From positions 1-46,382 of the forward strand of contig PMOB01000029.1 in the NCBI GenBank assembly GCA_003161615.1: a stretch of DNA of 46,382 nt, read 5' to 3'. The DNA is from Actinomycetota bacterium. Lineage in GTDB: Bacteria; Actinomycetota; Thermoleophilia; Gaiellales; Gaiellaceae. The notes under the pieces were generated by a model. That model was given only the letters and a program-made list of their open reading frames with translations, did no database searches and was not told the DNA's origin. A program made the position numbers and the translations under genes. Within the stretch, counting starts at the first letter, position 1, and each line of letters opens with the position of its first letter. Of this stretch, positions 1-46,382 are shown in pieces.

Positions 1-330
1 GGCGACGATCGCCAGCGTCTCGAGCGCTGCCTGGGAGAGGTTCCGCTGCGCAGGCCGTTCGAACAGCCGCGCACACGCGGCTGCCTCGTCGCGGGAGGCG
101 CGGAAGGCCCAGCCGCCGGCGACCTGCTCGAGCACGATGCCGCTCCGTCCCTCTTCGAAGCGCTCGCCGACAAGGCGCAGAGCCTCCTCGACGCGCTCCG
201 GATGGTCCTCCGACGCCGCCGCGAGCTCGTCGAGCGAGAGCGGCGTGGACGCGACGACGAGCAGCGCCTCGACCGTCCTCGCGAGCTCGTCGAGCGGGTC
301 AGGAGCGATCAGGCGGAGCGGAGTTTCCAT
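1..330 (-). CDS. scpB: Segregation and condensation protein B (3'-truncated by the window edge)
   Basis: Only the first 110 residues are in the window; the gene runs off the left edge. ScpB is the winged-helix kleisin partner that, with ScpA, loads SMC onto chromosomes. The visible part begins METPLRLIAPD and carries the N-terminal ScpB helices (a TVEALLVVAS stretch) and the family hallmark SQAALETLAIVA at the cut end. The ATG lies inside the end of scpA, an overlap of 22 bases, so the pair is probably translationally coupled. It is the last visible gene of a dnaE-lgt-scpA-scpB run. Identification rests on the motif and on the adjacent scpA. Confidence 0.9.
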   Translation of the reverse strand, partial: METPLRLIAPDPLDELARTVEALLVVASTPLSLDELAAASEDHPERVEEALRLVGERFEEGRSGIVLEQVAGGWAFRASRDEAAACARLFERPAQRNLSQAALETLAIVA

Positions 331-1076
331 TCCTCTGTCCTTTCGTCTGAGACGGGGTTCTCCTCCAGGCGGGAAACGCGGATCGCCGCGAACGGGGCGG
401 CCTGCTCGATGCGCAGCTCGCCGGAGCGGCGGAGCTCGAGCAGCGCGAGAAAGGCGGCTGCCTGCTCGAGCCGCGTCAGCTGCTGCACCTCGCTGTCGAA
501 GTCGAAGCGGGAGCGGCGGCGGAGCACGGCGCGAAAGCGGTCGAGGAACTGCGAGACCGGCGGGAAGTGGAGCGCCATGTGCGAGAGCGAGACCTGCGGC
601 GGCTCCTGCGCGAGCAGTCCCAGCACAGCGCCGAGCGCCTCCGGATCCTGCGGCGCGAGCGGGATCTCGACCTTCGGCGCGAGGGGCGCCGGGCCGAGCC
701 GGAAGAAGCGATCGCCCTCCGCCGCGAGCCGTTCCCGCAGCCACTGCGCCGCCTCCTTCGCGCGCCGGTACTCGGCAAGCCGCCGCGCGAGCTCCTCCGC
801 GGCCTCCTCGGGATCGAGCTCGGCGAGCTCGGCGTTCTCGTCGGGGAAGAGAGCGCGCGCCTTCAGCTCGAGCAGCGCGGCGATGAGGACGAGGAACTCG
901 CCGCACGCCTCGAGATCGAGCTCCTCGCGCTTGGCGAGCCGCTCGAGGAACGCGACGACGATCGCCGCGAGGTCGATGTCCCGCAGGTCGAGCTCCTCCT
1001 TGAGGACGAGCGCGAGCAGCAGGTCGAACGGCCCCTCGAAAGCGTCGAGGTCGAGCTCTAGCTCGCGGACAATCAC
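309..1076 (-). CDS. scpA: Segregation and condensation protein A (kleisin)
   Basis: A 255-residue kleisin that bridges SMC heads and binds ScpB in chromosome condensation. The N-terminus has the ScpA signature FEGPFDLLLAL followed by the DLRDIDLAAIV segment, then acidic and helical linkers and a C-terminal winged-helix region. The length is normal for the family. I take the GTG at 1076; its upstream sequence has only a weak GGAG, consistent with coupling to lgt 18 bases upstream. The 3' end overlaps the scpB start. Cytosolic and nucleoid-associated. Confidence 0.93.
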   Translation of the reverse strand: MIVRELELDLDAFEGPFDLLLALVLKEELDLRDIDLAAIVVAFLERLAKREELDLEACGEFLVLIAALLELKARALFPDENAELAELDPEEAAEELARRLAEYRRAKEAAQWLRERLAAEGDRFFRLGPAPLAPKVEIPLAPQDPEALGAVLGLLAQEPPQVSLSHMALHFPPVSQFLDRFRAVLRRRSRFDFDSEVQQLTRLEQAAAFLALLELRRSGELRIEQAAPFAAIRVSRLEENPVSDERTEEWKLRSA

Positions 1077-1094
1077 TCCGCGAGCGTAGTGCCG

Positions 1095-1994
1095 CTACCG
1101 GACGCGGCCCTTCGGGACAGCCATCCGCGGCCCGGTGGGAATGGGACGCGCCTTTGGCGGCGGCGGCGCCTTGTCCGGATCCCGGATGAACTGCCACCAG
1201 ACGAAGAACGCCAAGGCGAGGATCCCGACGCCGAGCGAGACCCAGAAGTTGATGCGCTCGCCGAGGAAGTAGTTGGACGGATCGATCCGCAGGACTTCCT
1301 CGAAGGTACGGAACATCGTGTACCAGACGACGTAGAGCGCGAACAGCGCCGGCCGGCGGAGGTTGAAGCGGCGGTCGATCCAGAGGAGAACGCCGACGCC
1401 GCCGAGATCCCAGATGAACTCGTAGAGGAAGGTCGGCTGGTAGTAGCCGAACTTGCCGGTCGACTGGTAGCGCGGGTCGATCCCGCCCTGGTGCGCCTGG
1501 TCGATCCGGAGCGCCCACGGCAGGCTCGTCGGCCGGCCGTACAGCTCCTGGTTCCAGTAGTTGCCCCAGCGGCCGATCCCCTGCGCGAGGAGAAGGCCTG
1601 GTGCGACGGCGTCCATCATCAGCCGGACGCTGTTGCCCGAGTGCCGCACGACGATCGCGCCGGCGAGACAGCCCGCGGGGATCGCGCCCCAGATGCCGAG
1701 GCCGCCGTCCCAGACCGCGGCGAAGCCGTACCAGTGCTGGTGGATCGTCGGATCCTGGTTCCAGCTCGTCAGATCGTGGTAGGCGCGCGCTCCGATGATC
1801 CCGGCGACGACCCCCCAGAGGGCCATGCGGAAGATGAGATCCCAGTCGCCTCCCCAGGCGATCCAGCGGCGACCGGTCAGCCAGATACAGCCGGCGATGC
1901 CGAGGAGCAGCATCACGCCGTACATGTGCAGCGTCAGCCCGACGTTGAACGTCCCGCTGGACGGCGAAGGGATGTAGGCGAGGAGGCCGCTCAC
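1095..1994 (-). CDS. lgt: Prolipoprotein diacylglyceryl transferase
   Basis: Lgt transfers diacylglycerol from phosphatidylglycerol to the lipobox Cys of prolipoproteins in the cytoplasmic membrane. The 299-residue protein has about seven hydrophobic segments and the Lgt signature GRWGNYWNQELYG near residue 145. The E. coli HGGL segment is replaced here by WDGGLGIWG, so the His at that place is missing. The C-terminus is a basic, proline-rich tail. Start is a GTG 21 bases after dnaE, so the two are likely co-transcribed. At least one likely substrate, the lipoprotein at 5460, lies nearby. Confidence 0.95.
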   Translation of the reverse strand: MSGLLAYIPSPSSGTFNVGLTLHMYGVMLLLGIAGCIWLTGRRWIAWGGDWDLIFRMALWGVVAGIIGARAYHDLTSWNQDPTIHQHWYGFAAVWDGGLGIWGAIPAGCLAGAIVVRHSGNSVRLMMDAVAPGLLLAQGIGRWGNYWNQELYGRPTSLPWALRIDQAHQGGIDPRYQSTGKFGYYQPTFLYEFIWDLGGVGVLLWIDRRFNLRRPALFALYVVWYTMFRTFEEVLRIDPSNYFLGERINFWVSLGVGILALAFFVWWQFIRDPDKAPPPPKARPIPTGPRMAVPKGRVR

Positions 1995-2015
1995 GCGAGG
2001 CCCATTCTGCCCTGG

Positions 2016-5000
2016 CTACTGGATCGCTGCCTCACCGAGGAGCTGGCGAACCTCGGCGAAGAAGTCGGGCTGGGGGTCGACGCGGTACTCCGGGCCTAGC
2101 TCGAGGAGCTTCGGGCCGACCGACGTGACGAGGTCGACGTAGACCGGCGCCTCGCCGGGGAAGCCGCGGACGACGTGCGCGAGCTCGCGGATCACGCCGG
2201 CCCGCGCGGCCCGCGCGTCCACCTTGAGCCGCACCTCACGCCGTTCCGGCGTCGCTTCGAACGGCACCACCTCGAGCGCGATCAGCTTCGTCTCTCCCTG
2301 TTGTTTGTGGTCGACGCGCCCCTTCACGATGAGGATGGCGTCGGAGACGAGCAGCTCGCGCGCGTGCACGTACGTCGAGTTGAAGACGACGACCTCGACC
2401 GAGCCCGTCACGTCCTCGAGCTGGACGAAGGCCATCGGCTCGCCCTTCTTCGTCGTCGTCGTCCGCTGCGAGGCGACGATGCCGCCGACGAGGACGGTCT
2501 CACCCTCGCGCCGCCGCTCGAGCTCGGAGAGGGTGCAATCCGTCCGCCGGCGCAGCTGGTCGCGGATCGCGGTGAGCGGGTGCTCGGAGACGTAGAGGCC
2601 GAGGCTCTCCTTCTCCATGTGGAGGAGCTGCGACTTCTCCGCCTCGATCACAGGGATGCGCGGCTCGTGGTCGGCCGCGGAGTTCTCCTCGCCACCGAGG
2701 TCGAAGATCGAGGCCTGGCCGAGCAGCCGGTCGGACTGGTGGCGCTGGCCGTAGGCGAGGACCTGGTCGAGCGTGCGCTCGTCGAGAACGCCGAGCCGCG
2801 ACGGGACGATCAGGTCGAGGGCGCCGCACTTCGCGAGCGCCTCGACGACGCGCCGGTTGAGAAGCTGCGCGTCGACCCGCGTCACGAGGTCGCCGACGGA
2901 CGTGAACGGGCCTCCCTCCTCCCGCGCCGCGACGATCGCGCGGCACGTCGCCTCGCCGACGTTCTTCACCGCGTTGAGCCCGAAGCGGATCTTTCCCTCG
3001 ACGACCGCGAAGTCGACCTGCGAGGAGTTGACGTCGGGCGGCAGGACCTCGATCCCGAGCTCGTCGCACGCGGCGACGTAGAACGGCACCTTGTCCTTCG
3101 TGTTCATCACGGAGGAGATGAGCGCGGCCATGTACTCGCGCGGGTGGTTCGCGCGCAGCCAGGCCGTGCGGTAGGAGGTAAGCGCGTAGCAGGCGGCGTG
3201 CGCCTTGTTGAAGGAGTAGTCCTGCGAGGACTCCATGTCCTGCCAGAGCTGGCGCGCGACGCTGTCCGCCGTCCCACTCGCGGCGCACCCCTCGAGGAAC
3301 TTGTCCTTGAGCGACGCCATGAGCGAGTGGATCTTCTTGCCGATCGCCTTGCGGAGGTCGTCGGCCTCGCCGGGCGAGAAGCCGGCGATCTGCTTCGCAA
3401 TCTGGAGGTACTGCTCCTGGTAGACGCAGATGCCGTACGTGGAGCCGGTGATCGCCTCGAGGCGCGGATCCGGGTACGCGACGGTCTCCTGGCCGTTCTT
3501 GCGCTTCGCGTAGACGGGGATGTACTGCATCGGGCCCGGGCGGTAGAGCGCGCCGAGCGCGATCAGATCCTCGAACACCGTCGGCTTCACCTGGCGCAGC
3601 GCGTCGCGCATCCCCGACGACTCGAACTGGAAGACGCCGGTCGCCTCGCCGCGCGCGAGCATCGCGTAGGTCTTCGCGTCGTCGAGCGGGATCGTCTGGA
3701 TGTCGAGGCCGGGAACGAGCTCGACCGCCTTGTCGATCACGTCGAGGTTGCGGAGGCCGAGGAAGTCGATCTTCAGGAGCCCGATCGACTCGATCACCGT
3801 GCCGGAGAACTGGGTGACGATCTCCTGGTCGGCCCCCTTCTGCTGGACGGGCACACTCTCGATGAGCGGCTCGGCGCCGATCACGACGGCGGCAGCGTGG
3901 ATGCCGTCCTGGCGCGTCAGCCCCTCGAGCGGACGGGCGAGGTCGACGATCTCCTTCGCCGCCGGCTCGGAGTCGTATGCGACGCGCAGCTCGCCGCCCG
4001 GCTTGAGGCACTCGTCGAGTGTCTGGCCGGGACCTTCCGGGATGAGCTTGGCGAGCCGGTCGACGACCCCGTACGGATGGTCGAGGACGCGGCCGGCATC
4101 GCGGACGGCGGCGCGGGCGGCCATCGTCCCGAAGGTGATGATCTGCGCGACGCGGTCGCGGCCGTAGCGCTCGCGCACGTAGTTGATGACCCGCTCGCGG
4201 CCCTCCACGGCGAAGTCGATGTCCATGTCCGGCATCGACTTGCGGCCCGGGTTGAGGAACCGCTCGAAGAGGAGGTCGTACGGAAGCGGGTCGAGGTCGG
4301 TGATCTCGAGGCAGTAGGCGACGAGGCTGCCGGCGGCCGAGCCGCGGCCGGGGCCGACGCTGATCCCGTTCCGCTTCGCGAAGCCCACGAAGTCGGCGAC
4401 GATCAGGAAGTAGTCGGAGAAGCCCATCTCCTTGATCGTCTTCAGCTCGAACTGAAGCCGCTCGCGCATCTCCGGCGTGACGGTGACGTAGCGCTTCGTC
4501 GCGCCTGCCTCGACGAGCTCGACGAGGTACTCGAAGGCGTCGCGACCGTTCGGCGTGTCGAACTTCGGCAGGAGGATCCGGTCGAGCTCGATCTCGACGT
4601 TGCAGCGCTCGGCGATCTCGAGCGTGCGCCGGAGCGCGTCGGAGTGGCCGGGGAAGTCGGCGGCCATCTCCTCCGGCGTCTTGAAGTAGAAGTGGTCGGT
4701 CTCGAACTTCCAGTGGTTCGGGTTCTTGAGCGAGTCGCCGGACTGAATGCAGAGCAGCGCCTCGTGGGCGCGCGCGTCCTCATGGCGGAGGTAGTGGACG
4801 TCGCCGGTCGCGACCGTCGGTAGCCCTCGCTTCGTCGCGAGCGCGGCCAGCTCGGGGTTGATCCGCTGCTGGACGTCGAGGTGCGCGTTCTGAAGCTCGA
4901 CGTAGACCTGGTCGCGGCCGAAGATCTGCTCCAGCCGGTCGAGCTCCTTCTCGGCGTCGGCGGGGCGGTTCTCCTCGAGCGCCTTGCAGACGCGGCCGGA

Positions 5001-5408
5001 GAGGCAGCCGGAAAGCGCGATCAATCCCGGCGCGTGCGTCTGGAGCAGCTCCCAGTCGACGCGCGGCTTGTAGTAGTAGCCCTCGAGATAGCCGAGGCTC
5101 GAGAGCTTGATCAGGTTGGCGTAGCCCTCGGTCGACTCGGCGAGGAGGGTGAGATGCGCCTGGCCCTTCTGCTGCGCGTGGCGGTCGTCGGTGACGTAGA
5201 CCTCGCAGCCGAGGACGGGCTTCACTCCCTCCTTGCGGGCCGCCTTGTAGAGGTCGATCGCGCCGGCGAGGGAGCCGTGGTCGGTGAGCGCGACCGCCGG
5301 CATCTCGAGTTCGGCGGCGCGCTTGGCGAGGTCAGGGATCCGGCACGCCCCGTCGAGGATCGAGTACTCGGAGTGGACGTGGAGATGAACGAAGGGCGCT
5401 TCGGGCAC
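2016..5408 (-). CDS. dnaE: DNA polymerase III alpha subunit
   Basis: The replicative polymerase catalytic subunit, 1130 residues, a normal DnaE1 length. It starts with a PHP domain whose HLHVHSEYSILDGA motif keeps the metal-binding His residues. The polymerase core follows, with PDMDIDF near residue 395 and the third acidic motif KIDFLGL near 545 (equivalents of E. coli D401, D403 and D555). Helix-hairpin-helix and OB-fold regions follow (the OB region is around VLVGGIVASQRTTTTKKG). The intact PHP ligands leave room for PHP-borne proofreading; this is inference. A GTG start is preceded by a TACGAT hexamer nine bases upstream. First gene of the dnaE-lgt-scpA-scpB run. Confidence 0.97.
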   Translation of the reverse strand: MPEAPFVHLHVHSEYSILDGACRIPDLAKRAAELEMPAVALTDHGSLAGAIDLYKAARKEGVKPVLGCEVYVTDDRHAQQKGQAHLTLLAESTEGYANLIKLSSLGYLEGYYYKPRVDWELLQTHAPGLIALSGCLSGRVCKALEENRPADAEKELDRLEQIFGRDQVYVELQNAHLDVQQRINPELAALATKRGLPTVATGDVHYLRHEDARAHEALLCIQSGDSLKNPNHWKFETDHFYFKTPEEMAADFPGHSDALRRTLEIAERCNVEIELDRILLPKFDTPNGRDAFEYLVELVEAGATKRYVTVTPEMRERLQFELKTIKEMGFSDYFLIVADFVGFAKRNGISVGPGRGSAAGSLVAYCLEITDLDPLPYDLLFERFLNPGRKSMPDMDIDFAVEGRERVINYVRERYGRDRVAQIITFGTMAARAAVRDAGRVLDHPYGVVDRLAKLIPEGPGQTLDECLKPGGELRVAYDSEPAAKEIVDLARPLEGLTRQDGIHAAAVVIGAEPLIESVPVQQKGADQEIVTQFSGTVIESIGLLKIDFLGLRNLDVIDKAVELVPGLDIQTIPLDDAKTYAMLARGEATGVFQFESSGMRDALRQVKPTVFEDLIALGALYRPGPMQYIPVYAKRKNGQETVAYPDPRLEAITGSTYGICVYQEQYLQIAKQIAGFSPGEADDLRKAIGKKIHSLMASLKDKFLEGCAASGTADSVARQLWQDMESSQDYSFNKAHAACYALTSYRTAWLRANHPREYMAALISSVMNTKDKVPFYVAACDELGIEVLPPDVNSSQVDFAVVEGKIRFGLNAVKNVGEATCRAIVAAREEGGPFTSVGDLVTRVDAQLLNRRVVEALAKCGALDLIVPSRLGVLDERTLDQVLAYGQRHQSDRLLGQASIFDLGGEENSAADHEPRIPVIEAEKSQLLHMEKESLGLYVSEHPLTAIRDQLRRRTDCTLSELERRREGETVLVGGIVASQRTTTTKKGEPMAFVQLEDVTGSVEVVVFNSTYVHARELLVSDAILIVKGRVDHKQQGETKLIALEVVPFEATPERREVRLKVDARAARAGVIRELAHVVRGFPGEAPVYVDLVTSVGPKLLELGPEYRVDPQPDFFAEVRQLLGEAAIQ

Positions 5409-5417
5409 GGGATCCCG

Positions 5418-5423
5418 ATCGTA
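5418..5423 (-). promoter_or_regulatory. Probable -10 hexamer of dnaE
   Basis: Read on the minus strand this is TACGAT, nine bases before the GTG at 5408. It matches the TANNNT pattern seen at many other starts in this window. The leader would be only two or three bases. No ribosome binding site is visible. Confidence 0.55.
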
Positions 5424-5459
5424 CTCCCGTGCCCGGAAGACACCCGAATGCGTGTCAGC

Positions 5460-5975
5460 TCACTTGCAGTTCTGGGCGGCCCACGCCTGGAGATGCGTCT
5501 CCGCCGCCTTGAGCTTCGTCGTGTTGAACACCTTCGCCGCGCTCACGAGCGCCGCCATCTGCGCCGCGGAGGGAGGCGTCGTCGAGCTCGAGCCCGGCTT
5601 GTACCCGGCCTTCTCGAGCGCCGACAGATAGCCGGAGAACGCCGTTGCGAAGGTCTGGAAGTCGCCGCGGATCGCGGCCGGCGCCGCAGTCGCGAGCGCC
5701 TGAAGATCCTTCGACTCGGTCTGGAGCGTCGTTGCCGCGTTCCCGGAGGTCGAGGCCATTGCGCCCGCGATCTTCGAGGCGAGGCTCGAGAACTGCAGAC
5801 AGTTCTTCGCGCTCGCGAAGCTCGTCCCACTGCTCCCGGTGGTGGTGCTCTGCTGCTGGGTGCTCGTCGCTCCCGTCGTCGGCGGAGGGGAACTCCCGCC
5901 GCCGCCACACCCGGCGGCAACCGCCACCAGCCCTGCGGCGAGGACCATGACGGTGATGCGCAAACTGCGTCTCAT
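5460..5975 (-). CDS. Small lipoprotein of unknown function
   Basis: A 171-residue exported protein. The N-terminus MRRSLRITVMVLAAG is a basic-then-hydrophobic signal, ending in a lipobox-like VAAGC with Cys at residue 23. A Gly/Ser/Thr/Pro/Gln-rich linker of about 30 residues follows, then a helical domain with two further Cys (NCLQF and the terminal QNCK) that could form a disulfide. The ATG is chosen because GGAGG sits five bases upstream; the open frame continues further upstream but that part is antisense-like. It is the last gene in a minus-strand cluster, 95 bases after the diguanylate cyclase. No known domain recognised. Confidence 0.75.
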   Translation of the reverse strand: MRRSLRITVMVLAAGLVAVAAGCGGGGSSPPPTTGATSTQQQSTTTGSSGTSFASAKNCLQFSSLASKIAGAMASTSGNAATTLQTESKDLQALATAAPAAIRGDFQTFATAFSGYLSALEKAGYKPGSSSTTPPSAAQMAALVSAAKVFNTTKLKAAETHLQAWAAQNCK

Positions 5976-6070
5976 TGAGGCCTCCGTTCGAATGACCACG
6001 CGGACACTCCGATCCTCTCGCTCAAGGACGGCGCTGTCCAGCCGGGAAACTCCCGATCGTGCGGTACGGG

Positions 6071-7213
6071 TCAGCGGGTCAGCACGAGGCGGTCGCGGCC
6101 GGCCGCCTTCGCCTGGTAGAGCGCGACGTCGGCGCGCGCGACGGCGGCGCCCACCGGCTCGGAGCCGTCCCACGTCGCGATGCCGGCGGAGAACGTGATC
6201 TCGGGCGGCGTGACGCCTTGTAGGCGTTCGACGACGACCTCGGCGTCCTGCGAGGACGCGCTCGGGAGGATCAGCGCGAACTCCTCGCCGCCGAGCCGTG
6301 CGAGGAGGGAGTCCGGCCGGAGCACGTCCGTCCAGGCCGCCGCGACGCGGCGAAGCAGGTCGTCTCCGGCGGGATGGCCGTGCGCGTCGTTGTACGCCTT
6401 GAAGTGGTCCAGGTCGAGCACGCAGACGCTCAGCGCGTCGCCCGAGCGCGCCGCGCGCGACTGCTCGACGGCGAGCCGCTCGTCGAAGCGGCGGCGGTTC
6501 GCAGCGCTGGTCAGCTCGTCGAAGTGCGCGAGCTCCCCGAGCCTCTCCGCCTCGCTCTCCGCGTCGAGCCGGCCCCACCGCTCCCGCACGAGGAGGAAGA
6601 GGACGCCGGTCAGCGGCAGGACGGCAAGAAACGCGTAGCGGCCCTCGGCGGCAGCGAGCATCCCGATCGGCGTGAACAGGAGGTCGAAGCCGTACACGAC
6701 GCCGAGCACGCGGCCGAGCATCGGCAGCGGAGCACCGTTGACGAAGCGCTCGAAGACGACCGCGGGCACGAGGTCGGCGCCCGTCTGCGCGGCGAAGGCG
6801 GCGAGATAGAGCGGCCAGTGGCTCCAGGCGAAGGGACGTTCGCCGGCCGCGAGGAGGATCAGAACGGGCGGGATCGTGAACCACGCCGCGCCGAACGCGT
6901 TCGGGCAGAGCGTCTGCCTCTTCCCGGCAAGCGCGAGGATGGCGCTCGACACCGCGGTGCCGAGGCCGACGGCAAGCGGCACGTCCCGCAGCGGCATCTC
7001 GAAGAGGAGCGGCACGAACGCGAGCTGGGCGGGTACCGCCGCCCCGGCTCCGACCGGATACTCGAGCCGCACGAGGACGATGAACACCGCGAGGAGGACG
7101 ACGTCCGCCGCGGTGAAGTGCCGGGACGAGGAGCCGGTGAGCGGCAGCGCGATCGCGACCGCGAGGAACGGGACGAGGAAGACCGCTGTCCAGAGAGAGC
7201 GCCGCAGACGCAC
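6071..7213 (-). CDS. Membrane-anchored GGDEF diguanylate cyclase
   Basis: A 380-residue protein predicted to make cyclic di-GMP from two GTP. The first 210 residues hold roughly six membrane segments with no recognised ligand-binding domain. The GGDEF domain (about 215-378) includes FDELTSAANRR, DLDHFKAYND and the active-site loop LGGEEF, an accepted GGEEF variant. The allosteric I-site five residues before GGEEF reads RPDS rather than RxxD, so product inhibition may be lost. I start at the GTG encoding VRLRRSLWTAVFL because residues further upstream are Arg/Pro-rich and unlike a membrane protein start. It lies 38 bases after the methyltransferase gene. Confidence 0.9.
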   Translation of the reverse strand: MRLRRSLWTAVFLVPFLAVAIALPLTGSSSRHFTAADVVLLAVFIVLVRLEYPVGAGAAVPAQLAFVPLLFEMPLRDVPLAVGLGTAVSSAILALAGKRQTLCPNAFGAAWFTIPPVLILLAAGERPFAWSHWPLYLAAFAAQTGADLVPAVVFERFVNGAPLPMLGRVLGVVYGFDLLFTPIGMLAAAEGRYAFLAVLPLTGVLFLLVRERWGRLDAESEAERLGELAHFDELTSAANRRRFDERLAVEQSRAARSGDALSVCVLDLDHFKAYNDAHGHPAGDDLLRRVAAAWTDVLRPDSLLARLGGEEFALILPSASSQDAEVVVERLQGVTPPEITFSAGIATWDGSEPVGAAVARADVALYQAKAAGRDRLVLTR

Positions 7214-7251
7214 GTCCCGGTTATCGGCAGCGAGAGGCCGCGACCGTAGTC

Positions 7252-8004
7252 CTAGGAGCGGCGCAGCAGAACGCCGACCGGCTCCCGGTAGCCGAGGCGC
7301 TCGAAGGGAAGCGCGCCGTCGGCCGCATCGCGGAAGAGCTCTTCGATCTCCTCGAAGCCTTGCTCGACGTTGTCGAGGAAGAGAAGGCCGTTCGGGCGGA
7401 TCAGCTCGGCGAGCACCTCGACCTCGCGGCGGGCGTACGAGCCGACGTGACTCCCGTCCAGCAGCGCAACGTCGAACCGGACCCCGAGCTCTCGCAGGCT
7501 GGGCAGCACGTTCTCGCACGCGCTCCCGCTCTGCCACTCGACGGTGAGGTCGCGCCCGTCGAACCCGATGGTCGGGTTCCTCTCGAACGTGTAGCCGCAG
7601 ATCACGACGTTGGCGTCCTGGAGCCCGAGCTCGGCGAGGAGGGCGAACACGTGCGCCTGCGGATCGTTCACTCCGAGATGCGGCATGTTCGGATCGATGG
7701 ACACCGTGCGCGAACGCGGATCCAGCTCGAGCGTGGTCGCCGAGAGCGCCGCGAGTGAGACTCCGACGTAGTTGCCGATGTGGAGCGTCTGAACCGGGCT
7801 CTCCTTCGGGAAGTGCGAGGAGATCGTCGCCTGGATGAAGCCGAGCCCCGCCGGCCCCATCGATCCCAGGCCCACCGTCGGCCAGTCAAGCCCTCGCGCG
7901 GCGAGCAGGGCTACCGCGTCGTGGTAGGAGAACGGCCCGATGCGGAGAGTTGGAGTGTCCTCAGGCAGTCCCTGAGGCTCTGTTCTGCGGCGAGTGAAGC
8001 GCAT
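7252..8004 (-). CDS. Class I SAM-dependent methyltransferase (Methyltransf_24-like)
   Basis: A 250-residue soluble protein. A Rossmann-type core is suggested by TLHIGNYVGVSLAAL (glycine-rich loop region), the acidic VSIDPNMPH after the second strand, and VALLDGSHVGSYARREVEVL followed by RPNGLLFLDN, a pattern typical of Methyltransf_24 enzymes. The substrate cannot be predicted. The ATG is three bases after the acetyltransferase stop, so it belongs to the same transcript. An alternative reading is a methyltransferase-fold protein without activity, because the first glycine motif is atypical. Confidence 0.68.
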   Translation of the reverse strand: MRFTRRRTEPQGLPEDTPTLRIGPFSYHDAVALLAARGLDWPTVGLGSMGPAGLGFIQATISSHFPKESPVQTLHIGNYVGVSLAALSATTLELDPRSRTVSIDPNMPHLGVNDPQAHVFALLAELGLQDANVVICGYTFERNPTIGFDGRDLTVEWQSGSACENVLPSLRELGVRFDVALLDGSHVGSYARREVEVLAELIRPNGLLFLDNVEQGFEEIEELFRDAADGALPFERLGYREPVGVLLRRS

Positions 8005-8007
8005 GGG

Positions 8008-8520
8008 CTAGCCCGAGACCTGATACGCCATCAGGATCGCGTCGACGTAGTCGCCGCCGCGGCGGTAGTGACCCTTGCGGTAGCCCTCCCGCTCGAAGCC
8101 GAACGCGTCGTAGAGGGCGATCGCCGCCTCGTTCCACGGGAAGACGTGCAGCTCGAGCTTTCGGACGCCGGCCGTGCGCGCCCACTCCACCGCCGCATCG
8201 AGGAGCGCCTTCCCCACTCCCTGCCGGCGCGCGTCGATCGCCACCATCAGCCCGACGTCCGCGACGTGGGCGCTCGCCGGATGTGGGTCGCGCCCGACCG
8301 AGAGCCGCCCGACGAGCTCGCCGTCGTCTCGCTCCGCGACGAAGACCGCGGCGTGCGGATAGCGGCGGAGCGCCTTCAGGTAGCGGCGCTCGTCACCGGC
8401 GTTCCGCCACTCGCCCGCGATGCTGATCAGCCAGCCTTCCGGCTCGGCGCTCACCGCGTCGGCGAGGCGCGCCAGCTGCTCGGCGTCCGCCGGGTCCGCT
8501 GCGCGGATTACGAAGCTCAC
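8008..8520 (-). CDS. GNAT-family N-acetyltransferase
   Basis: A 170-residue acetyl-CoA-dependent acetyltransferase. Motif A is visible as RRQGVGKALLDAAVEWA, with the pyrophosphate-binding R-x-x-G-x-G/K pattern, followed by KLELHVFPWNEAAIALYDAFGF (motif B). It resembles RimI-like or small-molecule GNATs; the substrate is unknown. The GTG start overlaps the stop of the upstream GGT-like gene in a GTGA, which fixes the start and implies translational coupling. Confidence 0.87.
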   Translation of the reverse strand: MSFVIRAADPADAEQLARLADAVSAEPEGWLISIAGEWRNAGDERRYLKALRRYPHAAVFVAERDDGELVGRLSVGRDPHPASAHVADVGLMVAIDARRQGVGKALLDAAVEWARTAGVRKLELHVFPWNEAAIALYDAFGFEREGYRKGHYRRGGDYVDAILMAYQVSG

Positions 8521-9899
8521 GCGACCACCATCGCACCGCCGCCGCGCCGCGGATCGCCGCCCGCTGCGAGCGAGCCGTCGCCCCGCACCTCGACCGCGGA
8601 GACGCCGCCGAAGAAGAGGTTCCGCTCCCGCCAGCGGACGACGGGATAGCCGGCCGCCTCGAGCTCGTCCGCCGCCGCCGGATCCTCGCAATGCGCCACG
8701 CCCGATTCGAGATGGACGCGCGGCGCCTCGACGGCCTCCTCCACCCCAAGCCCGCGTGCAACGACGTTCGCCACGACCTGGAGGATCGCGCCTCGGAGGC
8801 GGGCACTGCCGGCGGAGCCGACGACGAGCCGCGGCCGTCCCTCCCGCAGGAAGAGCGACGGCGCCATCATCGAGGCGAGCCGCTCGCCCGGGTGAGCCGC
8901 GCCCGCGAGGTCGGCCTCGCCCAGCATGTTGTTGAGGTGGATGCCCGTACCGGGCACGACGACCCCGCTTCCAGATCCGAGCGAGCAGGAGAGCGAGGCA
9001 GCATCGCCGTCCGCGTCGAGGACGGAGATGTGCGTCGTGCCGCGGAGCGGGCTCGAGCTGCGCGCCTCCTCTTGCGCCGCCATCGCGCGCGCGATCGCGA
9101 GCGGCCCCGGGCCGGAATCGCCGAGCGACTCGAGCCCGACGGCGAGCAGGCGGCCGCCGGACGACGGTGGGGGATTCGTCCGGAACTCGCCGCCGCGGTA
9201 CGGCGCGGCGAGCGGCTCGCGCTCGACCACCTCGTAGCCCGCGAGATCCTCGAGCGTGAGCGGGACGTGGGCGGCGATCCGTTCTGCGAGCTCGCCGCGG
9301 TAGAGGGCGTCCGGGCCTTCCGCCGCGAGCCGGTCGAGCGTCTCCGCGAGCTCCGGAGCGACGAAGCGCTCACCCGCGTCGAGGGCGCGTCCCGGCCCGT
9401 ACAGAGCGTCGCCCTCGGGCGAGTGGCGGAGCAGCGGGTCGAGGATCCGGTGGAGGTAGGCGCGCGGAGCGTCCATGACCACGCCCGCCCGCGCGAGCCG
9501 CGCCGCGGGAGCGAGTAGTTCCGGCCACGGAACGCTGCCGAAACGGCAATGCGCCTCCCACAGACCCTTCGCGACCCCGGGGACCGCGACCGCCGCCGGC
9601 CCGGTGCGGAAGACCTGTTGTGTGTCTCCGTCGAAGTCCACCGCGAGCTCGAGCAGCTCCGTCTCCCCCGCCGGCCGCGCAGGCACGGCGACGAAGAAGT
9701 CGAGCAGCCGCGTCCTGCCTTCGCGGGCGTCGTGGGCGAGGAGGAAGCCGCCGCCGCCCGGGCCGGTGAGCGGGCTCTCGCAGACCCAGGAGACGGCCGC
9801 CGCAGCGATGCACGCGTCGATGGCGTTGCCGCCCGCGCGCAGGACGTCCGCCCCCGCCTCGGCGGTGAGCGGATGGCCCGCCGCGATCGCGCCTTTCAC
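8517..9899 (-). CDS. Gamma-glutamyltransferase-family Ntn hydrolase, no signal peptide
   Basis: A 460-residue member of the GGT family, which cleaves gamma-glutamyl bonds of glutathione-like compounds after autoproteolysis. The nucleophile Thr is in GTTHISV (T288), and GSGVVVPGTGIHLNNML matches the small-subunit core. The N-terminus AAGHPLTAEAGADVL is the usual mature GGT start, so the export signal of secreted GGTs is absent. Where classical GGTs have an Arg-Glu pair for the glutamate carboxylate, this one reads LLDFFVAVPARP, so its acyl donor may not be gamma-glutamyl. The GTG at 9899 is supported by a TACGCT hexamer seven bases upstream. First gene of the cluster down to 5460. Confidence 0.85.
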   Translation of the reverse strand: MKGAIAAGHPLTAEAGADVLRAGGNAIDACIAAAAVSWVCESPLTGPGGGGFLLAHDAREGRTRLLDFFVAVPARPAGETELLELAVDFDGDTQQVFRTGPAAVAVPGVAKGLWEAHCRFGSVPWPELLAPAARLARAGVVMDAPRAYLHRILDPLLRHSPEGDALYGPGRALDAGERFVAPELAETLDRLAAEGPDALYRGELAERIAAHVPLTLEDLAGYEVVEREPLAAPYRGGEFRTNPPPSSGGRLLAVGLESLGDSGPGPLAIARAMAAQEEARSSSPLRGTTHISVLDADGDAASLSCSLGSGSGVVVPGTGIHLNNMLGEADLAGAAHPGERLASMMAPSLFLREGRPRLVVGSAGSARLRGAILQVVANVVARGLGVEEAVEAPRVHLESGVAHCEDPAAADELEAAGYPVVRWRERNLFFGGVSAVEVRGDGSLAAGGDPRRGGGAMVVA

Positions 9900-9906
9900 G
9901 GCGCGG

Positions 9907-9916
9907 AGCGTACGCT
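9907..9916. promoter_or_regulatory. Palindromic bidirectional -10 element between divergent genes
   Basis: AGCGTACGCT is a perfect palindrome. It supplies TACGCT on each strand, the two hexamers sharing the central TA. Each hexamer is seven bases from its start codon: GTG at 9899 on the minus strand and ATG at 9924 on the plus strand. The whole intergenic spacer is 24 bases. Both transcripts would be leaderless. The same geometry recurs at 45265-45274. Confidence 0.65.
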
Positions 9917-9923
9917 TGCGCGC

Positions 9924-11459
9924 ATGCTGGCGCGCCATCGTGAGGCGCTCGTCGCCGCCGGGGCCGCCGCCTTCGTCGCCGCCCTCCTCGCGTGGCTCGG
10001 TCCGCCCGGCACCGACTTCGCGGCGCACGCCTACCAGCTCGTGCTCTTCCAGCGGCACGGCTTCACGCTCTGGGACAACTACTGGTACGCGGGCCGCTAC
10101 GCGTTCGTCGGCTACAGCGTCCTCTACTACCCGCTCGCCGCCGCGCTCGGGATCCGTCTGCTCGCGGTGCTGACCATGGCGCTCGGCGCGGCCGCGTTCG
10201 CCGAGGTCGTGACGCGGGAGTGGGGAACGGCCGCGCGCTGGGCGAGCCGGAGCTTCGCGGTCTTCTGGGCGGGATTCGTCCTCACCGCGGCGTTTCCGTT
10301 CGCGCTCGGACTCGCGCTCGCGTTGCTCGCTATCTGCGCGCTGCAGGTGCAACGGCGCTGGCTGTTCGCAGCGCTGACGTTGCTTGTTTTCGCGGCTAGC
10401 CCGGTCGCGCTCGTCTTGCTCGCCGTCGTCCTCGTCGGCGCCGCCGCAGCACGCCGCCCGCAGCTCGTGCCGGCGCTCGCTCTCGCACTCGCCGTCGCGC
10501 TCGAGCTCGGTTTGCTGTGGCTCTTCCCGAGCGGCGGGCACTATCCGTTTCCGGCTTCGGAGGCCGGCGCGGCGCTCGGCTTCTGCGCTGCGGCTCTCCT
10601 CTGCACCTGGCGCGTCGAGCAGGCGCGGCTCCTCCGCTATGTCTTTGCGGCGTACGCCCTCGGCATCGCGATCGTTTGGCTCGTTCCAGCGACTCTCGGG
10701 GAGAACGTCGCCCGCGTCCGCTACCTCGCCTTCCCCCTCGCGCTGCTCGTTCTCGCGCTACGGCGCTGGCGCCCGTTGCCCGTCGCCGTTCTCGTCGCCG
10801 CCGCGGCACTGGCCTGGAACGTGACGCCGCTCGCGCAGGGCTGGAATCGCGGCGCCGCCGACCTGACGAAGAACGCGGCCGTGTGGCGGACGACGCTCAG
10901 GTACCTCCACGCTCATCTGAAGCCGGGTTACCGCGTGGAGGCGGTGGACACCACGGCGCACTGGCCCGCCTACTACCTCGCGGAGGCGGGGATCCCGATC
11001 GTGCGCGGCTGGTTCCGGCAGGACGACTTCCCGACGGACTCGCTCCTCTACCGGCAGTTCACCGCGGCCGAGTACCTCCGCTGGCTGCGCTCGCTCGGCG
11101 TGGCGTACGTCGTCCTCTCGGACGCGCCGCCGGACTACAGCTCACGCCGCGAGGCGGGGCTCGTCCAGGAACTCTGGGCCCACGGCCTCTACCGCGCGTT
11201 CGTCGACGCGCACGTGACGGTATTCGCCGTGAAGGATCCTCGCCCGATCGTGACGGGGCCGGGCAGCCCGAGGCTCCTGACTCTCCGTCAGGCGACGTTC
11301 ACGGCCCGCGTCCCGCGCGCAGGCGCCTACCGGATCGCCATCCACTGGTCGCGCTGGTGGCACGCGTCGACCGGCCGTCTCTCGCGCAGGGCAGACGGGA
11401 TGATCGAGCTGCGGACGTCCGGCCCGGCGACCGTCCGGATCTCGTTCCGCGTCGGCTAG
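9924..11459 (+). CDS. Polytopic membrane protein, possible GT-C-fold glycosyltransferase
   Basis: A 511-residue protein with about ten membrane segments in residues 8-310 and a soluble C-terminal part of about 200 residues with beta-rich stretches. The first extracytoplasmic loop has GTDFAAHAYQ, and an acidic residue here followed by aromatic-rich sequence (LWDNYWYAGRY) recalls GT-C polyprenyl-phosphate-sugar glycosyltransferases. That assignment is inference from topology and loop position; I recognise no diagnostic motif. Start chosen from the TACGCT hexamer seven bases upstream. The stop abuts the stop of the opposing nitroreductase gene with no bases between. Confidence 0.7.
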   Translation: MLARHREALVAAGAAAFVAALLAWLGPPGTDFAAHAYQLVLFQRHGFTLWDNYWYAGRYAFVGYSVLYYPLAAALGIRLLAVLTMALGAAAFAEVVTREWGTAARWASRSFAVFWAGFVLTAAFPFALGLALALLAICALQVQRRWLFAALTLLVFAASPVALVLLAVVLVGAAAARRPQLVPALALALAVALELGLLWLFPSGGHYPFPASEAGAALGFCAAALLCTWRVEQARLLRYVFAAYALGIAIVWLVPATLGENVARVRYLAFPLALLVLALRRWRPLPVAVLVAAAALAWNVTPLAQGWNRGAADLTKNAAVWRTTLRYLHAHLKPGYRVEAVDTTAHWPAYYLAEAGIPIVRGWFRQDDFPTDSLLYRQFTAAEYLRWLRSLGVAYVVLSDAPPDYSSRREAGLVQELWAHGLYRAFVDAHVTVFAVKDPRPIVTGPGSPRLLTLRQATFTARVPRAGAYRIAIHWSRWWHASTGRLSRRADGMIELRTSGPATVRISFRVG

Positions 11460-11951
11460 CTAGGAGACTTCGCGGACGAGCTCGGCGAGCGGCTTGCGGT
11501 TCGCGCCCTCCGACCACTCTGCGGCGGTCCGGGCGGTGACGTCGCGCAGCCGCGCCGGGTAGCCGAAGGAGAGGATCGCGCGCACGTCGCCGCCGCAGAT
11601 CTCCGCCGCCGCGTCCTCGTCGCGGACGCCGTTCGGGCAGGAGACGACGCCCTGCTCCCAGGCGGCGAGCATCATGTTCTGGGCGCAGCGGCCGGTGTCG
11701 AAGCCGCCGGCCTCGCCGACGATCGCCACGACGAGCGCCGCGGTACGGACGTTCTCCGGCGCATAGACCGCGTCGGCGAGACGCTCCTTCGCCGCGCCGC
11801 CGACGAGCACGAACTCCCAGCGCTGCTTGTTCTTCGAGCTCCCTGCGAGCCGCCCGGCGTCGAGGATGCGGCCGCGCACGTCGTCCGGGATCGGCGTCTC
11901 GGCGTACGCGCGCTTGTCGCGCTTCGACGCGATGGCGAGGTACGTCTCCAC
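11460..11951 (-). CDS. Nitroreductase-family flavoprotein
   Basis: A short, 163-residue member of the FMN-dependent nitroreductase fold. Visible features are the N-terminal SKRDKRAYAETPIPDDV, where a basic residue pattern contacts FMN, and DAGRLAGSSKNKQRWEFVLV, the second family block. A GFDTGRCAQNMMLAAWEQGV helix lies at the dimer interface, and a C-terminal ILSFGYP follows. The exact substrate (nitroaromatic, quinone or other) is not predictable. The GTG start is 16 bases after ftsZ, so it appears to be the last gene of the parA-ftsZ operon. Confidence 0.82.
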   Translation of the reverse strand: METYLAIASKRDKRAYAETPIPDDVRGRILDAGRLAGSSKNKQRWEFVLVGGAAKERLADAVYAPENVRTAALVVAIVGEAGGFDTGRCAQNMMLAAWEQGVVSCPNGVRDEDAAAEICGGDVRAILSFGYPARLRDVTARTAAEWSEGANRKPLAELVREVS

Positions 11952-11967
11952 GGCTACGCCGCGGAGC

Positions 11968-13407
11968 TCAGGTGCGGAGGAAGGACGGGACGTCGAGGTC
12001 GTCGTCGCCGCCCGACTTGCGCCTCGTGCCCGGCAGCGACCAGCCGGAGCCTTCGGTGCGGGTCGTCCGCCGGCCGCGTCCGCCGAAGCCCGTCGCGACG
12101 ACGGTCACCCAGACCTGGCCCGCGAGCCGGTCGTCGACGGTGGCGCCGAAGATGATGTTCGTGTCCTCGGTCGCGGCCGCGCGAATCGTCTCCGCGGCCT
12201 CGTTCACCTCGACGAGCGTGAGGTCGTCGCCGCCGGCGATCGAGAGGAGGATCCCGCTCGCGCCGGTGATCTCGGCGTCGATGAGCGGCGAGCGCAGTGC
12301 CCGCTCGGCCGCCTCGCGTGCACGGCCTTCCCCGTCCGAGGACGAGAAGCCGATGCCCATGAGCGCCGAGTCCGAGTTGGCCATGATCGTGCGCACGTCC
12401 GCAAAGTCGAGGTTGATCAGGCCCGGCAGCGTGATCAGGTCTGTGATGCCCTGCACGCCCTGGCGGAGGACGTCGTCTGCGACCTTGAACGCGTCGAGCA
12501 TCGACGTCGAGCGCTCGAGCACCTCGAGGAGGCGGTCGTTCGGGATGACGATCGTCGTGTCGCAGGCGGCCCGCAGCTCGGCGATGCCCTGCTCGGCCTG
12601 CGCGCGCCGTTTCGTTCCTTCGAACCGGAACGGGGTCGTGACAATGCCGACGGTCAGCGCGCCGATCTCGCGCGCGATCTTGGCGACGACGGGAGCGGCG
12701 CCGGAGCCTGTCCCGCCACCCTCGCCGGCGGCGACGAAGACCATGTCCGCGCCGCGCAGCTCCTGCCGCAGCTCGTCGTAGTCCTCCTCCGCGGCCTTAC
12801 GGCCGACCTCGGGATCCGAGCCGGAGCCGAGGCCCTGGGTCAGCTCCTGGCCGATGTGGATCTTCGCCGGCGCGTCGCTCGCGTGGAGCGCCTGCATGTC
12901 GGTGTTGACCGCGACGAACTCGACCTGGCTGATGCCGGCGTCGATCATCCGGTTGACGGCGTTGATGCCGGCGCCGCCGACGCCGATCACCTTGATCACG
13001 GCGAGGTACGCGCCCGCGTCGGCGGCTGCGCGGTGCAGTCGCGGTGGCGACTCGGGGAGCGGATCGACGAAACGGGAGGCCGGCGGCATCTCGATCTTGA
13101 TCTCCGGCGGCGGAGGCGGTGGCGCAACTTCGGGCTCGGGCTCAGGCTCGGGCTCGTGAACCGGCGCAGCCGGCGGCTCGACCTCGGCCGCGGCGTCTTC
13201 CTCCCAGCTCGGCACGTGCTCGACCGTCCGCTCCTCCGGCTCGGCCACTGGGCTTGACGACTCGGCAGCGGGCGCCGCGGTCGCGGCGTCCTCAACCGGT
13301 GCTGGCTCGGTCTCGCCGCGCTGCTCGGCCTGCCGCTGGGCGGCCTCGGTCGCACGGAAGAGCTCCGCTAGCGGGCCCTCACGCATGCTGGCGCGCCGAC
13401 GCGCCAT
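11968..13407 (-). CDS. ftsZ: Cell division GTPase FtsZ with a long N-terminal extension
   Basis: A 479-residue FtsZ, the tubulin-like GTPase that forms the division ring. The GTPase core begins with [16 protein letters not shown] near residue 136; the tubulin signature GEGGGTGSG is near 230, and the T7 loop [11 protein letters not shown] follows. The C-terminus LDVPSFLRT is the conserved peptide that binds membrane anchors. Unusual is a roughly 125-residue N-terminal extension before the core: a basic helix ([16 protein letters not shown]), then an acidic Pro/Glu/Ala-rich region with EPEPEPEPE and PPPPPP runs. The ATG at 13407 is fixed by a GGAGGTG four bases upstream, inside parA; the reading frames overlap by 29 bases. 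Confidence 0.96.
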
Positions 13408-14149
13408 TGAGCACCTCCTTCGCGAGGTCACGGTACATCTCTGCCGCGTCGCCGCTCGGGTCGTACTTCATGATCGACTGCCCCTTCACCGGCGCTTCCG
13501 CGTAGCGAATCGTCTTGCGGATCTTCGTCTCGAGGACGAGGTCGCCGAAGTTCTCCTTCAGGATCTCGACTGCCTCGCGCGAGTGCAGGAGCCTCTTGTC
13601 GAACATCGTCGGGAGGATGCCCTGAATCGAGACGCGCGGGTTGAGGTTCTCGCGGATCATCGAGAGCGTGTTCTCGAGCTGGACGAGCCCGCGCAGCGAG
13701 AGGTACTCGCACTGGACGGGGACGATGACGCCGTCCGCGGCGACGAGCGCGTTGATCGTCAGCAGGCCGAGCGACGGCGGCGTGTCGATGAGCATGAAGT
13801 CGTAGCTCTCGCGGAGCGGTGCGAGCGCCTTCTCGAGGGCGCGCTCGCGGCCGATCATCGCGGCGAGCGCGAGCTCGGCGCCGGCGAGGTCGATCGAGGA
13901 GACGGCGACGTCGATCTCGTTCGTCCGCACGATCTCGCTGATCGGAAGCTTGTGGACGAGGACGTCGAACATCGAGCGGTCGATCTCGTCCGGATTCCAG
14001 CCCTGCGACATCGTGAGGTTGCCCTGCGGGTCGAGGTCGACCGCGAGCACGCGCAGGCCGGTCTCGGCGAGCGCGACGCCGAGGTTGAGCGTCGTCGTCG
14101 TCTTGGCGACGCCGCCCTTCTGGTTGGCGAAGGCGATGACCCTGGCCAT
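13379..14149 (-). CDS. parA: ParA/Soj-family chromosome-partitioning ATPase
   Basis: A 256-residue ParA/MinD-superfamily ATPase. The deviant Walker A motif [10 protein letters not shown] is at residues 11-20, followed by the [11 protein letters not shown] loop and [17 protein letters not shown]. There is no N-terminal helix-turn-helix, as in chromosomal Soj proteins. No parB gene is visible next to it; the partner instead is ftsZ, overlapping by 29 bases, suggesting a role in placing the division ring or coupling segregation to division (inference). I start at [10 protein letters not shown]; an in-frame ATG at 14209 with an AAAGG upstream would add 20 residues and cannot be excluded. Confidence 0.93.
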
Positions 14150-14252
14150 CGTCGGACCGCTATCCGCCGCCCGCGCGAGCGGACGGGGCAATAACCGCGT
14201 GAGCGCCATCCCGGCTGACCTTTCGTAGCGTCGTAATCGACTCCTTCTCCAC

Positions 14253-14258
14253 TAGGTT
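14253..14258 (+). promoter_or_regulatory. Probable -10 hexamer of the DHA2 exporter gene
   Basis: TAGGTT lies seven bases before the ATG at 14266, placing the transcription start at or next to the start codon. No ribosome binding site is visible. Confidence 0.6.
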
Positions 14259-14265
14259 ACGGCGG

Positions 14266-15738
14266 ATGGAGCGGAAGTGGCGGGTGCTCATCGTTGTCTG
14301 CGTCGCGGTGTTCATGCTTCTCCTGGACATCACGGTAGTCAACGTCGCGCTGCCGAACATCCAAAGCGAGCTGCACACTTCGTTCACCGACCTGCAATGG
14401 GTGGTGGACGCGTACGCGTTGACGCTCGCCGCGACGATGCTCAACGCCGGCTCGCTCGGGGACTTGCTCGGTCGCAAGCGCGTGTTTCTCGTCGCGATAG
14501 GGCTCTTCACCTTGGCGTCCGCACTGTGCGGCTCGGCGAACTCGCCGATCTTCCTGATCCTCGCGCGCGGCGCGCAGGGAATCGGCGGCGCCGGGATGTT
14601 CGCGGTCTCGCTCGCAATCATCTCCCAGGAGTTCCACGGGAAGGAACGCGGCTCGGCGTTCGGGATCTGGGGTGCGACGGTCGGCCTCGCGGTGGCGATC
14701 GGCCCGCTCGTCGGCGGTGCGCTCACGACGTACGCCGGCTGGCGCTGGATCTTCTTCGTCAACGTCCCGATCGGAGTCGCCGTCGTCGCCGGCGGACTGC
14801 GCGAGCTCGTCGAGTCGCGAAACGAGGAGGCGGGACGCTTCGACCTGCCGGGCTTCCTCACCTTGACCGCGGGACTGTTCGCGCTCGTGTTCGGGCTCTT
14901 CCGCGGCAACGACTGGGGCTGGTCGAGCGGACGCGTCGTCGGACTGTTCGCCGCGGCTGCGGTGCTGCTCGTCGCGTTCGCGGTGATCGAGTTGCGGCAG
15001 AGGTCACCGATGTTCGACTTCCACCTCTTCCGCGTGCCGACCTTCGCCGGCGCGCAGATCACCGCCTTCGCGATCTCGTCGGGGATGTTCGCGCAGTTCC
15101 TCTTCCTGGCGCTCTACCTCGAGAGCGTGCTCGGGTACTCCGCGGTCAAGACGGGCGTGATCTTTCTGCCGCTCTCGCTCGTCTCGTTCGTCGTGGCTCC
15201 CATCGCGGGACGACTGTCGGCGCGCTTCCCGGTTCGTTGGTTCCTCGGCGGCGGGCTTGCCCTGACGGGCGGGGCGCTCCTGCTGATGCACGGGCTCACG
15301 CTCTCCTCGACCGCATCGACGCTCATGCCCGGCTTCATCCTCGGCGGGATCGGGATCGGGCTTGTCAACGCGCCGCTCGCCGCGACGGCCGTGAGCGTCG
15401 TCGAGCCGCAGCGGGCCGGGATGGCATCGGGCATCAACAACACGTTCCGCCAGATCGGGATCGCGACGGGAATCGCAGCGCTCGGCGCGATCTTCCAGAG
15501 CCGGATCGCGGCGCATCTCGCGGCCCACCCTCCCGTCATCGGTGGCTTCCCCGTCTCCGCGCAGGCGATCGCGTCCGGCAATGTCCGCGGGCAGGCGGCC
15601 AGTGCCGACTTCATCTACGGCCTCAACTCGATCCTCTTCGTCGCCGCCTTCGTCCTCTTCGCGGGCGCGATCCTCGCCTTCCTACTCGTGCGCGAGAAGG
15701 ACTTCGTCGCGAGCGGTCCCGCGGCCGCCGGCCACTAA
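14266..15738 (+). CDS. MFS drug exporter, DHA2 (EmrB/QacA) family
   Basis: A 490-residue proton-coupled efflux pump with about 14 membrane segments. The first helix ends in LLLDITVVNVALPNI (family motif D1), the second loop has GSLGDLLGRKRVF (MFS motif A), and GPLVGGALTTYAGWRWIFFVNVPIG is motif C plus the following loop. The length is typical of the DHA2 family. The substrate is unknown and no local repressor gene adjoins it. Its 3' end overlaps the opposing 75-residue gene by 57 bases. It is a paralogue of the exporter at 42333. Confidence 0.93.
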   Translation: MERKWRVLIVVCVAVFMLLLDITVVNVALPNIQSELHTSFTDLQWVVDAYALTLAATMLNAGSLGDLLGRKRVFLVAIGLFTLASALCGSANSPIFLILARGAQGIGGAGMFAVSLAIISQEFHGKERGSAFGIWGATVGLAVAIGPLVGGALTTYAGWRWIFFVNVPIGVAVVAGGLRELVESRNEEAGRFDLPGFLTLTAGLFALVFGLFRGNDWGWSSGRVVGLFAAAAVLLVAFAVIELRQRSPMFDFHLFRVPTFAGAQITAFAISSGMFAQFLFLALYLESVLGYSAVKTGVIFLPLSLVSFVVAPIAGRLSARFPVRWFLGGGLALTGGALLLMHGLTLSSTASTLMPGFILGGIGIGLVNAPLAATAVSVVEPQRAGMASGINNTFRQIGIATGIAALGAIFQSRIAAHLAAHPPVIGGFPVSAQAIASGNVRGQAASADFIYGLNSILFVAAFVLFAGAILAFLLVREKDFVASGPAAAGH

Positions 15739-15909
15739 GAGCGCCTCGGCAGCAGCACGGGCGCGCGGGTCGCGCTCCCGGTCGGCCCACTCGGCCGCCT
15801 CGCGGACGAGCTCGCGTAGCTCGGCGAGGAGCGACGGCGCGTCGCCGCCCTCGCGTTCGAGCGCCTCGATCCGCTCGAGCCGGGCCAGCACCGCACGCGC
15901 TTCCTCCAT
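15682..15909 (-). CDS. Small helical protein, unknown function (75 residues)
   Basis: A short, highly charged, Ala/Glu/Leu/Arg-rich protein, MEEARAVLARLERIEALER onwards, predicted to be mostly alpha-helical with heptad-like leucines, perhaps a coiled coil. It has no recognised domain. The ATG is preceded by TACCTT with a six-base gap, the same arrangement as other starts here, which is the best argument that it is real. It overlaps the 3' end of the exporter on the other strand. It sits 41 bases downstream of the 403-residue gene. Confidence 0.55.
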   Translation of the reverse strand: MEEARAVLARLERIEALEREGGDAPSLLAELRELVREAAEWADRERDPRARAAAEALLVAGGRGTARDEVLLAHE

Positions 15910-15915
15910 GTCCCG

Positions 15916-15921
15916 AAGGTA
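15916..15921 (-). promoter_or_regulatory. Probable -10 hexamer of the 75-residue gene
   Basis: TACCTT on the minus strand, six bases before the ATG at 15909; fits leaderless expression. Confidence 0.45.
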
Positions 15922-15950
15922 GGACAGAAGCCGTTACGTGTCTGTCGCGG

Positions 15951-17162
15951 CTAGCTGGCGCGCTGCTGGAGATCGCGCGCGGGCGCAGCTCCACCGAGCA
16001 GCGTCTCGTCGAGCTCGCGGATGAGCTCGCGGCGGTCGTCGGAGAGGAGCACCGCGACGAGCAGGCGGCGCAGCAGCTCGCAGTCCGGCTCCCGCAGCCG
16101 CTCGGCGAGAAGAGACCGTTCGTCCGCGGTGGCGCCGAGCAGCGCGGCGCCGCGCATCGCGGCGGCCCAGACTCCGTCGCCTTCTCCCAACGCCGCTTCG
16201 AGCGCGTGACGGAGCTGCTCGGCACGGAACGGCTCCGGCTGGAAGAGCGCGAGCTCCCAGCGGTCGAGCGCGTCGCCGAGCCGGGCGTCGTCGTCGGCGA
16301 CGCCGAGGCGGACGCGCAGATCGGACGCGACCGAGGCGCGGAACGGATCGAGGCGCGTCGGCTCGCCTGGCGGGGCCGTCGCGGCGATCGGCAGGACGGG
16401 CCGGATCCCGAGGGGCCGCCAGTCGAGCCGCTCGAACAACACCGGCCCCGCAGCGACGGGCGCAGATGTGGCGAGGCGGATCGCGGTCACGGCGTCGGCG
16501 AGTTCGCCGGGCGCGTCGGGTGCCTCCGCCGTCCCGGCGGGGAGCGAGCGCTCGAGCTCGAGCACGGCGAGCCGGTCGACCTCGCGGCCGAAGTCGCGCG
16601 GCAGGAGTCCGGAAGCTTCCGGCCACATCGCCGCGAGCTCGCCGGTCGCGGCGACGCGGACGCGAATCCCGTCGCCGAGCTCGATCTGCTGGCCGACGCT
16701 CAGTCCGACGAGCGGTGCGACGGCGGCGTAGGAATGGCCGTCGCCGAAGAGCGAGCCCTCGAGCTCCTCGTAGGCGCGCGCGAAAGCGGTGTCGTCCCAG
16801 TCGAAGCCGCCGCAACCCTCGGCGGTCTTGACGAGGAGCGGGACGAGGACGCTGCGGTAGAGCGCGCGGCGCTCGTCTTTGACCGAGCCCTCGTGGGCGT
16901 GAGCGAAGATCCGCGCGGCGGGCTCGCGCTGGAGATCCGAGATCGCATCCTGGATGTCGAGGCGCTCGAAGAGGCGATCGGCGCGCGCCTCGACGAAGCC
17001 GCGCACGAGCGGGCGGTACTCGTAGAGCGTCGGCCGCCCGATCGAACCGTGCTCCTCGAAGGAGAACGGCAGATCGGTGCCCTCGTCGAGCTCGCGGACG
17101 AAGACGGCGAAGGCGCCAAGGCAGAAGCGCTGCAGCGTGTCGTGGAGGTGAGGAGCGCGCAT
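15951..17162 (-). CDS. Uncharacterised soluble protein (403 residues)
   Basis: No family recognised. The protein lacks a signal peptide or membrane segments. It opens with a conserved-looking aromatic-rich block (LHDTLQRFCLGAFAVFVREL, then LYEYRPLVRGFVEARADRL), has a central section with a GGFDWDDTAF stretch, then beta-rich sequence (GIRVRVAATGELA) and a helical acidic C-terminus rich in Arg/Glu/Leu. The ATG at 17162 is preceded by AGGAGGT eight bases upstream. It is divergent from the sensor kinase at 17222 with 59 bases between. Composition matches the neighbours, so it is not an obvious recent arrival. Confidence 0.75.
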   Translation of the reverse strand: MRAPHLHDTLQRFCLGAFAVFVRELDEGTDLPFSFEEHGSIGRPTLYEYRPLVRGFVEARADRLFERLDIQDAISDLQREPAARIFAHAHEGSVKDERRALYRSVLVPLLVKTAEGCGGFDWDDTAFARAYEELEGSLFGDGHSYAAVAPLVGLSVGQQIELGDGIRVRVAATGELAAMWPEASGLLPRDFGREVDRLAVLELERSLPAGTAEAPDAPGELADAVTAIRLATSAPVAAGPVLFERLDWRPLGIRPVLPIAATAPPGEPTRLDPFRASVASDLRVRLGVADDDARLGDALDRWELALFQPEPFRAEQLRHALEAALGEGDGVWAAAMRGAALLGATADERSLLAERLREPDCELLRRLLVAVLLSDDRRELIRELDETLLGGAAPARDLQQRAS

Positions 17163-17208
17163 CGCAACGGACCTCCTACGACGGCAGCGGGTTTCCTCCT
17201 GCGACACC

Positions 17209-17214
17209 TACGAT
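17209..17214 (+). promoter_or_regulatory. Probable -10 hexamer of the kinase-regulator pair
   Basis: TACGAT lies seven bases before the ATG at 17222, predicting a leaderless mRNA for the histidine kinase and its regulator. Confidence 0.6.
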
Positions 17215-17221
17215 TCTCAGC

Positions 17222-18862
17222 ATGAGCAGGCCGTTCATCGGCGTCCGCTGGTGGCTCGGGATCGCGTTCGCGGTCGTCGCCGCGACGTCGACGGCGATCG
17301 TCGTCTCCCAGTTCTCGAACCGCTCCGAGAACGCGTTCCGCCGCCACGGCGAGCAACTCGCCCTCAAGGACGCGCGCCTCGCCGCGCACAGGGAACCCTC
17401 GAAGCTCGGAAACCGCTTCCGTGTCTTCCGCTCGGCGACTGCAGCGCGGTCGCAGCTCGAGCGCGAGGCCGTCGTCGCCGCGCTGAGCGGGAAGCAATTC
17501 AGCAAGGGAACGGCCGACGGAGGCGTGTATGTCGCCGCGATCCCGTATCACGGCCGCGCGCTCGTCTCCGTTGTGCGACTGCCCGATGTCGCGGAGGCGA
17601 TCGACACCGTGAACGGCGAGGCCCTGCGCGCTGGCGTGATCGCCGGCGTGATTGGCGTCATCGTCGGCCTCCTCCTTGCCCAGCTGATCGCGCTGCGGCT
17701 GCGCCGGCTGAGCGCCGCCGCGGAGGCGATCGCGCAGGGCGACTTCGAGACGCCGCTGCGCTACCACTTCCGCGACGAGTTCGGCGCGCTCGCGCAGAGC
17801 TTCGACCGGATGCGCCGGCAGCTCCGCCGCTCCTTCCGCCGGCTCGAGGCCGAGCGCGACCGTCTGCAGCTCCTGCTCGAGCGGCTTCACGAGGGCGTGC
17901 TGACGATCGACCAGGATCTCGTCGTCCATTACGCGAACGCCGAGGCGCGCCGGCTGCTCGGCGGCCGGCTGGCGGAGGGCGACCAGCTTCCCGAGCCGTG
18001 GCCCGGCTTCGGGCTCCGCGACTTCGCGCAGACCCTCTTCGAGGAGCGCTCGGCACCGACGCAGGTGCACGTGACCCCGGACGAGAACCACGCCTACGGC
18101 CTCGTCGGCATTCCCTCCCAGCCCGATACCGATTGGGCGCTCGTCGTGATCGACGACCTCAGCGAGCAGGAGCGGCGCGAGCTAGCCGAGCGGGAGTTCG
18201 TCTCGAACGCGGCCCACGAGCTGCGGACGCCGCTGACGACGATCATCGGCGCCATCGAGGTGCTGCAGGCGGGCGCGAAGGAGGATCCCGTCGAGCGCGA
18301 CCGCTTCCTCGCACACATCGAGCGGGAGTCGGGCCGGCTCGCGCGGCTCGCCCGCGCGATGCTGACGCTCGCGCGCGCCCACTCCGGCCAGGAGCAGCCG
18401 CGCGCCGAGATGGTCGAGATCGGGCCGCTGCTGCGCGAGGTCGCCGCCGAGCTGCGGCCGCACGAGGGAGTGTCGATCGACGTCGAGGCGCCCGAAGGAC
18501 TGGCCGTGGAGGCGAATCCCGAGCTCCTCGAGCAGGCACTCCGCAACCTCGGCGAGAACGCCGCAAAGCACACCGCGCGCGGCTCGGTCGTCCTCCGCGC
18601 CCACTCCCGCGGCGATGCGGTGACCGTCGAGGTGGAGGACTCCGGCCCCGGCATGAGCCCGGAAGTGCAGCGGCACGTCTACGACCGCTTCTACCGCGGC
18701 GAGCGCGACGCCGATGGCTTCGGCCTGGGCCTCGCGATCGTCCGCGAGACGGTGCGGACGCTCGGCGGACGGATCGAGCTCGAGTCCTCGCTGGGCGAGG
18801 GCACCGTCTTCCGGATCGTCCTTGCGCGCGCCCGCGTGCGCGAAGAGGTGCCGGCGGCATGA
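17222..18862 (+). CDS. Membrane sensor histidine kinase (HAMP-PAS-HisKA-HATPase)
   Basis: A 546-residue kinase. Two membrane helices (about 8-28 and 136-158) flank an extracytoplasmic sensor of about 105 residues. A HAMP linker follows (RRLSAAAEAIAQGDF), then a PAS-like segment from LLERLHEGVLTIDQDL, then the HisKA domain with the phospho-acceptor His at residue 332 in NAAHELRTPLTTI. The HATPase_c domain has NLGENAAKHT, VEDSGPGM and GFGLGLAIV. It resembles PhoR/WalK-type kinases. The gene precedes its regulator, the reverse of the common order; its stop overlaps the regulator start as ATGA. The signal is unknown. Confidence 0.94.
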   Translation: MSRPFIGVRWWLGIAFAVVAATSTAIVVSQFSNRSENAFRRHGEQLALKDARLAAHREPSKLGNRFRVFRSATAARSQLEREAVVAALSGKQFSKGTADGGVYVAAIPYHGRALVSVVRLPDVAEAIDTVNGEALRAGVIAGVIGVIVGLLLAQLIALRLRRLSAAAEAIAQGDFETPLRYHFRDEFGALAQSFDRMRRQLRRSFRRLEAERDRLQLLLERLHEGVLTIDQDLVVHYANAEARRLLGGRLAEGDQLPEPWPGFGLRDFAQTLFEERSAPTQVHVTPDENHAYGLVGIPSQPDTDWALVVIDDLSEQERRELAEREFVSNAAHELRTPLTTIIGAIEVLQAGAKEDPVERDRFLAHIERESGRLARLARAMLTLARAHSGQEQPRAEMVEIGPLLREVAAELRPHEGVSIDVEAPEGLAVEANPELLEQALRNLGENAAKHTARGSVVLRAHSRGDAVTVEVEDSGPGMSPEVQRHVYDRFYRGERDADGFGLGLAIVRETVRTLGGRIELESSLGEGTVFRIVLARARVREEVPAA

Positions 18863-19548
18863 ACGAGCGGATCCTCCTGGTGGACGACGACGCCGGCGTT
18901 CGCGACGTCGTCGCGTTCACGCTGCGGCGCGAAGGGTTCGAGGTGGACGAGGAGCGCGACGGCCCGGGCGCGCTCGAGGCGGGCCGTTCGGGGCTGTACG
19001 GCCTCGTCGTGCTCGACGTGATGCTGCCAGGGCTTTCCGGCGTGGAGGTCTGCCGGGCGCTACGAGCGGAGAGCGACATCCCGATCCTGATGCTCACCGC
19101 CCGCGACGCGGAGGCCGACCGCGTGCTCGGCTTGGAGCTCGGCGCCGACGACTACGTGACCAAGCCGTTCTCGAGCGCGGAGCTGCTCAGTCGCGTGCGC
19201 GCGATCCTGCGGCGCCGCGAGCTCGACCGCGCCGGCGGGAACGGGACGGTGCGCGAGCTCGGCGGGCTGAAGATCGACCTCGGCCGCCACGAGGTGCTCG
19301 TCGACGGCGAGCGCGTCCACCTGACGCTGTCGGAGTTCAAGGTGCTCTCGCTCCTCGCCGAGCAGCCGGACGCGGTCATCTCCCGCCGCGAGCTGATGCA
19401 GCACCTCTGGGCGAGCGAGTACGTCGGGGACGAGCACGCGTGCGAGGTGCACATCTCCAACCTGCGCCGGAAAATCGAACGCGACCCGACCCAGCCCGAG
19501 CGCCTCGTCACTGTCCGCGGCGAGGGCTACAAGCTCGTCGCGGCCTAG
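18859..19548 (+). CDS. OmpR/PhoB-family response regulator
   Basis: A 229-residue regulator with an N-terminal receiver domain (acidic pocket VDDDAG, phospho-Asp D53 in VVLDVMLPG, and Lys in VTKPFS). A C-terminal winged-helix DNA-binding domain follows (LTLSEFKVLSLLAEQPDAV, then EVHISNLRRKIE and RGEGYKLV). The ATG overlaps the kinase stop by four bases, so the two are coupled and cognate. The stop codon overlaps the opposing gene's stop within CTAG. Confidence 0.95.
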   Translation: MNERILLVDDDAGVRDVVAFTLRREGFEVDEERDGPGALEAGRSGLYGLVVLDVMLPGLSGVEVCRALRAESDIPILMLTARDAEADRVLGLELGADDYVTKPFSSAELLSRVRAILRRRELDRAGGNGTVRELGGLKIDLGRHEVLVDGERVHLTLSEFKVLSLLAEQPDAVISRRELMQHLWASEYVGDEHACEVHISNLRRKIERDPTQPERLVTVRGEGYKLVAA

Positions 19549-19895
19549 ACGACCGCGCCGAGAGCGAAAAGCGCGAGCGCACTGCCGACGAAGACGGCGG
19601 TTGCGGTGACAGTCGGATCGCCGGCTCTCGGCCGGAAACCGCCCGAGAACACGCCGTAGCCGCGAAGGCCGGTAAACCACGTGTAGCCCATGATCCGCCC
19701 CTGCACGGTGGTGCGACTGCCTCCGGCTCCGGCGCAAAGAAGCAGGAGACTGCCGAAAAGGAAGTAGCCGAGCCGTAGGTCGTGCACAAGGTCGCCGCTA
19801 GACAACAGCGCCCAGAGTCCGGCCATGGCGCTGGCGATCGCCGTCGCGACAACGATCTGGTAGAGCAGCCGGAAGAGCTCGCGGAAGATCCACAT
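19545..19895 (-). CDS. Small membrane protein, unknown function
   Basis: A 116-residue protein with three predicted membrane segments: about 12-32, 43-58 (YFLFGSLLLLCAGAGG) and 97-114 at the C-terminus. Between them is a polar loop with WFTGLRGYGVFSGGFRPR. No known family recognised. The start is supported by TAGGAT nine bases upstream. It is convergent with the response regulator, sharing a CTAG stop-stop overlap, and runs divergently from nothing nearby. Its role is unknown. Confidence 0.7.
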   Translation of the reverse strand: MWIFRELFRLLYQIVVATAIASAMAGLWALLSSGDLVHDLRLGYFLFGSLLLLCAGAGGSRTTVQGRIMGYTWFTGLRGYGVFSGGFRPRAGDPTVTATAVFVGSALALFALGAVV

Positions 19896-19904
19896 CGCGC
19901 GCCG

Positions 19905-19910
19905 ATCCTA
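19905..19910 (-). promoter_or_regulatory. Probable -10 hexamer of the small membrane protein gene
   Basis: TAGGAT on the minus strand, nine bases before the ATG at 19895. It lies in the 39-base gap after the lhr stop. Confidence 0.5.
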
Positions 19911-19934
19911 GGACGATTTGGGGACGACGTCGAG

Positions 19935-22900
19935 CTAGGCCCGGAGTACCGCCCGGCGTGGTCCGGCGAGGAAGCCGGCCTCGACGAGGAGTGCCATCAC
20001 GTCCGTCTCGGTAACTGGTTGGCCGTCGAAGCGCTCGACCGCGAGCCGCTTCGCTCCTCCCTGCTTGACGAAGGCGACGAGCGCCGCGAGCGCCGGGCGC
20101 AGCCACTCCTCCTCGGGCTCGCGCAGAGGGACGAGGGACTTGCCGCCACGCTCGACGAACAAGGCCGGCTCGCCGCCGAGCAGGACGACATGCGCTCCGG
20201 CGACGCGAGCGGCGCGCCCGCCCGAACGCTTCGGCCAGGGGAGCACCGCGCCGTAGGGCTGAGCCGGGTCGGCGGCGGCGAGCACGAGCGGCTCGGGCTC
20301 GTCTCCCTCGCGCGGGCGCAGCTCGCGCACGCGCTCGACCGCCCCGCCGAGCGCGAACTGCGCGCCGCCGAGTCCCTCGACGAAGTAACCACGCCGGCAG
20401 GAACCGATCGTCTCGAGCGCCTTGAGCTCGCCGTAGACCGCGCCGTAGCCGCCCGGAATTCCCTCCGCGCGGACGGAGTCGCGCGTCACGACGCCGTGCC
20501 GCTCGAGCAGCAGCTCGGCGAGCGCGCGCCGGTCAGCGGTGCCGGAGAAGAGCCCCTCCGCGAGGGCCCAGCGACCCTGCGTCGCGGTCGGACGCTGCAT
20601 TCGGGCGCGGGAGAAACGCCGCGCGCGGCGATCCGGTCGCGGCGCCTGGTAGCGGCGCTCGGCCCGAAGTGGCGACCAGGAGTCGTTCGTCACTTCGCCG
20701 CTCCAGACGAGATCCCAGAGCGCGGGCAGCGACTCCTCGTCGCCGAAGTCGTGCCAGAACAACGCGCCGCCGGCGAGCGCCGCGCGAGTTGCGTCGTGCG
20801 TCTCTCCTTCGGGCGTGGGTGCGGCAGCGGGACGCCCGAGTAGAGCGGCGTCGTCCCGGAAGAAGACGGCGACGCGATCGAGTCCGGCGCCGACCCAGAC
20901 GAGCTCCCCCGAGGCGCACAACTGGTCGAGCTGCTCCGGCCGGTAGTCCGGCACGCGGCGCGGCAGCAGCTCCGACTCCCACAACGCGACAGGCAGCGCC
21001 AGCGCCTGTAGCGGGATGAGTGCCTCGCGCAATGACGCACGCCGGCCGATTCCGTGCCAACTCGGCAGGAAGCGTCCCAATGCCGCCTGCTCCACCGGCT
21101 CGACCTCGCGGCGCAGCGCCGCAAGCGACGCGCGCCGCAGGCGGCGCAGAACCTCGGGATCGCACCACTCGCGCTCCGTGCCGCCCGGCCGCAACTCACC
21201 GCGGACGAGCTTGTCCGTGCGCTCGAGCTCGCGCAGTTCCTCCTCGACGTCGACGCCGAACCAGGCGGACACCTGGGCCGTCGTGAACGGCCCGCGCCCG
21301 CGCGCGAAGCGCGCGACGAGAGAGCGGAGCGCGTCGGGCACCGGCTCGAGAAAGACGTCCGGCAGGCCGGACGGCGGCATCAGGCCGAGCCCGTCGCGGT
21401 AGCGGCCGGCGTCCTCAGCCGCCGCGAGCCGCTCCTCGCCGGCGATCCGCAACCGGATCGCGCGCCGTTCGGCTTCCAGGATCGCCGCGTGCGACTCGTC
21501 GAACTCGCCGATCCTGAGGTCTCCTCTCAAGCGCAACAAATCGTGGAGTGCCTCCGAGTCCTTCGGGAACGGCCGCAGCGACGCCTCGACCTGGGCCAGC
21601 GCGTCGGAGTCGATCAGCTCACGCAGCTCCTCCTGGCCGAGCAACTCCCGCAGCAGGTCGCGGTCGAGCGAGAGCGCCTGGGCACGCCGCTCGGCCGGCG
21701 GCGTGTCGTCCTCGTACATGTACGTCGCGATGTAGTCGAACAGGAGCGACGACGCGAACGGCGACGCGCTCGCAGTCTCCACGTCGACGAGATCGATCTC
21801 CCGCGCCCGAAGCCGGCCGAGCAGCTGCTTCAAGGCGGGGAGGTCGAAGACGTCCTGCAGGCACTCCCGGTAGGTCTCGAGGACGATCGGGAAGCTCGAG
21901 TACTTCCGCGCGACCTGGAGCAGGCCCTGCGCCTTGAGCCTCTGCTGCCAGAGCGGCGTCCGCTCGCCGGGCCGGCGGCGCGGGATGAGCAAAGCGCGCG
22001 CGGCGTTCTCGCGGAAGCGCGCGCCGAAAAGCGCGGTCTGCCCCACCTCGGCGACCACGAGATCCTCGAGCTCGTCGGGTTCGAGGACGAACAGCTCGGT
22101 CGCGGGCGGCGAGTCGGCGTCGGGCAGGTGGAACGCGATGCCGTCGTCCGACCAGAGCGACTGCACCTCGAGTCCGAGCGACTCGCGCAGGCGCGCGCCG
22201 ACCGCCATCGCCCACGGCGCGTGCACCCGCGCGCCGAACGGCGTGAGGATGCAGATCCGCCAGTCGCCGATCTCGTCGCGGAAGCGCTCGACGACGACGG
22301 TGCGGTCCGACGGGACGGCGCCCGTCGCCTTCTCCTGCTCACGGAGAAAGGCCATCAGGTTCCTCTGCGCGCGCTCGTCGAGATCCGCGATCTGCGGCTC
22401 CTTCTGGGCAACGAGCTCGCGCGTGAAGCGGCCGATCGCCTCGCCGAGCTCATACGGCCGCCCGACGCCTTCGCCCTTCCAGAACGGCACGGAGCCGGGA
22501 ACACCCGGCGCCGGCGAGACGAGCACGCGGTCGCGCGTGATCTCCTCGATCCGCCAGCTGGAGGCGCCGAGAACGATCACCTGGCCCTGCCGCGCCTCGT
22601 AGACCATCTCCTCGTCGAGCTCGCCGACGCGGCTCGCCGGCTCGACGCCCGCGACGAAGACGCCGAAGAGGCCGCGGTCGGGGATCGTCCCCGCGTTCGT
22701 CACTGCGAGCCGCCGCGAGCCGGGCCGGCCGCGGATCACGCCCGCGGTTCGATCCCAGACGATGCGCGGCCGGAGCTCCGCGAACTCGTCCGACGGATAG
22801 CGGCCGGCGAGCATGTCGAGGACGTTCTCGAGCTGCGTGCGCGAGAGGTCGGCGAAGGGATAGGCGCGGCGCACGAGCTCGTGCAGGTCGGCGACCTCGA

Positions 22901-24137
22901 TCTCCTCGTCGGCGCAGATCGCGACTATCTGCTGGCTCAAGACGTCCAAGGGATTGCGCGGGATCTGCGTCTCCTCGATCGCGCCGGCGCGCATGCGCTG
23001 CGCGACGACGGCGCACTCGAGCAGGTCGGCACGGAACTTCGGGAAGATCCGCCCCTTCGAGACCTCGCCAAGCGAGTGGCCGGCGCGGCCGATCCGCTGC
23101 AGCCCGCGCGCCACGGACTTCGGCGACTCGACCTGGATCACGAGGTCGACCGCTCCCATGTCGATGCCGAGCTCGAGGGACGAGGTTGCGACGAGGCACG
23201 GGATCCGCCCCGCCTTGAGGTCTTCTTCGATCACCGTCCGCTGCTCGCGGGCGAGCGAGCCGTGGTGCGCGCGGGCGATCTCCTCTTCAGCCGCTTCGTT
23301 GAGCCGCAGCGCGAGCCGCTCGGCGAGGCGGCGGTTGTTGACAAACACGATGGTCGATCGATGGGCGCGGACAAGCTCGACGAGCGCCGGATAAATACTC
23401 GGCCAGATCGACCGCGAGTCCCAGCCCTCCTCGCGCGTCCCGCCCGGCTCGCGCATGTCCTCGACGGGGACGACGACCTCGAGGTCGAGCTCCTTCGCGA
23501 CGCCGGCGTCGACGAGCTCGATCGGCCGGCCGCCTCCGACAAAGCGGCCAATCTCCTCGAGCGGGCGCTGCGTGGCGGAGAGGCCGATCCGCTGGATGGG
23601 CTGCGCCGCGAGTGCCTCCAGCCGCTCCACCGAGAGCGCGAGATGCGCGCCACGCTTCGTCCCGGCGACGGCGTGCACCTCGTCGAGGATCAGCGTGTCG
23701 ACGCTGCGCAGCAGCTCCCGCGCGCGCGAGGTGAGCAGGAGGAAGAGCGACTCGGGAGTCGTGATCAGGATGTCGGGCGGCTGGCGGAGCATCGCGGCGC
23801 GCTCCTTCTGCGGCGTGTCGCCGGTGCGCACCGCGACACGCAGCTCGGAGCGCAGGCCCGCAAGCGGGCCACGGAGGTTCCGCTCAACGTCGTAGTTGAG
23901 CGCCTTGAGCGGCGAGACATAGAGAACGCGGAGGCCGGCGCCAGGCTCAGGCGTCAGGCGATCGATCGCCGAGAGGAACGCAGCCAGCGTCTTCCCCGAC
24001 CCGGTCGGCGCCTGGATGAGGACGCTCGCGCCGCTCGCAATGACCGGCCAGCCCTTCTCCTGTGCGGGCGTCGGTGCGGCGAAGTTGCGCTCGAACCAGT
24101 CCCTCGTCTCCGGCCGGAACACCTCGAGCGCCTCCAT
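19935..24137 (-). CDS. lhr: Lhr-type ATP-dependent helicase (large, about 1400 residues)
   Basis: A superfamily 2 helicase of the Lhr family, linked in mycobacteria and E. coli to DNA repair. The 3'-to-5' motor domains carry APTGSGKT (Walker A, 43-50), ILDEVHAVAGTKRG (DEVH box), LSATQRPLEEIG (motif III), VFVNNRRLAERLALRL (motif IV) and QRIGRAGHSLGEVSKG (motif VI). The winged-helix and Lhr core regions follow, and the long C-terminal half (about residues 870-1400) gives the full Lhr length rather than Lhr-Core. The ATG at 24137 is used, with TATGCT six bases upstream; the TTG directly before it is unlikely. It is transcribed alone. Confidence 0.94.
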   Translation of the reverse strand: MEALEVFRPETRDWFERNFAAPTPAQEKGWPVIASGASVLIQAPTGSGKTLAAFLSAIDRLTPEPGAGLRVLYVSPLKALNYDVERNLRGPLAGLRSELRVAVRTGDTPQKERAAMLRQPPDILITTPESLFLLLTSRARELLRSVDTLILDEVHAVAGTKRGAHLALSVERLEALAAQPIQRIGLSATQRPLEEIGRFVGGGRPIELVDAGVAKELDLEVVVPVEDMREPGGTREEGWDSRSIWPSIYPALVELVRAHRSTIVFVNNRRLAERLALRLNEAAEEEIARAHHGSLAREQRTVIEEDLKAGRIPCLVATSSLELGIDMGAVDLVIQVESPKSVARGLQRIGRAGHSLGEVSKGRIFPKFRADLLECAVVAQRMRAGAIEETQIPRNPLDVLSQQIVAICADEEIEVADLHELVRRAYPFADLSRTQLENVLDMLAGRYPSDEFAELRPRIVWDRTAGVIRGRPGSRRLAVTNAGTIPDRGLFGVFVAGVEPASRVGELDEEMVYEARQGQVIVLGASSWRIEEITRDRVLVSPAPGVPGSVPFWKGEGVGRPYELGEAIGRFTRELVAQKEPQIADLDERAQRNLMAFLREQEKATGAVPSDRTVVVERFRDEIGDWRICILTPFGARVHAPWAMAVGARLRESLGLEVQSLWSDDGIAFHLPDADSPPATELFVLEPDELEDLVVAEVGQTALFGARFRENAARALLIPRRRPGERTPLWQQRLKAQGLLQVARKYSSFPIVLETYRECLQDVFDLPALKQLLGRLRAREIDLVDVETASASPFASSLLFDYIATYMYEDDTPPAERRAQALSLDRDLLRELLGQEELRELIDSDALAQVEASLRPFPKDSEALHDLLRLRGDLRIGEFDESHAAILEAERRAIRLRIAGEERLAAAEDAGRYRDGLGLMPPSGLPDVFLEPVPDALRSLVARFARGRGPFTTAQVSAWFGVDVEEELRELERTDKLVRGELRPGGTEREWCDPEVLRRLRRASLAALRREVEPVEQAALGRFLPSWHGIGRRASLREALIPLQALALPVALWESELLPRRVPDYRPEQLDQLCASGELVWVGAGLDRVAVFFRDDAALLGRPAAAPTPEGETHDATRAALAGGALFWHDFGDEESLPALWDLVWSGEVTNDSWSPLRAERRYQAPRPDRRARRFSRARMQRPTATQGRWALAEGLFSGTADRRALAELLLERHGVVTRDSVRAEGIPGGYGAVYGELKALETIGSCRRGYFVEGLGGAQFALGGAVERVRELRPREGDEPEPLVLAAADPAQPYGAVLPWPKRSGGRAARVAGAHVVLLGGEPALFVERGGKSLVPLREPEEEWLRPALAALVAFVKQGGAKRLAVERFDGQPVTETDVMALLVEAGFLAGPRRAVLRA

Positions 24138-24143
24138 CAAGCC

Positions 24144-24149
24144 AGCATA
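24144..24149 (-). promoter_or_regulatory. Probable -10 hexamer of lhr
   Basis: TATGCT on the minus strand, six bases before the ATG at 24137, predicting leaderless expression. Confidence 0.6.
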
Positions 24150-24166
24150 GAGCCCTACAGAATCCT

Positions 24167-24172
24167 TACGTT
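24167..24172 (+). promoter_or_regulatory. Possible -10 hexamer of the secreted Asp-box protein gene
   Basis: TACGTT fits TANNNT and would give a leader of about 37 bases that contains a GAAGGGG ribosome binding site before the ATG at 24216. No good -35 is seen. Confidence 0.35.
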
Positions 24173-24215
24173 TTCACGGTTTCCGTAGCGCCCGGTCGCG
24201 GAAGAAGGGGCGGCG

Positions 24216-31685: not shown

Positions 31686-32621
31686 GTGAGGGTCGTTCTC
31701 GCCGTCGCCGCCACGCTCGCCGTCGCCCTGCTCGGCGGCGCCGCGGCGCATGCACTCCGGCTCCCGAACGCGCCGAAATGCCCGGTCTTCCCGGCCGACA
31801 ATGCCTGGAACCAGCGCGTCGACTCCCTGCCGGTGGCGAAGAACTCCGCGCAGATGATCGCCTCGATCGGCCTGAACGACCCGCTCCATCCCGACTTCGG
31901 CTCCGGCCGCTACGACGGCGAGCCGATCGGGATCCCGTTCGACGTCGTCTCGAGCAGCACGCCGACCTCCAAGGTCAAGTTCGACTACTCCGACGAGTCC
32001 GACCGCGTCCGCTACCCGATTCCGCGCGGCGTCCACATCGAAGGCGGCGCGCGCTCGACGGGAGACCGGCACGCGCTCCTCGTGGACAAGAGCTCGTGCC
32101 GGCTCTACGAGCTGTACGACCTCCACCACACGGGCCACGGCTGGACGGCCGGCTCGGGCGCAACGTGGAGCCTGCTCTCCGACCACCTCCGGCCGGCGGG
32201 CTGGACGTCGGCTGACGCGGCAGGGCTGCCGATCTTCCCCGGCCTCGCCCGCTGGGACGAGGTCTCGCGCGGCGTCATCGACCACGCACTGCGCTTTACC
32301 GCGCCCGAGACGCGCCGCGCCTACGTCTATCCGGCGCGGCATTACGCGTCGAATTCGACGAGCGCGAAGCTGCCGCCGATGGGTCTCCGCGTGCGGCTCA
32401 AGGCGAGCGTCGACATCTCGTCCTTCCCGAAGCAGGCCCGCGTCGTGCTCAAGGCGCTTCAGGTCTACGGCGCGATCCTCGCCGACAACGGCTCGCCCTG
32501 GTACATCTCGGGCGCGCCGAACTCGCACTGGTCGAACGACGGCCTCCACTCGCTCGGCCGGCTGACGGGCGCCGACTTCGAGGTCGTGAATACGAGCTCG
32601 CTGCCCGAGCCCGGGAGGTAA
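31686..32621 (+). CDS. Conserved-looking secreted protein, unknown function
   Basis: A 311-residue exported protein. The N-terminus MRVVLAVAATLAVALLGG is a signal peptide. The mature part starts with PKCPVFPADNAWNQRVDSLP and is rich in Trp, Tyr, His and Asp (YDLHHTGHGWTAGSGATW, ARWDEVSRGVIDHALRF). It looks like a beta-sandwich-rich extracellular domain; I have seen similar sequences described only as hypothetical and cannot name a domain. The GTG start is 30 bases from the divergent regulator start. Its stop abuts the opposing dioxygenase stop with no gap. Confidence 0.72.
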   Translation: MRVVLAVAATLAVALLGGAAAHALRLPNAPKCPVFPADNAWNQRVDSLPVAKNSAQMIASIGLNDPLHPDFGSGRYDGEPIGIPFDVVSSSTPTSKVKFDYSDESDRVRYPIPRGVHIEGGARSTGDRHALLVDKSSCRLYELYDLHHTGHGWTAGSGATWSLLSDHLRPAGWTSADAAGLPIFPGLARWDEVSRGVIDHALRFTAPETRRAYVYPARHYASNSTSAKLPPMGLRVRLKASVDISSFPKQARVVLKALQVYGAILADNGSPWYISGAPNSHWSNDGLHSLGRLTGADFEVVNTSSLPEPGR

Positions 32622-33470
32622 CTAGCGCGGCTTCGGTAACGGCGTCAGCAGCGGCTCGACCTCGGCGCGCAGGTGCTCGAAGTCCGGCGGGAGGATGAGC
32701 GTCTCGCCGAGGTGCGCAGGATCCTCGTCCGCGGCGAAGCCCGGCCCGAGCGTCGCGATCTCGAACAGGACGCCGCTCGGCTCGCGGAAGTAGATCGAGC
32801 GGAACCAGAAGCGGTCGATCACCGGCGTTGGATGACCGCCGGCGTCGATGACCCGCTGCCGCCACGCCTCGTGCTCCTCCATCGTCGAGGACCACGCGAC
32901 GTGATGGACGGTGCCCGCGCCGCCGATCCCGGGCTCCGCCGGCGCCGGCCCGTAGTGGATCCAGCCTTGACGGGAATCACCCCTGGTCAGGCCATCCTCG
33001 AAACCGAGCGATTCGAGAAACGCGGTCGGCTCCTCCCCGTACGCGCGCACGCCCTCGAACCCCTGCAGCGCGAGCTCACGCGGGATCTCGGGATGGTCGG
33101 CGATCAGCGGCTTGTCGGGGACGTCGGCGACGACGAGGTCATGGCGCAGGCCGTCGGGATCCGTGAACGGGACGCTTCCGGCGCGCTCGCGCCAGAACTC
33201 GAGCGCCTCCTCCGAGCCGACGCGCCAGACGACGGTGTGGATCATCCCGGCGCCGGCCCTGCCCTCCCGCGCGTTCGGGTACTCGAAGAACGTGATGTCG
33301 GAGCCCGGGTCGCCGTCCTCGTCGGCGTAGAAGAGGTGGTAGACGGTCGGGTCGTCCTGGTTGACGGACTTCTTGACGAGCCGCAGGCCGAGGACGCCGG
33401 TGTAGTACTCGACGTTCCGCGGCGCGTCGGCCGTGATGCAGGTCACATGGTGGATGCCGTCGAGCCTCAC
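32622..33470 (-). CDS. VOC-family ring-cleaving dioxygenase-like protein (MhqO/LinE type)
   Basis: A 282-residue protein built of two vicinal-oxygen-chelate halves. Metal ligands of an Fe(II) or Mn(II) site are the His in GIHHVTCI, the His in TVHHVAWSS and the Glu of VLFEIATLG. The layout matches hydroquinone/glyoxalase-like dioxygenases of the MhqO-PcpA group, which open quinol rings. The substrate is inferred only. The GTG start overlaps the ammonium transporter stop in a GTGA. It is the last gene of a five-gene overlapping operon. Confidence 0.86.
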   Translation of the reverse strand: MRLDGIHHVTCITADAPRNVEYYTGVLGLRLVKKSVNQDDPTVYHLFYADEDGDPGSDITFFEYPNAREGRAGAGMIHTVVWRVGSEEALEFWRERAGSVPFTDPDGLRHDLVVADVPDKPLIADHPEIPRELALQGFEGVRAYGEEPTAFLESLGFEDGLTRGDSRQGWIHYGPAPAEPGIGGAGTVHHVAWSSTMEEHEAWRQRVIDAGGHPTPVIDRFWFRSIYFREPSGVLFEIATLGPGFAADEDPAHLGETLILPPDFEHLRAEVEPLLTPLPKPR

Positions 33471-34669
33471 AAGGCGTAAGCGCTCTCGCCGTGCATCGCC
33501 TCGTCGAGCCCGCTCTCCGCCTCCTCGCCGACCCGCACCGGGGTGATGAGATCGATCACGCGCAACGCCGCGTACGTGAAGAGGAAGGCGTAGAGGGCGC
33601 AGCCGAGCCCGGCGGCGACCTGCTTGCCAAAGAACGAGCCGGAGCCGTGGATCAGGCCGACGCCTCCGCTCGCGTTGACGGCCGTCCCGGCGAAGACGCC
33701 GAGGAGAACGATGCCGAGCAGGCCGCCCATGCCGTGCACTCCCCAGACGTCGAGGGCGTCGTCCCAGTGCAACTTGTTCTTCAGTTGGATCGCGCCGTAG
33801 CAGACAAGCCCCGCGGCGATCCCGATCACGACGGAGGCGTAGATCGGCACATAGCCCGCCGCGGGCGTGATCGTGGCTAAGCCGGCGACGGCGCCGGTCA
33901 ACAGTCCGACGAAGTGCGGCTTCTTCGCGAACCACCACTCCACGAACAGCCACGTGACCGCGGCGAACGAGGCGGCGATGTCGGTGTTGAGGAAGGCGAG
34001 CGCGGTGACGTGGTCGACCTTCAGCTCACTCCCCGCGTTGAAGCCGTACCAGCCGAACCAGAGCAGGCCGGTGCCAAGGGCGATGAACGGGATGTTGTGC
34101 GGCGTGTCGACGAACTTGCGCTTCCCCACGTAGAGAACCGAGGCCAGCGCAGCGAAGCCGGCGCTCGCGTGGACGACGATGCCGCCCGCAAAGTCGCGCG
34201 CGCCCCACTGGGCGAGCAGGCCGTTGCCCCAGAACATGTGGACGAACGGGTAGTAGACCGCGACCTGCCAGACGACGAGGAAGATCAGGTAGGCCTTGAA
34301 CGTGACGCGGTTCGTGAAGGCGCCGGTGATCAGCGCCGGCGTGATGATCGCGAACATCATCTGGTAGACGATCAGCACCGAGAGCGGGATGTGCGACGGC
34401 TGGTAGATCGTGTTGACGCCGACGTGGCGGAGGAACGCGTAGTGGAAGTTCCCGAAGATCCCGTCGCTGCCGCCGCTGAAGCAGAGCGAATAGCCGACGA
34501 GCCACCACATCACGGTGGTGATCCCCATCGAGGCGAAGCTCTGGATCATGATCGTGAGCGTGTTCGAGCGGCCCACGAGCCCGCCGTAGAAGAACGCCAG
34601 CCCCGGCGTCATGAGCATGACGAGGGCCGCCGCCAACAGCATGAAGCCGGTGTTCGCTCCGCTGATCAT
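33467..34669 (-). CDS. amt: Ammonium transporter (Amt family)
   Basis: A 400-residue membrane channel for ammonium with about 11 helices. Family signatures are visible: AFFYGGLVGRSNTL, FAGGIVVHASAGFAAL (the first pore His) and DDALDVWGVHGMGGLLGI (second pore His). The periplasmic Trp gate region precedes these. No glnK/PII gene is adjacent, unlike most amt loci. GGAGGAG precedes the ATG by six bases, and the ATG overlaps the upstream methyltransferase stop by one base (TGATG). Its location inside this operon is unexpected. Confidence 0.95.
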   Translation of the reverse strand: MISGANTGFMLLAAALVMLMTPGLAFFYGGLVGRSNTLTIMIQSFASMGITTVMWWLVGYSLCFSGGSDGIFGNFHYAFLRHVGVNTIYQPSHIPLSVLIVYQMMFAIITPALITGAFTNRVTFKAYLIFLVVWQVAVYYPFVHMFWGNGLLAQWGARDFAGGIVVHASAGFAALASVLYVGKRKFVDTPHNIPFIALGTGLLWFGWYGFNAGSELKVDHVTALAFLNTDIAASFAAVTWLFVEWWFAKKPHFVGLLTGAVAGLATITPAAGYVPIYASVVIGIAAGLVCYGAIQLKNKLHWDDALDVWGVHGMGGLLGIVLLGVFAGTAVNASGGVGLIHGSGSFFGKQVAAGLGCALYAFLFTYAALRVIDLITPVRVGEEAESGLDEAMHGESAYAL

Positions 34670-35403
34670 CAGTCTCTCCTCCGCGTAGACCAGATCTCCG
34701 CCTGCAGCGGCGTCCGCCATGTCTGCCGCGGGAGCACCATTCGCAGCTCCGCTCGCATCTCCTCCCGCTCCGTCTCGGACAAGAGGGCGAAGCCGCTGAT
34801 CGAGAGGATCTGGGCGATCGCCTCCTCCGTGTTCTGCACGTGCTCGTGCGGCGCGGTCTCGAAGCGGAGCGGCTCGAACGGCCCTTCGGCGAAGCCGTCG
34901 CGCCACGTTCCCGCTTCGACCAGATGGCGACCGCCGACCTCGCCGGGCGGCCGGTGGCGCTCGATCACGGCGCGCGCCTCGTCGGGCCAGCGCGGCTCGG
35001 TCTCGCCGGCGCCGTCGTTGAAGCAGACGACGACGGAGCCACCGGGACGGAGGACCCGCGCGATCTCCGCGACGGCACGCGGCGCGTCGAACCAGTGGAA
35101 CGCTTCGGCGCAGAAGACGCCGTCGACGGAGCCGTCCGGCAGCGGGATCTCCTCCGCCGTACCCGCGAGCGTCTCCGCGTCCCGGATCAACACGCGGAGC
35201 GCATCGTCGGGCTCGACCGCAACGACGCGCGCGAAGTGGCTGACGAGCAGGCGGGTCAGCTTGCCGGTGCCGGCGGCGAGATCGAGCACCTCGGCGTCCG
35301 GCGGCAGCCCCGCAACGCCGGCGACGCGGTCAGGCCACCCGGGCCGGCCGCGCTCGTAGTCCTCGGCGACGGCGCCGAAGCTCCGCGCCCGCGGTTCGGT
35401 CAC
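34669..35403 (-). CDS. Class I SAM-dependent methyltransferase (UbiE/Methyltransf_11-like)
   Basis: A 244-residue soluble methyltransferase. Motif I is VLDLAAGTGKLTRLL, followed by VVAVEPDDALR (acidic ribose contact), AEEIPLPDGSVDGVFCAEAFHWF and the post-III block EIARVLRPGGSVVV. This is the Methyltransf_11 arrangement. The substrate is unknown. The GTG start overlaps the LanC-like stop in a GTGA, and its stop overlaps the amt start. Confidence 0.9.
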   Translation of the reverse strand: MTEPRARSFGAVAEDYERGRPGWPDRVAGVAGLPPDAEVLDLAAGTGKLTRLLVSHFARVVAVEPDDALRVLIRDAETLAGTAEEIPLPDGSVDGVFCAEAFHWFDAPRAVAEIARVLRPGGSVVVCFNDGAGETEPRWPDEARAVIERHRPPGEVGGRHLVEAGTWRDGFAEGPFEPLRFETAPHEHVQNTEEAIAQILSISGFALLSETEREEMRAELRMVLPRQTWRTPLQAEIWSTRRRD

Positions 35404-36512
35404 GCAAACGGGCCGAGCGTCGGGAAACGATCCTCCCCGGCGAGCAGGTGGCGGAGGAAGAGCGCGACGCCGACATCGCCGGTGAAGAGCGAGTAGCGGC
35501 CGCGGCCGAGCTTCTCCCGTTCCCGCTCCACCTGGCCGATCGCGTGCATTGCGAAAGCGCGTGCCCGCTCGAGCCAGAGCTCGTCGCCGGTGCGGCGGTG
35601 GAGGACGAGGAACGCATAGGCGTTGCCCGCGGTGCCGTGGCACAGCCCCGGCCCCTTCGCGAGCGGGCCGGCCCGCCAGGTCAGCTCGCCGCCGGCGAGT
35701 GCAAGTTCCTCGGCCAGCAGATCGCCGAGCGTCGCCACCATCCCCGGCGCACCGTGGCACCACTGCACGCGGATCTCCCTGGGCTCTGCGTCGTCTGTCG
35801 GCTTCCAGTTGGCGAGGCCGTCCTCCCGCAGGATGAACGGCGACAGGTCCGCGAGGGTTGGCGTCTGGCCACGGTTGGCGAGAGAGCGGACAGCGCCCGC
35901 GTAGCCGTGCGCCGGGCCGAGCAAGCGGAACGTCCTCCCGTAGAGATCCTGCGTCCAGAGCCCGTCCTCGTCGCGCGCCGCGAGGACGCGCTCGGCACTC
36001 GCGCGCCACGCCTCGTTCCAGCGCGGCTCGCCTGTCCACGCGAGCATTGCCTCGCAGACGAAGAGCGAGCCCGGCGTCCCCCACATCACCTCGTTCGTCG
36101 GAGAGTCGAAGTTCGCGAGGACGAACTCATGCACGCGATCGGCCAGGCCGGTGTCGCGCGTCACGAGGAACGCGACGAGCGCGATGCCGCACTCGCCCAT
36201 CCAGTAGCTCCCCGCCGACGCAAACTCGGGGAAGTCGGGCGCGGCGCGGTAGCGCTCGACCTGCGCGACTGCAGCGTCCTCCCATCCCGTCGAGCCCAGC
36301 TCATGCAGCGCCCAGATCACGCCCGCGGCGCCGAGGTAGATGCTCGTCGGGCCGTCGTCGTCGCCGTCGTTCGGATGGAACGGCCAGCGCGTCCCGTCGT
36401 AGCCCGATTCCGTGTCCGCGACGATCGCCGCGATCGCCTCTACGGCGCGTTCCTCGCTCCAATCGTCCCCGGCGAGCGGCTCGTGCTCGCTCGGGCGCCA
36501 GAGCTCAGACAC
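35400..36512 (-). CDS. LanC-like cyclase family protein, standalone
   Basis: A 370-residue protein with the alpha/alpha-toroid repeat of LanC lanthionine cyclases: seven Gly-rich turns are visible (GAAGVI, GECGIA, GTPGSL, HGYAGA, CHGAPGM, CHGTAGN, GDVGVAL). The zinc ligands are intact: C252 in QWCHG and C291-H292 in LCHGTAGN. LanC enzymes add thiols to dehydroamino acids; eukaryotic LanCL proteins add glutathione. No precursor peptide, dehydratase or exporter gene for a lantibiotic is present, so it is a standalone LanC-like protein. The GTG start overlaps the acyl-CoA dehydrogenase gene by eight bases. Confidence 0.9.
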   Translation of the reverse strand: MSELWRPSEHEPLAGDDWSEERAVEAIAAIVADTESGYDGTRWPFHPNDGDDDGPTSIYLGAAGVIWALHELGSTGWEDAAVAQVERYRAAPDFPEFASAGSYWMGECGIALVAFLVTRDTGLADRVHEFVLANFDSPTNEVMWGTPGSLFVCEAMLAWTGEPRWNEAWRASAERVLAARDEDGLWTQDLYGRTFRLLGPAHGYAGAVRSLANRGQTPTLADLSPFILREDGLANWKPTDDAEPREIRVQWCHGAPGMVATLGDLLAEELALAGGELTWRAGPLAKGPGLCHGTAGNAYAFLVLHRRTGDELWLERARAFAMHAIGQVEREREKLGRGRYSLFTGDVGVALFLRHLLAGEDRFPTLGPFA

Positions 36513-37683
36513 CCGCGAGGAGGAAAGCGCGTGACTCGCGTGCCATCTCGCGCGCGATCACGAGTCGCTGGACTTCCTGCGTCCCCTCGTAGATCTGCGT
36601 GATCTTCGCGTCGCGCATGAAGCGCTCGACGGGGTACTCCTTGATGTAGCCGTAGCCGCCGAGGACTTGGACGGCATCGGTCGTGACGGCCATCGCGACG
36701 TCGCCGCACTTGAGCTTCGCCATCGCGGACGCCTTCGTCAGCTCCGGCCCGTCGACGCCCTCGTCGGCCATGCGCCCGAAGCGGTAGAGGAGCCCGCGGG
36801 CGGCCTCGCATTCGGTCTCCATGTCGGCGAGTTTCGCCTGGATCAGCTGGTGCTGGGCGATCGGCTTCCCCATCGTCTCGCGCGTCTTCGCGTACTCGAG
36901 CGCGTAGTCGGTAGCGCCCTGCGCGATCCCAAGCGCCTGCGCGGCGACGCCGGGACGGGAACGGTCGAGGATCCGCATCGCGATCTTGAATCCGTCGCCC
37001 TCCTCGCCCAGGAGGTTCGCGGCCGGGATCCGCACCCCGTCGAAGGTCAGCTCGCCGGTCGTCGAGCCGGAGATGCCCATCTTCGGCTCGAGCCGCGCGA
37101 CCGCGAAGCCCGGCGTATCGGCTTCTACGACAAAGGCGGAGATGCCGGAGTGGCCCTGCTCCGGATCGGTCTTCGCGAAGACGGTGTAGAGGTTCGCGAC
37201 GCCGGCGTTCGTGATGAAGCGCTTCGAGCCGTCGAGGACGTACTCGTCGCCCTCGCGCCGCGCTGTCGTCCGCATCGCCGCCGAGTCGGAGCCGGAGCCG
37301 GATTCCGTGAGCGCGTACGCCGGCAGCCACTCGCCCGACGCGAACTTCGGCAGATAGCGCTGCTTCTGCTCGTCCGTCCCCGCGAGCTTGAGCCCGAGGG
37401 AGCCGAGCTCCTGCACCGCGAGGATCAGGGCCGAGGTCGCGCAAACCTTCCCGACCTCCTCGATCGCGATCAGCGAGAGGAGCGTGCCGGTGCCGAGCCC
37501 GCCGTACTCCTCGGCGAAGAAGAGGCCGAAGATGTCGTTCTCGCGGAACAGCTCGACGACGTCCCACGGAAACTCGTGTGACTCGTCGATCTCGGCAGCG
37601 CGCGGGCCGATCCGCTCGCGAGCGAGCTGCCGGACGAGGTCGCGCAGCTCGCGCTGCTCGTCGTTCAGAACGTCCCAGGCCAT
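36505..37683 (-). CDS. Acyl-CoA dehydrogenase
   Basis: A 392-residue FAD enzyme that forms a trans-2,3 double bond in acyl-CoA. Signatures: the FAD-binding YALTESGSGSDSAAM, then KRFITNAGVANLYTVFAK; the C-terminal helical domain has QVLGGYGYIKEYPVERFMRD and the catalytic Glu in IYEGTQEVQRLVIA. The length matches short-chain/branched-chain enzymes; chain specificity is not predictable. It starts the five-gene operon, with TACGAT nine bases upstream of its ATG. Confidence 0.95.
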   Translation of the reverse strand: MAWDVLNDEQRELRDLVRQLARERIGPRAAEIDESHEFPWDVVELFRENDIFGLFFAEEYGGLGTGTLLSLIAIEEVGKVCATSALILAVQELGSLGLKLAGTDEQKQRYLPKFASGEWLPAYALTESGSGSDSAAMRTTARREGDEYVLDGSKRFITNAGVANLYTVFAKTDPEQGHSGISAFVVEADTPGFAVARLEPKMGISGSTTGELTFDGVRIPAANLLGEEGDGFKIAMRILDRSRPGVAAQALGIAQGATDYALEYAKTRETMGKPIAQHQLIQAKLADMETECEAARGLLYRFGRMADEGVDGPELTKASAMAKLKCGDVAMAVTTDAVQVLGGYGYIKEYPVERFMRDAKITQIYEGTQEVQRLVIAREMARESRAFLLAGV

Positions 37684-37692
37684 GGCCAGACG

Positions 37693-37698
37693 ATCGTA
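37693..37698 (-). promoter_or_regulatory. Probable -10 hexamer of the acyl-CoA dehydrogenase operon
   Basis: TACGAT on the minus strand, nine bases before the ATG at 37683. Confidence 0.5.
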
Positions 37699-37711
37699 CG
37701 GGATGCAGGCC

Positions 37712-37740
37712 TTGACTCACACGGCGCAAAGGCACAAGAT
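37712..37740 (+). promoter_or_regulatory. Sigma-70-type promoter for the membrane protein gene
   Basis: TTGACT (37712-37717), a 17-base spacer and CAAGAT (37735-37740). It is one of few places here with a recognisable -35. The transcript would have a leader of about 17 bases with a GGAGG binding site before the ATG at 37765. Confidence 0.5.
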
Positions 37741-37764
37741 CGCGCCATCGACCGGAGGCGATCG

Positions 37765-38709
37765 ATGCGGAGAGTTCGCATCGGGGGGATTGCGGTAGCG
37801 GCACTGCTGGCGGCTGTCGGCATTGCGCTGCTCGCGGCAGCGCCTGCGAGCGCGTACGTGGAGAACGGCTGCCACGCGACATTCGCCGGCCACCGGCTCG
37901 ACGGCCTCCCGCCCGACGGGGCGCATGCCATCTCCGTCGGCAGGGACGACGTCGTCCCGATGACGATGTCCGGGCCGTCAGGCAAGGACTTCTCCGAGCT
38001 CCACATCTACCTCACGTTCGTCGGCGCCGACTGGGATCTCTACGACGCGCCCGCGAGCGGCGGCACCTGGAGCCATCAGGTCGACGTTCACAGCTTCGCG
38101 CGGTTCGGGGTCGGCTTCTACGAGCTCAAGGGAGTCGGCGACTTCGTCGGCGGTGACTCCTGTGACGGCTCGGTGATGATCCACGTCACCGGCGACCCGC
38201 TCGGCACCATCGCGGGAGATGCGGGCGTGGGCGCGACGGTCGCCGGCGTCCTCGGAATGCTCGGCGCAGGACTCGGCGCAAGCCCCGGTGGCGGCGGCAG
38301 CGGCCCGGGCGGCTCGGTCACGCAGGACGACGTGAAGAAGCAAGAGGAGCGCGAGCGGACGGACGACGAGATGGCCGACGAGTTCTACGCCGCGACCGGC
38401 GCGGGCGGCCCCGGCGGCTGGTGCTTCCTCTTTGCGCTCGCGGCGCTTGTCGTCGTCCCGCTCGTGGTCCTGTTCGGCAGGAGCGGCGCGCTCATGGCCG
38501 TCGCCGCGCCGGTCGCGCGCACCCGCCGCAGGTCGTGGCCGATCGCCCTCGGCGCCTTCAGCGGACTGCTCACCGGCCTTGGCGCCGGCGTACTCCTGCA
38601 GGAGTACGCGATCGTCTACCCGACGCGCACGTACGCGATCATCTACATCGTGGGCGGCATCCTCTTCGGGCTGGCCGTCCCTCTGCTGCGGCGCTCGTTC
38701 TCCCGTTGA
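37765..38709 (+). CDS. Multi-pass membrane protein with an extracytoplasmic domain, unknown function
   Basis: A 314-residue protein. The N-terminal basic-hydrophobic stretch ending APASA is a signal peptide, followed by an extracytoplasmic domain of about 110 residues with two Cys (C36, C133) and an Asp/Gly-rich character. A Gly-rich linker and a highly charged segment (QDDVKKQEERERTDDEMADE) precede three hydrophobic helices (about 215-235, 252-275, 285-305). I recognise no family. GGAGG lies six bases before the ATG. Its stop codon overlaps the yidD start as TTGA. Confidence 0.72.
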   Translation: MRRVRIGGIAVAALLAAVGIALLAAAPASAYVENGCHATFAGHRLDGLPPDGAHAISVGRDDVVPMTMSGPSGKDFSELHIYLTFVGADWDLYDAPASGGTWSHQVDVHSFARFGVGFYELKGVGDFVGGDSCDGSVMIHVTGDPLGTIAGDAGVGATVAGVLGMLGAGLGASPGGGGSGPGGSVTQDDVKKQEERERTDDEMADEFYAATGAGGPGGWCFLFALAALVVVPLVVLFGRSGALMAVAAPVARTRRRSWPIALGAFSGLLTGLGAGVLLQEYAIVYPTRTYAIIYIVGGILFGLAVPLLRRSFSR

Positions 38710-38924
38710 GCCCAGGCTCGCGCGCGGCGCTCGTGCTGATCGAGCTCTACCGGAGGCGTGTTCCGACGCGCCTCCGGCCACGCTGCCGCTTTCAGCCGAC
38801 CTGCTCCGAGTACGGGCTCGCGGCGTACCAGCGCTACGGCTTCGCGACGGCGACGCGGAAGACGATCTGGCGGATCCTCCGCTGCAACCCGCTCAACCGC
38901 GGGCCGCGGGTCGATCCTCCCTAG
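38706..38924 (+). CDS. yidD: Membrane protein insertion efficiency factor YidD
   Basis: A 72-residue YidD, a small amphipathic protein that helps YidC insert membrane proteins. The family block is clear: ALVLIELYRRRVPTRLRPRCRFQPTCSEYG, with two of the conserved Cys, then ILRCNPLNRGP with the third. I choose the TTG at 38706 because it overlaps the preceding stop (TTGA) and gives the usual short N-terminus; a GTG ten codons later is the alternative. yidD commonly sits between rpmH/rnpA and yidC, so this location away from them is unusual. Confidence 0.87.
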   Translation: MSPGSRAALVLIELYRRRVPTRLRPRCRFQPTCSEYGLAAYQRYGFATATRKTIWRILRCNPLNRGPRVDPP

Positions 38925-38936
38925 ATTCCTCCTCTA

Positions 38937-38942
38937 TAGGCT
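38937..38942 (+). promoter_or_regulatory. Probable -10 hexamer of the amidohydrolase operon
   Basis: TAGGCT lies six bases before the GTG at 38949, consistent with leaderless transcription of the amidohydrolase and acetamidase genes. Confidence 0.6.
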
Positions 38943-38948
38943 CGGCGC

Positions 38949-40463
38949 GTGATCCTCCGCAACGGAACGATCCGCACGCTCGACCCCTCGCTGCCGACCG
39001 TCGCCGCGCTCTGGATCGCAGGCGACCGGATCGCCGGCGGCGTCGGGGTGCATGAGGAGGCGCTGCCGAGCCCGGAGACCGTCGACCTCGGCGGACGCTG
39101 CGTCCTCCCCGGCTTCACCGACTCGCACGTCCACTTCCCGACCTGGGCGCTCGCGCAGCGGGACCTCCGGCTCGAAGGGTGCACATCCCTTGCCGAGGCG
39201 CTCGACCGGATCCGCGGCGCCGAGCGTCACGGCACCTGGCTGCGCGGCCAGGGCTGGCGCGACGCCGAGTGGCCGGACGGGCGGCCGACGCGCCAGGCGC
39301 TCGACGAGATCGAGCCCGAGCGGCCGGCGATGCTGCTCTCGAAGGACTACCACGGCCTCTGGCTCAACTCGGTCGCGCTCGCGCTTGCGGGCGGAGACCT
39401 CGAGGTGGACGGAGGCGTCGTCGTCCGCGACGACGCGGGCGAGCCGACCGGCGTCCTCTACGAGCAAGCGGCGTGGCAGTTCAAGAGCCGCTACGGAAGG
39501 GCGGCCGATGACGAGTACGTCACGGCGATGCGAGCCGGCGTCAAAGTCGCCGCGTCGCGCGGCGTGACGTGCGTCCACGACAAGGATGGCTGGCTCGGCG
39601 CGATCGGCCTCTGGCAGCAACTCGAGGAGCACGGTGGATTGCCGCTCCGCGTCTGGCAGTCGACGCCGGCCACAGCGCTCCCGGAGCTGCGCGAGATCGG
39701 TCTGCGCAGCGACGCCGGCGGCACCTCGCTCGTCCGCCTCGGCTACGTCAAGGCGTTCATGGACGGGACGCTCGGCTCGCAGACGGCGTGGATGTCGGAT
39801 GGCAGCGGCGTCGTGATCACCTCAGGCGAGGCGCTGGAGGAGATAGTGCGCGAAGCCGCCGAAGCGGGCTGGCCGGTCGGCGTGCACGCGATCGGCGACG
39901 GCGCAAACCGTGCGGCGCTCGACGCCTTCGAGCGATCGCGCGACGCATGGGAGCCGCGGCGGCTGCGCCAGCGGATCGAGCACGCGCAGTGCCTCGATCC
40001 GGACGACGTCGCGCGCTTCGCGGAGCTCGGCGTGGCAGTGTCGGCGCAGTTCTCCCACGCGCCGTCCGACGAGGGGCTCGCGAAGCGCTTCTGGGCGGAC
40101 AGGCTCGACCAGGCGTATTCGTTCCGGTCGCTGCTCGATTCCGGCGCGCTGCTCGCGAACGGCTCCGACGCACCGGTGGAGGAGCTCGAGCCGTGGGCCG
40201 GCGTCGTTGCGGCCGTTCTCGACCACTGGCGGGAGGACCAGCGCCTCACGCTCGAGCAGGCGCTCCACGCGGTTTGCGTCGCGCCGGCGTGGCTCTCCCA
40301 CGACGAGCGCGTACGCGGCACGCTCGTCCCCGGCCGGCTTGCCGATCTCGTCGTCCTCGACCGCGACCCGTTCGCCTGCGAGCCGGAGGAGCTGCGCGAG
40401 GTGGAGGTCGTCGCGACGATGCTCGGCGGCCGCTGGACGCACAACCCGCCTCCGTGGGACTGA
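38949..40463 (+). CDS. Amidohydrolase family protein (YtcJ-like, amidohydrolase 3)
   Basis: A 504-residue metal-dependent amidohydrolase. The N-terminal beta part has MILRNGTIRTLDPSLPT, then the metal motif PGFTDSHVHFPTWA. Further in are GYVKAFMDGTLGSQTAWM, VGVHAIGDGANRAALDAF and LANGSDAPVEEL, all typical of the YtcJ group. The C-terminal GTLVPGRLADLVVLD closes the beta sandwich. Substrate probably an N-acyl or cyclic amide; not known. Start GTG at 38949 follows TAGGCT by six bases. The acetamidase begins one base after its stop. Confidence 0.9.
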   Translation: MILRNGTIRTLDPSLPTVAALWIAGDRIAGGVGVHEEALPSPETVDLGGRCVLPGFTDSHVHFPTWALAQRDLRLEGCTSLAEALDRIRGAERHGTWLRGQGWRDAEWPDGRPTRQALDEIEPERPAMLLSKDYHGLWLNSVALALAGGDLEVDGGVVVRDDAGEPTGVLYEQAAWQFKSRYGRAADDEYVTAMRAGVKVAASRGVTCVHDKDGWLGAIGLWQQLEEHGGLPLRVWQSTPATALPELREIGLRSDAGGTSLVRLGYVKAFMDGTLGSQTAWMSDGSGVVITSGEALEEIVREAAEAGWPVGVHAIGDGANRAALDAFERSRDAWEPRRLRQRIEHAQCLDPDDVARFAELGVAVSAQFSHAPSDEGLAKRFWADRLDQAYSFRSLLDSGALLANGSDAPVEELEPWAGVVAAVLDHWREDQRLTLEQALHAVCVAPAWLSHDERVRGTLVPGRLADLVVLDRDPFACEPEELREVEVVATMLGGRWTHNPPPWD

Positions 40464-40464
40464 G

Positions 40465-41379
40465 ATGGCGCACCACCGCCTGAGCCGCGACAACGTCATC
40501 TGGGCCTTTGGCCCCGACCTCGAGCCCGTCCTCGAGGTGCGGCCCGGCGACGTCGTCACGTTCGAGACGAACGACTGCTTCACCGGCCAGATCCGCAGCG
40601 AGGACGACCTCGTCACAGAGATCGACATGAACCGGATCAACTCCGCCACCGGGCCGGTCGCGGTCGAAGGCGCCGAGCCCGGCGACTCGTTGATCGCCGA
40701 GATCCTCGACGTCCGCCCAATCGAGTGGGGCGTCGCGACGCTCATCCCCGGCTTCGGCCAGCTGATCGGAGAGGTGCAAGCGCCGCTCACACGCGTCTTC
40801 GAGGTGCGGGACGGTGTCGTGAAGATGAACGACCGTGTCTCGTTCCCAGCCATGCCGATGGTCGGCGTCGTCGGCGTCGCGACCGACGGGGAGACGCTCT
40901 CGAACGGCTTGGCCGGCCGGCACGGCGGCAACCTCGACGACCACTGGCACGGCAAGGGCGCGCGCATCTTCTTCCCCGTCCGCCAGCCCGGTGGGATGTT
41001 CGCGGTCGGGGACATGCACGCCGCGATGGGCGACGGCGAGATCTGCTTCACCGGCGTCGAGATCGCCGGCGAGGTGGACATCCGCTTCGACCTGCTCAAG
41101 GGAAAGCAGGCGACGTGGCCCGTGACCGAGCTCGCCGAGCGCTGGCTGCCGCACGCGACTGCGCCGAGCTACGGCGAGGCGCTGCAACTCGTGGCCGAGG
41201 AGGCAGCGCGGCTCCTCGTCGACCAGCACGGCTTCACGATTGAGGACGCGTTCATCTTCCTCTCCGTCGCGTGCGACGCCGGCGTCGCCCAGGCGTGCAA
41301 GCCGGCGGAGGGGTTCGGGACGATCGCGCGCTTCTCGATCCCGAAGATCGACGCCTGCCCAACTCCTTTCAGGGTCTAA
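40465..41379 (+). CDS. Acetamidase/formamidase family protein
   Basis: A 304-residue member of the FmdA/AmdA family, which hydrolyses formamide or acetamide to ammonia and the acid. Features are PGDVVTFETNDCFTGQI near the N-terminus, SGP-like PVAVEGAEPGDSLIAEIL, HGGNLDDHWHGKGARIFFPV and VGDMHAAMGDGEI with likely zinc ligands, and late block LSVACDAGVAQACKP. It is one base downstream of the amidohydrolase, so the two could act in sequence on amide compounds (inference). Confidence 0.92.
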   Translation: MAHHRLSRDNVIWAFGPDLEPVLEVRPGDVVTFETNDCFTGQIRSEDDLVTEIDMNRINSATGPVAVEGAEPGDSLIAEILDVRPIEWGVATLIPGFGQLIGEVQAPLTRVFEVRDGVVKMNDRVSFPAMPMVGVVGVATDGETLSNGLAGRHGGNLDDHWHGKGARIFFPVRQPGGMFAVGDMHAAMGDGEICFTGVEIAGEVDIRFDLLKGKQATWPVTELAERWLPHATAPSYGEALQLVAEEAARLLVDQHGFTIEDAFIFLSVACDAGVAQACKPAEGFGTIARFSIPKIDACPTPFRV

Positions 41380-41387
41380 CAGCGAGC

Positions 41388-41393
41388 TAGAAT
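41388..41393 (+). promoter_or_regulatory. Probable -10 hexamer of the HxlR-family gene
   Basis: TAGAAT, nine bases before the ATG at 41403, eight bases after the acetamidase stop. Confidence 0.5.
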
Positions 41394-41402
41394 CGCCTGC
41401 AA

Positions 41403-41768
41403 ATGGCGATGCGGACGATGAACCCGGTTCACGAGGCGACGACATGCGCGGTCGCCGCGTCGGCCGCGATCATCGGCGCGAAGTGGACGGCGCTCCTCGT
41501 CCACGACCTCTCCGAAGGCCCGCGCCGCTTCTCGGAGCTCGAGCGGTCATGCCACGGGATCAGTCCCCGCACCCTCGCCGAACGGCTGCGCGTCCTCGAG
41601 TCGGAAGGGATCGTCGAGCGTCACAGCTACGCCGAGGCGCCACCGCGCGTCGAGTACGTCCTCACCGAGAAGGGCGAGGCGCTCCTCCCGATCATCGACG
41701 CGATGCGCGAGTTCGGACACGAGTGGCTGGAGTGCGACCACGCGCACGGCCATGCCGACCTCGCCTAA
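41403..41768 (+). CDS. HxlR-family winged-helix transcriptional regulator
   Basis: A 121-residue regulator. The HxlR fold is shown by IIGAKWTALLVHDLSEGPRRFSELER, the recognition-helix block GISPRTLAERLRVLESEGIVER, and the wing EAPPRVEYVLTEKGEALLPI. A Cys (TTCAVAAS) sits where HxlR relatives sense redox or electrophiles. It might regulate the adjacent amidohydrolase-acetamidase genes (inference), but it has its own -10. It converges with the marR-like gene; the two stops lie within a palindrome. Confidence 0.91.
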   Translation: MAMRTMNPVHEATTCAVAASAAIIGAKWTALLVHDLSEGPRRFSELERSCHGISPRTLAERLRVLESEGIVERHSYAEAPPRVEYVLTEKGEALLPIIDAMREFGHEWLECDHAHGHADLA

Positions 41769-41775
41769 GCGCTTA
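41766..41775. other. Ten-base palindrome containing two convergent stop codons
   Basis: TAAGCGCTTA is a perfect palindrome. It contains the TAA of the HxlR-family gene on the plus strand and the TAA of the MarR-family gene on the minus strand. Probably a by-product of close packing. Confidence 0.5.
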
Positions 41776-42255
41776 CTGCTTCAGCGGGCAGTTCGGCAGG
41801 TTCTCGCTGGCCACGCGGAGGAGCAGCTGGTGTAGCTCTTTCCGCTCGGCCGCACTGAGCGGAGAAAGGAACTCGTCCTCCATCTGCGCGGAGAGACGGC
41901 GCAGGCGATCGAGTGTCTTGCGGCCGGCGGGAGTGATCGAGACCGTCTGGCGGCGCCGGTCGACGGTGTCACGGCGGCGCTCGACCAGGCCATCCCCCTC
42001 GAGCTCGTCCAGCAGGCCGACGAGCTGGCCTTTGTCGTAGCCGAGCGCCTCGGCGATCGCCCCCTGCGTCTCGCGGGAACCCTCGTCGAGCAGGGCGAGG
42101 ATCGCGTGGTGGTACGGGTGGAGGCCGGCCTCCTCGTACGCGTTGAACGAGCGCTCCTTCGCGGCGAGACCGAGCTTCTTGAGCAGGAACAACACCGACG
42201 AGACGAGCTCCTTCGGCAGCCGGGGCGCGATGGGTTGCTGAACGGTTTCCGTCAT
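41773..42255 (-). CDS. MarR-family transcriptional regulator
   Basis: A 160-residue winged-helix repressor. The N-terminal dimer helices are followed by the DNA-binding core: YHHAILALLDEGSRETQGAIAEALGYDKGQLVGLLDELEGDGLVERR, then the wing RDTVDRRRQTVSITPAGRKTL. A C-terminal Cys (NCPLKQ) could be redox-active. It is divergent from a DHA2 exporter with an inverted repeat between them, the usual arrangement for a MarR regulator repressing a pump and often its own gene. Confidence 0.93.
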   Translation of the reverse strand: MTETVQQPIAPRLPKELVSSVLFLLKKLGLAAKERSFNAYEEAGLHPYHHAILALLDEGSRETQGAIAEALGYDKGQLVGLLDELEGDGLVERRRDTVDRRRQTVSITPAGRKTLDRLRRLSAQMEDEFLSPLSAAERKELHQLLLRVASENLPNCPLKQ

Positions 42256-42265
42256 GACGGGAACA

Positions 42266-42271
42266 AGTGTA
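42266..42271 (-). promoter_or_regulatory. Possible -10 hexamer of the marR-like gene
   Basis: TACACT on the minus strand, ten bases before the ATG at 42255. Confidence 0.45.
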
Positions 42272-42293
42272 GCGCGATCAACGTTAGTTCGTG

Positions 42294-42299
42294 TATATT
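42294..42299 (+). promoter_or_regulatory. Probable -10 hexamer of the second DHA2 exporter
   Basis: TATATT is close to the TATAAT consensus and lies directly before the inverted repeat at 42300-42314. The leader would contain a GGAGGT six bases before the GTG at 42333. No clear -35 was seen. Confidence 0.55.
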
Positions 42300-42314
42300 G
42301 TTGAGTGTCTCAAC
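42300..42314. promoter_or_regulatory. Inverted-repeat operator, probably for the MarR-family regulator
   Basis: GTTGAG-TGT-CTCAAC is a perfect 6-base inverted repeat with a 3-base centre. It covers the predicted exporter transcription start, just downstream of TATATT. Size and symmetry suit a MarR dimer. Confidence 0.6.
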
Positions 42315-42332
42315 GATTATGGAGGTCAAATA

Positions 42333-43778
42333 GTGAGTCCAGCCACTACCCCACGGCAACGCTGGAGCGCGCTCGCTCTCATCGTCACCGCCCAGTTCAT
42401 GGTCATCCTCGACGTCGCGATCGTCAACGTCGCCCTTCCCTCGATCAAGCACGACCTAGCCTTCTCCGAGAGCAGCCTGCAGTGGGTGATCTCCGCGTAC
42501 GCGATCCTCTTCGGGGGCGCGCTTCTGCTTGGCGGCCGGCTCGCAGACCTCCTCGGCCGCCGCCGGGTGTTCATGGGCGGCCTGCTCCTGTTCGCTGCGA
42601 GCTCCCTCCTGTGCGGCCTCGCTTGGTCGGCGGGCTCGCTCGTTGCCTTCCGCGGCCTGCAGGGTCTCGCCGGCGCGCTGCTCGCGCCCGCCGCGCTCTC
42701 TCTCCTGATGACGACGTTCGCCGAAGGCCCTGAGCGCAACCGCGCGCTCGGGATCTACGGCGCCGCTTCAGGCAGTGGCGCGGCCGCCGGTGTCCTGCTC
42801 GGCGGGGTCCTGACGAGCTACCTGAGCTGGACGTGGATCTTCTTCGTCAACGTTCCCGTCGGGATCGCAGCGGCGCTGCTCGCACCGATGCTGCTCGACG
42901 AGAGCCGCGCCGATCTCGGCCATCGCCACTTCGACCTGCGCGGCGCAGCGGCCGCGACCTCCGGGCTGATGCTCCTCGTCTACGCGCTCACCCGAGCGAC
43001 GACCGACGGCTGGAGCGCCCCCGTGACGGTCGGACTGCTCGCCGCCTCGGCAGGGCTGCTCGTCGCCTTCGTCGCAGTCGAGACGCGCTCGCCATGGCCG
43101 CTCCTGCCGCTGCGGCTGTTCCGGCTGCCCACTCTGGCGGGGTCGAACGCCGCGATGGCGATCATCGGCGCGTCGGCGTTCTCGCAGTTCTTCATCCTGA
43201 CCCTCTACCTCCAGAACATCCTCCACTACAGCCCGGTGCAGAGTGGCGTCGCCTTCGTCGGTTTCGCCGGGACGGTGGTCGTCGTCTCCAACCTCGCCCA
43301 GCTGATCGTCGCCCGGTTCGGCGTCCGCGCCACCCTGACGTCAGGCCTCCTCGCCTCAGCGGCCTCGATGGCGCTCGTGGCCCGGTTGCCGCTTGGCGGG
43401 CACTACTTCTGGGACCTCTTCCCCGCGTTCGTGCTCGGCGGCGCCGGGATGGCGCTCTCCTTCATCCCGGTGACGATCGGAGGTCTCGCGGGCATCGAGC
43501 GGTCGGATGCGGGCATCGCCTCCGGGCTGATCAACACGAGCCGGCAGATCGGCGGTGCAATCGGAATCGCGGCGACGACCGCGATCGCCGCGGCTGCGAC
43601 CGGATCGGCTGCAGGCCCGGCCGCGCTCGACCACGGCTTCCGAGTGGCGCTCCTCGTTCTGGTGGGGCTCCTGCTCGTCGGCGCCGCGATCTCTGCCGTC
43701 TTCATCCGGCCCGCGCAGGTCCGGCAGCAGTCACAGCCGGAGCAGGCGCTCGTCCCCGATCTTCAGCAGGCGGCCTGA
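42333..43778 (+). CDS. MFS drug exporter, DHA2 (EmrB/QacA) family
   Basis: A 481-residue, about 14-helix efflux pump. Motif D1 VILDVAIVNVALPSIKHD, motif A GGRLADLLGRRRVF and motif C GVLLGGVLTSYLSWTWIFFVNVPVG mark the DHA2 family. I use the GTG at 42333 because GGAGGT is six bases upstream; the frame extends further back but through the operator. It is divergent from a MarR regulator, which probably senses a toxic compound and derepresses this pump. A 51-residue gene follows after one base. Confidence 0.93.
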   Translation: MSPATTPRQRWSALALIVTAQFMVILDVAIVNVALPSIKHDLAFSESSLQWVISAYAILFGGALLLGGRLADLLGRRRVFMGGLLLFAASSLLCGLAWSAGSLVAFRGLQGLAGALLAPAALSLLMTTFAEGPERNRALGIYGAASGSGAAAGVLLGGVLTSYLSWTWIFFVNVPVGIAAALLAPMLLDESRADLGHRHFDLRGAAAATSGLMLLVYALTRATTDGWSAPVTVGLLAASAGLLVAFVAVETRSPWPLLPLRLFRLPTLAGSNAAMAIIGASAFSQFFILTLYLQNILHYSPVQSGVAFVGFAGTVVVVSNLAQLIVARFGVRATLTSGLLASAASMALVARLPLGGHYFWDLFPAFVLGGAGMALSFIPVTIGGLAGIERSDAGIASGLINTSRQIGGAIGIAATTAIAAAATGSAAGPAALDHGFRVALLVLVGLLLVGAAISAVFIRPAQVRQQSQPEQALVPDLQQAA

Positions 43779-43779
43779 G

Positions 43780-43935
43780 ATGGCGGCAGTCGTCACAGCC
43801 CTCCTTGAGGAGATCGACGAGCGCCGGCGCCGCGTCTACGCGCTCACGGCGGCGGGCGTACAACCCGCGGGGATGCGGGAGCTGAAGGAGGAGCTGCACT
43901 CACTCCGCAAAGAGCTCGCGCTGGCCGTCGGCTAG
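43780..43935 (+). CDS. Small charged protein downstream of the exporter (51 residues)
   Basis: A 51-residue protein, MAAVVTALLEEIDERRRRVY onwards, ending in a helix rich in Glu/Lys/Leu (MRELKEELHSLRKELALAVG). It looks like two short amphipathic helices joined at a Pro-Ala-Gly turn. The ATG begins one base after the exporter stop, so it is co-transcribed with the pump. No family recognised. The stop shares a CTAG with the opposing dipeptidase gene's stop. Confidence 0.6.
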   Translation: MAAVVTALLEEIDERRRRVYALTAAGVQPAGMRELKEELHSLRKELALAVG

Positions 43936-45257
43936 CGCAGCTCGCCAAGCCGCGTGTAGACCGCGGCGGCCGTGTCGATTCCCTGCTCGAAGTAGCGGTA
44001 GAGGAACTTTTCGTTCGGCGAGTGGACGTTCGACTCGGGCAGCCCGAAGCCCGTGATGATCGTCTGGATTCCCTTCGCCTCGAGCGCGGGGACGATCGGG
44101 AGCGTTCCACCCGTGCGGACGAGCAGCGGGCGGATGCCGAGAACCTGCTCGAACGCGTCGGCGCCGAGTCGGATGGCGGGCGCGTCCGGGCGCATCAGGC
44201 CCGCGGGTACACCGCTCCAGACGATCTCGACGTCCGCGCCGGCCGGAGCCGCATCGCGCATCAGCTTCTCGGCAGCGGCACCGATCACGTCCACCTGCTG
44301 GCCAGGCGCGAGGCGGACGGTCACCTCGCCGGCGGCTTGAACGGAGAGCGTCGTATTCCGCACGCCCGGCTTGCCGCCGATGATCCCATTCACGTCGGCA
44401 GACGGCTCGGCGAGGGTGCGGATGTTGAACTGCGCCGCCGCGCCGGCGTCGAGCGGCCGCGCGCCGGCGAGCGCCAGCTCGTCCTCGCCGGAGGGAAGCG
44501 CCTTCCAGTTCTCGAGCTCCGCTTCGGTCGGCGCGACGATGCCCTGCCGCAGCGACTCGGGCAGCAGCCCGTTCTCGCCCGCCGTCACCGCCGCAAGGCA
44601 GCGCATCAGCACGTGGATCGCGTTGAGCGCGGCGCCGCCGTACATCCCGGAATGGAGGTCGCGCTCGCCGGTGCGAACCTTGAGGTCGAAGGCGATCAGG
44701 CCGCGCGTCGCGAGGCTGAAGACCGGCACGTCGACGCGGAGCATGCCGCCGTCGAAGATGATCCCCGCGTCGGCGCCGACGGTGTCTTGCTCGATCCAGT
44801 CGACGATCGTCGTGCCGCCGATCTCCTCCTCGCCGTCGAACGCGAAGCGGAGGTTGACCGGCAGGGCGTTTGCCTCGACGAGCCGCTGCGCCGCCTTGAG
44901 CATGATGAAGAGCTGGCCCTTGTCGTCGGTGATGCCGCGCGCATAGGCCCAGTCGCCCTTGACGGTCAGCTCGAACGGGTCGCTCTCCCAGAGGTCGAGC
45001 GGGGCCGGCGGCTGGACGTCGAAGTGGTTGTAGACAAGGACGGTCGGCGCATTCTCGGGATCGGTCGACGCCGGGATCTCGCCGAGCGCGAGCTCCTTCT
45101 CCCCCCACGGCGTCAGCTCGGCGGTGCCGCCGATGCGGCGGATGAAGTCGCAGGCCCACTCGCCGGCGCGCTTGACGTCCTCGCGGAACGCCGGGTCGGC
45201 GCTCACGCTCGGGATCGCGATGAACTCGGCCAGCTCTGCGCGCGATGCGTCGTCCAT
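43932..45257 (-). CDS. M20-family metallopeptidase (dipeptidase)
   Basis: A 441-residue di-zinc peptidase of the M20/carboxypeptidase G2-type family. Metal ligands: His in VYNHFDVQPP, Asp in ARGITDDKGQ, the Glu pair of DGEEEIGG (general base and ligand) and the late His in ESNVHSPNEKF. The dimerisation (lid) domain sits in the middle (ERDLHSGMYGGAALNAIHVL). It probably degrades dipeptides or acyl-amino acids. The ATG at 45257 follows TAGGAT by seven bases on the minus strand, sharing a bidirectional element with the VOC gene. Confidence 0.93.
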   Translation of the reverse strand: MDDASRAELAEFIAIPSVSADPAFREDVKRAGEWACDFIRRIGGTAELTPWGEKELALGEIPASTDPENAPTVLVYNHFDVQPPAPLDLWESDPFELTVKGDWAYARGITDDKGQLFIMLKAAQRLVEANALPVNLRFAFDGEEEIGGTTIVDWIEQDTVGADAGIIFDGGMLRVDVPVFSLATRGLIAFDLKVRTGERDLHSGMYGGAALNAIHVLMRCLAAVTAGENGLLPESLRQGIVAPTEAELENWKALPSGEDELALAGARPLDAGAAAQFNIRTLAEPSADVNGIIGGKPGVRNTTLSVQAAGEVTVRLAPGQQVDVIGAAAEKLMRDAAPAGADVEIVWSGVPAGLMRPDAPAIRLGADAFEQVLGIRPLLVRTGGTLPIVPALEAKGIQTIITGFGLPESNVHSPNEKFLYRYFEQGIDTAAAVYTRLGELR

Positions 45258-45264
45258 GAGCGCG

Positions 45265-45274
45265 ATCCTATGCT
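45265..45274. promoter_or_regulatory. Bidirectional overlapping -10 elements
   Basis: ATCCTATGCT contains TAGGAT for the minus-strand dipeptidase (45270-45265) and TATGCT for the plus-strand VOC gene (45269-45274), sharing the central TA. Each hexamer is seven bases from its start codon (ATG 45257, GTG 45282), with a total spacer of 24 bases, identical to the pair at 9907-9916. Confidence 0.65.
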
Positions 45275-45281
45275 CCGCCCC

Positions 45282-45845
45282 GTGCGCTTCGTGGAGGTCA
45301 CGCTCGCCGCTCCGCCCGATCGCCTCGCCGAGCTCGAGACGTTCTACGCAAGGATGACCGGGGAGACGACGCTCCGTTTCCGCGCCGGCGAGGGCGAGCC
45401 GTTCTACCACTTCGCGCTGCTCCTCCCCGGCGACCGCTTCGACGCCGCGCTCGCGTGGGCGGAGAAGCGGGTCGAACTGCTCGGCGGCGTCTTCGAGTCT
45501 GAGAACTGGGACTCGCGCGCCGTCTACTTCCACGATGCGGCCGGCAACATCGTCGAGCTGATCGCGCACCACGGCCTCGAGGAGAATGGCCGCAGCGGCC
45601 CGTTCCACGCGGAGGAGATCGTCGGCTTCTCGGAGCTCGGCCTCGTCGGCGACCGCCGCGAGCTGCTCGGTGAGCTCGCGCCGCTCGGCCTGAGCGTCTG
45701 GGCCGGCGAGCTCGACGAGCCCGAGCGGCTCGCCTTCGTCGGCGAGAAGGGACGGACGTTCATCCTCGCCCAGGCCGACCGCGGCTGGCTGCCGCTCGGC
45801 CGTCCGGCGGAGGTGCACCCGGTCGAGTACGTCGTCGGCGCTTAG
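45282..45845 (+). CDS. VOC-family (glyoxalase/bleomycin-resistance-like) protein
   Basis: A 187-residue VOC protein. The N-terminal half has RFVEVTLAAPPDRLAELETFY and FYHFALLLPGDRFDAAL; the middle AVYFHDAAGNIVELIAH carries a likely metal Glu, and the C-terminal half repeats the fold less clearly. The activity is unknown. I use the GTG at 45282, seven bases after TATGCT; the ATG at 45270 would lie inside the -10 element. Its stop overlaps the sigma-factor gene's stop by four bases on the other strand. Confidence 0.85.
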   Translation: MRFVEVTLAAPPDRLAELETFYARMTGETTLRFRAGEGEPFYHFALLLPGDRFDAALAWAEKRVELLGGVFESENWDSRAVYFHDAAGNIVELIAHHGLEENGRSGPFHAEEIVGFSELGLVGDRRELLGELAPLGLSVWAGELDEPERLAFVGEKGRTFILAQADRGWLPLGRPAEVHPVEYVVGA

Positions 45846-46382
45846 GCGACGTCGCGCAGCGCCATCACGTCGGCGAGCGCGCGGAGCTTCTTCAGCGTCT
45901 GGTTCTCGATCTGCCGGATCCGCTCGCGCGTGACGTTGAAGGCGCGCCCGACCTCGTCGAGCGTGCACGGTGTCTGGCCGCCGAGCCCGTAACGGAGCTC
46001 GAGGATCCGCCGCTCCCGCTCGGTGAGCGTGCAGAGGACACGGTGGAGCTGCTCGCTGCGGAGGATGACGTCGGCCGCATCGTCCGGCATCGGCGAGTTC
46101 TCGTCGGTGAGGAAGTGGCCGAACTCCGACTCGTCCTCCTCGCCGACCGGCTTCTCGAGCGAGATGGGCGTCTGCGCGCTCCGCATGATCGACTCCACCT
46201 CGTCGAAGGGCAGGTCGACGTCGAGCGCGACTTCCTCGGGAGTCGGGTCGCGGTGGAGCTCGGCGCGGAGCTTCCGCTCGCTCCGCACGATCTTGTTGAG
46301 CTTCTCGACGACGTGGACGGGCATGCGGATCGTCCGCCCTTTGTCCGCGAGCGAGCGCGCCACGGCCTGGCGGATCCACCAC
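45842..46382 (-). CDS. Sigma-70-family RNA polymerase sigma factor, 3' part (5'-truncated by the window edge)
   Basis: The C-terminal 180 codons of a principal-type sigma factor; the gene continues past the right edge. Region 2.4/3.0 is visible at the cut end (WIRQAVARSLADKG, then TIRMPVHVVEKLNKI), followed by region 3, a DESEFGHFL-type acidic segment, and region 4.2 with ERERRILELRYGLGG and TLDEVGRAFNVTRERIRQIE, ending in a short tail. This is the RpoD/SigA pattern and would read the TANNNT-type promoters seen here (inference). It could also be a paralogous HrdB-like factor. Confidence 0.93.
   Translation of the reverse strand, partial: WWIRQAVARSLADKGRTIRMPVHVVEKLNKIVRSERKLRAELHRDPTPEEVALDVDLPFDEVESIMRSAQTPISLEKPVGEEDESEFGHFLTDENSPMPDDAADVILRSEQLHRVLCTLTERERRILELRYGLGGQTPCTLDEVGRAFNVTRERIRQIENQTLKKLRALADVMALRDVA

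Follow-up and report, generated by a model that had tools for sequence, protein, structure and literature searches.

The window analysed here, the whole 46,382-nt stretch of contig PMOB01000029.1 (Actinomycetota, Gaiellaceae), corresponds to contig C22 of an assembly of 2.32 Mb in 35 contigs. In it a dipeptidase gene and a VOC-superfamily gene diverge from a gap of 24 bases, and a second gap of the same length lies at 9.9 kb. The features, in window coordinates, are as follows.

43932 to 45257, minus strand: M20-family dipeptidase-like gene, predicted leaderless, with its +1 predicted at about 45257
45258 to 45281, both strands: gap of 24 bases between the two genes, predicted to be the entire bidirectional promoter, as judged from the sequence, the orthologues and the divergent-pair survey
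45265 to 45274, both strands: decamer ATCCTATGCT, two predicted -10 elements with TA (45269-45270) in common
45265 to 45270, minus strand: predicted -10 element TAGGAT of the dipeptidase gene, with a spacer of 7 nt to ATG 45257 (6 nt to GTG in orthologues)
45269 to 45274, plus strand: predicted -10 element TATGCT of the VOC gene, with a spacer of 7 nt to GTG 45282
45270 to 45272, plus strand: in-frame ATG within the plus-strand -10 element (T-ATG-CT), an alternative and less likely VOC start, found in all five genomes compared
45282 to 45845, plus strand: VOC-superfamily gene, akin to toxoflavin lyase and predicted to be leaderless, with its +1 predicted at about 45282
9900 to 9923, both strands: companion site (copy 1), a 24-base gap with the palindromic decamer AGCGTACGCT (9907-9916) between a gamma-glutamyltransferase gene (minus strand) and a membrane-protein-like ORF (plus strand)

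Direct reading of the gap gives CAT (45255-45257), GAGCGCG, ATCCTATGCT, CCGCCCC and GTG 45282, an N7-decamer-N7 layout whose letters and coordinates agree with those of an earlier sequence-only reading of this DNA. Both start codons are predicted, and a gene caller that scores coding potential alone arrived independently at the same two, 45257 and 45282. By inspection, no Shine-Dalgarno sequence lies at the usual spacing upstream of either. Within ATCCTATGCT the predicted -10 elements of the two strands overlap each other reciprocally and hold the TA in common, the arrangement that defines a bidirectional promoter, and the predicted distance between the two transcription start sites (TSSs) is 25 bp if both RNAs begin at the start codons. 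Toxoflavin lyase and the toxoflavin-degrading enzyme are members of the VOC superfamily. A family profile built for the VOC protein matches both (toxoflavin lyase structures 3pkv and 3oul; E about 1e-30); the protein alone found no match in Pfam or NCBIfam, and a structure prediction from three sequences (pLDDT 35) was set aside.

The spacing on both sides of the gap is that of a large class of genes in this genome. In a sample of 1.91 Mb (82% of the genome, read in stretches) with 1473 well-scored genes, TANNNT stands 6 nt ahead of 125 starts and 7 nt ahead of 111, against a background of about 3-4 per position and so about 30-fold above it, and a spacer of 8-9 nt is found at about 100 more genes. 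Both 7-nt spacers of the gap fall inside this 6-7 nt peak. By this geometry, about 23% of called genes appear to be leaderless. As an alignment of 402 of these promoters carries no information upstream of the -10 element, no -35 element appears to be used.

A protein search for relatives returned mainly Thermoleophilia and other actinobacterial metagenome genomes, together with a single genome that bears the label Acidobacteriota and one distant match from an archaeon. The divergent dipeptidase/VOC pair is retained in four further genomes of the same genus, where the gaps read GGCGCG-ATCGTATGCT-CAGGACG, GGGGCG-ATCGTATGCT-CAGGTCG, GCAGTG-ATCGTATGCT-CGGGCCG and GAGGCG-ATCCTATGCT-GCGGTCC. The flanks vary and the decamer is ATC[C/G]TATGCT in all five, a phylogenetic footprint that is invariant at 9 of 10 positions when 30% of the four-fold synonymous sites of the dipeptidase are (five genomes; P about 1e-4), although genomes of one genus are related and do not amount to five independent observations. 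The gap is 24 bases here and 23 in the four relatives because the dipeptidase spacer is 7 nt here and 6 nt there, so that total length is not the quantity preserved. A constraint on the 24-base spacing, as the sequence-only reading had supposed, is therefore not supported, given the 23-base orthologues and the range of 22-26 bases seen in the class as a whole, and in this genome divergent gaps of exactly 24 bases are no more frequent than those of neighbouring lengths. The VOC gene adjoins the dipeptidase in only some genomes of the genus. Where it is missing, the dipeptidase retains a TANNNT 7-8 nt ahead of its start, which in some of these genomes overlaps, by eye, the stop codon of an upstream gene that points the same way.

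The conserved TATGCT could also be read as coding. An annotation could open the VOC gene at the in-frame ATG 45270, leaving a gap of 12 bases, and automatic annotation may indeed place the start there, inside the gene's own predicted promoter. Only the dipeptidase promoter would then be real, TATGCT would be kept as a start plus a leucine codon, and the VOC mRNA would begin elsewhere. ATG-CTS is in frame in all five genomes, with arginine as the next residue in four of them, as this reading would have it; yet the T that precedes the ATG is just as invariant, the residues that follow ML differ by non-synonymous changes (RP, RT, RS, GP, RS), and a downstream ATG or GTG start is available in 5/5 genomes. 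Furthermore, ATG 45270 has neither a TANNNT 6-8 nt upstream nor a Shine-Dalgarno sequence, the coding-only caller favours 45282, and most other shared-TA pairs of the genome have different decamers that lack such an ATG. We consider this start unlikely and retain GTG 45282.

The overlap of two -10 elements at a shared TA recurs among the divergent genes of this genome far beyond expectation. When divergent pairs with a -10 element on both sides are sorted by the offset between the two, offset 0 (shared TA) holds 11 pairs (Poisson P about 1e-9) and offset -5 (TANNNTA) holds 4, whereas offsets between 2 and 20 hold about 0.8 each. Double -10 elements as such are found in 47 pairs where 42 are expected under independence; the excess concerns the manner in which the elements overlap and not how often they are paired. 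In the 1.91 Mb, and with the spacing to the start codons left free, 22 of the 101 sites matching ANNNTANNNT and 16 of the 56 matching TANNNTA fall in short divergent gaps, which account for 0.19% of the DNA (concentrations of 116-fold and 152-fold); scrambled decamers reach 2- to 5-fold and ATNNNAT 9-fold. Gaps of shared-TA pairs measure 22-26 bases and are composed of 6-8, 10 and 6-8 bases, and divergent gaps of 17-29 bases are enriched overall (47 pairs in 13 length bins, against 50 pairs in 30 bins for 30-59). At a 6-nt spacer the recurring offsets of 0 and -5 equal 23 and 18 bp, matching known preferred TSS distances. The shorter heptamer class, TANNNTA in gaps of 18-21 bp, is found in this genome (G000) at C31:124631/124650, C27:30348/30368, C27:33473/33493 and C17:266225/266247, and corresponds to the bidirectional promoters whose TSSs lie 18 bp apart.

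A count over 129 genomes of the order gives 180 occurrences of CAY-N7-ANNNTANNNT-N7-RTG and 56 of its reversed pattern; decoys with the same decamer at spacings of 4 and 10 nt number 35 and 15, and the TANNNTA counterpart is found 120 times and its reversal 47 times. Most of the same-genus sites examined lie between divergent ORFs of at least 100 codons in both directions. The exact 7-10-7 pattern proposed earlier thus holds up order-wide, and strongly once gene position is counted, but not as a raw count in this genome (4 against 3 for the reversed control). In a phylum-wide sample the raw pattern count, which is confounded by G+C, gave no clear excess, so that recurrence is established for the order. 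One sequence that matches the 4-nt decoy pattern, CACGTGGACTTTACSRTSGAGGTG (G000:C9:6522-6545), recurs in many genomes of the order and is probably a conserved coding stretch.

These counts bear on whether the shared TA could be an accident, in which the TANNNT of one gene happens to supply the matching A for the other. In a short gap a shared TA costs one base, a single extra letter suffices, and in this genome the 7-10-7 pattern, counted raw, is about as frequent as its reversed control. Against this, the mirror position that creates the second -10 element is A in 11 of the 13 pairs whose geometry makes them eligible (it is absent from the other 2), where 12-17% would be expected, and in 5/5 eligible pairs when starts are taken from the coding-only caller with no guidance from the motif; across all leaderless genes the same position is A in 12%. 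Together with the conservation of the decamer and the order-wide excess over decoy spacings, this makes coincidence very improbable.

The companion site at 9.9 kb has the same 24-base gap and a different sequence, its AGCGTACGCT being palindromic where ATCCTATGCT is not. Two other genomes carry AGCGTACGCT unchanged at their orthologous gamma-glutamyltransferase pair, with differing flanks. The earlier suggestion that the two sites reflect functional constraint and not a duplicated element is upheld, in that recurrent sites carry different decamers and each decamer is conserved among its own orthologues. A specific regulator whose operator is the decamer, placed between two ordinary promoters, would account for the perfect palindrome at 9.9 kb and for conserved bases that extend beyond the TANNNT letters, but the decamers of different sites are alike in little except those letters, as expected of promoters and not of one regulator, and the gap is too small to hold further promoters at the leaderless distance. 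We find this explanation scarcely credible.

We propose a model in which the 24-base gap is very probably a bidirectional promoter of -10 elements only, with no -35, that yields two leaderless mRNAs; conservation of the decamer in five genomes, the TANNNT geometry, the shared-TA excess and the order-wide enrichment all favour the overlapping -10 elements and leaderless starts that had been predicted. The housekeeping RNA polymerase, presumably with the housekeeping sigma factor, would recognise either TANNNT. As the two elements share a self-complementary TA step, the -12T of each promoter is base-paired to the -11A of its counterpart, and polymerase would melt the same step in either orientation and initiate at or next to the corresponding start codon, producing leaderless mRNAs for the dipeptidase and for the VOC protein that would be translated without a leader. 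Since either orientation engages these same base pairs, occupancy would be exclusive, an argument made before for bidirectional promoters of E. coli (PMC12825309), and polymerase, facing one way at a time, would leave the two genes sharing a melting site and either competing or co-regulated. More tentatively, as a possibility we hold somewhat short of probable, the doubly leaderless, -35-free bidirectional promoter may be the standard, selected arrangement of divergent genes in this Thermoleophilia order. The entire control region of a gene pair would then span 22-26 bp (shared TA) or 17-21 bp (TANNNTA), with one short symmetric element fixing where each gene begins to be transcribed and translated. 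If true, this layout would stand apart as a minimal subclass among bidirectional promoters.

The sites also suggest that the symmetry seen in TSS maps of E. coli promoters has left a clear evolutionary trace in an uncultured lineage of high-G+C soil bacteria, and that leaderless mRNAs allow the whole control region of two genes to be as short as about 24 bp. Bidirectional promoters may be sought from sequence wherever two start codons diverge at close range, by looking for ANNNTANNNT or TANNNTA in the gap, a search that would also serve to correct start codons.

Bidirectional bacterial promoters with reciprocal -10 elements have been described (Warman, Grainger and Wade, Nat Microbiol 2021, as cited in PMC10268837); among them TSS distances of 18, 10 and 23 bp are preferred (PMC12825309), and the working range of divergent TSS distance is 7-25 bp (PMC10268837). 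Like the sites reported here, these have overlapping opposite-strand -10 elements with symmetric bases in common, and their 18- and 23-bp distances equal the TANNNTA and shared-TA offsets. Those promoters were identified from TSS maps, in these papers of E. coli and Salmonella (PMC12825309, PMC10268837), whereas ours are defined from their letters; one of the two RNAs there is often non-coding, whereas both here are predicted to be leaderless mRNAs, so that the promoter would occupy the whole gap; and the present sites lie in high-G+C DNA with no -35 signal. The TANNNT geometry agrees with that of leaderless promoters in Actinobacteria and Deinococcus-Thermus as given in three reports (Zheng 2011, PMC3160421; Cortes 2013, PMC3898074; PMC12340547), where the first T lies about 12 bp before the start codon, no -35 is conserved and about 20% of Actinobacteria genes are of this type. 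In those reports such promoters are described as one-directional, whereas here two predicted leaderless genes would use one TA. The open-licence literature, as far as its available text extends, did not yield a description of the recurrent, conserved combination of a shared-TA bidirectional promoter with two leaderless genes. PMC3898074 does call closely juxtaposed divergent promoters common in M. tuberculosis, and its adjacent divergent genes prpD (Rv1130) and Rv1129c, with TSSs mapped at both start codons and both therefore leaderless, resemble in this respect the pair predicted here. Both components, the reciprocal -10 promoter and the leaderless TANNNT, are thus already known, and their regular combination in this lineage is a new instance.
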